A stretch of 64,000 bases of DNA from Buchnera aphidicola (Phyllaphis fagi) (GTDB lineage Bacteria > Pseudomonadota > Gammaproteobacteria > Enterobacterales > Enterobacteriaceae). Location of the stretch: the NCBI RefSeq assembly GCF_964058955.1, contig NZ_OZ060370.1, positions 124,001 to 188,000 of the forward strand. Direction: 5' to 3'. The position numbers were made by a program, and so were the translations under genes. Shown here piece after piece: positions 1-64,000 of the stretch. Positions within the stretch are counted from its first letter, which is position 1. Each line of letters begins with the position of its first letter. The notes under the pieces are model-generated. The model was not told the DNA's origin. It searched no databases and worked only from the letters and a program-made list of their open reading frames with translations.

Positions 1-185
1 ATAAATATATTATTCGATCAGAAATAAATTTAAAAGTGTTAGGAATTAATTTATTTGGACCATATATTTTCGTTGTTGAATTTTCTTCAATATTATTACT
101 ATCTGCTTTAATAATAGTGTTAATTATTACAAATGATCAAAAAATAAAAAAAATATCTTTATTAAAAAATAAAAATAAGGATTAG
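1..185 (+). CDS. nuoJ: NADH-quinone oxidoreductase subunit J, C-terminal part (cut by window edge)
   Basis: Only the last 60 or so codons are in the window, read in the frame that begins at base 3 and ends at TAG 183-185. The peptide contains [20 protein letters not shown], which matches the last transmembrane segment of NuoJ with its conserved glutamate in a hydrophobic helix, followed by a lysine-rich cytoplasmic tail. NuoJ (ND6) is a membrane-arm subunit of complex I. It lies 4 bases upstream of nuoK, the normal nuoA-N order, so it belongs to the same operon. The upstream part of the gene cannot be seen. Confidence 0.88.
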
Positions 186-189
186 TAAT

Positions 190-495
190 ATGATCTCTTT
201 ATTTTACGCTTTATTATTCTCTTCTATATTATTTCTAATAGGTTTAATATCATTAATAATTTTTAGAAATTTATTATTTATGTTTATTAGTTTAGAAATT
301 ATGATGAATGCTATTTCTTTAGCTTTTGTATTTACAAGTAGTTATTGGCATCAAGTGGATGGACAAATAATGTATATTTTGTCTATTACTTTATCTGCTA
401 TAGAAGCTAGCATTAGTTTATCGTTATTATTGCAATGCTATCGGAGAAATAATAATACTTTAAATATTGATGAATTAAGTGAGATACATGAATGA
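190..495 (+). CDS. nuoK: NADH-quinone oxidoreductase subunit K
   Basis: NuoK (ND4L) is a small membrane-arm subunit of proton-pumping complex I in the inner membrane. The 101 residues match the family length (about 100). Three hydrophobic helices are visible, and the two membrane glutamates of the proton path fall at the expected places, E36 (in SLEIMMN) and E72 (in SAIEAS). The stop overlaps the nuoL start (ATGA at 492-495), which implies translational coupling within the nuo operon. Apart from AT-driven Ile/Phe/Leu/Asn enrichment, nothing is unusual. Confidence 0.96.
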
Positions 496-2324
496 ATAGT
501 ATGTATTTAATAATTACATTTCCGTTAATTAGTTTTTTAGTTTTATCTTTTTTTAAAAGATTTTTATCACGAAAATTTACAATAGTAATAGGTGTGGGTT
601 CAATATTTTTATCTATGTTAACAATTTTTTTAACATGGATTATATTTTCAATAAATGGATACTATGTTTTTTCTCATGAGTTATGGGTGTGGTGGTATTT
701 AAAAAATTTTAAAGTTAGTGTTTGTTTATTATTAGATATGTTATCTTTATCTTTTGTTGTTATGATTATTTGTATTTCATTTTTAATTTATATATTTTCT
801 ATTTGGTATATGAAGTATAAAGAAGGCAATAATAGATTTTTTGCTCTTATGAATTTATTTGTAGCAAATATGTTATTATTAGTATTAGCAAATAATTTTA
901 TTTTAATGTATGTTGGGTGGGAAGGTGTTAGTATTTGTTCATATTTATTGATTAATTTTTATTATTTTAAAAAAAAAGTCGGATTTGCTGCAATTAAGTC
1001 TCTTATTATGACAAGAATAGGTGATTTATTTCTTATTCTTGCTATATTAATGATATATTTTTATTATGAAACTTTAAATTTTTATGAAATACAATTTTTG
1101 ATTAAAATTGGATTAATAAAATATACATCGATTTTAAATTGGATTACTTTCTTATTATTACTTGGTGCTGCTGGGAAATCAGCCCAAATTCCTTTACACA
1201 CTTGGTTACCTGAAGCTATGGTTGGTCCTACTCCTGTTTCAGCTTTAATTCATGCAGCAACTATGGTAACTTCTGGAATATACTTAATAGCAAGAAATCA
1301 TGATTTATTTATTTTGACGCCTAGTATTTTATATTTAGTAGGTGTATTAGGTGTATCAACATTATTATTATCTAGTTTTTCTGCTTTAGTTCAGAAAGAT
1401 ATTAAAAAAATATTAGCATATTCTACTATGAGTCAGATTGGATATATGTTTTTAGGATTAAGTGTTGGTGCTTGGAGTGCTTCTGTTATACATTTGATAA
1501 CTCATGCTATTTTTAAAGCTTTATTATTTTTATCTGCTGGTTCTTTAATTATAACATGTAATTATAAACAAAATATTTTTAAAATGGGAAATCAATTAAG
1601 AAAAAAATTATCTTTTTTATATTTTTGTTTTTTAATTGGAGGGGCTTCTTTATCAGCATTTCCTATATTTACTTCGGGATTTTATAGTAAAGGTAATATT
1701 TTGTTTCATATGCTTTCATATCATTTTAATATATTTTTTATATTATCTCTTTTATCTTCTTTTTTAACTAGTATATATGTTTTTCGTTTTATTTTTATAA
1801 TTTTTTATACAAAATCAAATACTTCCAAAATAATTAAACCAACAGGATTAATACATTTTTTTCCATTAACTATATTAATGTTATTTTCTACATGTTTTGA
1901 AGTTTGTATTATACCTAATTTATCAAGTATATTTCCAGAGATTATGCCTACTTATCTAGATAAGGTATATTTAGAATATTTTTCAAGTTTAGTTATTATT
2001 TTAGGGGTTGGGGTATCTTATTATTTTTATATTTTAAATACTAATATAACAAAAAAAATATTGAAAAATAAATATTTGTTTTTTATTTTTAAACTTTTGT
2101 TTAATGGTTTAAGAATTTTTGATATGTATAAAATATTGTTTATTCAACCATATCTTAAAATGATTCAATTTTTACGTTTTAATTATTTTAATATGATTTT
2201 CAAAATAATATTATTAATATTTAAAAAAATTAATATATGTTTATTATATGTTGAAAATCAGTCGCTAAATGGGTATATTTTTTTAATGATTATTGGGTTA
2301 ATTTCCATTATGATATATATTTAA
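492..2324 (+). CDS. nuoL: NADH-quinone oxidoreductase subunit L
   Basis: NuoL (ND5) is the distal antiporter-like subunit of complex I and carries the long lateral helix. At 610 residues it is close to E. coli NuoL (613). Conserved stretches include the [15 protein letters not shown] region near residue 140, with its functional glutamate, and the [25 protein letters not shown] antiporter core (quoted in part) near 235-260, with conserved histidines and lysines. The C-terminal third is hydrophobic, as expected for the lateral helix and last membrane segment. It overlaps nuoK by 4 bases. A 113-base spacer separates it from nuoM, longer than in E. coli, and contains nothing recognisable. Confidence 0.96.
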
Positions 2325-2437
2325 ATAATATATAATAAATCAAAAGTTTTAATAAATTATATTATGCATAATAATTATTTTAGTTTTTATATATTAATAA
2401 TTCAAAATCAATACAATATACAATAGGATTTTATTAC

Positions 2438-3910
2438 ATGTTACTTTCTGTATTAATTATTATTCCATTTTTAGGTAGTTTATTATGTTGGTTATCAGAT
2501 TATATAAATATTAAAATATCTCGTTGGATTGCATTAATAACTACTGTAATATTATTTATTTTTTCTATTTTTTTATGGTTGAAATATTTTTATTTCAATC
2601 ATTTTATATTATTACATACACACTGGAATGAAGAATTTATAATATCTTGGATACCAAGATTTGGAATAAAATTTCATCTTGCAATAGATGGATTATCGAT
2701 ATTAATGGTTGTTTTATCAACTTTTTTAGGTATGATATCTGTGTTATGTTCTTGGGATGAAGTGAAAAAATATCAAGGTTTTTTTTATTTTAATTTATTA
2801 TGGATTATTCTCGGAACTATTGGTGCTTTATTAAGTATTGATCTTTTTTTATTTTTTTGTTTTTGGGAAATAATGTTTATTCCAATTTATTTTTTAATTA
2901 TTTTTTGGGGTAATAATAAGTATAGTCAAGAAAATCGCATTATAGTTGCTAATAAATTTTTAATTTATACTCAAATATCTAGTATAATTATGTTATTTTC
3001 AATTTTATTATTGTCTTTTACTTATTATAATTATACTCATATATGGACATTTGATTATAATAAATTAATTAAAATTCATATAAATCCTGTATTAGAATTT
3101 TTAATTATGTTAGGTTTTTTTATTGCTTTTGCGGTAAAGATGCCAATTGTTCCATTACATGGTTGGTTACCAGATGTTCATAAATATTCTCCTATTTCTA
3201 GTTCTGTAGATTTATCTGGAATGTTAGTAAAAGTAGGTGCTTATGGATTATTAAGATTTAATATTAGTATATTTAAAGATTCTTCGTTTCAATTTGCATA
3301 TTATGCTATATTATTAGGTATTATTACAATCTTTTATGGATCATGGATGGCTTATGCAGAAAAGAATATAAAAAAAATAATCTCATATAGTTCTATTTCT
3401 CATATGGGATTTATATTAATTGCTATATATTCTCAAAATACTATTGCATATAAAGGAGCTATTGTACAAATGATTTTTAGTGGATTATCAACATCAGCTT
3501 TATTTATTTTATTTAGTCAAATTTATATTCGTATTAAAACAAATAATATTTTAAAAATGGGAGGATTATCATCATGTATAAATTGGATACCAGGATTTGT
3601 TTTATTTTTTATTTTTTCTAATTTAAGTATTCCTGGAACAGCAAATTTTATTGGTGAAATAATGATGTTGATAGGAATTTTTAATACTTTCCCTAAAACA
3701 GCTTGTTTATTAATTTTTGGATTATTATTTTCTTTGATTTATTCATTAAATATTATGCATAAAGTTTTTTATGGACCGTTAATAAATACTAATTATAAAA
3801 TGTGTTCACAAATTAATTATTATGAATTTTGGACAATAATGTTTTTAGTTATAAGCATTATATTATTTGGATTATTTCCAAAAAATATTTTAAATACTAT
3901 TCATTTTTAA
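2438..3910 (+). CDS. nuoM: NADH-quinone oxidoreductase subunit M
   Basis: NuoM (ND4) is an antiporter-like proton-translocating subunit of complex I. The 490 residues are slightly short of E. coli (509). Recognisable landmarks are the FFCFWEIMFIPIYFLI helix with the conserved glutamate near residue 144, and the KMPIVPLHGWLPDVHKYSP loop near 235-255 that marks the ND4/antiporter family. The ATG at 2438 is preceded by AGGA at 2425-2428. It sits between nuoL and nuoN in the conserved operon order and has about 14 hydrophobic helices. Confidence 0.96.
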   Translation: MLLSVLIIIPFLGSLLCWLSDYINIKISRWIALITTVILFIFSIFLWLKYFYFNHFILLHTHWNEEFIISWIPRFGIKFHLAIDGLSILMVVLSTFLGMISVLCSWDEVKKYQGFFYFNLLWIILGTIGALLSIDLFLFFCFWEIMFIPIYFLIIFWGNNKYSQENRIIVANKFLIYTQISSIIMLFSILLLSFTYYNYTHIWTFDYNKLIKIHINPVLEFLIMLGFFIAFAVKMPIVPLHGWLPDVHKYSPISSSVDLSGMLVKVGAYGLLRFNISIFKDSSFQFAYYAILLGIITIFYGSWMAYAEKNIKKIISYSSISHMGFILIAIYSQNTIAYKGAIVQMIFSGLSTSALFILFSQIYIRIKTNNILKMGGLSSCINWIPGFVLFFIFSNLSIPGTANFIGEIMMLIGIFNTFPKTACLLIFGLLFSLIYSLNIMHKVFYGPLINTNYKMCSQINYYEFWTIMFLVISIILFGLFPKNILNTIHF

Positions 3911-3958
3911 TAGAATAATATTATTTTTTTTAAACTAAATTTTAGGGTTTTTATTAAT

Positions 3959-5416
3959 ATGTTTATACCTATTGAACAAATCATTGTATTAATTCCATTT
4001 TTAGTTTTAATAATCAGTATATCTATTATTATGCTATCTATTATTTTATATAGAAGTCATGTTTTTGTTTTTTTATGTACTTTTTTAAGTTTTATTATAT
4101 CATTATTATCATTACTAATAATATATAAAATTATTCCAATTTATATAACATCATTAATATATATAAATTTTTATTCTATTGTATATATTGCAATGTTGTT
4201 ATTTTCTGGATTATGCATTAGTATATTATCTTTCTTTTGTTTACATAATATGATTGCATATAAAGAAGAATTTTATTTATTAATTCTTGCGTCTATTTTA
4301 GGTGGAATATTATTAATTTCATCAAATCATATGATTTCTTTTTTTATTGGAATAGAATTAATGTCATTACCTATTATAGGTTTAATAAAATATTCTTATA
4401 ATCAAAAAAAATCTTTAATTATTGCATTAAAATATATAATATTATCCAGTATGTTTTCAATTCTTATGTTGTTTGGAGTAGTTTTAGTATATTCTGTATG
4501 TGGAAATTTAAATTTTAATAATATCAAAATTTCTTTTTTAATAAATCATGATAAAAACAATCAAATTTTATTATTTGGATTAGGTATATTATTAATATCA
4601 TTATTTTTTAAATTATCTATTTTCCCATTTCATTTTTTAATTCCTGAAATGTATAAAAATATTTCTCCATTAATTTTAATTTATTTTACTACAATAATTA
4701 AGGTAGCAGTTTTTAGTATATTAATTAAATTGTTTTTTTATTTTCCTTATAATCATTCTCAAGTATTATATTTAATTATAAAATATATTTCAGTATTTTC
4801 AATATTTTTTGGTAGTATGTATGCTGTATTTCAAAAAAATATTACAAAATTAATTGGATATTCTTCTATTGCACATATGGGTTTTGTAATAATAACATTA
4901 TTACTTGTAGAACAATATAGTATAGCTAATGAATCAGCCATAATATATTTAATTAATTATTTACTTTCTAATATAGGTATGTTAAGTATATTAAGTATTG
5001 CAAATAATTTATATAATTTAAAAAATAATAATTCTTTTTACTATCAAGGTTTTTTTTGGAAAAAACCAATATTAACAATTGAAATGACTATTTTAATATT
5101 ATCCATTTTAGGGATACCTTTAACTTTAGGATTTATTTCAAAATTTTATATTATTTTTTTATCAATATATAAAAATTATTGGTTAATAAATATGGTTATA
5201 TTAATTAATTCTGGGTTAGGTATATATTATTATTTAAAAATTATATTAAATTTTTATTCTTGCAGTAACAAATGTGATTTAAATCATCATATTAGTTTTA
5301 ATTTATATAAAAATTTAGAAATGTTTATATTTTTAATTATTATAACAATAATATTATTAGGTATATTTCCTCAAGCATTAATTAATATTATACATATTAA
5401 TAATCAATTAATATAA
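3959..5416 (+). CDS. nuoN: NADH-quinone oxidoreductase subunit N
   Basis: NuoN (ND2) is the third antiporter-like subunit of complex I and the last gene of the nuo operon. The 485 residues match E. coli NuoN in length. The sequence is divergent and very Ile/Leu/Phe-rich, but keeps the FFIGIELMSLPIIGLI helix with its glutamate near residue 133, a KLSIFPFHFLIPEMYK antiporter motif near 220-235, and KLIGYSSIAHMGF near 300. An AGGG Shine-Dalgarno lies about 11 bases upstream of the ATG. It is the most drifted of the nuo genes here, as usual for NuoN. Confidence 0.94.
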   Translation: MFIPIEQIIVLIPFLVLIISISIIMLSIILYRSHVFVFLCTFLSFIISLLSLLIIYKIIPIYITSLIYINFYSIVYIAMLLFSGLCISILSFFCLHNMIAYKEEFYLLILASILGGILLISSNHMISFFIGIELMSLPIIGLIKYSYNQKKSLIIALKYIILSSMFSILMLFGVVLVYSVCGNLNFNNIKISFLINHDKNNQILLFGLGILLISLFFKLSIFPFHFLIPEMYKNISPLILIYFTTIIKVAVFSILIKLFFYFPYNHSQVLYLIIKYISVFSIFFGSMYAVFQKNITKLIGYSSIAHMGFVIITLLLVEQYSIANESAIIYLINYLLSNIGMLSILSIANNLYNLKNNNSFYYQGFFWKKPILTIEMTILILSILGIPLTLGFISKFYIIFLSIYKNYWLINMVILINSGLGIYYYLKIILNFYSCSNKCDLNHHISFNLYKNLEMFIFLIIITIILLGIFPQALINIIHINNQLI

Positions 5417-5469
5417 AATAATTTTTAAATACTTTAAAACTATTATTAATTCTTATAATTTACTTTAAT

Positions 5470-5475
5470 GGAAGG
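5470..5475 (+). promoter_or_regulatory. Shine-Dalgarno that decides a TTG start
   Basis: GGAAGG lies 8 bases before TTG 5484. An in-frame GTG at 5475 overlaps this site and so cannot use it. The TTG start also aligns the protein with the N terminus of E. coli Alx, which begins just before the first hydrophobic helix. Confidence 0.6.
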
Positions 5476-5483
5476 TGTATATT

Positions 5484-6440
5484 TTGGATTCTACTAATTC
5501 TATTATTCTTTACTTAGGTTTTTTTAGTATTATTATAGTTTCTATATATATTAATATTTTTTTAAAAAAAAAATATTTATTTAAATATAGTTTATTACAA
5601 CAGTCTTATTGTTTTTTTATTTTTTGGTTTTTAGTAACTTGTTGTTTTTCTTTATTTTTTTGGATATATTGTAAATTTTATATTAGTACTACTGTAGCTA
5701 ATTCTAATTTCATATCTTTTTGGTTAGGATATTGTGTTGAACAATCATTTTCAATAGATAATATTTTTGTATGGTTTTTATTATTTCGGTATTTTGATAT
5801 TCCTATTCAATTACAAAAAACAGTTTTATCATTTGGCATATTAGGTGCTTTTATATTACGAGGAAGTTTAATTTTAATTGGATATTGTTTTTTTTCACAT
5901 TGGGGATGGATAATCTTTTTATTTAGTATAATTTTATTATTTACTGGAATTGAAATGTTTTTCCTTAATGCAAATGATAATCAGGGTATTAAAAAAAATA
6001 TAATTTTAAGATATATAACGATTTTTTTAAGAATTACTCCACAATTAGAAGGAGAAAAATTTTTTGTTTATCGAGAGAATTTATTATATGTTACTCCTTT
6101 ATTAATTACTTTAATAATGATTGAATTAAGTGATATTGTATTTTCTATAGATAGTATTCCTGCTATTTTTTCTATAATTCAAGATCCTTTTATTATTATA
6201 ACATCAAATTTTTTTTCAATTTTAGGATTACGTTCTATTTATTTTATAATTATTCATATAATCAATAAATTTTATTATATACAATCATTAATATCATTAA
6301 TGATGATTCTTATTTCTATAAAAATGATAGTAAATAATTTTTTATATATTTGGGGTAGTTTTTTTGCTATTTTTTTTAGCATAATTTTATTATTGTTTTT
6401 AATCTATAATTTTATTGTAAAATATAATTTATTTAGATAA
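5484..6440 (+). CDS. alx: TerC/Alx-family integral membrane protein
   Basis: Member of the TerC family, closest in layout to E. coli Alx (YgjT), a manganese-export-linked inner-membrane protein. From the TTG at 5484 it has 318 residues against 321 in Alx; a longer reading from GTG 5475 is less likely because the GGAAGG ribosome site would overlap it. Eight or nine hydrophobic helices are visible. Two acidic family signatures are intact: EQSFSIDNIFVW near residue 87 and MIELSDIVFSIDSIPAIF near 210, whose aspartates are thought to bind metal. It follows nuoN and precedes folC on the same strand. The substrate in this organism is not shown by the sequence; manganese or calcium export is inferred from the family. 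Confidence 0.85.
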   Translation: MDSTNSIILYLGFFSIIIVSIYINIFLKKKYLFKYSLLQQSYCFFIFWFLVTCCFSLFFWIYCKFYISTTVANSNFISFWLGYCVEQSFSIDNIFVWFLLFRYFDIPIQLQKTVLSFGILGAFILRGSLILIGYCFFSHWGWIIFLFSIILLFTGIEMFFLNANDNQGIKKNIILRYITIFLRITPQLEGEKFFVYRENLLYVTPLLITLIMIELSDIVFSIDSIPAIFSIIQDPFIIITSNFFSILGLRSIYFIIIHIINKFYYIQSLISLMMILISIKMIVNNFLYIWGSFFAIFFSIILLLFLIYNFIVKYNLFR

Positions 6441-6476
6441 TACTTTTTAGTATCATTAAATGAGATTACTATTTTT

Positions 6477-7772
6477 ATGAATATAAAAAAATATAATCAG
6501 AATACGTCATTATCTATATGGTTATCATACATTGAAACAATATATCCTGTATGCAATCATTTTTCAATGTGTCGTATTACTAAAGTAGCAAAAAAATTAG
6601 GTGTACTTAATTTTTCATCTTTTTTATTTACAGTATCAGGAACTAATGGAAAAAGTAGTACTTGTTATATGTTAGAAAAAATTTTATTAAACTCAGGATA
6701 TACAGTAGGATTATATACTTCTCCTCATTTAATAAATTATTATGAACGTATTCGAATAAATGGAAATTATGTAAAAGATGATATTATACATACTACTATA
6801 TTTCATGCTATAGAATTAGCACGTAAAAATACTTTATTAACTTTTTTTGAATTTGTTACCTTATCTGCTTTATTAATATTTAAACAACAAAATTTAGATA
6901 TAATTATTTTAGAAGTAGGTATTGGAGGTAGGTTGGATGCTACTAATATTTTAGATCCTAGTGTAGCTATTATTACAAATGTAGAATTAGATCATATGCA
7001 TTTATTAGGGTATGATAGAAATAGTATTGGTTTAGAAAAAGCTGGTATTTTTAGAAAAAATATTAATGCAATTATAGGAACTTATAATATTCCAAAAACA
7101 ATATATCAAATATCAGATCGTTTAGGTACTCAATTAAATAGATTATTATATGAATGGAATTGGATAAAAATATCTGATAATTGGCATTTTTATGATAGAT
7201 ATGGAGGATTATATCAATTACCAATTCCAAAAGTTTCATTATCCAGTACTGCTATTGCAGTATCTGCTTTAAGAGTATCGAAGTTTATTATACATGAGAA
7301 AGTATTGAAAACATCTATAAAAAAAGTTTTTTTACCTGGTCGTTTTCAAACAATTTTAACAAATCCTCATGTAATTGTAGATGTTGCACATAATCCTCAT
7401 GCTGCTATTTTTTTATATAAACAATTAAAACAGTTAATATTATTAAAGAATAATCAGAATTTTAAAATATACAGTATTATAGGTATGGTATCTGATAAAG
7501 ATGTTAAAAATACAATTTATCCTTTATTAGATATTATTGATTATTGGTTTTATGTTCCATTACAAACGAAAAGAAGTGTTAATATACATATTTTAAAATC
7601 TTACTTACCTCATACAGCAATATTATGTCGTAATGTTCAGCATGCTTTTCAAAAAATAATGAAAACTGTTAAATTAGTAGATATCATTTTAATATTTGGT
7701 TCATTTTTTTTAGTTTCAGAAACGATTTTGTTTATTAAAAATCAAAATAATATCAAAAATATTATATTATAA
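6477..7772 (+). CDS. folC: Bifunctional folylpolyglutamate synthase / dihydrofolate synthase
   Basis: FolC adds glutamate to dihydropteroate and to folates in the cytoplasm, an ATP-dependent Mur-ligase-type reaction. The 431 residues compare with 422 in E. coli. The ATP loop GTNGKSS is at residues 55-61, followed by the YTSPHL and ERIRING signatures and EVGIGGRLDATN near 145-157. The C-terminal domain has DVAHNPHAA near 305 and ends in a short hydrophilic tail. It is the last forward gene before prs on the opposite strand, and a hairpin directly follows its stop. Confidence 0.96.
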   Translation: MNIKKYNQNTSLSIWLSYIETIYPVCNHFSMCRITKVAKKLGVLNFSSFLFTVSGTNGKSSTCYMLEKILLNSGYTVGLYTSPHLINYYERIRINGNYVKDDIIHTTIFHAIELARKNTLLTFFEFVTLSALLIFKQQNLDIIILEVGIGGRLDATNILDPSVAIITNVELDHMHLLGYDRNSIGLEKAGIFRKNINAIIGTYNIPKTIYQISDRLGTQLNRLLYEWNWIKISDNWHFYDRYGGLYQLPIPKVSLSSTAIAVSALRVSKFIIHEKVLKTSIKKVFLPGRFQTILTNPHVIVDVAHNPHAAIFLYKQLKQLILLKNNQNFKIYSIIGMVSDKDVKNTIYPLLDIIDYWFYVPLQTKRSVNIHILKSYLPHTAILCRNVQHAFQKIMKTVKLVDIILIFGSFFLVSETILFIKNQNNIKNIIL

Positions 7773-7773
7773 A

Positions 7774-7805
7774 ATTGTAATATTTAGAATTATAAATATT
7801 GCAAT
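7774..7805 (+). terminator. Hairpin after folC
   Basis: A 13-base stem (7774-7786 with 7793-7805) with a 6-base loop is followed by AATTTTATTA. One pair is U-G as RNA from the + strand but would be A-C on the - strand, so the structure favours the folC transcript. Confidence 0.6.
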
Positions 7806-7826
7806 AATTTTATTATATTATAAGAA

Positions 7827-8804
7827 TTATGATTTTAAATATGTTTTAATACATTTTTGATATTCAAACATAGCTGAAATAGATTCTTCATTATTAATAC
7901 GTCGAATAGCTTCTGCTAACATTTTGGAAAGCGTTAAAGTACGAACTTTTTTTTGTAATTGCATATTTCTTGATAAAGGAATAGTGTCACATACAATAAT
8001 TTCATCAATATTTGATTTTTTAATATTTTCTAAAGCATTACCAGAAAAAATAGGATGTGTTGCATATGCTAAAACTCGATTTGCTCCATTTTTTTTTAAT
8101 GCTGTAGCTGCATTACATAATGTACCTCCTGTATCCACTATATCATCGATTAAAATACAATCTCTTCCTGATACATCACCGATAATATGCATTACTTGTG
8201 TTATATTAGATTTCGGTCTTCTTTTATCAATAATTGCCATATCAGTATCATTTAATAATTTTGCAATTGCTCTAGATCGCATAACACCACCAATATCTGG
8301 TGAAACAATTATGGGATTTTTTAAATTATTTTTTAGTATATCTTCTAATATAATAAAACTACTAAAAACATTATCTACTGGAACATTGAAAAAACCTTGT
8401 ATTTGTTCAGAATGTAAATCAACTGTTAAAATACGGTCAATTCCTACATTAGATAAAAAATCTGCAATTATTTTTGATGTAATTGGAACTCGAGCAGATC
8501 TTACTCTTCTATCTTGTCTAGAATAACCAAAATATGGAATGACTGCTGTAATGCGTCCAGCAGATGCTCGTCTTAATGCATCGATAATAATAGCTAATTC
8601 TATAATATTATCATTTGTTGGAGAACATGTTGATTGTATAATAAAAATATCATCTCCTCTAACATTTTCATTAATTTGTACACTAATTTCTCCATCACTA
8701 AAACGTCCAACTGTTGCATTACCTAAATTACTATATAATTTTTTAGCAATTAATTGAGATAGTTGTGGTATTGAATTTCCAGAAAAGATTTTCATATTAA
8801 GCAT
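7827..8804 (-). CDS. prs: Ribose-phosphate pyrophosphokinase
   Basis: Makes PRPP from ribose 5-phosphate and ATP for nucleotide, histidine and tryptophan synthesis. The 325 residues are about 10 longer than E. coli Prs because of an extra C-terminal tail. Key motifs are present: MKIFSGNS at the start, [12 protein letters not shown] (ATP-binding flexible loop) near residue 92-103, [12 protein letters not shown] near 128-140 and the PRPP loop DDIVDTGGT near 222. AGGAAA lies a few bases before the ATG. It diverges from prfA across 225 bases in which ispE, lolB and hemA, its enterobacterial neighbours, are absent. Confidence 0.97.
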
Positions 8805-9029
8805 AGATATTTCCTAGTTAAATAAATAAAAATTGTTTTATCATATTTCTATTTTATTAATTTATTATCATGATGCGTTATATTAATTTCATTAAGATAT
8901 AATATTCAATTTACTATTACTATATGGTTGTTTTAAATATATATTATTATCATAATGTATTATTATAATATCATGTCAACATATATTAAATATATTTATT
9001 ATTACTGAGATATTTTTGGAGTATATGAC

Positions 9030-10103
9030 ATGAATGGTTCTATTATTAAAAAGTTAGAAAAATTATATCAGAAATTTAAAAATATTGAAATGATGTTGAC
9101 TAATTCAAAGTTAACTGCTAATAAAGCAAGATTTAGAGATTTATCTAAAGAATATTTAAAATTATCAGGTTTAATGAAATACTTTTTAAAATGGAAAAAA
9201 ATATATAAGGATATAAAATTAACGTCACAATTATTACATGATTCTGAAATATTTAGTATAGCAGAAGAAGAATTAAAATCTTTTCGATTTAAAAAAAAAA
9301 ATTTAGAAAAAAAAATAAAAAGCATGTTGTTACCGAAAGATCCAAATGATAAAAAAAGTTGTTTTATTGAAATTAGAGCGGCTACTGGAGGTGATGAAGC
9401 ATCAATTTTTGCTGGTGATTTATTTCGGATGTATGGCCGATATGCAGAAAATTGTCACTGGAATACAGAAATTATGAATTCTCATGAAGGCGAAAAGGGT
9501 GGTTTTAAAGAGGTGATTCTTAAAGTTACTGGTTTAGGGGTGTGTGGTCGATTAAAATTTGAATCAGGAGGTCATCGTGTTCAACGTATTCCACAAACAG
9601 AATCTCAAGGTAGAGTTCATACATCGACTTGTACGGTTGCTGTAATTCCAGAAGTCTTACAATCTGAAAGTATTAAAATTTGTTCTAATGATTTAAAAAT
9701 TGATACATTTAGATCTTCTGGTGCAGGTGGTCAACATGTAAATACAACTGATTCGGCTATTCGAATAACACATATTCCTACAGGAACTGTAGTAGAATGT
9801 CAAGATGAACGATCTCAACATAAAAATAAAGCAAAAGCTTTATCAATTTTGTCTTCTCGAATTCATGCTCATGAAATAGCTAAGAGAAATAAAGAAAGTG
9901 CTTTTATCCGTCGTAACTTATTAGGTAGCGGAGATAGATCAGATCGTAACAGAACATATAATTTTCCACAGAATCGTATTACTGATCATCGTATTAATTT
10001 AACTTTATATTGTTTAGATGATATATTAAATGGAAATTTAGATATTTTAATAGAACCAATAATTCAAGAATATCATGCTGATCTTTTATCATATTGTAAA
10101 TAA
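9030..10103 (+). CDS. prfA: Peptide chain release factor 1
   Basis: RF1 recognises UAA and UAG stop codons and triggers peptidyl-tRNA hydrolysis on the ribosome. The 357 residues match the family (360). The universal GGQ motif is at residues 233-235, the same numbers as in E. coli, and the codon-reading P-x-T tripeptide is at 188-190 as PQT (PAT in E. coli). The first 90 residues (domain 1) are drifted and lysine-rich. It is followed after 11 bases by prmC, the methylase that modifies the GGQ glutamine; the pair forms an operon as in other enterics. Confidence 0.98.
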
Positions 10104-10114
10104 TATATATTATT

Positions 10115-10942
10115 ATGAAAATTCAGTTTTGGTTAGAATACGTATCTAAATTATTGTATTGTTTTAATACATCTAAATTAGATTCTGAAATTTTAATAAG
10201 TCAAGTTGTTAAACAACCTAAGATATGGGTTAATATTTTTGATTATATTATACTAAGTATTTTAGAAATTTATAAATTAAATATTTTAGTAAAACGTAGA
10301 ATAAATTGTGAACCAATTGCTTATATTATAAAAAAGAAAGAGTTTTGGTCTTTTTCGTTAACAGTATCTAGACATGTTTTAATACCTCGTCAAGATACTG
10401 AAATTTTAGTACAAGAGATTTTAAATCGAATAAATTTATATGATAGTGTTTTAGATTTAGGATGCGGATCTGGTGCTATATCTTTATCTGTAGCATTTGA
10501 AAAACCTTACTGTAATGTTATTGGTGTAGATTATGTAAAACGATCTGTTATATTATCTAAAAAAAATGCTAAGATTTTAAATTTAGATAATGCTTATTTT
10601 TATCATAGTAATTGGTTTTCTTTAATTCGTCGTAGATTTAATATTATAGTAAGTAATCCTCCTTATATTAATAAAAAAGATATGATATATATTAATAAAG
10701 ATTGCCAATTTGAACCTATGAAAGCATTAGTTTCGAAGCATCATGGATTATTAGATATTAAATATATCATTAAACATTCTTATTATTATTTATTTTGTAA
10801 TGGTTGGTTATTAATTGAACATGGTTGGAAGCAAAAAAAAATAGTTTCTTATTTATTCAAGAAATATAATTTTTTCAATATCATGTCTTATAATGATTAT
10901 CATGGATATCATCGTATTACTGTGGGAAAAAAAATATTTTAA
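10115..10942 (+). CDS. prmC: Peptide chain release factor N5-glutamine methyltransferase
   Basis: Methylates the glutamine of the GGQ motif in release factors using S-adenosylmethionine. The 275 residues match E. coli PrmC (277). It has a helical N-terminal release-factor-binding domain, a Rossmann domain with DLGCGSGAISLS near residue 112, and the substrate-amide motif NPPY at residues 181-184. The gene lies directly downstream of its substrate gene prfA. The C terminus is drifted but full length. Confidence 0.96.
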   Translation: MKIQFWLEYVSKLLYCFNTSKLDSEILISQVVKQPKIWVNIFDYIILSILEIYKLNILVKRRINCEPIAYIIKKKEFWSFSLTVSRHVLIPRQDTEILVQEILNRINLYDSVLDLGCGSGAISLSVAFEKPYCNVIGVDYVKRSVILSKKNAKILNLDNAYFYHSNWFSLIRRRFNIIVSNPPYINKKDMIYINKDCQFEPMKALVSKHHGLLDIKYIIKHSYYYLFCNGWLLIEHGWKQKKIVSYLFKKYNFFNIMSYNDYHGYHRITVGKKIF

Positions 10943-11072
10943 ATTTTTAATTATTTATATTGTATTTTAATATATTAATAATATAGCTATTTATTTTTAA
11001 TATAAATTAAATGAATGATATTGTGTTTTTACTCCAATTAGTATTAATGAGAAAATTAATACAGGGATAATT

Positions 11073-12278
11073 ATGTTGAATAATTTAGTTTTAGTATTTA
11101 ATTTTGGAAGTTCTTCATTAAAGTTTTCTATTTTAAATCCTGATACTCAAGTAAAATATTTATTTGGTATAGTTGAATGTTTACATTTACCTCAATCTTC
11201 TATTACATGGTATCATAAAACATGTAAAAATTATAAAATAATTGGTAATAATATATCTCATCTCGAAGCTTTAAATTTTATTATTAATAATATTTTTTTT
11301 ATACATAAACAGATTATTGATAATGTGCAAGCTATAGGACATCGAGTTGTTCATGGTGGAAAGGAATTAAAAAAAACAGTCATTATTAATAATAGTATTA
11401 TTAAAAAAATTAAAGAAAGTATTATTTATGCTCCGTTACATAATCCGGTTAATTTATTAGGCATACAAGCTTCTTTAAAATATTTTCCTCATTTATCTAA
11501 AAGAAATGTAGCTGTTTTAGATACTTCTTTTTTTCGAAGTATGCCAGAAGAATCTTATTTGTATGCTATTCCATACAATTTTTATTTAAATTTTGGAATT
11601 AGACGTTATGGTGCTCATGGAATGAGTCATCTTTATGTTTCTCAAGTAACATCTGAAATATTAAAAAAAGAATTTAATACTTTAAATATTATTACTTGTC
11701 ATTTAGGTAGTGGATCATCAGTCTCTGTAATTGTAAATGGTGTGTGTATAGATACTTCAATGGGTTTTACTCCCACGGAAGGATTAGTTATGGGAACAAG
11801 AAGTGGCGATTTAGATTCTTCTATAATATTTTTTATGCATAAAATAATTGGTATGAATTTAGATGATATTCAGGAAGTTTTAATAAAAAAATCTGGTATT
11901 TTAGGATTAAGTAATGGTATTACTAGTGATTTTCGTTATATTGAAAAAAAATATTATCATAATAAAGAATCTCAACGTTCTGTTAATGTTTTTTGTCATA
12001 GATTATCGAAATATATTGCTTCTTATACTACATTATTAAATGGTCGATTAGATGCTATTGTTTTCACTGGGGGTATTGGTGAAAATTCTGTTTTAGTGAG
12101 AAGATTAACAATTTTAAAATTATCATTAATTGGAGTTCAATTAGATATTGCATTAAATGAATCTATAAAATCCGGGAAATATGGATTTATTAATAAAAAA
12201 AATACTACTCCAGTACTTGTTATTCCTACCAATGAAGAATTAATTATAGCTCAAGAAACAATTAAGATGTTTAGATAA
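11073..12278 (+). CDS. ackA: Acetate kinase
   Basis: Interconverts acetyl phosphate plus ADP with acetate plus ATP, giving substrate-level ATP together with Pta. The 401 residues equal the family length. The N-terminal VFNFGSSSLKF, the GHRVVHGGKE motif near residue 90, HLGSGSSV near 210, TPTEGLVMGTRSGDLD near 234-249 and FTGGIGENS near 330 are all intact. AGGG precedes the ATG by about 7 bases. pta follows on the same strand after 74 bases, the standard acetate-pathway operon. Confidence 0.98.
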   Translation: MLNNLVLVFNFGSSSLKFSILNPDTQVKYLFGIVECLHLPQSSITWYHKTCKNYKIIGNNISHLEALNFIINNIFFIHKQIIDNVQAIGHRVVHGGKELKKTVIINNSIIKKIKESIIYAPLHNPVNLLGIQASLKYFPHLSKRNVAVLDTSFFRSMPEESYLYAIPYNFYLNFGIRRYGAHGMSHLYVSQVTSEILKKEFNTLNIITCHLGSGSSVSVIVNGVCIDTSMGFTPTEGLVMGTRSGDLDSSIIFFMHKIIGMNLDDIQEVLIKKSGILGLSNGITSDFRYIEKKYYHNKESQRSVNVFCHRLSKYIASYTTLLNGRLDAIVFTGGIGENSVLVRRLTILKLSLIGVQLDIALNESIKSGKYGFINKKNTTPVLVIPTNEELIIAQETIKMFR

Positions 12279-12352
12279 TGTAATAATTTATTATTATTTA
12301 CTAAAGTGATATATTAAAAAAATGTATTCATTCATTTACAATATAGGTTTTT

Positions 12353-14461
12353 GTGAAACGTACTATAATGTTAATTCCGGTTTCAAAAAATATTGGTTTA
12401 ACCACTATTAGTTTAGGTTTAATTGATTTTTTTGAAAAATTAAAATTAGATATTGTATTTTTTAAACCATTTTACGAATCACGTGTTTCTCCTATCAATC
12501 TTGATGATACTAGTTTTATTTTAAATAAGTATTTTTCAACTCCTTTTATTAACTCAAGCAATATAAATCAGAAATTTTTTATTTTAGAAAAATTAAAAAA
12601 AAAATATTTATTAAAAAAAAGTATATCTTTATATTTAAATTATAAAAAATATTATGATATTTTATTAATTGAAGGTATAAAAAGTAATAATTCAGAATAT
12701 AATAGTATTCATCATTTAAATTTAGATTTAGCATATCATATAAATTCTGATATAATTTTTATATTATCTAATGATAAATCTTATAATATAGATTTTTTTT
12801 TAAATAAAATAAAAAATTTAAAAATTAAAAGCAATATCTTAGGAATTATAATTAATAATATTTTTTTAAATTATCAAGAAATATATATAAAAAATATTAA
12901 AAAAAATAAGATATATAAAAATGAATTTGAAAATACTAATCATATACCAATTATAGGTAATATTTTATGGAATAAAGATTTAGTATTTTTTCCAATTATT
13001 AAAATGTTTCAATCTTTTCAAGTTCATAAAATTGTAAAAATAAATTTTAATGTTAATTTAGTGAAATTATTTATATTATATAATGATTTAGTTTTTGATT
13101 ATAAAATAGATTATTCTCGTTCAATTATTATTATTCCATATGATATTTTTTTAAAAAAATTTATACATATTATAAATAAAAAATTAGATTATTTAAATTT
13201 TTATGCTGTATTATTAACTAATGTAATAAATATTAATCAATTTCAATGCAGTTGTTTGAGAAAGATTAAAAAATTAAAAATTTCTATTTTTTATACTTTA
13301 TTAAATATTAATGTTATTAGATATATTATTACAGGATTTAATTTAAGTATTTTAGAATATAATTATAGTCAAATAAAACAATCAAATAATTATATTGCTA
13401 ATTTTTTTAATAAAAAGTATATTTTATCTAAGAAATTAAATACTCAAAATGCTAATTATATATCATCTACTTCATTTATACACCATTTAAAAATACATGC
13501 TAGAAAAATTAATAAATGTATTTTGTTACCTGAAGGAAGTGAAATTCGTATTATTCAAGCTGCGTCTATAGTTCATAAATTAAGGATTGCTAGATGTATA
13601 TTATTAGGAAATATTTATGAAATACATCAAATTGCATTATCAAATAATATTATTTTATCAAAAAATATTAATATTATTGATCCTATATATATATATTCTC
13701 ATTATATTACTAGATTCATGCAATTACGTTATAAAAAGGGTATAACTCAGGATTTAGCAAAATCAAGTATTTATCATAGTAATATAGTTTTAGGGTCTTT
13801 AATGTTACATTCTGGTGAAGTAGATGGAGTAGTATGTGGAGTAAAGTATACTAGTTTTGATGTATTACGGTCTGCGTTTCAGATTATTGGAACTAATAAA
13901 AAAGAAAATATTTCTTTAGTTTCTTCAGTTTTCTTTATGTTATTAAAAGATTATGTATTAGTATATGGAGATTGTGCAATTAATATAAACCCAAATGCTC
14001 AACAGTTATCTGAAATAGCTATTCAAGCCGCAGATTTATCTAAACATTTTGGTATAGAACCTAGAATTGCCATGCTTTCTTATTCGACTGGTTTGTCAAG
14101 TCAAGGAGTAACAGTCGAAAAAGTAAGAAAAGCTACTTTATTAATTAGAAAGAAAAGACCTGATTTAATTGTTGATGGTCCGATTCAATATGATGCATCA
14201 ATAAATAAATCAATTGCATATATTAAATCTCCAGTATCTCCTTTATTAGGTAGTGCTACAGTATTAATTTTTCCTGATTTAAATTCTGGTAATATTACAT
14301 ATAAAGCTGTTCAACAATCTTCGAAAATTAATTCAATAGGTCCTATTTTACAAGGTTTAACAAGACCGATAAATGATTTATCTCGAGGCGCATCTATTAA
14401 TGATATTGTTTACACAATTGCAGTAACTGCAATTCAATCTAATCAAAAGAATATTCTATGA
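12353..14461 (+). CDS. pta: Phosphate acetyltransferase
   Basis: Converts acetyl-CoA and phosphate to acetyl phosphate, feeding AckA. The 702 residues compare with 714 in E. coli. The start is a GTG at 12353 with ATAGG just upstream, and KRTIMLIPVSKNIGLTTISL aligns with the E. coli N terminus. The first 340 residues (the P-loop-like and DRTGG regulatory domains) are strongly drifted and AT-rich. The C-terminal catalytic domain from about residue 375 is well conserved (ILLPEGSEIRIIQAA, DLIVDGPIQYDAS, SPLLGSATVLIFPDLNSGN). The contrast suggests relaxed selection on the regulatory half. Confidence 0.96.
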   Translation: MKRTIMLIPVSKNIGLTTISLGLIDFFEKLKLDIVFFKPFYESRVSPINLDDTSFILNKYFSTPFINSSNINQKFFILEKLKKKYLLKKSISLYLNYKKYYDILLIEGIKSNNSEYNSIHHLNLDLAYHINSDIIFILSNDKSYNIDFFLNKIKNLKIKSNILGIIINNIFLNYQEIYIKNIKKNKIYKNEFENTNHIPIIGNILWNKDLVFFPIIKMFQSFQVHKIVKINFNVNLVKLFILYNDLVFDYKIDYSRSIIIIPYDIFLKKFIHIINKKLDYLNFYAVLLTNVININQFQCSCLRKIKKLKISIFYTLLNINVIRYIITGFNLSILEYNYSQIKQSNNYIANFFNKKYILSKKLNTQNANYISSTSFIHHLKIHARKINKCILLPEGSEIRIIQAASIVHKLRIARCILLGNIYEIHQIALSNNIILSKNINIIDPIYIYSHYITRFMQLRYKKGITQDLAKSSIYHSNIVLGSLMLHSGEVDGVVCGVKYTSFDVLRSAFQIIGTNKKENISLVSSVFFMLLKDYVLVYGDCAININPNAQQLSEIAIQAADLSKHFGIEPRIAMLSYSTGLSSQGVTVEKVRKATLLIRKKRPDLIVDGPIQYDASINKSIAYIKSPVSPLLGSATVLIFPDLNSGNITYKAVQQSSKINSIGPILQGLTRPINDLSRGASINDIVYTIAVTAIQSNQKNIL

Positions 14462-14496
14462 AGATAGTAATTATTTAAATCTATAAAATATTTTAT

Positions 14497-14787
14497 TTAT
14501 ATAGAAATTTCAATATCACTACTTATTGTACAATAGCAAGATAAAATTTCTCCTGGGTTTAGAAAAGCAATAAAATTATTATTAAAATATTTAATTTTTC
14601 CTTTGATTAATTTTACTCGACATGTTCCACAGTATCCTTTTTGACATTGATAAATTATATTAATGTGATTTAATTTTAATATTTCTAATAATGAATGTTT
14701 TTTATATTTTTTATTAATTTTATATTTTTTATTATATATTGTAATAATATAATGTTTTTTATTATAATTTAAAATGTTTAAATTCAT
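14497..14787 (-). CDS. yfaE: 2Fe-2S ferredoxin for ribonucleotide reductase maintenance
   Basis: YfaE-type ferredoxin that helps to form and repair the diferric-tyrosyl radical cofactor of NrdB. Its 96 residues hold the plant-type cluster ligands C48, C53, C56 and C84 (C-x4-C-x2-C-x27-C), in [10 protein letters not shown] and LSCYC. The N terminus is about 12 residues longer than in E. coli and its start overlaps the end of nrdB by 26 bases, so translational coupling is likely; a later start is possible. It is the last gene of nrdA-nrdB-yfaE, the usual enteric order, and ends 35 bases from the convergent pta. Confidence 0.93.
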
Positions 14788-15895
14788 CTTTTTTTATTTC
14801 AGCATCTATTTGTCCTATTAAGTATGAACTGTTTTCTACTTCTTGAGGAGCTATTTGTACATTATCTGACATTAACCAATTATTAATCCATGGAATAGGG
14901 TTTTTTTGTTTCTTGAAAACAATGGGTAAATTAATAGCTTGCATTCTCATATTAGTAATGTACTCTATATATTTCCATAGAATATTTTTATTTAACCCTA
15001 ATATAGATCCATCTTTAAATAAATATTCAGCCCATTGTTTTTCTTGTTGTGCAGCTTGTATAAACAAATTCATTGATTCTTCTTTAGAATTATTAATAAT
15101 TTGAATCATATCTTTATCATTTTCGTGATTTTTTAAGATATTTATAATGTGTTGAGTACCTGTAAGATGTAAGGCTTCATCTCTTGCAATTAATCTAATG
15201 ATTTTTGCATTACCTTCCATTAATTCAGATTCTGCAAATGCAAAAGAACAAGCAAAACTAACATAAAACCGAATTGCTTCAAGAACATTAATATTAATTA
15301 GACATAAATATAATGCTTTTTTAAGTGATTTAAGATTTATTTTAATATTTTTATTATCTTTTATTTTATAATTTCCTGATCCAAATAAATGCCAATATCC
15401 TGTCATAGTTATTAAAGTATCATAATATTGGGATATATCCTTGGCTCGATTACAGATATTGCTGTTAGAAATTATATTATCAAATATTACTGAAGGATTA
15501 TTTACAATATTTCGAATAATGTGTGTATATGATCTTGAATGAATAGTTTCAGAAAAAGACCATGTTTCTATCCATGTTTCTAATTCAGGAATAGAAATAA
15601 TAGGTAAAAAAGCTATATTTGGACTACGACCTTGAATAGAATCTAATAATGTTTGATATTGTAAGTTACTAATAAAAATATGTTTTTCATGTTCTTTTAA
15701 TTGTTGAAAATCAATACGATCTTTAGATAAATCTATTTCTTCTGGTCGCCAAAAAAATGATAATTGTTTTTCTATTAATTGTTCAAAAATTTTATATTTT
15801 TGTTGATCATATCTAGCTATATTGACAGATTGTCCAAAAAACATGGGTTCTTTTAATTGATTGTTTTTTTTTTTAGAAAAAGTTGTATATGACAT
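14762..15895 (-). CDS. nrdB: Ribonucleoside-diphosphate reductase class Ia, beta subunit
   Basis: The R2 subunit, which holds the diiron site and tyrosyl radical used by NrdA to make deoxyribonucleotides. The 377 residues match E. coli (376). The N terminus YTTFSKKKN and LKEPMFFGQ are nearly identical to E. coli. The radical tyrosine lies in [14 protein letters not shown] near residue 122, and iron ligands occur in [13 protein letters not shown]. The C-terminal peptide that docks into NrdA ([16 protein letters not shown]) is kept. It lies 14 bases after nrdA, in one operon. Confidence 0.98.
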
Positions 15896-15909
15896 GTTTA
15901 TACCTATGT

Positions 15910-18198
15910 TTAAAGTATACAGGAACCGCCTGAACAGTGAAAATCATCATTATCATTGAAATTTTGATATTTATTATGGTCTTTAAAACTATCTCGAGTA
16001 TTTTGATAATATAATGTTTTTAATCCTAATTGATAAGAAATCAATAAATCTTGTAAGAGAATTTTCATAGGTATTTTATTATTTGGGAATTTTTTAGGGT
16101 CATAATTAGTATTTGTAGATATTGATTGATCAATAAATTTTTGCATAATACCTACTAATCTTAAGTATCCAATATTATTAGGTATATCCCATAAAAATTC
16201 ATATTTTGATTTTAATTTCTCATATTCTGGAATTACTTGTTTTAACATACCATCTTTTGAGGCTTTTATTGTGATACAGCTTCTAGGTGGTTCAATACCA
16301 TTTGTAGCATTAGAAATTTGTGAAGATGTTTCTGATGGCATAATTGCTGATAGAGTAGAATTTCTTAATCCATATTTTTTAATTTTGTTTTTTATTTTTT
16401 TCCAATCTAAATGTAATGGCTCATGACATATAGAGTCAATATGTTTTTTATAAGTATCAATAGGTAATATACCTTGATAATAATTTGTTTGATTAAACCA
16501 ATCACAAGGTCCTTTTTCTTTTGCTAAATTGCAGGATGCAAGTAATAAATAATATTGAATGTATTCAAAAGTTTTATGTGTTAGATTATTTGCACTTCCA
16601 TCGGAATATCGAACATTATTTTTTGCTAAATAATATGCAAAATTAATTACTCCAATACCTAATGATCGTCTTTTTTTTGCACCTTTTTCAGCTGCAAAAA
16701 TAGGATATTTTTGATAATCAATTACTGCATCTAAAGCTCTTACTATTAAGTCAGATAATTCTTTTAATTCTTCTAAATGTTTAATAGCACCTAAATTAAA
16801 TGCAGATAATGTACATAAAGCTATTTCAGCTTTTTGATCATAAATATCGTGAATTGGAGATGTAGGTAAGGTAATTTCTAAACATAAATTAGATTGTTTG
16901 ATGGGAGCAATGTTAGGATTAAACGCACTATGTGAATTACAATGATCAACATTTTGTATATAGATTCTTCCTGTTGATGTTCTTTCTTGCATAATTAATG
17001 TAAATAAATCTATAGCTTTAACTTTTTTTTTTCTTATATTTTTATCATTTTCATATTTTATATATAATTTTTTAAATTTTTTTTGATTAGAAAAAAAATA
17101 CTTATATAATTTTGGAACATCTGATGGACTAAATAATGTAATATACTCCTGAGATAACATTCTTGAATACATTAATTCATTTATTTGTATACCGTAGTCA
17201 ACATGTCGTACTCTATTTTCTTCTATTCCTCTATTATTTTTTAAAACAATTAAACTTTCTACTTCTAGATGCCATATTGGATAAAATAAAGTTGCTGATC
17301 CTCCTCTGATTCCTCCTTGTGAACAGGATTTTACTGCTGTTTGAAAATGTTTGAAAAATGGTATACATCCTGTATGAAAATTTTCTCCATTGCGAATAGC
17401 ACTACCAATAGCTCTTATTTGCCCAACATTTATTCCAATTCCAGCTCTTTGTGATATGTATTTTATAATAGCACTTGAAGTAGCATTGATTGAATTTAAA
17501 CTATCTGCACATTCAATTAAAACACAAGAACTAAATTGACGCGTTGGGGTACGAACGCCAGACATAATTGGTGTAGGTAACGAAATTTTAAAAGTAGATA
17601 TAGCATTATAAAAATTTTTTACATATTTCATTCTATTAGATTTAGGGTATTTTGAAAATAAACATGCTGCAATAAGAATATATAGAAATTGTGCGCTTTC
17701 GTAGATTTTTCCAGTAATTCTATTTTTAATGAGATATTTTCCTTCTAATTGTTTTACTGCTGCATATGAAAAATTCATATCTCGATTATGATTTATAAAA
17801 GAATCCATATGGTCATATTCTTGTTTAGAATAACTATGAAGAAGGTGTGCATCATATTTTTTAAGTTTGACCATATTTTTTATATGTTGATATAATGTAG
17901 GAGGTTGAAATTGTCCATATGCTTCTTTTCGGAGATAAAAAATAGATAATCGTGCTGCTAAATATTGATAATTAGGTGTTTTTTTAGATATTAAATCTGC
18001 AGAACATTTAATTATAATTTCATGAATTTTTACAGTTTTTATGTTATTGTAAAATTGTATTTTAGAATTTGATTCGATTTGAGATATAGAAATATTTTTT
18101 AATTTTTTTGATGCTAATGTTAATATTTTATTAATTTTTTTAAAATTAATATTTTCTTTCTTACCATTTCTTTTTGTTACTAATAAAGGTTGATTCAT
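15910..18198 (-). CDS. nrdA: Ribonucleoside-diphosphate reductase class Ia, alpha subunit
   Basis: The catalytic R1 subunit, which reduces NDPs to dNDPs. Its 762 residues match E. coli NrdA (761). An ATP cone at the N terminus ([16 protein letters not shown]) indicates that dATP regulation is retained. Active-site cysteines occur in [22 protein letters not shown] and [13 protein letters not shown], and the swinging C-terminal pair is CSGGSC just before the stop. The nrdB and yfaE genes follow. It is preserved at full length with no sign of decay, as expected for the only visible dNTP source. Confidence 0.98.
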
Positions 18199-18291
18199 GT
18201 TAAATAACCGAAAATTTAATGTTATATAAAAAAATTATATTCTATTTATATTTTTTATAATATTTTAAATGTATACAATATTAATTAATAT

Positions 18292-20832
18292 TTATTGAAT
18301 ATATTTATTGTTTTGAGAAATTTTTTGTAATGCTACAACTTTTTCTTGTTTAGAAGTTCTAATTAAAATAACACCTTGTGTATTTCTTCCTAATGTTCTT
18401 ATTTCAGATACTCTTGTTCGTACTAAAGTGCCTGCGTCAGTAATGATAATAATTTGGTCATTTTCATTGACTTCTATAGCGCTAATCATAATACTATTTT
18501 TTTTTGTTATTTTAATAGATCTTATTCCTTTAGTAGCCCTTGATTTAATTGGAAATTGTATAATTTTTGTTCGTTTACCATATCCATGTTCTGTTACAGT
18601 TAAAATTTCTCCATTTTTTTGAGGTACTAATAAAGATACAACTTTATCATCTTTATCAATTTTTATACCTCTTACTCCAGATGCAGTTCTTCCCATTTTT
18701 CGAACTTCTTTTTCTGGAAAGTGTACTACTTTCCCTTTTTGGCTGAATAACATAATATTATTTTTACCAGTAGTTAATGAAGCTCCAATTAATTCATCAT
18801 TATTTCGTAAATTAATTGCAATTATTCCGGTAGAACGTGGTTTTTTAAATACACTTAAAGAAGTTTTTTTTACTATACCTTGTGAAGTAGACATAAAAAC
18901 ATTTGTATTATTTTCAAATGTATTAAAATTTAGTATTGCAGTAATTCTTTCTTTTTTATTTAATGGTATTAAATTAATAATAGGTGTGCCTCGTGCATGT
19001 CTACTAGCTTCTGGAAGTTGATATACTTTAATTCTATATAATATTCCTTTATTAGAAAAACATAAAATAGTATCATGCGTATTTGTAATTAGTAAAGTTT
19101 CAATACAATCTTCTTCTTTAGTTTTAGCTGCTGATCTTCCTTTTCCTCCTCTATGTTGTGCTTCATAATCTGATAATGGTTGATATTTTACATATCCTGA
19201 ATGAGATAATGTAACTACTACATCTTCTTTTGTAATAATATCTTCAATATTAAAATCAAGATCATTATTTTGAATTTCAGTTTTTCTTATATCTCCAAAA
19301 TTATTTTGGATAGTTTCTAATTCTGTTTTAATGACTTGAATCATATTGTTATTATTATTTAAAATATATAATAATGATTTTATTTTTTTTATTAATGTAT
19401 TGTATTCTTGTAGTATTTTTTTATATTCTAAATTAGTTAATTTATTTAATTTTAGTTCAAGAATAGATTGTACTTGTTGTTTTGTAAATTGATATTTTTT
19501 ATTTTCAAAATTGTGATTTTTTTTGTGTATATTCAACAATTGCATATTTTTTAAATTAATAATGTTAGATATTTTTTCAGTAATTTCCCATTCTTGATTT
19601 AGTAACATAGTTGTTGCATATTTTGTTTTATTAGATGTTTTAATTAATTGAATAATTTTATCAATATTTGTTAATGCGACAGTTAACCCTTGTAGCATAT
19701 GTGCTTTTTTACGTGTTTTATTGAGTTCAAATATACTTCGACGGGTAATGACATTTTTACGATGTGATAAAAAACATTTTAAAATATTTTTTAAAGACAT
19801 GGTTTTTGGTTGTCCATGATATAATGCTACCATGTTAATACCAAAAGAAATCTGCATAGGTGTTAATATATATAGTTGATTTAATAATATTTCTATAATT
19901 GTATTTTTTTTAGTTTCTATAACAATTCGCATACCATCTTGATCAGATTCATCTCGTAGAGCGTGTATTCCTTCGATTTTTTTATTTTTTACTAATTCTG
20001 CAATTTTTTCAATTAATTTTGATTTGTTTACTTGATATGGAATTTCATAAATTATAATTGATTCTCGTCGACTTTTAGGATGTACTTCTATTTTATGTCT
20101 AGATCGAATATAAATTTTACCCTTTCCTGTGCGATATGCATTTTCAATACCTTGTTTCCCATTAATTATACCAGATGTTGGAAAATCAGGTCCAGGTATA
20201 TATTGCATTAATTCTTTCAATGAAATTTTTTTATTATTAATATATGCTAAACATGCATTAATTACTTCATTTAAATTATGTGGAGGAATATTTGTAGCCA
20301 TACCTACTGCTATTCCAGAAGATCCATTAATTAATAAATTTGGTATTCTTGTTGGAAGGATATCTGGTATTTTTTCTGTTTCATCATAATTATAAGAAAA
20401 TTTAACAGTATTTTTTTCTAGATCATATAATAATTCATGCGCTATTTTTGACATTCTAATTTCTGTATATCTCATAGCAGCTGCAGCATCACCGTCAACT
20501 GATCCAAAATTACCTTGTCCTTCTATTAAGGTATATCTCAAAGAAAATGATTGAGCCATTCTTACTATTGCTTCATATACTGCTGTATCTCCGTGGGGAT
20601 GATATTTTCCTATTACATCACCTACAACTCGTGCCGATTTTTTGTATGGTTTATTCCAATCATTATTTAATATTTTCATAGCAAATAGTATTCTACGATG
20701 TACTGGTTTTAATCCATCTCGAACATCAGGTAAAGCTCGACCCACAATAACTGACATAGCATAATCTAAATAGGAAGATTTTAATTCTGTTTCAATATCG
20801 ACCTGTTTGATTTCTCTAGCAAGGTCCTTCAT
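18292..20832 (-). CDS. gyrA: DNA gyrase subunit A
   Basis: The breakage-reunion subunit of gyrase, which introduces negative supercoils. The 846 residues are shorter than E. coli (875) mainly through loss of the acidic C-terminal tail. The catalytic tyrosine is Y122 in MRYTEIR, and the GyrA box QHRGGKG begins the C-terminal wrapping domain near residue 560. In the quinolone-determining segment the residues are T83 and E87 ([11 protein letters not shown]), where E. coli has S83 and D87. The coiled-coil region around 400-500 is lysine/asparagine-rich. It is transcribed toward nrdA with 93 bases between them; a probable promoter lies upstream at 20879-20907. Confidence 0.98.
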
Positions 20833-20878
20833 ACAATGATTTCTCTTTAAAGTAATTTATTTTTGTATTGAATATTAA

Positions 20879-20907
20879 ATTGTATCACAATAGAATTTTT
20901 AGGTGAA
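20879..20907 (-). promoter_or_regulatory. Probable sigma-70 promoter of gyrA
   Basis: Read on the - strand, TTCACC (20907-20902) and TACAAT (20884-20879) are separated by 17 bases, the best spacing, about 47 bases before the gyrA start. It is an inference from consensus only; AT-rich DNA makes chance -10 boxes common, but the -35 has two Cs and stands out. Confidence 0.45.
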
Positions 20908-21029
20908 CAAAAAAATATTATTTATTTGTTAATTTTATAATATTGTTTTAATTAAGTATAAATATTTATATGTTGTAGTATATAACATTATATATAATGA
21001 ATATTATTATTTAAATATATAGGATTAAT

Positions 21030-21716
21030 ATGAAAGATACAGAAAAGACAATGATAGAAAATTTATTTTCTAGATTAAAGCATACAGAAAATAAAACACC
21101 AAATCGTGATCAGGAAGCAGAAAGAATTATTCATAATTTATCATCTAAACAGGTTAATTCGATTTATTATATGGTTCAAACTATTTTAGTGCAAGAATCT
21201 ATAATACATAAATTAAATAATCAAGTGAAGTTATTGCAAAACGCACAAAATGATAGAAATAATAAAAATACTGAATTTTTATCTAGTAAATTAGGTAATA
21301 ATATTTTTAATACTAAAAAAGATGACATAAATTCTAATTATAGAAATGATAATAAGGGAAAATATTATTCTTCAGATAATAAGGATTATAGTACAACTAA
21401 AAATAGCATGCTTGGTGGAGTATCCAGTTTTTTAGGAAATGCTGTTCAAACTGCTGTAGGTGTTGCAGGTGGTATGGTAGCTGGTAATATGTTAACTAAT
21501 TTATTTAATCATGATCAATCTGAAAAAAATATAGAAAATAATTTATTAAATACATCATATTTAGATTCTAATATGGTTTCTTCAGAAACTGATAGAGATC
21601 ATTTAATAGATTCAGAATTATCAAATCATATAAATCCTGATGATAGTAATTTAGAATATGTTGAGTATCAAGATTCTGATATGGATGATATGATTGATGA
21701 CGAAAGTTTTATTTAA
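21030..21716 (+). CDS. DUF2076 family protein of unknown function
   Basis: The first 70 residues (TMIENLFSRL, a short gap, DQEAERII, then YYMVQTILVQESIIHKLN) match the DUF2076 N-terminal helical region, and a Gly/Ala-rich hydrophobic segment near residues 128-150 (GGVSSFLGNAVQTAVGVAGG) is also typical of that family. The rest is acidic and Asn/Ser-rich and ends in DMDDMIDDE. There is no signal peptide; the Gly/Ala segment could associate with membranes. Family function is unknown and none can be assigned here. It diverges from gyrA and converges with ahpC, and has AGGA before its ATG. Retention of a full-length frame in such a reduced genome argues that it is used. Confidence 0.8.
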   Translation: MKDTEKTMIENLFSRLKHTENKTPNRDQEAERIIHNLSSKQVNSIYYMVQTILVQESIIHKLNNQVKLLQNAQNDRNNKNTEFLSSKLGNNIFNTKKDDINSNYRNDNKGKYYSSDNKDYSTTKNSMLGGVSSFLGNAVQTAVGVAGGMVAGNMLTNLFNHDQSEKNIENNLLNTSYLDSNMVSSETDRDHLIDSELSNHINPDDSNLEYVEYQDSDMDDMIDDESFI

Positions 21717-21748
21717 AAAAATTTAAATAATACTTATGAAATATTTTG

Positions 21749-21780
21749 AAACCAGCAATAAAATAGTTTTATGCTGGTTT
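21749..21780. terminator. Bidirectional hairpin between the DUF2076 gene and ahpC
   Basis: AAACCAGCA (21749-21757) pairs with TGCTGGTTT (21772-21780), and TAAAA/TTTTA extends the stem inward past one bulged A. It is GC-rich for this genome, lies between convergent genes and is followed by T-rich DNA on the + strand and A/T-mixed DNA on the other. Confidence 0.75.
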
Positions 21781-21791
21781 ATTTATTAATA

Positions 21792-22391
21792 TTATACTGA
21801 TTGATAATTCTGAAAATATTTCATTAATCCTGCATTAGAAGGTGTCATGCTTTCTTTACCTGACTCCCAATTTGCAGGACAAACATCACCATGTTTTTCA
21901 TGGAAAGTAACTGCATCTATCATTCGTATCATATCTTGTATGTTTCTACCAAAAGGTAAATCATTTACTACTTGATGTCTAATAATTCTATTTTTATCAA
22001 TTAAAAAAGATGCTCTTAATGCAATACCTATGGTTGGATGAGCAATATTATAAGAATTTTGTATTTTTCCTGTAATATCTGATATCATAGTATATTGGAT
22101 TTTACCAATACCACCTTGTTTTATAGGTGTATTTTTCCATGCATTATGTACAAATACTGAATCACGTGAAATACCAATTATTTTTGTTTCACGTTTTTCA
22201 AATTCATTATATAACTTGTTAAAAGAAATAATTTCTGTTGGACAAACAAAAGTAAAATCCATAGGCCAAAAGAATAATACTACTAACTTATTTTTTGTTT
22301 CTTGTTCTAAATTAAATTCATTGATGATAGTACCATCCTTTAAAATAGCAGGAGCAATAAAATTAGGTGCATGTTGTGTTACTAAAGTCAT
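21792..22391 (-). CDS. ahpC: 2-Cys peroxiredoxin (AhpC/Tsa type)
   Basis: Thioredoxin-fold peroxidase that reduces hydrogen peroxide and alkyl hydroperoxides. Its 199 residues contain the peroxidatic cysteine C50 in FTFVCPTE and the resolving cysteine C171 in GDVCPANW, so it is a typical 2-Cys enzyme of the Prx1/AhpC group. GGIG near residue 95 and the C-terminal KYFQ are the loop motifs associated with sensitivity to over-oxidation. AAGGGAAAA precedes the ATG. No ahpF is adjacent, so the reductant is probably thioredoxin. It is convergent with the DUF2076 gene and shares a hairpin with it. Confidence 0.95.
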   Translation of the reverse strand: MTLVTQHAPNFIAPAILKDGTIINEFNLEQETKNKLVVLFFWPMDFTFVCPTEIISFNKLYNEFEKRETKIIGISRDSVFVHNAWKNTPIKQGGIGKIQYTMISDITGKIQNSYNIAHPTIGIALRASFLIDKNRIIRHQVVNDLPFGRNIQDMIRMIDAVTFHEKHGDVCPANWESGKESMTPSNAGLMKYFQNYQSV

Positions 22392-22624
22392 GATTTTCCC
22401 TTTTGTATATTTTTAATTTTTATTATAATAATTAGTAAAAATAGAAATGATTTATATAATAATTATTTAAAATACTATTATATATTCTTGAAATTTAGTT
22501 TTTGATTTGTATAAATTTTAATAATTACTAGTTTGTATTATATTATATAATCTATATAATCAATTAATTTGATTAATATTAAGATATTATAATGTATATA
22601 ATTATAAATTTTATAAAGTAAAAT

Positions 22625-23284
22625 ATGGAAAATTTAGTGATAAATTGGAAAAAAATATTTACATATCAAAAACAAATATTATCAAACATTTTATTAAAAG
22701 TTACTAAAGAACGTATAACAAAAGTAGTATATCCTGATAAAAATGATGTATTTAATGCTTTTTATTTAACGCCTTTTAATAATATAAAAGTAGTAATAAT
22801 TGGTCAGGATCCATATTATCATAAAAATCAAGCTCATGGATTATCTTTTTCTGTACGTCCTGGTTGTAATATACCTGGTTCTTTAAAAAATATTTATAAA
22901 GAATTAATGTGTGATTTGTCTCTTTGTAAATCTTATTGTTTTAATGGTTGTTTATCACATTGGGCTAAACAAGGAGTGTTGTTATTAAATACTATTTTAA
23001 CTGTTGAAGAAGGTAAACCTAGATCTCATTTAAATTTAGGATGGCAAGATTTTACGGATAATATTATTTTTTATATTAATAAATATTTAAAAGGGGTTAT
23101 TTTTGTATTATGGGGTAAAGATGCTCAAAAAAAAATTAATATTATAGATATTAATCGACATTATATTTTAACTGCATCACATCCATCACCTTTCTCAGCA
23201 CATTTAGGATTTTTTGGGTGTCGTCATTTTTCTAAAATTAATAAAATTTTATTAGATCAAGAATATGATCCAATTATTTGGTAA
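22625..23284 (+). CDS. ung: Uracil-DNA glycosylase
   Basis: Removes uracil from DNA, starting base-excision repair of deaminated cytosine. The 219 residues match the family (229 in E. coli). The water-activating loop GQDPYYH has the catalytic aspartate at D62, and the second catalytic loop HPSPFSAH starts at H186. NTILTVEEGKPRSH and the LLLNT region are also conserved. Retention of Ung is notable in a genome under such strong C-to-T pressure. It is convergent with the grpE-like gene, with only 26 bases between the stops. Confidence 0.97.
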   Translation: MENLVINWKKIFTYQKQILSNILLKVTKERITKVVYPDKNDVFNAFYLTPFNNIKVVIIGQDPYYHKNQAHGLSFSVRPGCNIPGSLKNIYKELMCDLSLCKSYCFNGCLSHWAKQGVLLLNTILTVEEGKPRSHLNLGWQDFTDNIIFYINKYLKGVIFVLWGKDAQKKINIIDINRHYILTASHPSPFSAHLGFFGCRHFSKINKILLDQEYDPIIW

Positions 23285-23310
23285 TTTTAATATAATATAC
23301 GTAATGTACA

Positions 23311-23853
23311 TTAATTTTTTTTAAATTTTTGAAAAGTATTTGATAATGATTTTATAATTAGTTTTAATCCTTGTATAATTGTATGATTTTCTAATATTCC
23401 ATTTTTAGTATTATTGATTATAATATTTAAATTATTTATATTTAAGGATAATGTTTCTAAAAAGTATTTTAAATTATCTTGTGTAATTTGATATTTTTTT
23501 TGTTCTGTTTGTTTTATTACATTTTCAATATTGGCTTGTGTACGTAATTGGATATCTCTTGTATTTTTTTTAATATTATCTAGTTTTTCATTTAACTGAT
23601 TGATTATTTGATATTCATCGTGTTCATCTATGGTTTGAGGTTCATCGTGTTCATCTATGGTTTGAGATTCACCATGTTCATCTATGGTTTGAGATTCGCC
23701 ATGTTCATCTATGGTTTGAGATTCGCCGTGTTCATCTATGGTTTGAAATTTGCTGTGTTCATCTATGGTTTGAGATTCATTTAATGTATCAATATTTTTA
23801 GATTGGTCTGATTTATTGATTTTTTGAGATTCATTGAATTTACTTATTTTCAT
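23311..23853 (-). CDS. grpE: GrpE-like protein, truncated, with N-terminal 9-residue repeats
   Basis: From about residue 100 to the end the protein follows the long-helix region of GrpE: RTQANIENVIKQTEQKK corresponds to the R-x-K-A-E-x-E-N-x-x-R-R-T block, and the later IIQGLKLIIKSLSNTFQKF to the I-E-G-I-E-L-T-L-K-S-M segment. It then stops, exactly where the C-terminal beta domain should begin, so the roughly 60-residue domain that contacts the DnaK nucleotide-binding lobe is missing; no such sequence is found in other frames before ung. The N-terminal part holds six tandem copies of QTIDEHxxx (residues 28-81), not a usual GrpE feature. A promoter-like element lies upstream. It may be a decaying second grpE (pea-aphid Buchnera carries two) or a modified cofactor. 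Confidence 0.8.
   Translation of the reverse strand: MKISKFNESQKINKSDQSKNIDTLNESQTIDEHSKFQTIDEHGESQTIDEHGESQTIDEHGESQTIDEHDEPQTIDEHDEYQIINQLNEKLDNIKKNTRDIQLRTQANIENVIKQTEQKKYQITQDNLKYFLETLSLNINNLNIIINNTKNGILENHTIIQGLKLIIKSLSNTFQKFKKN
23611..23772 (-). repeat. Six tandem 27-base repeats inside the grpE-like gene
   Basis: Six uninterrupted 27-base units each encode QTIDEH plus a variable triplet (SKF, GES, GES, GES, DEP, DEY). On the + strand the last 17 bases of every unit, TGTTCATCTATGGTTTG, are identical in all six copies, while the first ten vary. The unit length keeps the frame. DNA-level identity in a fast-drifting genome implies recent expansion by slippage or unequal exchange. Confidence 0.95.
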
Positions 23854-23893
23854 AATTTTATTTTTTGTTTTTGTTTTTTATTTTTATTATTTT

Positions 23894-23921
23894 ATTATAG
23901 AGATTTTAATATTTTGTTCAA
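23894..23921 (-). promoter_or_regulatory. Probable promoter of the grpE-like gene, with a sigma-32-like -35
   Basis: On the - strand TTGAAC (23921-23916) is followed after 16 bases by a perfect TATAAT (23899-23894), about 40 bases before the start codon. The overlapping CTTGAA at 23922-23917 equals the -35 core of heat-shock promoters, although the GC-rich sigma-32 -10 (CCCCAT) is not present. It is consistent with basal plus heat-shock expression, inferred only from motifs. Confidence 0.5.
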
Positions 23922-24508
23922 GTGAATAAGAATATTTTTATTATTTTATATTTTATATACTCACAAACATGTTAGTAAATAGAAATAATTTTATATTTTT
24001 ATATGTTTTAAATAGATAAGGTATTACATGATTTTAAAATAAAAATATGATGTTATTATAACATGATATTTTTGATATTTTAAATATTTAACATTTCAAT
24101 ATCATGATGAATAGAAAAATAGTTTATTAATATTTTTAAGTATTGATAATAATATGTAATATTTTTAACAATATTATCTTACTACTTTTTATTAGTATTG
24201 AGTTTAAATTGTGAGATATAGTTTTTAAATATATTATTTGATTTGAAATATTACTAATAAAATATAGTATAAAATATATTTTTTAAATGTATTAAAAGTA
24301 TAATTTTATGTATTTATAGATAAAATTATTTTTTATTTAATAAATCATCTACTTTATAAATTTAGATTTTTTATTAATTAAGAACTATAATATTTAATTA
24401 TATTAATTTTATTATTTTATAAGATGTTTTAATTTTGTGATAATCAATATGAATATTATATAAAAATTGATATTTAATATTTATATGTTACATATTTTAT
24501 AATTTTTT

Positions 24509-24664
24509 ATGGTAAATAATAGTAATAAGGTATTATTTTATTGTAAAAATTTCTTGGTATGGAATAAAAATAATATTTATTATTATGATTCAATTATTTT
24601 ATTTTTGAATAAAGGTATGAAATTAATATTTTTAATAATGGATATAATTTTATCAATTGTATAA
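24509..24664 (+). pseudogene. Possible nadK (NAD kinase) N-terminal remnant
   Basis: A 51-residue frame on the + strand lies where nadK is expected (divergent from grpE). The stretch VLFYC, then SIILFLNKGMKLIF, resembles the NadK N terminus, where an F-x-C-I-G-I strand is followed by an L-Y-x-W-L-x-x-x-G-Y-x-V helix-strand. The alignment needs a three-residue gap. No GGDGN ATP motif occurs downstream, so any nadK here is dead. The resemblance is weak and could be chance. Confidence 0.25.
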
Positions 24665-24806
24665 TTTTTATATTACTATTTGAATTTTTTATGTTCAACA
24701 TAACATGAATTTATATACTTTTTTTGATGTTGATTACATCATAATAGATAAAATATATTAATTAATTATTTTATTTTTATTGATAATGAGATTATTAAAT
24801 GTTTTT

Positions 24807-25165
24807 TGGAGCTGGCGGGATTTGAACCCGCGTCCAAAATATCTACAACTTTAGTACTACATGCTTAGTCTTTTTTTTATACTTAGTGTTTTAAGTTTTA
24901 AGACGAAAACCGTATTAAACACGCATCTCGTATTACTATCATATTAATTATGAGATTAATTAATATAAGATTCTCTTTTTTTTGACCTTTATATATTATT
25001 CTATTTAAGAGTGTTAAGAATAAAAAAGGGCTTTATTAGTTTATTAAGCTGCTAAAGCGTAGTTTTGTTTTTTTGCATTTATTAATTTCGGTTTTTATCG
25101 AGGCAACCGTTCCTCGGCATGCACTAAAAGTTTTCAAAAATTTTGTCGAATCCAGAATCAGCCCC
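24807..25165 (-). ncRNA. ssrA: tmRNA (transfer-messenger RNA)
   Basis: Rescues ribosomes stalled on broken messages and tags the product for proteolysis. The 5' end GGGGCTGATTCTGGATTCGA (25165 downward) pairs with the 3' end CAGCTCC (24814-24808) to form the tRNA-like acceptor stem, and the T arm GCGGGTTCAAATCCCGC lies just inside. Position 24807 gives the discriminator A, but the next template bases read AAAAA, so the 3' CCA is not encoded and must be added by the CCA-adding enzyme. The tag reading frame is 25076-25044, GCA to TAA, encoding AKKQNYALAA. This is the only RNA gene found and the most GC-rich stretch in the region. SmpB is not in this window. Confidence 0.97.
25044..25076 (-). 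other. tmRNA proteolysis-tag reading frame
   Basis: Ten codons plus stop within ssrA encode AKKQNYALAA and are followed by a second in-frame TAA. The NYALAA end is identical to the E. coli tag ANDENYALAA, which SspB/ClpXP and ClpAP recognise, while the middle is changed from NDE to KKQ, replacing two acidic residues with lysines. Confidence 0.93.
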
Positions 25166-25209
25166 TATAATAAAAATATTTAATTAAATAATTTTATGAT
25201 ATATATTTA

Positions 25210-25237
25210 ATGTTAATATAATAATATTAGATGTCAA
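25210..25237 (-). promoter_or_regulatory. Possible ssrA promoter
   Basis: On the - strand a perfect TTGACA (25237-25232) is followed after 16 bases by TAACAT (25215-25210), a 4/6 match to TATAAT. This would start the precursor about 37 bases upstream of the mature tmRNA 5' end, leaving a leader for RNase P to remove. The -35 is exact; the -10 is weak. Confidence 0.4.
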
Positions 25238-25309
25238 TAAAAATTTTTTTTGTAATATTTATATATTATTATATAGACATATAATAATATAATTTTATAG
25301 GATTAAATT

Positions 25310-25636
25310 ATGAATACAATTGAAATAATAAAAAAACAAATTAAATATAATTCCATTTTATTATATATGAAAGGATCTCCTGATGCACCGAGTTGTGGAT
25401 TTTCTGCTCAAGCAGTACGTGCATTATCAGAATGTGGAATACGCTTTGCATATGTCAATATTTTAGAAAATGAAAATATTCGTATAGAGTTACCGAAATA
25501 TGCAAATTGGCCTACTTTCCCTCAATTATGGGTTCAAGGTAAATTAATTGGTGGTTGTGATATTATATTAGATATGTTACATAGTGGAGAATTAAAAAAA
25601 ATATTAAATAATGTTAATAAAATACCAAATAAATGA
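25310..25636 (+). CDS. grxD: Monothiol glutaredoxin 4 (CGFS type)
   Basis: CGFS glutaredoxin that binds and transfers 2Fe-2S clusters with glutathione and BolA-type partners. The 108 residues compare with 115 in E. coli. The active site CGFS starts at C29, preceded by the KGSPDAPSCGF segment. WPTFPQLWVQG near residue 64-74 and GGCDI near 78 form the glutathione site. AGGA lies about 10 bases before the ATG. A long hairpin follows its stop at once. With ErpA it is one of the two iron-sulfur proteins for cluster delivery in the window. Confidence 0.96.
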   Translation: MNTIEIIKKQIKYNSILLYMKGSPDAPSCGFSAQAVRALSECGIRFAYVNILENENIRIELPKYANWPTFPQLWVQGKLIGGCDIILDMLHSGELKKILNNVNKIPNK

Positions 25637-26100
25637 TATTTTATATTGATTAGATTAAGATTACAGTAGTATCTTAATCTAATTAAATGATGTATATTAT
25701 ATGTATAAGGTTTTAATACAAGAGATTTATATTTATTACAAGATAAAATGCTATAAATATTTTTAAATTTCTAAAATTTTTATTTCTATTAATTATTTAT
25801 TTTGATTTCAATATTGTTATGTATAAAATTTAGTATCTTTTATAATAAAAGTAATAATTATATATTTTTATATATCAAAGATTTTTAAATGATGATATTA
25901 TTTATTTTTTTAGTGAATGATGAAAAATTTTATATATTTTAAAAATATAATATAAAAATAATATAGTATTTATATGTTTAGATATATTAAAATATTATAA
26001 TTTTTTGTTTTGAATAATTTAAAAATTATTGTATTTATTAGTACTATATATGATGCATAATAATATTATTATTGATATATTTTTTAAATTAGGACATGTT
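25637..26100. other. 464-base spacer between grxD and pth
   Basis: It contains the grxD hairpin near its left end and the pth ribosome-binding site AGGA at 26091-26094. The remainder is AT-rich, with no gene or RNA that I can recognise. An in-frame extension of pth back to 26029 has no ribosome site and no similarity to Pth. Confidence 0.65.
25646..25686 (+). terminator. Long hairpin after grxD
   Basis: A 16-base stem (25646-25661 with 25671-25686) with one G-U pair and a 9-base loop starts 9 bases after the grxD stop. There is no clear U-run after it, which seems common in this genome. Confidence 0.7.
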
Positions 26101-26682
26101 ATGTCACATATTAAAATGATTGTAGGATTATCAAATCCAACATTTAAATACCATAATACACGACATAATATTGGTGCATGGTATATACACTTATTATGTA
26201 AGTATAATAATATTAATATGAAGAGAGAACAAAAATTTTTTGGAGATATAGCACAATATAAATTGAAAAATTCATATATTTGGTTACTTGTACCCAATAC
26301 ATTTATGAATGTTTCTGGAATTTCTGTATATGCTGTATCTAATTTTTATCGTATTAATATTCAAGAAATATTAGTAGTACATGATGAATTAGATTTACCG
26401 GTAGGTACAATAAAATTAAAATATGGATATGGTCATAATGGTCATAATGGATTACGCAATATTATTAGTCAATTTGGAAATAAAAATAAATTTTGTAGAA
26501 TCCGAATCGGTATTGGTCGTCCAGAATATATTCATGAAATAACATCTTTTGTATTATCTAAACCAACTAAATATGAAAAGAGTATGATTTTGAAGGTTAT
26601 ACATAATGTTATACAAGAAACTAATACAATCATAGAACAAAAAAAATTATTTATAACATCACAATTGTATTCTGTACATTAA
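26101..26682 (+). CDS. pth: Peptidyl-tRNA hydrolase
   Basis: Recycles peptidyl-tRNA released by abortive translation. I place the start at ATG 26101, not at the upstream in-frame ATG 26029, because AGGA lies 6 bases before it and MSHIKMIVGLSNP aligns with the E. coli N terminus. This gives 193 residues (194 in E. coli). The catalytic histidine is H22 in NTRHNIGAW; PNTFMNVSG and VVHDELDLPVG hold the substrate-binding asparagine and the aspartate that positions the histidine. ychF follows after 41 bases on the same strand, the conserved enteric pair. Confidence 0.97.
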   Translation: MSHIKMIVGLSNPTFKYHNTRHNIGAWYIHLLCKYNNINMKREQKFFGDIAQYKLKNSYIWLLVPNTFMNVSGISVYAVSNFYRINIQEILVVHDELDLPVGTIKLKYGYGHNGHNGLRNIISQFGNKNKFCRIRIGIGRPEYIHEITSFVLSKPTKYEKSMILKVIHNVIQETNTIIEQKKLFITSQLYSVH

Positions 26683-26723
26683 TATATTTTATTGATTTTA
26701 TTATATTTGAGGTATTAAAAATA

Positions 26724-27755
26724 ATGGGATTTAAATGTGGTATTATAGGTTTACCTAATGTTGGAAAATCAACTTTATTTAATGCTTTAACTAAATCTCA
26801 TATACCAGCTAAAAATTTTATGTTTTGTACTATTAAACCCAATATAGGTCTTGCTCCTGTATATGATTATCGCATAAAAACACTTGAAAAAATTATCTCT
26901 CCAGATCGTACTGTAAATACATTTATAGAATTTGTTGATGTAGCAGGATTAGTTCAAGGAGCTTCTAAAGGCGCTGGTTTAGGAAATCAATTTTTATATG
27001 ATATTAAACAAACAGATGCTATATTACATGTTGTTCGTTGTTTTATGGATGATAATATTGTTCATATTAATAATAAAATAAATCCTATTGGTGATATTGA
27101 AATTATTAATATAGAGCTAATTTTATCTGATTTTGAGAGTTGTAATAAAATATTATCAAATATAAGAAATAAAAAAGGTAAAAAATCGATAAATTATAAT
27201 AAAAAAATTAGTGTTTTAGAAAAGTGTTTAAATTGTTTAAAAAATACTAAATTATTAACTACATTACATCTTGATGATAAAGATTTAGAATTAATTCATG
27301 ATATAAATTTTATTACATTAAAACCTATAATGTATATTGCAAATGTTTCTGAAGATAAGAATCAAAATGTTCATTTAAAAAAAATATTACAATTTGCTTT
27401 AAAAGAAAATATTCCTATTGTTCCGATTTGTATATTAAATAAAAATAATGAATCTCAGTTAAACCTAATTATAGAAATAGGGTATCGTTTATTAAAATTA
27501 AAAACTTTTTTTACTGTTGGTAAACAAGAAGTTCGTGCTTGGACTATTAAAGAAAATACTACTAGTCTTGAAGCATCTAAAAAAATTCATACTGATTTTC
27601 AAAAGGGATTCATTCGAGCACAAATAATTTCTTATGAAGATTTTATTAAATATAAAAAGGAAAGTAAAGTTCGAGAAGTTGGAAAAATGAGATTTGAAGG
27701 TAAAAAATATATTATAAAAGATGGAGATATCATACATTTTTTATTTAATGTATAA
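26724..27755 (+). CDS. ychF: Ribosome-binding ATPase YchF (Obg family)
   Basis: An Obg-family P-loop ATPase that binds ribosomes and is linked to stress responses. The 343 residues are about 20 short of E. coli YchF (363). The P-loop GLPNVGKST is at residues 9-17, VDVAGLVQGASKGAGLGNQFL (quoted in part: DVAGLVQGA) follows near 70-85, and the C-terminal TGS domain carries VRAWTIKENT and GFIRAQIISYEDF. The helical insertion around residues 130-190 is drifted and lysine-rich, which is where the missing residues are likely. It is co-transcribed with pth and ends in a hairpin. Confidence 0.96.
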   Translation: MGFKCGIIGLPNVGKSTLFNALTKSHIPAKNFMFCTIKPNIGLAPVYDYRIKTLEKIISPDRTVNTFIEFVDVAGLVQGASKGAGLGNQFLYDIKQTDAILHVVRCFMDDNIVHINNKINPIGDIEIINIELILSDFESCNKILSNIRNKKGKKSINYNKKISVLEKCLNCLKNTKLLTTLHLDDKDLELIHDINFITLKPIMYIANVSEDKNQNVHLKKILQFALKENIPIVPICILNKNNESQLNLIIEIGYRLLKLKTFFTVGKQEVRAWTIKENTTSLEASKKIHTDFQKGFIRAQIISYEDFIKYKKESKVREVGKMRFEGKKYIIKDGDIIHFLFNV

Positions 27756-27761
27756 TATTTG

Positions 27762-27793
27762 TAGAGAAGAAATATTATATTTATTCTTCTCTA
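27762..27793. terminator. Hairpin between ychF and thrC
   Basis: TAGAGAAGAA (27762-27771) pairs with TTCTTCTCTA (27784-27793), extendable with one bulge. It lies between two convergent genes and can serve both directions. Confidence 0.7.
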
Positions 27794-27807
27794 ATAAAGT
27801 AATATGA

Positions 27808-29100
27808 TTATTTTTTTAATAATAAAAATTTTCTTAATTTATTAAAATCTGGTTGCATATAATACGATAATAAAGGTAGATTAGAAGGTATTTTTAGCGC
27901 GAAAGGTAATTTAATATTTTCATTTAATACATTATCAACAACATTTTTAAATTTTGCTGGATGAGCTGTTCCTAAAAATAATCCAAATTCTTCATCTTTT
28001 AATTTATCTTTTAATAATCTATATGCAATCGCTGCATGTGGTTCAGAAATGTATCCAATATTTTTTAATTCACATAATGTTTCTTTTGTAATTTGATCTG
28101 ATACACTTCCAAAGTTTAGTTCTTTTAATTGCCATTGTTTTCTATAGAATAATTCTTGTACTCTAGGCCAATTGTTAGGTCGGCTAATATCCATGGCATT
28201 CGAAATAGTAGAAATACAATTATAAGGTTTCCACTGTCCGGTACTTAAAAATCGGGGAACAGTGTCATTAGCATTTGTTGCTGCAATGAATGATTGAATC
28301 GGTAATCCCATAGATTTAGCTAATAAACCAGCTGTTAAATTACCAAAATTTCCACAAGGTACAGAAACAACTAATCGTTTTCTATTTTTTTGAGATATAA
28401 GAGCATATGCTTCAAAATAGTAACATATTTGAGCAAGTAATCTACTGATATTAATTGAATTAGCTGAGTTTAATCCTGTTGTGGTTCGGAGTTCATTATC
28501 ATTAAATGCTTGTTTAACTAGTTTTTGACATGCATCAAAACTGCCATTAATAGCTATAGTTGTTATATTTTTACCTAAAGTACAAAATAAACTTTCTTGA
28601 AGTTTACTTATTTTTCCATTTGGATATAATATAATGACTCTAACATTTTTAACTTTATAAAATGCATGCGCTACCGCTGCTCCAGTATCGCCAGAAGTTG
28701 CAGTTAATATTGTAACTTGATTATTAATATTATTTAAATGTGATAATATTTGAGCCATAAATCTAGCACCAAAATCTTTAAATGCTAATGTTGGTCCATG
28801 AAATAATTCACAACAAGATATATTTTTTGATACTGGAACGATATTAGGGCCTGAGAATGAAAATGCATTATTGATATATTGTTTTAAATATTTTAATTCA
28901 ATTTCATCTCCAATAAACATGGATAAAATTTTTATACTTCTTGTTAAAAAATCCATTTCTAATATTGTTTCTAACTTATTTTTTTCAATAACAGGTAAAT
29001 TCATAGGGAAAAATAGTCCTTGCTTTTGACCTAAACCCATTTGTACTGCTTGTAAGAAATTTACTTGTTCGTCGTGATTTTTTAAATTATATAATTTCAT
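27808..29100 (-). CDS. thrC: Threonine synthase
   Basis: A PLP enzyme that converts O-phosphohomoserine to threonine, the last step of the pathway encoded by thrABC. Its 430 residues match E. coli (428). The PLP lysine lies in HGPTLAFKDFGARFM near residue 107, and TATSGDTGAA plus VPCGNFGNLTAG form the phosphate and cofactor sites. It follows thrB by 5 bases and is the last gene of the operon. Threonine is an essential amino acid for the aphid host, and the gene is intact. Confidence 0.98.
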   Translation of the reverse strand: MKLYNLKNHDEQVNFLQAVQMGLGQKQGLFFPMNLPVIEKNKLETILEMDFLTRSIKILSMFIGDEIELKYLKQYINNAFSFSGPNIVPVSKNISCCELFHGPTLAFKDFGARFMAQILSHLNNINNQVTILTATSGDTGAAVAHAFYKVKNVRVIILYPNGKISKLQESLFCTLGKNITTIAINGSFDACQKLVKQAFNDNELRTTTGLNSANSINISRLLAQICYYFEAYALISQKNRKRLVVSVPCGNFGNLTAGLLAKSMGLPIQSFIAATNANDTVPRFLSTGQWKPYNCISTISNAMDISRPNNWPRVQELFYRKQWQLKELNFGSVSDQITKETLCELKNIGYISEPHAAIAYRLLKDKLKDEEFGLFLGTAHPAKFKNVVDNVLNENIKLPFALKIPSNLPLLSYYMQPDFNKLRKFLLLKK

Positions 29101-29105
29101 AAAAT

Positions 29106-30038
29106 TTATAATCCTATTGTTCGAGTGCCTTGAGTGTCTAGTTTACAAATATGAACAAATCCAGTTTTATTTTTTAAATAATTATTTGATAACCACAAAT
29201 ATATTTTACTAGCTATTTTTTTATCATCACAGATCATAAAAATAGTAGGTCCAGATCCAGATATACCAAAACTCATAGCTCCTAATTTTAACATAGTTTG
29301 TTTAATTGTTATAAATTTAGGGATTAATTGTTTTCGATAAGGTTCTGCAATAATATCTTGCATTAATTTTAATGCTAAATAATATTGTTGAGTATATGAT
29401 GCATGTATGAAACTAGCTAACAAACGACTATGTGTGATACAAGTTTTTTTATTATATTGATTAGGTAAAATTGATCTTGCTTCTGATGTTGATATGTTTA
29501 TACCCGGCCAAGCAACAATCCATAACCAATTTTTAAAAAATGGAATGGATTGACTAATTAAATTATTTTCTTGTATAACTAATTGTAATCCTCCATGATA
29601 ACATGGTGCAACATTATCATAATGTGGTTCACCTGATATTTCACCTTCTATGGTACCCATTAAATTTAATAATTCTTGTTGATTTAAGGGTTTATTACAA
29701 AATTTATTTATAGCAACTAAAGTAGATACAATAGAACATGCACTAGATCCCAACCCTGAACCAATAGGCATATTTTTTTCTAATATTATTAAAACTAATA
29801 TATTTTTTTTTAGGATTTTGCAAAAATGGTTCCAGCATTTCCATACAATATTATGTTTCATTTTTTCTGGTAGTTGAAATGAAAAATTTCCTGTTATAAT
29901 TAATTTAAATATTTTACTGGATTGTATAGTTATACAATCTCCTAATAATTTTCCATTTATTGGTGCAATTGCAGCTCCTAAAACATCAAAACCAACATTT
30001 AAATTACCAATAGAGGCAGGTGAATAAATTTTTATCAT
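29106..30038 (-). CDS. thrB: Homoserine kinase
   Basis: A GHMP-family kinase that phosphorylates homoserine. The 310 residues equal the E. coli length. The GHMP ATP-binding motif [14 protein letters not shown] is near residue 90-103, the N terminus [20 protein letters not shown] is nearly identical to the family, and [13 protein letters not shown] near 256 completes the fold. It sits between thrA (18-base gap) and thrC (5-base gap) in the thrABC operon. Confidence 0.98.
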
Positions 30039-30056
30039 ATTTTACATTCCTAACTA

Positions 30057-32513
30057 TTATGATAATGTTCGTAATAAATCAGAAAAAATTCCAGAAGCTG
30101 TTACTTGATTACCTGCACCATAACCTCTTAATACCAGTGGAATCGGATTATAATATTTACTGTAAATTGTTAATGCATTTTCACCATTTTTTACGTGATA
30201 TAATGGGTCTGTAATATCTATTTCAGATAATTTTACTTCACATATACCTCCTTCTTTGATTATTCCAATAAATCTTAATACTTTTCCTGTGTTACTAGTT
30301 TTTTGAATTCGTTTAAAAAATAATGAATCTAATTCTGGCAATTTAGATAAAAAAGTATATGTATCTTGAATATTTAAAAATTTTTCTGGTAATATTGGTT
30401 CAATTTGTATATCATTTAATTCTAATTTATATCCTGCTTCTCTAGCTAGAATAAGTAATTTTCTAGCTACGTCTATTCCAGATAAGTCATCTTTTGGATT
30501 AGGTTCTGTAAATCCTAATTTTTTTGCTATTGTAGTGGCTTCAGATATAGACATTCCTTCTTCTAGTTTACCAAAAATAAATGATAAAGAACCTGAAAGG
30601 ATTCCTTTAAAACTAATTAACTTATCTCCTGATGCAAATAAATTTTTTAATGTTTCTATAATTGGTAATCCAGCGCTTACATTCGTTTCATATAGAAATT
30701 TTTTATTCGTTTTAATTGCTATGTTACGAATATTTTGATATTCTTCCCAAGTTCCTGTATTAGCTTTTTTATTTGGTGTTACAATATGAATTTTATTAGA
30801 AAGTATTGTAGAATAAAGATCAGATATTTCTTGGCTAGATGTACAATCTACAATAACTGGGTTGAATAAATGATAATTTTTTGCTGTTTTAATAATTTCT
30901 TGTATACAGAAATTACGACCTTGTTTTAATAAAGATATTTTCCAATTATTTAAATCAATTTTATGAGTGTTAATTAACATATGTTTGGAATTAGAAATAC
31001 CACAAATTTTTAATTTTATATTTTTTTTCTTTAAATATTTTTTTTGATTTATTAGTTGTTTGAGTAAAGCTGTCCCTACTCCTCCAATTCCTATTAAAAA
31101 TAATTCAATATATTTTTTATTATGTAATAGAATTTGATGTATTATTTGGATATTATTATTAATATGTTTATTGTCTGTAATAATTGAAATAGTATGTTGA
31201 GATAATCTATTAGTTATACAAATAACATTAATATCAGTATGTTCTAAAGCATAAAAAATTTTTGTTTTTAATTGTTTATTTTTTTGTATATCATATCCAA
31301 TAATGGATATAATTTTTAAATTTTTAATAATATTAATAGGCTTTAATATTTTATTTTTTAGTTCTAATTGAAATTCATGTTCTATGATAGATTTAATTTT
31401 ATTGTATTCTTTATTAAATAAATAAAAAGTTACTTGATTTTCTGTAGGGGATTGTATGGTTAATATATTAGTAGTTTTATTTTGTGAAAATATAAAAAGT
31501 ATTTTTCTAATTATTTGATTAGTATGAATTAATTTAAGTATTTTAATTTGAATCATAACTATATTATCAAGATATGTAATTCCAGTGATCGGTAATATTT
31601 TATGATTATTTTTTGTTAGATTATTGGTGATTTTAGTTCCATCAAAATTTGGATTAGATGTATTTTTAATTATACATTGTATATTAAATTTATATAAAGG
31701 TAATATAGTTTTTGGATGTAATACTTTTGCACCAAAATATGATAATGTTATTGCTTCTTGGTAGGAAATATATTTTAATAATTTTGGATTTTTTACGATT
31801 CTTGGATCGCACGTATATATTCCATCGACATCAGTCCAAATTTCACATATATTTGAATTTAAACATACTGCTAATATTGCAGCGGAGTAATCAGATCCAT
31901 TTCTTCCTAGAATGACTAATTCTTGATTTATATTTCCAGCAATAAATCCAGGCATTAATATAATGTGATCATTAGGTATTTTAAGGGTTTGAATACGTTT
32001 TTTTGATTCTGGAATATTGACTGTGGCATGTAAATAACTTCCAGAAGCTAATATATTTTTAATAGGATTTATAATAGTTACTTTATAATTTCTTGAAATT
32101 AGTATATATTTCATAATATATACAGATATAATTTCGCCTCTAGATATAATTATTGAATATATATTATCTGGGCATTGATGTAATATTTTTATTCCTTTTG
32201 TAAGATTTTTAAGATTATTTATTTCATGATCTATTTTAATTATTACTTTTTTATCATTAAAATTCGGTTGGTATTTTTTGATTCCTTGTATTAATTCATA
32301 AAAAATATTTTTTAATTCTACAAATAAATATTTTGTTTGTTGATTAATAGTTGAAGATTTAATAATATTTTCTAAATGGTTAGTAACTCGTGATGGTGCT
32401 GATAGTACAATTGAAATATTTTCAGATTTTATTTTTTTTTCAATAATATCGGATACATCTAAAAACTTTTTTGAATTTGATAAAGATGTTCCACCAAATT
32501 TTAATGTTTTCAT
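30057..32513 (-). CDS. thrA: Bifunctional aspartokinase I / homoserine dehydrogenase I
   Basis: Catalyses the first and third steps from aspartate to threonine. The 818 residues match E. coli ThrA (820). The aspartokinase domain begins with KFGGTSLSN, the ACT regulatory region spans roughly 310-460 and is drifted, and the homoserine dehydrogenase domain has GIGGVGTALLKQL near 470 and TPNKKANTG near 575. It is first in thrABC. I saw no thr leader peptide or attenuator in the 368 bases upstream, so the Thr/Ile attenuation of E. coli is probably lost. Confidence 0.97.
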   Translation of the reverse strand: MKTLKFGGTSLSNSKKFLDVSDIIEKKIKSENISIVLSAPSRVTNHLENIIKSSTINQQTKYLFVELKNIFYELIQGIKKYQPNFNDKKVIIKIDHEINNLKNLTKGIKILHQCPDNIYSIIISRGEIISVYIMKYILISRNYKVTIINPIKNILASGSYLHATVNIPESKKRIQTLKIPNDHIILMPGFIAGNINQELVILGRNGSDYSAAILAVCLNSNICEIWTDVDGIYTCDPRIVKNPKLLKYISYQEAITLSYFGAKVLHPKTILPLYKFNIQCIIKNTSNPNFDGTKITNNLTKNNHKILPITGITYLDNIVMIQIKILKLIHTNQIIRKILFIFSQNKTTNILTIQSPTENQVTFYLFNKEYNKIKSIIEHEFQLELKNKILKPINIIKNLKIISIIGYDIQKNKQLKTKIFYALEHTDINVICITNRLSQHTISIITDNKHINNNIQIIHQILLHNKKYIELFLIGIGGVGTALLKQLINQKKYLKKKNIKLKICGISNSKHMLINTHKIDLNNWKISLLKQGRNFCIQEIIKTAKNYHLFNPVIVDCTSSQEISDLYSTILSNKIHIVTPNKKANTGTWEEYQNIRNIAIKTNKKFLYETNVSAGLPIIETLKNLFASGDKLISFKGILSGSLSFIFGKLEEGMSISEATTIAKKLGFTEPNPKDDLSGIDVARKLLILAREAGYKLELNDIQIEPILPEKFLNIQDTYTFLSKLPELDSLFFKRIQKTSNTGKVLRFIGIIKEGGICEVKLSEIDITDPLYHVKNGENALTIYSKYYNPIPLVLRGYGAGNQVTASGIFSDLLRTLS

Positions 32514-32881
32514 ATAATTGATATTTCCTTGATTTAGAGCAAAACTTAAATGATTTTATTATATCTCTCATTTATGTTATATTTTTGTTTAATAATAGGT
32601 AAATCTGTATAATATTAGATATATATTGTATAAATGTGAATTCTTATAATATGTATAAATGATAAAATTTTATAATTTATATCATTATATATTAAAATAA
32701 ATTATTTTATTTATTTAATGTTTTGTATATTTATATATTAATTTATTTATAATAATGGTAAAATTTTTCGTTTATTAATTGTTTATACATTTAAAATAAT
32801 GTATATTTTAAAATATGTGATTCACTAAGAATAAGATAGTTTTCTTACTCTCAGTAACTGTAGAATATATGATATGTTGTA
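32514..32881. other. 368-base spacer between thrA and dksA
   Basis: Both neighbours are on the - strand. The spacer holds the dksA terminator hairpin at 32824-32855 and presumably the thrA promoter, which I could not place. Genes such as hpt and panBC that I recall at this site in the pea-aphid symbiont are absent. No frame of note is visible. Confidence 0.6.
32824..32855 (-). terminator. Hairpin after dksA, favoured on the - strand
   Basis: A 13-base stem (32855-32843 with 32836-32824, read on the - strand) has two G-U pairs and a 6-base loop. On the + strand the same positions would be A-C mismatches, so the structure is selected on the dksA transcript, whose stop is 27 bases upstream. Confidence 0.7.
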
Positions 32882-33346
32882 TTAAAATATTGGTTTTATT
32901 CTTTGTTTATTTTTAATTTCTGATAAAGTTTTACAATCAATACAAAGACTTGCTGTTGGTCTTGCTTCTAATCTTTTAATACCAATTTCAACATCACATG
33001 CTGTACAATATCCAAATTCTCCAGTTTGAATTTTTCTTAATGTTTTTTCAATTTTTTTAATTATTCTATTTTCTCTATCTTTATTTTTTAATGCTAAACT
33101 GAATTCTTCTTCTTGTACAGCACGATCAATAGGATCAGGAAAATTGTTAAATTCATTTTGTTGATATAATAAAATATTTTTACTTTTTTGATTTAATTGT
33201 TTTTTCCATGCTTTCAGAATTTTCTTAAAATGTATTATTTGATTTTTATTCATATATTTTTCATTATTTTGTTTTTTATATGGATTAACACCTGCTATAG
33301 TTAATATACTTAAAGATGATTGTGTGTATTTTTTTAAAGTATGCAT
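32882..33346 (-). CDS. dksA: RNA polymerase-binding transcription factor DksA
   Basis: Binds the secondary channel of RNA polymerase and acts with ppGpp on rRNA and amino-acid promoters. The 154 residues compare with 151 in E. coli. The acidic coiled-coil tip [12 protein letters not shown] with its two aspartates is kept, and the C4 zinc finger is CTAC followed by LCIDC (residues near 117 and 136). [14 protein letters not shown] matches the N terminus. It is one of very few transcription regulators left in such genomes. It is divergent from truA across 273 bases. Confidence 0.97.
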
Positions 33347-33619
33347 ATTGTTTCCTGTTTTAAAGTTTTTAAAGTATTTTTGAATATTATAAAATGTATA
33401 ATAATGTTAATAAGTTTAATAACATGATGTTATAAAATGTATTTTTATAAGAATATGAATTATAATTTATAATTATGAAATGTTTATAAAAATTAGAAAA
33501 TTTTTAAAATTGTTTATAATTTTTTTAGATATTCAATGTAGTATTATTATTTAATTGTTAATTTATTACATGTTCAATATATTATTTAAAATAAAATATA
33601 ATTTTTTTGTGGAATTTTT

Positions 33620-34408
33620 GTGAATAAAAATATAAAAATTATAAAATTTGCAATTGGATTAGAATATGATGGTAGTGGTTATCATGGTTGGCAATATCAA
33701 AAAAAAGGTATACTTAGTATTCAGCAAGAATTAGAAACAGCAATATCTTTAGTTGCTAATCATAAAGTTCATGTGGTATGTTCTGGTAGAACTGATGCGG
33801 GAGTACATAGTATTGGACAAGTAGCACATTTTAATACTATTTCAATAAGAAAAAATATATCTTGGATTTTAGGAATAAATACTTATTTACCAAGTGATAT
33901 ATCTATACAGTGGATAAAACAAGTTAATAATTACTTTCATGCAAGATATAGTGCAATATCACGAAGTTATCGATATGTTATCTATAATGATAAATATCGA
34001 TCTTCTCTTTTTCGAAATAAGTCTAATCATATTCATCATGATTTAAATATACAACTAATGTATCAGGCTAGTCGTTTTATTATTGGAGAACATGATTTTA
34101 CATCTTTTAGATCTAAAAAATGTCAATCTAAAACACCTTTAAGAAAAGTAACTTATATTAATATTTTTAAATATAGAATGTTTATATATATTGATATAAT
34201 TGCTAACTCTTTTTTACAACACATGGTAAGAAATATTGTAGGGTGTTTAATTGAAATTGGAATTATGAAAAAAAAAATAGAATGGATGCAAGAGATTTTA
34301 GAAAAAAAAAATCGTAAGTTTTGTGCTCCTACTTCTAGTGCTTCGGGATTATATTTATTTACAGTAAATTATCCATATTTTTTTCATATTCCAGTGAAAT
34401 ATTTTTAA
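33620..34408 (+). CDS. truA: tRNA pseudouridine synthase A (positions 38-40)
   Basis: Isomerises uridines 38-40 of the tRNA anticodon stem. The 262 residues fit the family (270 in E. coli). The start is GTG 33620 with GGA upstream; KFAIGLEYDGSGYHGWQYQ follows and matches the family N terminus. The catalytic aspartate is D59 in SGRTDAGVHS. FLQHMVRNIVG and SASGLYL near the C terminus are also conserved. It lies 128 bases before secA; mrcB, which I recall between them in other Buchnera, is absent. Confidence 0.96.
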   Translation: MNKNIKIIKFAIGLEYDGSGYHGWQYQKKGILSIQQELETAISLVANHKVHVVCSGRTDAGVHSIGQVAHFNTISIRKNISWILGINTYLPSDISIQWIKQVNNYFHARYSAISRSYRYVIYNDKYRSSLFRNKSNHIHHDLNIQLMYQASRFIIGEHDFTSFRSKKCQSKTPLRKVTYINIFKYRMFIYIDIIANSFLQHMVRNIVGCLIEIGIMKKKIEWMQEILEKKNRKFCAPTSSASGLYLFTVNYPYFFHIPVKYF

Positions 34409-34536
34409 AACAGTAATGATTTTATTAGTTTATATATAAGTAGATGTATTGAAAAAATCGATATTGTAGTATTAATATTAATTTTTTATTTTTTTTGAAA
34501 TAGAACTATTTTTCATTCATTATATGAGAATATTTT

Positions 34537-37053
34537 ATGTTTATTAGATTGCTTAAATCAATTTTTGGTAGTCGAAATGATAGGGTCTTACATGAAATAC
34601 AAAGTATTGTAAATAATATAAATAATTTAGAAAAACAGTTGGTTAAATTATCTAACCAAGAATTAAAAGAAAAGACTAGATTTTTTAAACATTCTTTGAA
34701 AAATGGTAAAACATTAAATGATTTATTACCTGAAGCTTTTGCTGTAGTTAGAGAAGCAAGTAAAAGAGTATTAAATATGCGTCATTTTGATGTTCAAATA
34801 CTTGGTGGAATTGTTTTACATAATCAATGTATTGCTGAAATGCGCACTGGAGAAGGAAAAACTTTAACTTCTACTTTATCTATATATTTAAATGCATTAA
34901 TCGGAGATAGTGTACATGTTGTAACTATGAATGAATATTTAGCAGAACGTGATGCTAAAAAAAATAAAATATTATTTGAATTTCTTGGTTTAAAAGTAGG
35001 TGTTAATTTATCTCATTTATCAATTTTACTAAAAAAAAAGGTATATACATCTGATATAATTTATGGTACAAATAGTGAATTTTGTTTTGATTATTTACGT
35101 GATAATATGGTTTTTTCAAAATCAGATCGTGTACAAAACAAATTAAATTATGTACTTATTGATGAAATTGATTCTATATTAATTGATGAAGCTCGAACTC
35201 CTTTGGTTATTTCTGGTCCATCTATAGATAATTCTAAAATATATAAAATTATTAATAATATTGTATCTTATTTAACTCCTCAAAAAGTATATGGTTTCGA
35301 TGATCATTTAGGAATAGGACATTTTATAGTTGATGAAAAATCTAAACAAGTTTCTTTGACAGAATGTGGTTTAATAGTAGTGGAAAAATTTTTAATTGAT
35401 AGTAATTTAATGAATAAAAATGAATCATTATATTCTTCTCATAATATTATTCTTATGCAATATGTTGTTTCTGCGTTACGTGCGCATGTTATTTTTAAAA
35501 AAAATATTGATTATATTGTAAAAAATAAAAAAGCTATTATAGTAGATGAGCATACTGGACGTTTAATGATAGGTCGTCGTTGGTCTGATGGATTGCACCA
35601 AGCAATAGAAGCAAAAGAAAATTTAGAAATATTAAATGAAAATCAAATATTAGCATCAATTACTTTTCAAAATTATTTTAAGTTATATAAAAAAATTTCT
35701 GGTATGACAGGAACAGCAGCTACTGAAGTATTTGAGTTTAGTTCTATTTATAATTTAGATACAATAATTATACCTACAAATTGTCCTATGATTCGAAAAG
35801 ATTTACCTGATATCATGTATGTTACTGAACAAGAAAAAAATAATGCTATTATTCAAGATATTCAGAGATGTATAATGAAAAAACAACCTGTTTTAGTAGG
35901 AACAGTTTCAGTTGAAAAATCGGAAATTATTTCAAGACGGTTAAGTGTTTTAGGTATTAGTCATAATGTTTTAAATGCTAAACGTTATGCTCGAGAAGCT
36001 GAAATTATATCACAAGCTGGAAAGTTATCTACTGTTACTATTGCAACTAATATGGCTGGACGTGGTACTGATATTGTATTAGGTGGGAGTATGAAATTAC
36101 GATCAGAATGTAATTCTGATATAGAATATACAAAAAAGAAAGCAATTTGGAAAAATGAACATGATTTAGTTGTTTTGTCGGGAGGATTACATATTATTGG
36201 TACAGAACGACACGAATCTCGTCGTATTGATAATCAATTAAGAGGACGATCAGGCCGACAAGGAGACCCTGGTTCTTCTCGTTTTTATTTATCTATGGAT
36301 GATTCGTTAATGCGTATTTTTATACCTGATCAAATTAAACATATTATAAGAAAACTTGGATTAAAAGTAGGATATTCTTTAGAACATCAATGGATTACTA
36401 AGGCTATTTCTCATGCTCAGAAGAGGGTAGAAAGTCAAAATTTTGAAATTCGTAAACAATTGTTAGAGTATGATAATATTTTAAATGAACAAAGAAAAGT
36501 TATTTATAAAAAAAGATATGAGATTATTAGTACAGATAATATTAGTCATTTAATTAAAAATATTTTACAAGATGTTATATTAAATATAATAAATGTATAT
36601 TGTCCTGATGGTGTATCTATTAAAAAGTGGAATATTTTAGATATGATAAATATTTTAAAAACTGATTTTAATATTATATGTTCTATAAATAATTTAAATC
36701 ACAAAAAAGAAAAATTTTCTAATAAGATTATTTTTGATAATATTTATAAAATAATAAAAGAAAATTATTATGTTCAAGAGAAAAAACATGGTTTTATCAA
36801 TGTACGTAATATTGAAAAAAATATTATGTTGTTTCATTTAGATAATTTATGGAAAGAACATTTATTAGCTGTAGATTATTTAAGGCAAGGAATACATTTA
36901 AGAAGCTATGCTCAAAAAGATCCTAAACAAGAATATACACGAGAATCATTTATAATGTTTTCTAATATGCTAGATATATTAAAATATCAAGTAATTTCAA
37001 AAATTATTCAAAAGATATTTTTGTTTAAAATATTTATTAATATAATAATTTAA
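34537..37053 (+). CDS. secA: Preprotein translocase ATPase SecA, lacking the C-terminal tail
   Basis: The motor that drives preproteins through SecYEG. The 838 residues compare with 901 in E. coli. Walker A MRTGEGKT is near residue 102, the DEAD-type [17 protein letters not shown] near 207, and the second motor domain has [15 protein letters not shown] and [12 protein letters not shown]. The helical scaffold ends normally with [19 protein letters not shown], but after LKYQVISK only a hydrophobic stub remains. The linker and zinc-binding SecB/lipid-binding tail (CPCGSGKKYKQCH in E. coli) are absent from all frames downstream. A hairpin follows the stop. Confidence 0.97.
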
Positions 37054-37899
37054 CATTTTATTTTACATTATTTTAATGTAATTAAAGTATTATTCATTTA
37101 TTTTATTAACATGATTACCTTGATAATTTTATAAAATGTGTTGATTGAATATGGTGTATAGACTATGTTTTAATGTATATTTTAAAATATATTTTTATAG
37201 ATATATATATTTGATATATTATTACATTATAATTTTGTAAATATACAATTACATTATAAATATTTTTAGAAATATAATAATGATATTATAAATTTTGAAA
37301 TTCATGAATATATAAATAGCATGCAATATAAATTTTAAATATTGATATATAAATAATATATGTAAGTTTTATAAATACTAAAATAATATTTTTGGATTCT
37401 TATATTTTGAGATAATATTATTTGTTTTATGATATAAACTTCAATTTTATATTAATATGTATAAAAATAAATTAATATTATACTTTTATGTATAACAAGT
37501 AAATATTATTCATCATACTGATTAAAATACTGATGAATATATTAAAAATATTTATATTTATATTTATTTAATAATAAAAATAAAATAAATTAAAAATATT
37601 TTTATTTATTAGTTAGTAAATATATTTTGATAATTAAGAAGGTTATATATTGTATTAAAGATTATATTATTAATAAATATAATTAATTTTTAAATAATAA
37701 TATTCATTATATAATGTTTTAAATATATTTGATACTTAATGATACATGATTGATAATGAGAATATTAAATAAAATACACTAAATATTTTAATATAAAATT
37801 ATATATATTGATTAAGATATTTCAAAGAGTGTTATTTAATGTTATTATTAATATTATTTAATCAATGTTAAACTAAGTTTTTATTAAGGAATTTCAAGA
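37054..37899. other. 846-base gene-free region between secA and aceE
   Basis: Apart from the secA hairpin and an AAGG ribosome site before aceE, I see no frame of any length and no RNA signature. Genes such as mutT, coaE and guaC that I recall here in the pea-aphid symbiont are gone, so this is probably a largely eroded gene graveyard, but no residual motif could be identified. Confidence 0.65.
37063..37081 (+). terminator. Hairpin after secA
   Basis: TTACATTA and TAATGTAA form a perfect 8-base stem around a TTT loop, 9 bases after the secA stop. It is AT-only, so weak, but the position is right. Confidence 0.45.
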
Positions 37900-40563
37900 A
37901 TGTTAAATCGTTCTTGTCGCGATATTGACCCTATTGAAACAATTGAATGGATAGATTCTATTAAATCAGTGATTGATCGTGATGGTATAGATCGAGCAGA
38001 ATTTATTATCCAACGTATTTTTGAACAAGTAGAAAATTATGGTATATATGTTAAAAAAACAAAATTAATTCAAAATTATATTAATACAATTTCTATAAAA
38101 AACGAGTCATATTATCCAGGAAATTTAGTGATTGAAAAAAATATTTGTTCAGCAGTTCGATGGAATGCAATTATTATGGTTTTACGTGCATCGAATAAAA
38201 ATTTAGATTTAGGGGGACATTTATCTTCTTTTCAATCTGCAGCAACAATTTATGAGGTGTGTTTTAATCATTTTTTTAAAGCATCTAAAAATAATGAAAA
38301 TGGAGATTTAATTTATTTTCAAGGTCATATTGCTCCTGGAATTTATTCTCGTGCATTTTTAGAAGGAAGATTTAGTGAAAAACAAATCAATAATTTTAGA
38401 CAAGAAATTGATGGTCAAGGTTTATCATCTTACCCTCACCCGAAATTAATGCCTAATTTTTGGCAATTTCCAACTGTTTCAATGGGTTTAAGCCCAATTA
38501 ATGCTATTTATCAGGCTAAATTTTTAAAATACCTTGAAAATCGAGGTTTAAAAAAAACATATTCTCGTACAGTTTATGCATTTTTAGGTGATGGTGAAAT
38601 GGATGAGCCGGAATCGAAAGGTGCTATTACTGTAGCATCGAGAGAAAAGTTAAATAATTTAATTTATGTAATTAATTGCAATTTACAAAGATTAGATGGT
38701 CCTGTAATAGGAAATGGTAAAATTATTAATGAATTAGAAAGTTTATTTTATGGTGCTGGATGGGAAGTGATTAAGGTTATTTGGGGTAACCGATGGGATA
38801 ATTTATTAAAAAAAGATAAAAATGGTAAATTAATTCAACTAATGAATGAAACATTAGATGGAGATTATCAAAATTTTAGATCAAAAAATGGTGCATATAT
38901 TAGAAAATATTTTTTTGGTAAATATCCTGAAACTCTCAATTTAGTTAAAGATATGACTGATGAAGAAATTTGGAAATTAAATAGAGGAGGACATGATCCT
39001 AAAAAAATTTTTTCAGCTTTTGAAAAAGCTAAGTTATCGAAGGATAAACCAGTAGTTCTTTTAATACATACTATTAAAGGATATGGAATGGGTAATATAG
39101 CAGAAGGGAAAAATATTGCTCATCAAATTAAAAAAATGGATTTGAATAGTTTAAAATATATGTGTAATCGTTTTCATCTACCTATTCAAAAAGAAGAAAT
39201 TTCTAAACTCCCCTATATTACCTTTGTAAAAAATTCTCCAGAATATAATTATATTCATAATCAAAGGAAAAAACTAGGTGGGTATCTTCCTTATAGGCTA
39301 TCTAGATTTACAGAGAGTTTAATATTACCTAATTTAAATGATTTTAAATCTATTATGGTAGCACAAAATAAAAAAATTTCTACTACTATGGTTTTTGTTC
39401 GTATATTAAACATTTTACTAAAATGTAATTCTATTAAAGATAGAATTGTTCCAATTATTGCTGATGAAGCTAGAACATTTGGAATGGAAGGATTATTTCG
39501 AAAAATTGGGATTTATAACTTTAATGGACAAAAATATATTCCTCAAGATAAAGATCAGTTATTATATTATAAAGAAGATAAACATGGTCAAATATTACAA
39601 GAAGGAATTAGTGAATTAGGTGCTGCTTCATCTTGGTTAGCTGCAGCGACATCTTATAGTAACAATAATTTTCCCATGATTCCTTTTTATATTTATTATT
39701 CTATTTTTGGTTTTCAAAGAATTGGTGATTTATGTTGGGCGGCAGGAGATCAGCAAGCTCGAGGTTTTTTAATTGGAGCAACTTCGGGACGAACAACATT
39801 AAATGGTGAAGGGTTACAACATGAAGATGGACATAGTCATATTCAATCTCTTACAATACCAAATTGTATATCTTATGATCCTTCATATGCTTATGAAATG
39901 GCTGTTATTATACAAGATGGATTATGTAGAATGTATGGTGATACTCAAGAAAATATATATTATTACATTACCACTATTAATGAAAAATATTATATGCCTG
40001 CTATGCCTACAGGTGTAGAAAAAGGTATTACAAAAGGTATTTATAAATTAATATCATGTGAAGGTAGAAAAGGAAAAGTACAATTAATGGGATCAGGTTC
40101 CATTTTAAGAAGTATTCGAGAAGCATCGGAAATATTATTAAATGATTATTTTATTGGATCTGATGTTTATAGTGTTACATCTTTTACAGAATTAGCAAGA
40201 AATGGTCAAGATTGTGAACGTTGGAATATGTTACATCCTAAACAAAAATTAAAAATACCTTATATCACAAAGATTATGAATACTTTCCCAGCTATTGCTG
40301 CTACGGATTATATGAAACTATTTGCTGAACAAGTAAGAAATTACGTCCCTGCTATTACATATAAGGTGTTAGGTACAGATGGTTTTGGACGTTCGGATAG
40401 TCGAGAAAAATTACGACATTTTTTTGAAGTAGATGCATTTTATATTGTTATTGCTGCGTTAACGGAATTATCGAAATGTAATATTGTAGACAAACAAGTA
40501 GTATTAGATGCGATATTAAAATTTAATATTGACGTAGATAAAAATAATCCACGATTATTATAA
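37900..40563 (+). CDS. aceE: Pyruvate dehydrogenase E1 component
   Basis: The thiamine-diphosphate homodimeric E1 of the pyruvate dehydrogenase complex. The 887 residues equal E. coli AceE exactly. The ThDP motif GDGEMDEPES begins near residue 230 and ends in INCNLQRLDGP; the loops YFQGHIAPG and SSYPHPKLMP and the region EGLQHEDGHSH near 640 are intact. The N-terminal DIDPIETIEWID segment that docks E2 is kept. aceF follows after 12 bases. No pdhR regulator precedes it; 846 gene-free bases lie upstream. Confidence 0.99.
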   Translation: MLNRSCRDIDPIETIEWIDSIKSVIDRDGIDRAEFIIQRIFEQVENYGIYVKKTKLIQNYINTISIKNESYYPGNLVIEKNICSAVRWNAIIMVLRASNKNLDLGGHLSSFQSAATIYEVCFNHFFKASKNNENGDLIYFQGHIAPGIYSRAFLEGRFSEKQINNFRQEIDGQGLSSYPHPKLMPNFWQFPTVSMGLSPINAIYQAKFLKYLENRGLKKTYSRTVYAFLGDGEMDEPESKGAITVASREKLNNLIYVINCNLQRLDGPVIGNGKIINELESLFYGAGWEVIKVIWGNRWDNLLKKDKNGKLIQLMNETLDGDYQNFRSKNGAYIRKYFFGKYPETLNLVKDMTDEEIWKLNRGGHDPKKIFSAFEKAKLSKDKPVVLLIHTIKGYGMGNIAEGKNIAHQIKKMDLNSLKYMCNRFHLPIQKEEISKLPYITFVKNSPEYNYIHNQRKKLGGYLPYRLSRFTESLILPNLNDFKSIMVAQNKKISTTMVFVRILNILLKCNSIKDRIVPIIADEARTFGMEGLFRKIGIYNFNGQKYIPQDKDQLLYYKEDKHGQILQEGISELGAASSWLAAATSYSNNNFPMIPFYIYYSIFGFQRIGDLCWAAGDQQARGFLIGATSGRTTLNGEGLQHEDGHSHIQSLTIPNCISYDPSYAYEMAVIIQDGLCRMYGDTQENIYYYITTINEKYYMPAMPTGVEKGITKGIYKLISCEGRKGKVQLMGSGSILRSIREASEILLNDYFIGSDVYSVTSFTELARNGQDCERWNMLHPKQKLKIPYITKIMNTFPAIAATDYMKLFAEQVRNYVPAITYKVLGTDGFGRSDSREKLRHFFEVDAFYIVIAALTELSKCNIVDKQVVLDAILKFNIDVDKNNPRLL

Positions 40564-40575
40564 GAGGTTAATGTA

Positions 40576-41802
40576 GTGGAAAATAATGAAATTAAAATAC
40601 CTGATATTGGAATAGATGAAGTTGAGGTAATAGAAATTTTAGTTCAAGTAAACGATTATGTATTAAAAGAACAAAGTTTAATTATAGTAGAGGGAGAAAA
40701 AGCTTCTATGGAAATTCCGTCTCCTTATACTGGAATTATTACAGAGATTCGAGTAAAAGTTCTTGATATTATAAAAACTAATTCTGTAATTATGTTAATT
40801 GATATCGAAAATAGTAAAATACAATTTGACGAAAAAAAAATAAATAATGATGTAATACATAATAAAAATATTCATCATAATATATTAAGTAAACAAAAAA
40901 ATGATATATATGCTACGCCGTTCATTCGACGTTTAGCACGATTATCTAATATTGATTTATCAAAAATATCAGGAAGTGGAAGAAAAAATAGAATTTTAAA
41001 ACAAGATATCGAAAATTATAATTTATGTATTAATAGTAAATTGAATGATGTATATACTAATAAGAGTGATACTCATAATATTACACCATTAAATTTTGAA
41101 TTATTTGGAGAAGTTGAAGCAATTCAATTAAATAAGGTTAAAAGAATTTCTGGTCGTGCTTTATTGAATAGTTGGAGTACTGTTCCACATGTTACTCAGT
41201 TTGATGAAGTAGATATTACTGATCTTGAAGAATTTCGTAAAAAATGTAATACTATGCCGGATTTTAAAAATAATAAGTTGACATTATTATCTTTTATTAT
41301 AAAAGCTATTTCTAAGGGATTAGAAAAATTTCCTTATTTTAATAGTTCAATGTCTTTAGATAATAAAACAATTTTTTTAAAAAAATACATTAATATTGGT
41401 GTGGCGGTAGATACACTATATGGATTGGTAGTTCCTGTTATTAAAAATATAAAAGATAAAAGTATATCACAGATTTCGTATGATGTATTACATCAATCAC
41501 ACAAGGCTCGAGATAAGAAATTAACTATACTTGATTGTCAAGGTGGATGTTTTACAGTATCTAGTTTAGGTGGTATTGGTGGACAATTTTTTACTCCTAT
41601 TATTAATCATCCTGAATCAGCGATTTTAGGTATTTCTCGAGCTTCATATAAACCAATTTGGAATGGTATAAAATTTATACCTAAGTTAATGTTACCATTA
41701 TCTTTATCTTATGATCATCGTATTATTGATGGTGCAGATGGTGTAAGATTTATTACGTTTATTTGTCACATATTATCTGATATTAAATTATTATTAATTT
41801 GA
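40576..41802 (+). CDS. aceF: Pyruvate dehydrogenase E2, single lipoyl domain
   Basis: Dihydrolipoamide acetyltransferase, the core of the PDH complex. The 408 residues contrast with 630 in E. coli because only one lipoyl domain is present (lipoyl lysine in VEGEKASMEIPSP near residue 43) instead of three. A peripheral subunit-binding domain follows (ATPFIRRLARLSNIDLSKISGSG near 112-135, quoted for position), then the catalytic domain ending in SYDHRIIDGADG with the active-site histidine. The start is GTG 40576 with AAGAGG upstream. lpdA follows after 142 bases. Confidence 0.97.
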   Translation: MENNEIKIPDIGIDEVEVIEILVQVNDYVLKEQSLIIVEGEKASMEIPSPYTGIITEIRVKVLDIIKTNSVIMLIDIENSKIQFDEKKINNDVIHNKNIHHNILSKQKNDIYATPFIRRLARLSNIDLSKISGSGRKNRILKQDIENYNLCINSKLNDVYTNKSDTHNITPLNFELFGEVEAIQLNKVKRISGRALLNSWSTVPHVTQFDEVDITDLEEFRKKCNTMPDFKNNKLTLLSFIIKAISKGLEKFPYFNSSMSLDNKTIFLKKYINIGVAVDTLYGLVVPVIKNIKDKSISQISYDVLHQSHKARDKKLTILDCQGGCFTVSSLGGIGGQFFTPIINHPESAILGISRASYKPIWNGIKFIPKLMLPLSLSYDHRIIDGADGVRFITFICHILSDIKLLLI

Positions 41803-41944
41803 TATGTATATTTTATTTTATATTTATTAGTAATATAATACATAATATTTATTATTCAATAGTTAAATAATATATTTTTACGATATATTAAAAATTTTTA
41901 AGATATTATTTAGCTTTATCTTATTTTTTATTAAGGATAACGAA

Positions 41945-43369
41945 ATGACTCGAGATATCCACACTCAAGTTTTAGTTCTTGGATCTGGTCCTGCAGGATA
42001 TTCAGCGGCTTTTCGAAGTTCAGATTTAGGATTAAATACAGTTTTAGTCGAAAAATATAATTCATTAGGTGGTGTATGCTTAAATGTTGGATGTATTCCA
42101 TCTAAATTATTACTTCATTTTGCTAAGGTGATAAGAGAAACTGAAGAAATATCTAAACAGGGTATTATATTTGATAAACCTAAAATTGATATTAGTATGA
42201 TTAAATTACATAAAGAGAATATTATTTCTAATTTATCTTCTGGATTACATCATATGGTAAAACAAAGAAATATTACTCTTTTACAAGGAACTGGTTGTTT
42301 TTTAGATGAAAAAACCATTTTAGTATCTAATGATCAAGAAAATATTCATATTCATTTTGACAATGTTATTCTTGCTACTGGATCTAAACCGATTACACTT
42401 TCCAATATTCCTAACAGTTTACATATATGGAATTCAAATGAAGCATTATCTTTACATAGTATACCTGATCGTTTATTAATTGTTGGATCAGGTATTATTG
42501 GATTAGAAATGGCTACTTTTTATAGTGCTTTTGGTTCTCAAGTAGATGTTATTGATCGATGTAGTCAACTATTGCCATTTTTAGATGGAGATGTTATAAA
42601 AATATTTAATCGATCTATTAAAAAAGATTTTAATATTTTTTTGGAAACTGAAATTTCTGATATCTTTTTAAAGGATGATGGTGTGTTAGTAACTCTTAAC
42701 AATAAATCTCAAATTAAAAAGAATTTTTATAATGCTATTTTAATTGCAATTGGTCGTACACCTAATATAGATTTATTAGATATTAACAAAGTGGGAATTA
42801 AAGTAGATCAAAAAAATTTCATTGATATAGATAATCAATTACGTACTAACATTCCTAATATTTATGCTATTGGTGATATTGTTGGTCAACCAATGTTAGC
42901 ACATAAAGGAATGCATCAAGGTCATATTGCATCAGAAGTTATAGCTGGTTATAATCATTATTTTGATCCTATGGTGATTCCTTCCGTGGCATATACTGAT
43001 CCTGAAATAGCTTGGGTGGGAATGAATGAAAATGAAGCTATAAAACAACATATTAATTACGAAGTTTCTGTATTTCCTTGGAAAGCATCTGGTAGAGCTA
43101 TTGTTTCTAATTGTTCAAATGGAATGACAAAATTAATTATTAATAAAGATAATAATAGAATTATTGGTGGGGTGATTATCGGTAGACATGCTGGAGAATT
43201 AATATCAGAAATTACTCTTGCTATTGAAATGGGGTGTGATGTAGAAGATATATCTTTGACGATACATGCTCATCCTACTTTATATGAATCAATAGGATTA
43301 TCTGCTCAAATTTTTCAGGGTAGTATTACTGATTTAATAAATTTAAAACGTATTAATAAAAATATTTAA
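41945..43369 (+). CDS. lpdA: Dihydrolipoamide dehydrogenase
   Basis: E3 flavoprotein that reoxidises lipoamide for the pyruvate and 2-oxoglutarate dehydrogenases. Its 474 residues match E. coli. The FAD fold starts LVLGSGPAGYSAAF, the redox disulfide lies in GGVCLNVGCIPSK near residue 44-49, the NAD fold has VGSGIIGLEMA near 180, and the C-terminal catalytic HAHPTLYE histidine-glutamate pair is near 445. AAGGA precedes the ATG. It is the third gene of the PDH operon and ends before a strong hairpin. Confidence 0.99.
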   Translation: MTRDIHTQVLVLGSGPAGYSAAFRSSDLGLNTVLVEKYNSLGGVCLNVGCIPSKLLLHFAKVIRETEEISKQGIIFDKPKIDISMIKLHKENIISNLSSGLHHMVKQRNITLLQGTGCFLDEKTILVSNDQENIHIHFDNVILATGSKPITLSNIPNSLHIWNSNEALSLHSIPDRLLIVGSGIIGLEMATFYSAFGSQVDVIDRCSQLLPFLDGDVIKIFNRSIKKDFNIFLETEISDIFLKDDGVLVTLNNKSQIKKNFYNAILIAIGRTPNIDLLDINKVGIKVDQKNFIDIDNQLRTNIPNIYAIGDIVGQPMLAHKGMHQGHIASEVIAGYNHYFDPMVIPSVAYTDPEIAWVGMNENEAIKQHINYEVSVFPWKASGRAIVSNCSNGMTKLIINKDNNRIIGGVIIGRHAGELISEITLAIEMGCDVEDISLTIHAHPTLYESIGLSAQIFQGSITDLINLKRINKNI

Positions 43370-43385
43370 ATTTTATAATGATTTA

Positions 43386-43427
43386 ATAAAGAATTATTTG
43401 TCATTTAAATTTCAAATAATTCTTTAT
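43386..43427. terminator. Strong hairpin between lpdA and erpA
   Basis: A perfect 15-base stem (43386-43400 with 43413-43427) around a 12-base loop lies 16 bases after the lpdA stop, in the convergent spacer with erpA. It is the most regular hairpin in the window; there is no U-run. Confidence 0.75.
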
Positions 43428-43595
43428 AAAATATTATTACATTTCAATTAATAGTATAATGGGTTTTATTATATAAATTATTTATGTGTTTAAAGTATTA
43501 CTTTATATTATTCAAATTATTATTTTATCTTATATTTAACATATTTATATTAATATGATAGATTATATTGAATAATTTTTATAATTATTTGATTT

Positions 43596-43937
43596 TTATA
43601 TACTAAAAGATGCGCCGCAACCACAGGTACTTGTTGCATTAGGGTTAGATACTATGAATTTTGATCCTTCTAATGTTTCTTGATAATCAATTTTTCCTCC
43701 TATAACATATTGAAAACTGATTGGATCAATTAATATTGTAAATTGATTTCTGATTATTATATCATGAACATTAATATTTTTATCAATTTTAAATTTATAC
43801 TGAAATCCGCTACATCCTCCACCGATAATATAAATTCGAAATTTTGAATTTATATTTTTTTTTTTTTTTAATAATATATTTATTCTATGTAATGCAGATG
43901 AAGTAAACTGTAATTTGAATTTAGATGTATTAATCAT
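43596..43937 (-). CDS. erpA: Iron-sulfur cluster insertion protein ErpA
   Basis: A-type carrier that delivers Fe-S clusters to apoproteins, in E. coli including the isoprenoid enzymes IspG/IspH and complex I. The 113 residues match ErpA (114). The three ligand cysteines are C42 in GGGCSGFQY, and C105 and C107 in STCGCGASF. Identity to E. coli ErpA ([19 protein letters not shown]) is higher than to IscA, hence the symbol. If the MEP route is lost, complex I and other Fe-S enzymes are the likely clients. speD and speE, which I recall between lpdA and this gene, are absent. Confidence 0.95.
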
Positions 43938-44052
43938 ATATTCTCTTGTAATATAATATTTATATTGTAATAAGAAAATGAATATTTTAATATTAATAAA
44001 ATAGTTACTAATTATATTTTTATTAATATTTTTATTTTAAAATACATTATGT

Positions 44053-45204
44053 TTATTTCTTTCTTAAAAAAGAAGGAATATCTAAATAATGATTTGTTTT
44101 ATTATTTTTTATATTGGTTTCTATTGTTTTTTTATCTATTTTTTTGATATTAGGTCTTCTAAAATATGTGTTAAAATTTTGATAACGATAATCTGATGTT
44201 TTATCTTTTTTGGTAGATGTATTATTAGATATAATAGTATTTGATTGATTTTCTATACCAATTCCAGTGGCAACAACAGTGACTCTTAAAGCATCATTCA
44301 TTTCAGGATCTAATGATGTTCCAATTACTACTGTAGCATTATCTGAAGAAAAAGATCTCACAGTATTTCCTACAATTTCAAATTCGTCTAATTTTAAATC
44401 AATTCCTGCTGTAATGTTTACTAATACACCTCGAGCTCCAGATAAATCAATATCTTCTAATAATGGACTGGAAATAGCTATTTCTGCTGCTTCTTCAGCT
44501 CTATTATCTCCTGAAGATAATCCTGTACCCATCATAGCATAACCCATTTCAGACATTACTGTTCTTACATCAGCAAAATCTACATTCATTAATCCTGGTC
44601 TTGTAATTAGTTCAGCAATACCTTGAACAGCACCTCTTAATACATTATTTGCAGCACCAAAAGCGTCTAATAAAGATATACCTCGATTAAGAACTTTTAA
44701 TAATTTATCATTGGGAATAATAATTAATGAATCAACATATTTTGATAATTCTAAAATTCCTTGATCAGAAAAAACTGTTCTTTTTTTTCCTTCAAAAATA
44801 AATGGTTTAGTTATTACTGCTACTGTTAAAATTCCCATTTCTTTTGCAATAGCAGCTACTACAGGTGCAGCTCCTGTTCCAGTACCTCCACCCATTCCAG
44901 CTGCTATAAACACCATATCAGCTCTTTCTAAAGCTTTTTTAATTGATTCTCGGTCTTCTTCTGCAGCATGTTTACCGATTTCTGGATTTGATCCTGCTCC
45001 TAACCCTTTTGTTATATTATTTCCAATTTGTATCGTATTTTCAACTTCAATTTTTCTTAGTGCTTGAGCATCAGTGTTAATTGCAAAAAATTCAACACCT
45101 TCTATTTTTTCTTTAACCATATGTTCAACGGCGTTGCCTCCACCACCTCCGACACCTATTACTTTTATGATTGCATCATTACTTAATTCAATCGATTCAA
45201 ACAT
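44053..45204 (-). CDS. ftsZ: Cell division GTPase FtsZ
   Basis: Tubulin-like protein that forms the division ring. The 383 residues equal the E. coli length. The nucleotide motifs [24 protein letters not shown] near residue 105 and the T7 loop [11 protein letters not shown] near 205 are intact. The linker from about 320 is drifted, but the C-terminal peptide [11 protein letters not shown] that binds FtsA and ZipA is conserved, so interaction with the neighbouring ftsA product is still under selection. It lies 44 bases after ftsA. Confidence 0.99.
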
Positions 45205-45248
45205 AATATATCCTCATTTTAATATTTTTATTGTTTTAAATATTTATA

Positions 45249-46514
45249 TTAATAAATTTTATTTTTTTTAAATAATTGTGTAACATATTGTAAGAATTTT
45301 TTAAAGTAATTATTTTGATTAATTTTGTTTTTGTTATGAAGATATGTATTTTTCCCGTAATGTAATAAGCCTATTATAGTAGCATATTGTGGATTTATAA
45401 TATCTTTATTACATGATTGGGTATTAATTGGAATTCCAATACGTACTTGCATATTAAAAATTTTTTCTGCAAATGATTTTAAGGATTTTATTTGAGAACT
45501 TCCACCTGTAATAACTATTCCAGATTCTAAAACATAAGATTTTCCTGAGTAGTATAATTTTTTTTGTATTTTTATCAGAATCTTATTTACTATATTTAAT
45601 AATTCGAAATATCGAGATTGTATAACTTCTATTAATTTTTTTTTTTGTATTTTTTTATTATGATTATCATTAATATTACATATGTCAATAAGTTCGGGTG
45701 TATATAAAGGCAACATTTTAACACTACCATGTTTAATTTTTATTTTTTCTGCTGTTTTAAAAGAGGTATTAAATGCATATGCTATATCATTGGTTACTGA
45801 ATTTCCTGCATATGGAATTACTTCACTATGTTGGATGTATCCATTAATATATATTATGATATCCATATTGCCACCACCTATATCGATTATACATACACCA
45901 GAATGACGTTCTTCTGATGTTAATACTGCTTTACTAGAAGCTAATCCAGAAAAAATTACTTTTTCTGGTTTTAAATTGCATTTTTTAATGGCTTTTATTA
46001 AATTTTTTGGGAAATAATTTCGGTATATAATGAGATGTACTTTTGCAATCATTCGAATACCGGATAATCCTATTGGGTTTTTAATGCCTATTTCTTCATC
46101 AATAGAATATTCTTGAGGAATAGTATGTAGGATTTTATGTTCATATTTTAGTTTGACTGATTTAGCTGTGTGTATAGCATATTTAATATCTTTTTTTGTA
46201 ACTTCATTAGTTACAATAGGAACTATGCCAATTTCGTTTTTATAACTTACATATTTGTCAGATAATGCTAAATATATATTTGTAATATGATATTTTGCCA
46301 TTATTTCTGCTTCGTGCATAGCTTTTTTTATACATAGAATTAAAGATTCTAAATCATTGATATTACCTTTATTTATTCCTTTAGAAGGACAATGTCCAAT
46401 ACCAATAATATTAATCATTCCATCAATTAAAATTTCTCCTATTAAAATAGTAATATTAGTAGTACCAATTTCTAATCCTGTGATTAATGGTTTATCTTTA
46501 TCTTTAATTATCAT
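45249..46514 (-). CDS. ftsA: Cell division protein FtsA
   Basis: Actin-like membrane tether of FtsZ. The 421 residues match E. coli (420). LEIGTTNITILIGE is the phosphate-1 motif, VCIIDIGGGNMDI near residue 205 the phosphate-2 motif and VITGGSSQIKSL near 335 the adenosine motif. The C terminus FKKFLQYVTQLFKK is an amphipathic membrane-targeting helix. It is followed by ftsZ, and 136 bases upstream is rsmH: all the peptidoglycan genes that normally lie between are absent. Confidence 0.97.
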   Translation of the reverse strand: MIIKDKDKPLITGLEIGTTNITILIGEILIDGMINIIGIGHCPSKGINKGNINDLESLILCIKKAMHEAEIMAKYHITNIYLALSDKYVSYKNEIGIVPIVTNEVTKKDIKYAIHTAKSVKLKYEHKILHTIPQEYSIDEEIGIKNPIGLSGIRMIAKVHLIIYRNYFPKNLIKAIKKCNLKPEKVIFSGLASSKAVLTSEERHSGVCIIDIGGGNMDIIIYINGYIQHSEVIPYAGNSVTNDIAYAFNTSFKTAEKIKIKHGSVKMLPLYTPELIDICNINDNHNKKIQKKKLIEVIQSRYFELLNIVNKILIKIQKKLYYSGKSYVLESGIVITGGSSQIKSLKSFAEKIFNMQVRIGIPINTQSCNKDIINPQYATIIGLLHYGKNTYLHNKNKINQNNYFKKFLQYVTQLFKKNKIY

Positions 46515-46650
46515 ATTTACCTACCTATATATGATTATATTTTATAATATTAGTAAATAAAGTATTTATAATTATATAAGTATTTGAAAATGTATATTTA
46601 AAAATTTTAATATTTATATTTTGAATTATATGATAATTTTTATATTATTA

Positions 46651-47580
46651 CTATATTAATTCAGCTGTTCTTAAAATTGCACTTCTTGATCGAGGATTAT
46701 TTTTAATTTCTTGTTGACTAGGGAAAATTCTCTTGACATATTTTATTTTTTTTATATTTAATTGATTTATTTTTTCTTCAGTAATAGGTAAATTTTGAGG
46801 TATAACAGGATTTTTACTATTTTTTATCATAAATTGTTTTATAATTCTATCTTCTATAGAATGAAAACTAATAATTGATATGCGGCCATGAGAATTTAAA
46901 AGATTTAATATTTTTTTAAGAAATTTTTGAATTTCATATAGTTCTTCATTAAGAAATATACGAATTGCTTGAAAACTACGTTTTGATGGATGTTTAAATT
47001 TATTATATGGAACAATATTTTCAATTATTTTAGATAATTCTATTGTTGTAACAATAGGTTTAATTTTTCGTTTTTTTACAATTTCTGATGCAATTATTTT
47101 TGAAAATTTTTCTTCTCCAAATGTTTTTAATATATTTGAAATAGTATTTTTATCACTTTTGTTAATCCATTGCTGTGCCGATATTCCTTGTAATGGATTC
47201 ATACGCATATCTAGAGGACCATTTAAACGAAATGAAAATCCTCTATTTGGATTTAATAGTTGCATTGATGATAATCCTAAATCTAATAAAATTCCATCAA
47301 TTTTTTTGTATATATCTAATTTTTTTAAATGCATTTTTATATTTGAAAATCTATCATGTATAATATGAAATCTAGGATCAGGTATTTTATTTCCAATATC
47401 TATAGAATATGGGTCTCGATCAAAAGCATATAATTTTCCTGTTGATCCTAGATGTTCTAAAATTTTTAAAGAATGTCCTCCATATCCAAAAGTACCATCA
47501 ATATATATTCCATTTTTTTTAATATTTAAAGATTTTATAGATTCATCTAATAAAACTGTAATATGTTTTTGATTTTTCAT
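46651..47580 (-). CDS. rsmH: 16S rRNA m4C1402 methyltransferase
   Basis: Methylates N4 of C1402 in 16S rRNA (formerly MraW). The 309 residues match the family (313). HITVLLDESIKSL, the SAM motif DGTFGYGGHS near residue 29-38, DLGLSSMQL near 99 and the C-terminal NPRSRSAILRTAE are conserved. It is the first gene of the enteric division/cell-wall cluster and survives with ftsA and ftsZ only. ilvH lies 46 bases upstream on the same strand. Confidence 0.97.
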   Translation of the reverse strand: MKNQKHITVLLDESIKSLNIKKNGIYIDGTFGYGGHSLKILEHLGSTGKLYAFDRDPYSIDIGNKIPDPRFHIIHDRFSNIKMHLKKLDIYKKIDGILLDLGLSSMQLLNPNRGFSFRLNGPLDMRMNPLQGISAQQWINKSDKNTISNILKTFGEEKFSKIIASEIVKKRKIKPIVTTIELSKIIENIVPYNKFKHPSKRSFQAIRIFLNEELYEIQKFLKKILNLLNSHGRISIISFHSIEDRIIKQFMIKNSKNPVIPQNLPITEEKINQLNIKKIKYVKRIFPSQQEIKNNPRSRSAILRTAELI

Positions 47581-47626
47581 AATTTAGTAATCATATAATT
47601 ATAATTAATATGTATATTAATATTTA

Positions 47627-48103
47627 TTATTCTCGGTTTATTCCAATGATTCCAGATCTTACAATTTCGATAATTTCAGTAATATCTTTAATAATTTTAA
47701 TAAAAGCATTCATTTTTTTTTTTGGACCTGAAATTTGAATGATATATGATGTTAATGTAACATGAATGATTTTCCCTTTAAATATTTTAATTATTCGATT
47801 TACTTCTTCTCTTGCATATCCAGTACTATGGATTTTTACTAAGATAATTTCACATTGTATAGATTTTTCTTTAATAATTTCTACAACTTTAAGTACATCT
47901 ATTAATTTATGTAATTGTTTTTCAATTTGTTCAATTGTTTTTTTATCACCTATTGTTTGTATAATAACTTTAGATAAAGTAATATCTTCTGTGGGAGCAA
48001 CAGTAATGCTTTCTATGTTATAACCTCTTTGTGAAAATAATCCGACTACTCGAGATAAAGAACCTGGTTCATTTTCTAAAAGTATTGATAATATTCTTCT
48101 CAT
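47627..48103 (-). CDS. ilvH: Acetolactate synthase III small (regulatory) subunit
   Basis: The ACT-domain regulatory subunit, which activates IlvI and confers valine feedback. I choose the second ATG (48103) because AAGGA lies 7 bases before it and [14 protein letters not shown] aligns with the E. coli start; the ATG at 48109 is too close to that site. This gives 158 residues (163 in E. coli). The ACT signature [22 protein letters not shown] (positions 9-30) is intact, so valine binding may be retained. It follows ilvI by 11 bases. Confidence 0.96.
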
Positions 48104-48114
48104 ATTCATTTCCT

Positions 48115-49827
48115 TTATTTTTTAAATCGCATTTCATTCATCCCGCCTCCTCGTATTTGCATAGGATATACATGTTCGGAATGATCAACATATACATCTA
48201 CAAATACTAAATGGCCATGTTGTAACTGTTCTAATGCTATTTTTAACTTTCTTTTTAGCTCATGTTTTTTAGAAATAGCGATACCAATATGACCATATGA
48301 TTCTGATAATTTAACAAAATTTGGTAATGACTTCATATAGGAATGAGAATGTCTACCTGAATAAATAATATCTTGCCATTGTTTTACCATTCCTAATGAT
48401 CTGTTATTAAGATTTAATATTAAAATAGGTAATTTATATTGCATAGCAGTTGATAATTCTTGTATATTCATTTGAATACTACCATCTCCAGTAACACAAA
48501 CTACTGTTTCTTTAGGTAAAGCTAATTTTACTCCTAATGCTGCTGGCAATCCAAATCCCATAGTACCTAAACCTCCAGAATTAATCCAACGTCTAGGTTT
48601 ATTAAATGTGTAATATAGTGCTGTAAACATTTGGTGTTGTCCAACATCAGATGTTATATACGCTTGACCTTGAGTTAATTTCCATAATATCTCGATTACA
48701 GATTGTGGTTTAATTTTTTGACTGTTTTTATTATATTGTAAACTATTTTTTTTTCTCCATTGTGTAATACATTCCCACCATTTTTTTAAACGATTTTGAT
48801 CAATTAATATATTATTATGATTAATTAATTTTAATAAATCTTGTAAAATTTGTTTTGCATCTCCAACAATAGGTATATTTGCAGTAATAGTTTTTGATAT
48901 TGATGTAGGATCAATATCTATGTGTAATATTTTTGAATTAGGACAATATTTTTCAACGTTATTAGTAGTTCTATCATCAAATCTTACTCCAATCGCAAAA
49001 ATCACATCAGAATCATGCATAGCCATATTTGCTTCATATGTTCCATGCATACCAATCATATGGAGGTTTTGGGGATGTTGACCAGGGAAAGCACCTAATC
49101 CCATTAAGGAAGTAGTTACTGGAATATTTAAAATTTCTGCTAATTTTTTAAGTTCTAAAGAACTATTGGAAGTAATTATTCCACCTCCAACATAAATAAT
49201 TGGTTTTTTAGCATGTAATAATGTTTCTAATATTTTTTTTAATTGTCCTGAATGGCCTTTGGTTATTGGATTATATGATCGTATATTAATGGATTTTGGC
49301 CAAAAATATGGTTTTTTATTTAATGGATTTAAAAGATCTTTTGGTAAATCAATTACAATAGGTCCAGGTCGTCCTGTAGAAGCTAACCAAAAAGATTTTT
49401 TAAAAATTACTGGAATATCTTCAAGATTTTTGACTAAAAAACTGTGTTTTACTATAGGTCTTGAAATACCTAACATATCACATTCTTGAAATGCATCGTA
49501 TCCAATTAAAGATGAATCAACTTGTCCAGAAATAACTACTATTGGAATAGAATCCATGTAGGCAGTTGCAATACCTGTAATAGCATTAGTTGCTCCTGGA
49601 CCAGAAGTAACTAATACTACTCCTATTTTTCCTGTACATCTTGCATATCCATCTGCCATATGAGTAGCACTTTGTTCATGTCTTACCAGTATATGTTTTA
49701 TTGAAGAATTTTTTTTTAAAACGTCATATATATCTAAAACAGCGCCACCAGGATAACCAAATATATATTCTATTCCTTGATCAATTAACGAACGAATTAC
49801 CATTTCAGCGCCTGATAATATTTCCAT
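48115..49827 (-). CDS. ilvI: Acetolactate synthase III large subunit
   Basis: A thiamine-diphosphate enzyme at the first step of valine and leucine synthesis and the second of isoleucine synthesis. The 570 residues compare with 574 in E. coli. The catalytic glutamate lies in [15 protein letters not shown] near residue 49, the FAD region near 270-290, and the ThDP motif [12 protein letters not shown] to [11 protein letters not shown] near 435-470. A strong GAGGAGA ribosome site precedes the ATG. It supplies branched-chain amino acids to the host. Confidence 0.98.
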
Positions 49828-50363
49828 TCTTTCTCCTCACATTGTACTATCATAAGTATATTTAATATTTAACATATTAAATTATATTGTGTTTTTATTA
49901 TATTTCTAAATAATTCATATGATTTTAAATTTATTAAATGACATATATTGCATAATATATTATATTCTTTAGAATATAAATATTGCATTTTATTTTTATT
50001 AGTATTTTAAATTTATTACAGTATATTTATTTTTACATATGATTAATTATATTAATTATATTAATTGTATTAATGGATGTATTAAAACAAATGAGTATCT
50101 GATTTAATAGTGTATTCAATTAATATTATTTTATTGATTTTATATTTTTAAAATAACATAATAATTTTAATGTATAGTAAATTAGTTATTAATTGAAATA
50201 AATTTTTAATTACAAGTTATTATATTAGAGGATTTTATCATTTTATATAAAATTAAAAAATATTATTTTATTAATTAATAGTAAATTAGGATTATTATAA
50301 AGATTATACTATAATATTTCAGATCCGTTAATATATGATCGGATCTGAATAATGAATATAAAT
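49828..50363. other. 536-base spacer between ilvI and dapD
   Basis: It holds the ilvI ribosome site, the dapD terminator hairpin at 50318-50349 and a short run of TTAATTATA-type direct repeats around 50037-50075. degP, which I recall here in the pea-aphid symbiont, is absent. No coding remnant is recognisable. Confidence 0.6.
50318..50349 (-). terminator. Hairpin after dapD
   Basis: TTCAGATCCG pairs perfectly with CGGATCTGAA around a 12-base loop, 14 bases after the dapD stop. It is GC-rich for this spacer. Confidence 0.75.
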
Positions 50364-51188
50364 TTAGTTAATATTTCTTAATAATTGATTAATTTCAACT
50401 TTTTTTAATGTTGCATTATTAACTTTTTTAACAATAATAGCACAATATAAACTATATTTTTTGTCTTTTGATGGTAGAGTTCCAGGTACAACAACCGATC
50501 CAGCTGGTATTCTACCATAAGTAATTGTTTGTGTTTCTCGATTATATATTTTTGTACTTTGTCCAATATATACTCCCATAGAAATAACAGATCCTTTTTC
50601 CACAATTACTCCTTCTACTATTTCAGATCTAGCTCCAATAAAACAATTATCTTCAATAATAGTTGGATTGTTTTGTATGGGTTCTAATACTCCTCCTATT
50701 CCTACACCACCAGAAAGATGTACATTTTTCCCTATTCGAGCACAAGATCCTACAGTAGACCATGTATCTATCATTGTTCCATCATCAATATATGCGCCTA
50801 TATTTATAAAAGACGGCATTAATATAGTATTTTTCCCAATAAATACTCCTTTTCTTACTGTTGTTGGTGGTACAATACGAATATTATTTCTTTTTAATTC
50901 AGAATCTGTAGCGTGTTCATATTTTAAATCAATTTTGTCGTAAAAAGTATTTTTTATTCCTTTAGTAATTTGGTTTTTTTTAATACAGAAATATAATAAA
51001 ATAGCTTTTTTCAACCATTGATGAGTGATCCATTTTCCAGATATTTTTTCTGAAACTTGTAGTATGCCACTATCAATTAAATTAATTGTTTGATTAATAA
51101 CATTAAAATCAGACCAGTTTACATTTTTATAATTTATTTGATCTTTAGATTTAAAAATTTCATTTATAGTTTTTTTTAGTTTTTCCAT
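50364..51188 (-). CDS. dapD: Tetrahydrodipicolinate N-succinyltransferase
   Basis: Succinylates tetrahydrodipicolinate using succinyl-CoA in the diaminopimelate/lysine pathway. The 274 residues equal the E. coli length. The left-handed beta helix of hexapeptide repeats runs from about residue 105 to 215, with [20 protein letters not shown] and [15 protein letters not shown] (both part of the conserved core). If peptidoglycan is lost, it serves lysine supply to the host only. It overlaps no gene; map is 17 bases upstream on the same strand. Confidence 0.98.
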
Positions 51189-51205
51189 AATATTACTCTT
51201 TATTT

Positions 51206-52000
51206 TTAAGTATTTTGATATATTTTATTTATTTTTTCTGTTTTTCTTAATGTTAGAATTTCACATCCATTGTTTGTTACTAAAATAGTATGTTCATACT
51301 GAGCAGATAAACTATTATCTTTTGTTTTTACAGTCCAACCGTCTTTCATACAAAATACATGTTTTTTACCAGCATTAATAATGGGTTCTATAGTAAATGT
51401 CATACCTTCTTTAAGAATGATTGTTTTATCATAATTTTTATAATGTATAATGTATGGTTTTTCATGAAAGTTTTTACCAATTCCATGTCCGCAATATTCT
51501 TCAACAATTGAGTAGGTTGTTGTATTAATATATTTTTGTATTGTTTCTCCAATTAGATTTATTTTAATTCCTGGTTTAATAATTTTAAATGTTGAATAAA
51601 GACTTTTTTTTGCTACATGACATAATTTTTTTGTTTGTTTATTAATATGATGACCTACAATAAACATTTTGGAAGTATCAGCATAATATTTATTTTTGAT
51701 TATAGTTATATCAATATTTACAATATCACCTATTTTCAATTTTTCATAACTATTAGGAATTCCATGGCATACTATTTCATTAATAGATATACATACAGAT
51801 TTTGGAAATCCATGATACCCTAAACATCCAGAAGTAGCTTTTTGTGTATTTGTAATATAATTATGGCAGATATTATTTAATTCTAACGTAGTAATATTAG
51901 GAATAATATAAGGTTTAATCATATCTAATACTTTAGCTGCTAGATGTCCAGATATTCTCATTTTTTCAATTTCTTTTTTAGTTTTTATAGAAATATTCAT
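51206..52000 (-). CDS. map: Methionine aminopeptidase
   Basis: Removes the initiator methionine from nascent proteins. The 264 residues equal the E. coli length. Metal ligands are in [17 protein letters not shown] (two aspartates), [12 protein letters not shown] (histidine), FTIEPIIN and QYEHTILVT (two glutamates). [21 protein letters not shown] is close to identical in the family. It lies upstream of dapD in one transcription unit and is divergent from rpsB, as in enterics. Confidence 0.98.
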
Positions 52001-52253
52001 TTTAAATTAATAGTTTTATTGTATAAAATTTTATATTTATTATATTGAAATATTTATTTTAAAATTATTTTATTTATTTATATATTTAAATTATTTATAA
52101 CATAATATATATTTTATTACATTCAAGTATTATTTTTAAGATAATATGAATCGTTTTTATTTTAAATTATTATATATTTAGTTTAATAAAATATTAAAAT
52201 TTTTAAATTATAAAAATAAAATAGTATTATTGATTTTTAACATTTGAACATTT

Positions 52254-52258
52254 AGAGG
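52254..52258 (+). promoter_or_regulatory. Shine-Dalgarno for a TTG start of rpsB
   Basis: AGAGG lies 8 bases before TTG 52267. The first ATG in frame (52282) would be 23 bases away, too far, and would cut conserved N-terminal residues. Confidence 0.65.
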
Positions 52259-52266
52259 TATATATT

Positions 52267-52968
52267 TTGAAAATAATTTCTATGAGAGATATGATAAAAG
52301 CGGGTGTACATTTTGGACATCAAACACGTCATTGGAATCCAAAAATGAAACCTTTTATTTTTGGTTCTCGTAATAAGGTACATATTATAAATTTAGAAAA
52401 AACTCTTCCTTTGTTTAATGCAGCATTATTAGAATTAAAAAGAATTCATTTATCTCAAGGAAAGATATTGTTTGTAGGTACAAAAAAATCAGCTAGTTAT
52501 GCAATTAAACAAACAGCTATAGATTCCAATCAGTTTTATGTTAATCAGCGTTGGTTAGGGGGTATGTTAACTAACTGGAAAACTGTCAGACAATCAATTA
52601 GACGATTAAAGGATTTAGAACAACAAATTCAAGATGGAATATTAGATAAGTTAACTAAGAAAGAAGGATTAGTAAGATCACGAGAATTATTAAAATTAGA
52701 AAGTAGTTTAGGGGGTATTAAAAATATGGGAGGATTACCAGATGCTATTTTTGTTATCGATGCTGAACATGAGCGTATTGCTATAAAAGAAGCAAATAAT
52801 TTAGGTATTCCTGTATTTTCTGTAGTAGATACAAACTCTAGCCCTGATGGAATTGATTTCATTATTCCAGGAAATGATGATGCAATTAGATCGGTAAATT
52901 TATATTTAAATACTATTGTTACTTTTATTACAAATCATGGTAATGAAATGTTTTCAGATCATTTATAA
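52267..52968 (+). CDS. rpsB: 30S ribosomal protein S2, TTG start
   Basis: An essential component of the small ribosomal subunit. The 233 residues compare with 241 in E. coli, the difference being a shorter acidic C-terminal tail. [22 protein letters not shown] (positions 5-26) and [17 protein letters not shown] are almost unchanged. The start is TTG, supported by AGAGG 8 bases upstream and by alignment with the E. coli N terminus (MATVSMRDM). tsf follows on the same strand, the universal rpsB-tsf operon. A TTG may lower S2 output and be a regulatory point. Confidence 0.98.
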
Positions 52969-53041
52969 TAAAAAAAAATTAATATTATAATATGATATTT
53001 TTATTATTATAATTATGTAAAATAATATGGAAAGGTATATT

Positions 53042-53842
53042 ATGGTAAATATTACTTCTGATCTTGTTAAACAACTTCGATTCAAAACAGGTAGTGGTAT
53101 TATGGATTGTAAACAAGCATTAATTAATTCTTCAGGAAATATTGAAAAAGCAATTATTTATTTACGTAAAATGGGTAGTCTTACAGCGGAAAAAAAAAGT
53201 TTTAATTCTGCTATTCTTGGTGTGGTATTATCGAAAATTAACGGTCATGTTGGATATTTAATAGAATTAAATTGTGAAACTGATTTTGTTGCAAAACATG
53301 ATGAATTTATTAATTTTGCTCAAGAAATATTAATGTATTCATGTACTCAAAATATTAAAGATTTGAAATTATTAAAAGATATTTTTGAAGAAAAAAGAAT
53401 TCTTTTAGTGTCTAAATTTAATGAAAATATTATTATTCGTAGATTACATATTTTAGAAGGTCAAATAGTTGTATCATATATGCATGGATATCGAATTGGT
53501 GTATTAGTTAGTGCTAAAACTTCCAAAGATATAATGATGATTAAACAAATTGCTATGCATATTGCTGCTAGTAAACCAGATTTTTTACATAGTTCTGATA
53601 TTCCTCAATTAATAATAGAAAATGAAAAAAAAATACAGTTAGATATTGTAAAGAATTCTGGAAAATCTGAATTAATATCTCAAAAAATAGTTAATGGTAA
53701 AATAAAAAAATTTATTAATAATATCACTTTACTTGATCAAAATTTTATTATGGATCCTAATAAAAAGGTAAAAGATTTTTTATTTGAAAATAATATAGAA
53801 ATTGTAAAATTTATAAGATTTGAATTAGGAGAAATAGTGTAA
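53042..53842 (+). CDS. tsf: Elongation factor Ts
   Basis: Guanine-nucleotide exchange factor for EF-Tu. I start it at ATG 53042, preceded by GGAAAGG, rather than at the upstream in-frame ATG 53027, because MVNITSDLVKQLR aligns with the E. coli start; this gives 266 residues (283 in E. coli). The EF-Tu contact LNCETDFVAKHDEF near residue 77 is intact and the UBA-like N terminus keeps TGSGIMDCKQAL. The core domain is drifted toward Lys/Ile. pyrH, which normally follows, is missing. Confidence 0.97.
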   Translation: MVNITSDLVKQLRFKTGSGIMDCKQALINSSGNIEKAIIYLRKMGSLTAEKKSFNSAILGVVLSKINGHVGYLIELNCETDFVAKHDEFINFAQEILMYSCTQNIKDLKLLKDIFEEKRILLVSKFNENIIIRRLHILEGQIVVSYMHGYRIGVLVSAKTSKDIMMIKQIAMHIAASKPDFLHSSDIPQLIIENEKKIQLDIVKNSGKSELISQKIVNGKIKKFINNITLLDQNFIMDPNKKVKDFLFENNIEIVKFIRFELGEIV

Positions 53843-54002
53843 AAGATTAATATAATCATTTAGTAATTTTAATAAATTGTAAATTTTTATTATATTTATG
53901 TATAGTTAATATAATCTAGAGATTGTTTATTTTATTTATATTGTAATAATGAATTTTTAATATAAAATATAAATGTTATATTTTGACACTGGGCTATATA
54001 GT

Positions 54003-54560
54003 ATGATGGATAATTTTAAAAAAGATATAGATATTCAGATGAGTACATGTATTGAAGTTTTTAAAAATCAAATTAGTAAAATAAAGACAGGTAGAGTATC
54101 AGTTTCTTTATTAGATGGAATTTTTGTAGAATATTATGGGCGTAAAACACCAATACAAGAGTTATCAAATATTATTGTTGAAAATTCGCATACCTTAAAA
54201 TTAAGTATTTTTGATCATGTTGTTACTAAAATGATTGAAAAGGCTATTTCTTTATCTCATTTAGAATTAAATCCTATTGTTAGAGGAAATGATATTCGAA
54301 TTATTATTCCGCCTTTAACAGAAGAGAAAAGAAAAGCAATATTTAAAATTATTCGGAAAAAAGCTGAGGAGACTCGTATTTCTATTCGTAATATTCGTCG
54401 TAATGCTAATGATGTATTAAAAAAAAATATAAAAGATAAAATAATTAATAAAGATTTAGAGCGTTGTATGAATAATGAAATTCAAATATTAACAGATTGT
54501 TATATTAAGAAAATTAATGATATGTTATTAGATAAAGAGTATGAAATTATGAAAGTGTAA
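54003..54560 (+). CDS. frr: Ribosome recycling factor
   Basis: Splits post-termination ribosomes together with EF-G. ATG 54003 gives 185 residues, exactly the E. coli length, and MMDNFKKDIDIQM aligns with MISDIRKDAEVRM; the longer in-frame reading from 53973 has no family similarity. ISKIKTGRVSVSLLDGI, NPIVRGNDIRI and PPLTEEKRK are family signatures. A hairpin follows the stop. Its enteric neighbours pyrH (upstream) and dxr-uppS-cdsA-rseP (downstream) are absent. Confidence 0.97.
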   Translation: MMDNFKKDIDIQMSTCIEVFKNQISKIKTGRVSVSLLDGIFVEYYGRKTPIQELSNIIVENSHTLKLSIFDHVVTKMIEKAISLSHLELNPIVRGNDIRIIIPPLTEEKRKAIFKIIRKKAEETRISIRNIRRNANDVLKKNIKDKIINKDLERCMNNEIQILTDCYIKKINDMLLDKEYEIMKV

Positions 54561-54574
54561 TTAAATTTTTATTT

Positions 54575-54611
54575 ACCGTCTGATAATATATTTTAAATAT
54601 TATCGAACGGT
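54575..54611 (+). terminator. Hairpin after frr
   Basis: ACCGT and GATAATAT on the left (54575-54589) pair with ATATTATC and ACGGT on the right (54597-54611), with one wobble and one mismatch between the two blocks and a 7-base loop. It starts 14 bases after the frr stop. Confidence 0.65.
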
Positions 54612-54806
54612 GTTGTATATTATTTATTTATATGAATTAATTAAATATTTTCTAAAATTAAATATATTGGTTAAATTAATGAAATATTCTATTTATAAAA
54701 ATATAATGTTTTATACATATTTATTGATTAATATTAAAATTTATAAATTTTTTAAATTTTTCATGCATAATAATTTAAATATTGAATTTTATATGAGATG
54801 ATAATT

Positions 54807-57197
54807 GTGAAAATTTTTATAACAAAATTAATATTATTATTTTTTTTCTCTTGCTCTAGTACATTTAATTTTTATCCATTGAATACTTATTTTAAAAGTA
54901 TACAATATGTAGAATTATATAACTTATTGCATGATACTAATGCTAATAATACAACTTTTAAAAAACATATCGATAATAATATTTTTAGAACATTGAATAA
55001 AAAAATCATATCTAATAAAGCAGCAATATTTAATATAAATAATGTTATAAATTTAAAAGTTTGTAAAAAACCAATAATTTCCAATATTGTGATTTCAGGT
55101 AATAAGATATTAAAAAAATCTATTATTATCTCTCAATTGGAATTAATTGGTATTCAAGATCATCATATATGTAGTTTAGAAGCATTATATAGTTTACAAG
55201 ATAAAATACAATTTATGTATTATATGATAGGAATATATGATACTAAAGTAGAAATGAATATCAATAAAAATCATAATAGTGTGATGTTGCATATTATGAT
55301 ATCAGAAGGGTTATTTAAGCGTTCAAATAATATTCGTATTATTGGAAATAAAGCTTTTTCTCAAGAACAATTAATCTCTTTATTTAATATTAATCCTAAT
55401 GATGTTGATTGGATATTTCAAGAAAAAAAATATAATTCTGAAATTTTAAAAAAATTAAAAAATTTTTATTATGAAAGAGGATATATTAATTTTACTATTT
55501 ATAGTAATACAATACGATGTTGTGTAGATGAGAAAAGTACTTTCATAGATATAAAAATTTCTGAAGGAAAAGCGTTTACCATATCTCAAATTCAAATTAA
55601 CGGAGATATTTTAAATTATTCAACAATTTTAAAAGATCAATTATCTTTATTACGTGTTGGAGAATTATTTAATTTAAAAGAAATATTAACAATTAAATTA
55701 CTTATAAAAAATACACTTTTAAATTTTGGATATGCTGAATCTAAAATATTTTTTAAACTGAAACCGAATGAATTAAATAATACTGTTTCATTACATTTTA
55801 ATATTGTTTTAGGTAATCAATTTTTTATTAGAACAGCTAAATTAATTGTAGATACGTCTATTGGAAACTTGATACCGTATTATAATGATATAAAAAAATT
55901 AGAAGGATTGTGTTTTAATTTAAAACGTATTAATCAAGAGAGAGAAAAATTAAAAAAAATAGGATGTGTTAAAAGTGTTTCTATTCATGTGCATCAATCT
56001 AAAAAAATATTAAATCAAGTAGATATTGTATACATGTTAGTAAAAGAAAAAAATATAAATTCTTTAGATTTAAATATAAAATATGGGAAATTTAATGGAT
56101 TCAATACAAATTTACAATTAAATTATAATTATTGGATAACTTTAAATATACAATCAAAAATACATTTTTTTTATGATAATCATCAATCTTGCAGTAGTAT
56201 TTCTTTTTTTTGGCCATATTTTTTAAATCATGATATTAATTTTAATAATCGTATATTTTATCAAAATATCAAATCGGGATTTTTAAAATATAAAAATATA
56301 AATTATGGATATCAAGGTAGTTTGGATGTTATTATTTCGAAAAAACAAAATATAAAATTTGGTATAGAATATATTAAAAATATTTTTTTTAATATTGATT
56401 CTGATTTATATGATTTTAACCATTTTAAAATACTTGAAAATCATGTAAATAGTTTTATGTCTAATAATCATATCTTTAATGATATCAATTTTTTTATTTC
56501 TTACTTATATAGTAATATAGATAATTATAAAAATTTTCCAAAATCAGGAAATAAATTATCTTTCACTACTACAATATCTGTTCCTGAAATATATAATAAT
56601 TTAAATAAAGAAATTATTTATACTGAACAATATTTCCCTTTAAATAAGAAGAAAAATTTTATATTATATACGCGATGTAATTTAAGTTATGGATATAATT
56701 TTAATCATTTAAATTTTCCATTTTATGAAAATTTTTATTGTGGTGGATATAATAGTGTTCGTGGGTTTATGATGAATAGTATTGGTCCAAAATATATTGA
56801 TTTTTATCAAGATAAAAAAAATGTATCTTTATTAAAATTAAAACCTGATTTATATAAATCTAATAATTTTTTAGGTGGTAATATTTGTTTTTTTAGTAAT
56901 GTTAATTTAGTTATGCCAAATATTCTTTTAAATAAAAAATATTCAGATTTATTTCGTCATTCTTTATTTTTAGATATTGGAAATGTTTGGGATACAAATT
57001 GGAAAAATACTATAAGAACATTTAGTTTAGGTATGAAAAATTATAATCATCCAAATGATTTACGTATTTCTACTGGTATATCTATTGAATGGATTTCTCC
57101 TATTGGTTTATTAGTGTTTTCTTATGCTTATCCAATATTATATAATGCACAAGATTTACTAGAACCGTTTCAATTTAATATTAGTCGGTCTTGGTAA
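54807..57197 (+). CDS. bamA: Outer membrane protein assembly factor BamA
   Basis: The central beta-barrel insertase of the outer membrane. I prefer GTG 54807 (796 residues; 810 in E. coli) because GAG at 54795-54797 is correctly spaced for it and the protein then starts with a short basic end and a hydrophobic signal (KIFITKLILLFFF); ATG 54798 is possible. Five POTRA repeats follow (first at ISNIVISGNKILKKS, residue ~85), then the barrel from about 430 with the VRGF motif in YNSVRGFMMNSIGPK and a terminal aromatic residue (RSW) as barrel signal. Neighbours skp and lpx genes are gone, so it survives without its usual lipid A context. Confidence 0.95.
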   Translation: MKIFITKLILLFFFSCSSTFNFYPLNTYFKSIQYVELYNLLHDTNANNTTFKKHIDNNIFRTLNKKIISNKAAIFNINNVINLKVCKKPIISNIVISGNKILKKSIIISQLELIGIQDHHICSLEALYSLQDKIQFMYYMIGIYDTKVEMNINKNHNSVMLHIMISEGLFKRSNNIRIIGNKAFSQEQLISLFNINPNDVDWIFQEKKYNSEILKKLKNFYYERGYINFTIYSNTIRCCVDEKSTFIDIKISEGKAFTISQIQINGDILNYSTILKDQLSLLRVGELFNLKEILTIKLLIKNTLLNFGYAESKIFFKLKPNELNNTVSLHFNIVLGNQFFIRTAKLIVDTSIGNLIPYYNDIKKLEGLCFNLKRINQEREKLKKIGCVKSVSIHVHQSKKILNQVDIVYMLVKEKNINSLDLNIKYGKFNGFNTNLQLNYNYWITLNIQSKIHFFYDNHQSCSSISFFWPYFLNHDINFNNRIFYQNIKSGFLKYKNINYGYQGSLDVIISKKQNIKFGIEYIKNIFFNIDSDLYDFNHFKILENHVNSFMSNNHIFNDINFFISYLYSNIDNYKNFPKSGNKLSFTTTISVPEIYNNLNKEIIYTEQYFPLNKKKNFILYTRCNLSYGYNFNHLNFPFYENFYCGGYNSVRGFMMNSIGPKYIDFYQDKKNVSLLKLKPDLYKSNNFLGGNICFFSNVNLVMPNILLNKKYSDLFRHSLFLDIGNVWDTNWKNTIRTFSLGMKNYNHPNDLRISTGISIEWISPIGLLVFSYAYPILYNAQDLLEPFQFNISRSW

Positions 57198-57608
57198 TAT
57201 AATATGTTAATTTTTTTTGTTGTTTAATAAAATATATTTTTGTAAATAGTAGATTAATGAGGTTATGCATTAAAATGTATGTTTAATATTATCAAAATCA
57301 AAATTTATATTAATACTTTATAGATATTGGTATTGATGTGTTATTTAAGAATTTACAATAGGATAAGTATTATGATGTATACAAATATATTACTAATAGT
57401 AGTATGAAATATTTTATAATTATTGATTTAATATTTTTTATTTGATATATAATATATCGAATTTTTATAAATATTTAGTTAATAAATACATCATATATTC
57501 TTAAAACATTACATATTTGTATATCATAATACTTAATAATTATATTTTTTATATTTTTAAAGTATTAAATAGTATTATTTCATTTAATTAGTTTTGGAAT
57601 ATAAAAAT
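57198..57608. other. 411-base spacer between bamA and dnaE
   Basis: This is the site of skp-lpxD-fabZ-lpxA-lpxB-rnhB in E. coli. Nothing coding is recognisable. The right end contains GGA before the dnaE ATG. An in-frame TTG at 57594 extends dnaE by five codons but is not needed. Confidence 0.6.
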
Positions 57609-60600
57609 ATGGATCCAAAGTTTATTCATTTATGTGTTCGAAGTGATTATTCTATTACAAGCGGTTTATCTAAACCAAGAGAATTAATTCATAGATCATA
57701 TAAGTTAAATATGCCTGCTTTAGGTATAGTTGATTATGGTAATTTGTATGGTGCTATAAAATTTTATAGATGTTGTTATAAAATGGGTATTAAACCAATT
57801 TTTGGAGTAAAATTTAAATTAAAATCAGATTTTCTTAATAATAAGTTAAGTAAAATTAATATTTTAGCTTTAAATAATACTGGTTATCATAATTTAATTT
57901 TATTAATATCTAAAGCTTATGAAAAAAAATATAAATTTATTTATTCTAAAAATGATATTGTGATACATCAAAGTTGGTTAATAAAATATAAAGATGGTTT
58001 GATCATTTTATCTGGTGGTTATCATGGAGATTTTGGTAAACATTTAGTTAAAAATAATAATCAAGTAATTAAAAACTTTGTAGATTTTTATCATACACAT
58101 TTTCCAAAATCTTATTATCTTGAAGTGACACGAACAAATCGTGAATATGAAGAGGAATATATAAAATATGCTATTCAGTTATCAAAATATGAAAATTTTC
58201 CTATTGTAGCTACGAATGATGTATGTTTTATAAATAAAAATGATTTTTATGCACACAAAATTCGAGTGTCAATTTATAAGGGAATACCTTTAAATTCAGA
58301 AAAATTTTATTCTCACTATAGTGCAGAACAATTTATGAAAAGTGAAGAAGAAATGTGTTCTTTATTTTCAGATATCCCGGAAGCATTAGAAAATAGTGTA
58401 ATTATTGCAAAACGATGTAATGTTATTGTTAAAACTGGTAAATATTTTCTTCCTATTTTTCCTACTGGTTCCAAAAATGTAAAAAATTTTTTAATTTTTA
58501 AAAGCGTTCAAGGTTTAAAAAATAGACTTAAAAGATTATCTTTCAATGAAAAAAATAAAAGATTTATTTATAAAAAATATCAGAATAGATTATTTTACGA
58601 ATTAGAAATTATTAATAAAATGAAATTTCCTGGATATTTTTTAGTTGTTATGGAATTTGTACAATGGGCAAAAAATAATAATATACCTGTTGGTCCTGGA
58701 AGAGGATCAGGAGCAGGATCGTTAGTAGCATATTCTTTAAATATTACTGAATTAGATCCTTTATCATTTGATTTATTATTTGAACGTTTTTTAAACCCAG
58801 ATAGAATATCTATGCCAGATTTTGATATTGATTTTTGTATGGAAAAGCGTGATTTAGTTATTGATCATGTTTCAAAATTTTATGGAAATAATAATGTTGC
58901 ACAAATTATAACTTTTGGAACAATGTCTGCAAAATCTGTAATTCGAGATGTTGGTAGATCATTAGGATATCCGTATGGTTTTGTTAATAAAATTTCTCAA
59001 TTAATTCCGTCAGATATAGGTATAACGTTAGAAAAAGCTTTATCTAATAAATTTGAATTAATACAATTATATAATCAAGATATTGAAGTAAAAAAATTAA
59101 TTAATATATCAAAACAATTAGAAGGAGTAGTTAAGAATATTGGTAAACATGCTGGAGGAATTGTGATTGCTCCTAAAAAATTAATTAATTTTACTCCTTT
59201 ACAGTATGATAATCATAATATATTTATTACTCAATTTGATAAAGATGATATTGATTATGTAGGATTATTAAAATTTGATTTTCTTGGTTTAAGAACATTA
59301 ACCATTATTGATTCAGCATTAAAAATGATTAATAAATCTTTAAATCAAAATCAACAAAAAAAAATTAATTTAAATGAAATACCGTTAAATGATACAAAAA
59401 GTTTTAAATTATTAAAGAATGCAAAAACTACTGCAGTCTTTCAACTTGAATCATATGGTATGAAAGATTTAATTTTAAAATTACAACCAGATTGTTTTGA
59501 AGATATTATTTCTTTAATTGCTTTATTCAGACCAGGTCCATTACAATCAGGAATGGTAGATAATTTTATTAATAGAAAACAAGGGAAAGAATTAATCGCT
59601 TATCCTGATATTAAATGGCAACATAAATCTTTAAAACCTATTTTAGAATCAACATATGGGATTATATTGTATCAAGAACAAGTTATGCAAATTGCTCAAG
59701 TATTATCTGGTTATACTTTATCATATTCAGATATTTTATTACGAGCTATGTCTAAAAAAAAATACAAAGAAATGTCTCATCAACGTGTTTATTTTCAGTT
59801 GTCTGCTTATAAAAAAGGCATATCAAAAGAACTATCAGAAAAAATATTTGATTTACTTGAAAAATTTGCGGGATATGGTTTTAATAAATCACATTCAGCG
59901 GCTTATGCATTGATTTCATATCAGACTTTGTGGATAAAGTCTAATTATCCTTCTGAATTTATGTCGGCTGTTATGAATGCAGATATTGATAATACTGATA
60001 AAATTAAAATATCTATCCAAGAATGTTTAAGAATGAAATTAACCATTCTTTCTCCAAACATTAATTATAGTGATTATTTTTTTAAAGTTAATTCTAAAAA
60101 TGAAATTATTTATGGATTAGGTGCAATTAAAGGCATTGGTAGATTAGTAGTAGAGTCTATTATGGGCGCTAGAAAAAAAATAAAAAAATTTTCTAGTTTG
60201 TTTGATTTATGTATTAATGTAGATCATAAAAAAATAAACAAACGAATTTTAGAAAAGTTAATTTTTTCAGGTTCTTTAGATTCTTTTAATATTTCAAGAT
60301 TTGAATTAATAAATTTAATTCCAAAAGCTATAAAATTATCTAATCAATATTTAAATTCAAAACATATTAATCAACTTGTGTTATTTAAACCCCTTTTATA
60401 TGATTTTAAAAAAATAGAAAATATAAAATATATAAATAATGTTATAAATTTTCCATATTGGTCAAATAAAATTCAAGCAGATTTAGAAAAAGATGCATTA
60501 GGATTTTATTTTATTACTAATCCGGTTAATGAATATATTGATGAATTATTAAATTATACTAATGGATTTATGATAAAACATATTAATTGTGATCAAAAAA

Positions 60601-61112
60601 ATAAAATTGTAAAAATATTTGGTATTATTAATGAGATGCGATCAAAATTTACAAAAACAAATAATAAAGTAGTTTTTTTAGAGTTTATTGATGGAAATAG
60701 TCAAATTGAAGTTATAATTTTTAATAATTTATTAAATAAATATAAATATTTTTTAAAAAAAGGTAATATATTAATTATTACTGGTTGTATTTTATTTAAT
60801 AATATTAATAAAAAATTTAAATTGATTGCTTATTCTTTGTTAGATTTAAATCAAGCTAGAAATAAATATGTAAAAAAAATAGTTTTAATCATTGTAGAAA
60901 ATACACACAATAAAAAAATACTTAATGATATTAGATTAATTATAAACCAATGTAATATTGGTGAAATACCAATTTTAATGTACTATAAAAAAATAAATAT
61001 GAAGTCTTATTCTATTATTAATCAGACATCGAATGTTACTATAAGTGACAGTTTAATTAATAAATTTAAATATTTATTAGGAAGTAAGAATGTACACTTA
61101 GTATTTAAGTAA
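57609..61112 (+). CDS. dnaE: DNA polymerase III alpha subunit
   Basis: The replicative polymerase catalytic subunit. From ATG 57609 it has 1167 residues (1160 in E. coli); MDPKFIHLCVRSDYS aligns with the E. coli start, so the TTG at 57594 is not used. The PHP domain spans 1-270, the catalytic aspartates lie in MPDFDIDFCMEKR near residue 400, the third in KFDFLGLRTLTI near 550, and GAIKGIG marks the helix-hairpin-helix near 840. A beta-clamp-binding QLVLF occurs near 920, and the OB fold and tail are drifted. It ends 2 bases from the convergent proS stop. Confidence 0.98.
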   Translation: MDPKFIHLCVRSDYSITSGLSKPRELIHRSYKLNMPALGIVDYGNLYGAIKFYRCCYKMGIKPIFGVKFKLKSDFLNNKLSKINILALNNTGYHNLILLISKAYEKKYKFIYSKNDIVIHQSWLIKYKDGLIILSGGYHGDFGKHLVKNNNQVIKNFVDFYHTHFPKSYYLEVTRTNREYEEEYIKYAIQLSKYENFPIVATNDVCFINKNDFYAHKIRVSIYKGIPLNSEKFYSHYSAEQFMKSEEEMCSLFSDIPEALENSVIIAKRCNVIVKTGKYFLPIFPTGSKNVKNFLIFKSVQGLKNRLKRLSFNEKNKRFIYKKYQNRLFYELEIINKMKFPGYFLVVMEFVQWAKNNNIPVGPGRGSGAGSLVAYSLNITELDPLSFDLLFERFLNPDRISMPDFDIDFCMEKRDLVIDHVSKFYGNNNVAQIITFGTMSAKSVIRDVGRSLGYPYGFVNKISQLIPSDIGITLEKALSNKFELIQLYNQDIEVKKLINISKQLEGVVKNIGKHAGGIVIAPKKLINFTPLQYDNHNIFITQFDKDDIDYVGLLKFDFLGLRTLTIIDSALKMINKSLNQNQQKKINLNEIPLNDTKSFKLLKNAKTTAVFQLESYGMKDLILKLQPDCFEDIISLIALFRPGPLQSGMVDNFINRKQGKELIAYPDIKWQHKSLKPILESTYGIILYQEQVMQIAQVLSGYTLSYSDILLRAMSKKKYKEMSHQRVYFQLSAYKKGISKELSEKIFDLLEKFAGYGFNKSHSAAYALISYQTLWIKSNYPSEFMSAVMNADIDNTDKIKISIQECLRMKLTILSPNINYSDYFFKVNSKNEIIYGLGAIKGIGRLVVESIMGARKKIKKFSSLFDLCINVDHKKINKRILEKLIFSGSLDSFNISRFELINLIPKAIKLSNQYLNSKHINQLVLFKPLLYDFKKIENIKYINNVINFPYWSNKIQADLEKDALGFYFITNPVNEYIDELLNYTNGFMIKHINCDQKNKIVKIFGIINEMRSKFTKTNNKVVFLEFIDGNSQIEVIIFNNLLNKYKYFLKKGNILIITGCILFNNINKKFKLIAYSLLDLNQARNKYVKKIVLIIVENTHNKKILNDIRLIINQCNIGEIPILMYYKKINMKSYSIINQTSNVTISDSLINKFKYLLGSKNVHLVFK

Positions 61113-61114
61113 TT

Positions 61115-62353
61115 TTATTGTATTATATTGTTGATAATATATTTTATAATGTCATTAATATGTATAATAATTTTTTTATTAATTATTGCTCTTTTTTGAT
61201 ATTCTACGGTATGAAAATTTATAGTATTTTTGTTAATAATAATAATATTTGGAATTCCAATTAAATTAGCGTCTGAAAATTTTATTCCTATTCTTTCATT
61301 ACGATCATCTAAAAGTACTTTTATATTACTCTTTTTAAATTGATTATATAATGTTTCTGATATTTTTTGAATTTTATAACATATATGAAAATTAATAGGT
61401 ATAATGAGAACTTGGAAGGGCGCAATATGATCTGGCCAAATAATACCTTTACTGTCATGATGTTGTTCTATAATTGCTGCTATTAATCGAGTAATTCCTA
61501 TTCCATAACATCCAAGGTGTATAAATTTTTTTTTTCCTTGTATATCTTGAAATTTTGCATTCAATATTTGAGAATATTTTTTACCAATTTGAAAAGTATG
61601 TCCTATTTCTATACAATGTTTTATAGTATTATTATTAATATTGTTTGTTTTTGTATTAATATATTTTTTTACAGATGTATTTGAAATAACAATTTTATCC
61701 TCTCCATTTTTAGATAGAGCTTGGAATTCATGAGAATATTCACCTCCCATAATACCAGAATCTGCTTGTACTGAATAGAATTTTAAATTCATTTTTTTAA
61801 ATATTATCATATATGCTTGGTGTATTTTCATATATGTTTTTTTTAAAGACTGTTGATCATAATGAAAAGAATATGCATCTTTCATAATAAATTCGCGAGA
61901 TCTAATAATACCAGAACGTGGTCGGATTTCATCTCGAAATTTAGTTTGTATTTGATATAATATAATAGGTAATTGTTTGTAAGATTTTATTTCTTTTTTG
62001 ATAAAATTAGTCATTATTTCTTCATTTGTCGGACTTAATATAAAACAATTATTATTTCTATCATATATTTTTATTAATTCTTTACCGTATTGATTAATAC
62101 GATTGCTTTTATGCCATAAATTATCTGGTTGCATAGTTGGTAAGTACATTTCAACTGCTTGACATTTTTCCATTTCATAACGTATAATTTTTTTTATATT
62201 TTTGATAACACGTAGTCCATTAGGTAGCCAGATATATAGTCCGGATGCTAATTTTCGTATTAAACCTGATCTTAACATCAATTGATGGCTAATTGTATGA
62301 GAATGATGCGGTATTTCTTTAATTGTATATAATAAATATTTACTTGTGCGCAT
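61115..62353 (-). CDS. proS: Prolyl-tRNA synthetase without the editing insertion domain
   Basis: Charges tRNA-Pro with proline. Only 412 residues are present, against 572 in the enteric enzyme. The class II core is intact: motif 1 region LASGLYIWLPNGLRVIKNI near residue 36-54, motif 2 TKFRDEIRPRSGIIRSREF (137-155) and motif 3 GCYGIGITRLIAA near 283. The anticodon domain follows, with LLDDRNERIGIKF and a hydrophobic end. Between motifs 2 and 3, after GEDKIVISNTS, about 20 Asn/Thr/Lys-rich residues lead straight to KHCIEIGHTFQIG, replacing the roughly 180-residue INS domain that hydrolyses Ala-tRNA-Pro. The frame is clean, so this is a domain loss, not a frameshift. Confidence 0.96.
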   Translation of the reverse strand: MRTSKYLLYTIKEIPHHSHTISHQLMLRSGLIRKLASGLYIWLPNGLRVIKNIKKIIRYEMEKCQAVEMYLPTMQPDNLWHKSNRINQYGKELIKIYDRNNNCFILSPTNEEIMTNFIKKEIKSYKQLPIILYQIQTKFRDEIRPRSGIIRSREFIMKDAYSFHYDQQSLKKTYMKIHQAYMIIFKKMNLKFYSVQADSGIMGGEYSHEFQALSKNGEDKIVISNTSVKKYINTKTNNINNNTIKHCIEIGHTFQIGKKYSQILNAKFQDIQGKKKFIHLGCYGIGITRLIAAIIEQHHDSKGIIWPDHIAPFQVLIIPINFHICYKIQKISETLYNQFKKSNIKVLLDDRNERIGIKFSDANLIGIPNIIIINKNTINFHTVEYQKRAIINKKIIIHINDIIKYIINNIIQ

Positions 62354-64000
62354 ATAATTTGTAATTAATTAGAATTAATTCATATGATAATATTTGATTA
62401 TTATAACTAAGTAATTTAATATTGTATGTTAAATATTTTACAAATATGATTTTTATATAGATTATTTTATTAGAAATATATAATGTATTGAAAATTAAAA
62501 ATGAGTTAAGTATGTAATTTTATATTTTATATTTTCATGATGAGAATATGAAATAATATAATATGTAGTCTGATTATTTACTAAAACTTAAAGTGTATTT
62601 TCTAAATTAGTGTATGTATTTTATATATACTTTAATATTGATAATTGAATATTTTAATTTTTATTATTCTACTGAATATAGTCAATTTAAGTAAATTATG
62701 AATTTTATTTTTATAAATAACTAAATAAATGAATAATAATAAAATCAATATAAACATAAAATATAAGTATTTTATTAGAATTTATAAAATAGTTTCTTAG
62801 ATTTGTAATATTTAGATACATGATAAGATTAGATTTTTAGTATGATGTGATTTTTAATTTTAAAAAAAATTTGATGTATATGTCTTTAAAGTAATTAAAT
62901 TATAGTATAAATATATTGTATTGAATTTTGTATATGTATATAAGATAATATATTATTTTAATTAATGATGTAACTATTTATTATATCTTGCGATAAATTG
63001 AGTATTTAATGATGCTTATTTTTATTATTTTAAATAAATATAATATTTTTTATTAATAAAATAAATTTTATTAATTTTTGATAGGAAATTAGTTGTTAGT
63101 AATATTATTGTTAATATACATTTGTAAATTACAGTTTTTTATATATTTTAATTTTTTAAGTATGATAAATTTTGTTTAAATATTATGTGTATAAATGTTA
63201 GTAAAGAAATGATTGATCATATATTTTTAAAATTGGCATCAGTATGTTAAATATATGAAATTAATAGTAGAATGTAAAATGTAGTGTTTTATATTATTCC
63301 AATTTTTACTTTTATTACAAGTTTATTTAAATAAATTATAATATAACTGTGTTTTTATTTGTTAAATTTTTTATTTTTAATATTTGATGTGATATGTATT
63401 TGTATATGAATATAAAATTTTATTATTTATATTTTTTAAGTAATATGTAATAATGTATATTTTTTGTGATCTATAATTATTATATTAATTATTTTATATA
63501 GTTTTATAATTGATAGTATATTATATAGATAAATGAATATGTTTTAGATATATTAACAAGAATGTGATATATTTTATATGTTTAAATTTTAATTTTTTTA
63601 AAAATTGAATTAGAGATTAATATTTTTACATATCTTTATTTTGATATATAATCAGTATTTTAAATTATTAATTGTCATTGAATAAATATAAGTAATATAT
63701 TTTTTTTAGAGTATATATCACTTTATTGATAATATTACTAATAATAGTATATTTAAAATATTTATTATATGTTTTTATCATATTTGAAAATCAATTAATT
63801 ATAACAATCGTTTGATATTTCTTGTAGATAAACTCGTGTGATATTAATATTTTTTGTAATTTGATAATTATATATTATTTAAAATATATCAATGATATTT
63901 TGATTGAAAATTATTATCTTATCTGTATTTTATATTTTAAATATGGAATAATCATTTTAGATAATATTAAAGAATTTATATGCATTATTTTGGCATATGT
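62354..64000. other. 1647-base gene-free region at the right end
   Basis: No open frame of useful length, tRNA, rRNA or strong hairpin is seen on either strand. Base composition is even more AT-rich than in the genes. In the pea-aphid symbiont I recall flhB/flhA and argS beyond proS, so this may be an eroded flagellar locus, but no motif of those genes could be found. Its right boundary lies outside the window. Confidence 0.7.

Follow-up and report, generated by a model that had tools for sequence, protein, structure and literature searches.

Buchnera carries two annotated grpE genes. In the 64,000-nucleotide stretch of the Buchnera aphidicola (Phyllaphis fagi) genome analysed here (the window; contig NZ_OZ060370.1, positions 124,001 to 188,000), one frame encodes a GrpE-related protein, named here GrpE1, that lacks the C-terminal beta wing with which the family opens the nucleotide cleft of DnaK. 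A first-pass annotation made from the sequence left the choice between a dead second grpE and a repurposed protein, and the question raised by the locus is which of these it is and, if it is in use, what a GrpE without a wing might do. Features of the locus are collected in Table 1.

Table 1. Features at and around the GrpE1 locus, in window positions
Feature	Position	Strand	Basis or remark
Wingless GrpE paralogue (GrpE1), 180 aa	23311..23853	-	ORF, Pfam match, alignment to E. coli GrpE
Acidic N-terminal tail, predicted disordered (residues 1-76; net charge -14)	23626..23853	-	Charge count and model
27-bp tandem array, 6.4 copies (TRF), six TIDEH units	23607..23779	-	TRF and reading-frame check
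Stalk motif LRTQANIEN (E. coli L63-N71)	23521..23547	-	Part of the DnaK linker/substrate-domain contact in published structures, according to PMC12915176
Gly162, equivalent of E. coli G122, helical bundle	23368..23370	-	Invariant in 16/16 rows and in 58/58 GrpE1s
Promoter-like element TTGAAC-N16-TATAAT	23894..23921	-	Sequence; -35 also readable as CTTGAA
ung, convergent neighbour	22625..23284	+	ORF list
ssrA (tmRNA), nearest upstream gene sharing the GrpE1 strand	24804..25165	-	Upstream neighbour

The GrpE1 frame and its conservation

GrpE1 starts at an ATG and is uninterrupted throughout; an open run of 104 codons has a chance probability of about 1e-5 at the local base composition. The Pfam GrpE family (PF01025) matches it with 34.4 bits against a curated cut-off of 25.8, covering only profile positions 9-109 of 165, and alignment to E. 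coli GrpE (1dkg_A) places its end at about residue 137, where the beta wing begins. A profile built from 16 wingless relatives also stops at 1dkg residue 137 (E 1.1e-13); the five different PDB sequences that it hits with E <= 0.1 are without exception GrpE or mitochondrial GrpE. The long stalk helix and the short dimerisation-bundle helices of the family are present, and an AlphaFold2 monomer model made with 16 relatives predicts helices at residues 77-149, continuous over 73 residues, and 158-179. The earlier description of a helix region that stops where the beta domain should start, 26 bp from the stop of the convergent ung, is thereby borne out in both respects. Because the wing is absent by sequence in all 17 wingless frames that we identified, GrpE1 is treated here as a GrpE-derived subunit and is not filed as a stand-alone exchange factor.

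These 17 frames come from two genera and represent every genome covered in either. In the symbiont's own genus GrpE1 and a winged copy, GrpE2, both occur in 11/11 genomes, GrpE1 being wingless in all, so that the full-length grpE that the first-pass annotation proposed to look for does exist elsewhere in the same genome; a second genus (g53) has a wingless GrpE1 in 6/6 genomes, three found by family search and three, which had scored below its threshold, by tblastn and inspection of reading frames. In the own-genus loci that were looked at, the sequence after the GrpE1 stop holds no relic of a wing. As to frame-breaking mutations in close relatives, all 17 frames are open through the helical region and 16 run from an ATG, but in one genome (G207; L130, 8121-8477 and upstream) the sole ATG is separated from the open frame by 23 consecutive A, a frameshift near the start; this run may be read through by slippage, or may be an assembly error.

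A codon model for GrpE1 (106 codons, the 11 own-genus genomes, fixed tree) gave a best grid omega of 0.05 (lnL -2784.9, against -2911.2 at omega = 1), and the corresponding figures for GrpE2 were 0.08 (-3683.0, against -3856.1); synonymous sites in this genus are near saturation and the omega values therefore rough, yet omega = 1 is far off. The dN/dS comparison across related symbionts thus rejects neutrality strongly for GrpE1. The promoter-like element reported earlier is also real as a conserved feature: TTG[AC]A-N15-18-TATAAT stands at the same place upstream of grpE1 in nine of the 11 own-genus genomes, where shuffled sequences predict 0.08, and upstream of grpE2 in none (shuffles predict 0.10). 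With the frame kept throughout, omega = 1 rejected and the promoter conserved, GrpE1 is not ordinary decay, as its clean frame had already suggested, and a dead second grpE finds no support.

In heat-shock promoters the -35 box reads CTTGAA. For Buchnera of Schizaphis graminum, grpE transcripts are reported to rise on heat shock, the copy being unspecified (PMC1440324). Among GrpE1-type loci prx adjoins the gene in 33/33 and ung in 31/33; at the locus of G010 (L014) there was no ung match, the wingless grpE1 still being there, and beside grpE1 in G109 (L072) ung was not found, so that ung has been lost at least twice with grpE1 retained. A DUF2076 protein of 228 aa, encoded in the window at 21030-21716 (+), has also been retained in this 431-kb genome.

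The acidic tail and its repeats

The tail that precedes the helices is predicted to be unstructured: in the AlphaFold2 model residues 1-70 have block-mean pLDDT values of 46-57, and no helix begins before residue 77. Within it the six in-frame 9-residue repeats noted in the first-pass annotation were recovered as six 27-bp TIDEH units in frame 0, with stops closing every other forward frame, and with a TRF score of 262 this array ranks first in the window, the runner-up outside the GrpE1 gene scoring 81. The repeats had been taken as a sign of function, a view that comparison does not uphold, since such arrays are confined to single genomes and the long tail is missing from eight of the 11 own-genus GrpE1s. 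Other genomes have unrelated in-frame arrays: MDHSKESNQ is repeated 9 times in the GrpE1 tail of G004 and NVITDE 8 times in that of G028, and the GrpE2 tail of G119 has a 15-residue unit in 4 full copies. The in-frame arrays in GrpE tails at loci L018, L069 and L058, with 9-residue and 8-residue units in GrpE1 and 15-residue units in a GrpE2, arose independently of one another. The TIDEH repeats are probably the product of in-frame slippage inside a disordered tail that tolerates changes in length. More speculatively, and as a lead only, the TIDEH and NVITDEK arrays could by analogy multiply an acidic-flanked hydrophobic core resembling the IIM motif of E. coli GrpE, which is described as competing for the DnaK substrate site (PMC12915176).

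Reciprocal loss in a pair of GrpE copies

Gene neighbourhood and tree identify GrpE1 as the orthologue of the ung-side GrpE copy in other genomes of the group, in which, beyond the two genera above, GrpE1 is winged. Both copies were found in 89 of the 90 group genomes (own genus 11, g53 6, g45 11, g19 2, g73 36, g11 16, and eight further genera with one each); in the exception, G262 of the winged genus g11, the stretch where GrpE2 should lie is given as N, and GrpE1 is broken. The G262 GrpE1 (L217, G262:C1:138000-152000, 6755-6988 and upstream) contains stops and a frame shift, and the adjacent ung, prx and gyrA are open. Among 198 genomes surveyed in the family, 22 had two GrpE matches, of which 21 are small genomes of this group. 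The remaining one, G038, measures 5.1 Mb at 49% completeness, and both of its GrpE matches are weak. The gene tree groups the 58 GrpE1s in a clade with support 0.98, and the GrpE2s in one with support 0.29. Among open-licence papers our literature search returned none that deals with a split or wingless GrpE in Buchnera.

Both copies were scored at the columns that 28 enteric single-copy GrpEs conserve (E. coli numbering throughout). Ten are kept by GrpE1 only (L63, R64, A67, E70, N71, F91, G122, L125, T126, G138) and eleven by GrpE2 only (R75, F86, K90, A105, Q155, A156, Q175, R183, L184, P187, M189); the helical part holds nine GrpE1-only against four GrpE2-only columns and the wing one against seven (Fisher p 0.024, a guide only, the sequences being related). 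Individual positions are sharply divided. R64, A67, N71 and G122 are present in 55, 57, 58 and 58 of the 58 GrpE1s, and in 0, 0, 4 and 1 of the 79 GrpE2s, where position 122 is D in three and E in 16. Conversely, P151, H154, R183 and P187 are found in 79, 79, 76 and 78 of the 79 GrpE2s, and in 17, 40, 0 and 1 of the 41 winged GrpE1s, three of which have A156. The enteric GrpEs used for comparison have proline at position 187, where 40/41 winged GrpE1s have lysine (K187); here a wing stripped of its former hallmarks is under a new constraint. The pattern of loss, first noticed in 33 + 29 sequences, recurred in a further 71.

Over all columns, retention in winged GrpE1 and in GrpE2 is not anticorrelated (Spearman +0.29, +0.19 and +0.03 at three thresholds), and rate covariation between the helical parts gives a partial r of 0.37 in 31 genomes, with control pairs reaching 0.41, and of 0.25 in 10 own-genus genomes. 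AT bias alone is not the cause of the split, since reduced, AT-rich genomes that have one GrpE mostly keep both halves: N71, G122, H154, Q155, A156, Q175 and R183 are kept in 7/7 of those read (nine tried). The own-genus genomes have one HSP70 gene in 10/11, and its linker is conserved in 11/11. What is new here is that GrpE1, to judge from these alignments, belongs to a pair with complementary losses across a whole group of genomes.

A putative heterodimeric exchange factor and its relatives

Published complexes give these residues a place. In the M. tuberculosis structure (8GB3) one DnaK is bound per GrpE dimer, the wing and stalk of molecule A gripping the nucleotide domain and the stalk of molecule B the substrate domain, with lobe IIB touched by both protomers and the R64 equivalent used by both; stalk mutants (R64A and N71A among others) are reported hardly to bind DnaK and to fail to support viability (PMC10803776). 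The human complex is described in similar terms, with the B stalk carrying the linker and substrate domain, the A wing meeting lobe IB through P172 and A177, and the B wing touching the substrate-domain lid; the lobe IIB contact is given to protomer A in the text and to B in a legend (PMC11685456). Judged by spacing, P172 and A177 would be the counterparts of P151 and A156 in E. coli. The stalk segment touching the substrate domain is given as L63-R75, and binding of the nucleotide domain is said to need G122, G122D inactivating E. coli GrpE (PMC12915176, PMC10825016).

Since GrpE1 keeps what protomer B needs and GrpE2 what protomer A needs, we think it probable that the two are dedicated subunits of one heterodimeric DnaK exchange factor. 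The two would dimerise through stalk and bundle, with GrpE2 in the A place, its beta wing opening the nucleotide domain, and GrpE1 in the B place, its stalk holding the interdomain linker and substrate domain; a second wing would be redundant in such a dimer, and could have been deleted in one or two lineages. GrpE2 alone should be weak, given the M. tuberculosis stalk mutants. The retention of the wingless frame in every genome of both genera, the low omega of GrpE1, the persistence of both halves in reduced genomes with one GrpE, the conserved promoter that grpE1 has of its own, the near-universal pairing, the survival of grpE1 in G010 after loss of ung and the single HSP70 in 10/11 own-genus genomes all speak for this arrangement. 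Against it, the split is limited to particular positions, with no overall anticorrelation; lobe IIB is not cleanly a task of protomer B, both M. tuberculosis protomers touching it, and protomer A there also uses R64; the human contact between B wing and lid is impossible for a wingless GrpE1; and grpE1 is broken in G262 and its stalk motif degraded at locus L022. Of the repurposed roles first suggested, that of a partner of full-length GrpE fits best, as a complementary subunit, but not as a dominant interferer, GrpE2 lacking what GrpE1 keeps; nothing in the present analysis speaks specifically for thermal sensing or DnaK delivery.

Complementary retention of this kind also fits two separate homodimers working at different moments, with GrpE1 acting on the linker and substrate domain of DnaK to loosen substrate and GrpE2 exchanging nucleotide, and in the monomer model GrpE1 still has both stalk and bundle, through which it could pair with itself. 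We regard this as unlikely, however, for a GrpE2 homodimer without R64 and N71 should bind poorly if the M. tuberculosis mutants are a guide (PMC10803776), and 19 of the 79 GrpE2s carry D or E at position 122, where G122D inactivates the E. coli protein (PMC12915176, PMC10825016). A new task for GrpE1 unrelated to GrpE2, as coiled-coil scaffold, thermal sensor or brake on DnaK, could draw on the long predicted helix, on the -35 that reads as in the heat-shock consensus and on the lineage-specific K187; it is nevertheless quite improbable, as GrpE1 conserves the old DnaK-contacting set and no new one, and GrpE2 has lost exactly that set. That GrpE1 is a pseudogene in slow decay, its frame still open by chance, as the lost wing, the fast divergence, the broken copy in G262 and the poly-A frameshift in G207 might suggest, is most improbable of all in the face of 17 frames open through the helical region despite high divergence, the rejection of omega = 1, the invariance of N71 and G122 in 58/58 and the conserved promoter.

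Returning to the heterodimer, we further consider it rather likely, from the sequence comparisons, that the group as a whole runs DnaK with an obligate heterodimeric exchange factor with one gene for the A protomer and another for the B, two lineages having a one-winged form (one DnaK, GrpE2 and wingless GrpE1). Whether GrpE dimers are symmetric or asymmetric, and serve one DnaK or two, has been argued from structures (PMC10803776); if the present reading is true, the asymmetry seen in homodimer structures is written into the genome, and the duplicate would have been kept under extreme genome reduction because decay struck a different half of each copy. Protomer roles split into two genes would also be assignable residue by residue from sequence, and testable by subunit mixing.

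Other duplicated GrpEs offer partial parallels. The Arabidopsis chloroplast paralogues CGE1 and CGE2 resemble the symbiont pair in being two GrpE copies, and tend to form heterocomplexes with co-chaperone activity; unlike the symbiont reading, CGE1 works alone, and the abstract of PMC6987454 mentions neither complementary loss of DnaK-contact residues nor a wingless subunit (PMC6987454). Vertebrate GrpEL1 and GrpEL2 are likewise a duplicated and diverged GrpE, but are described as organellar and specialised in redox sensing, not as split protomer roles (PMC12987570). In E. coli (1DKG) and M. tuberculosis (8GB3) one gene supplies both protomers, whereas the symbiont has two differing genes, each without conserved residues that the other keeps, and its GrpE1 is wingless.
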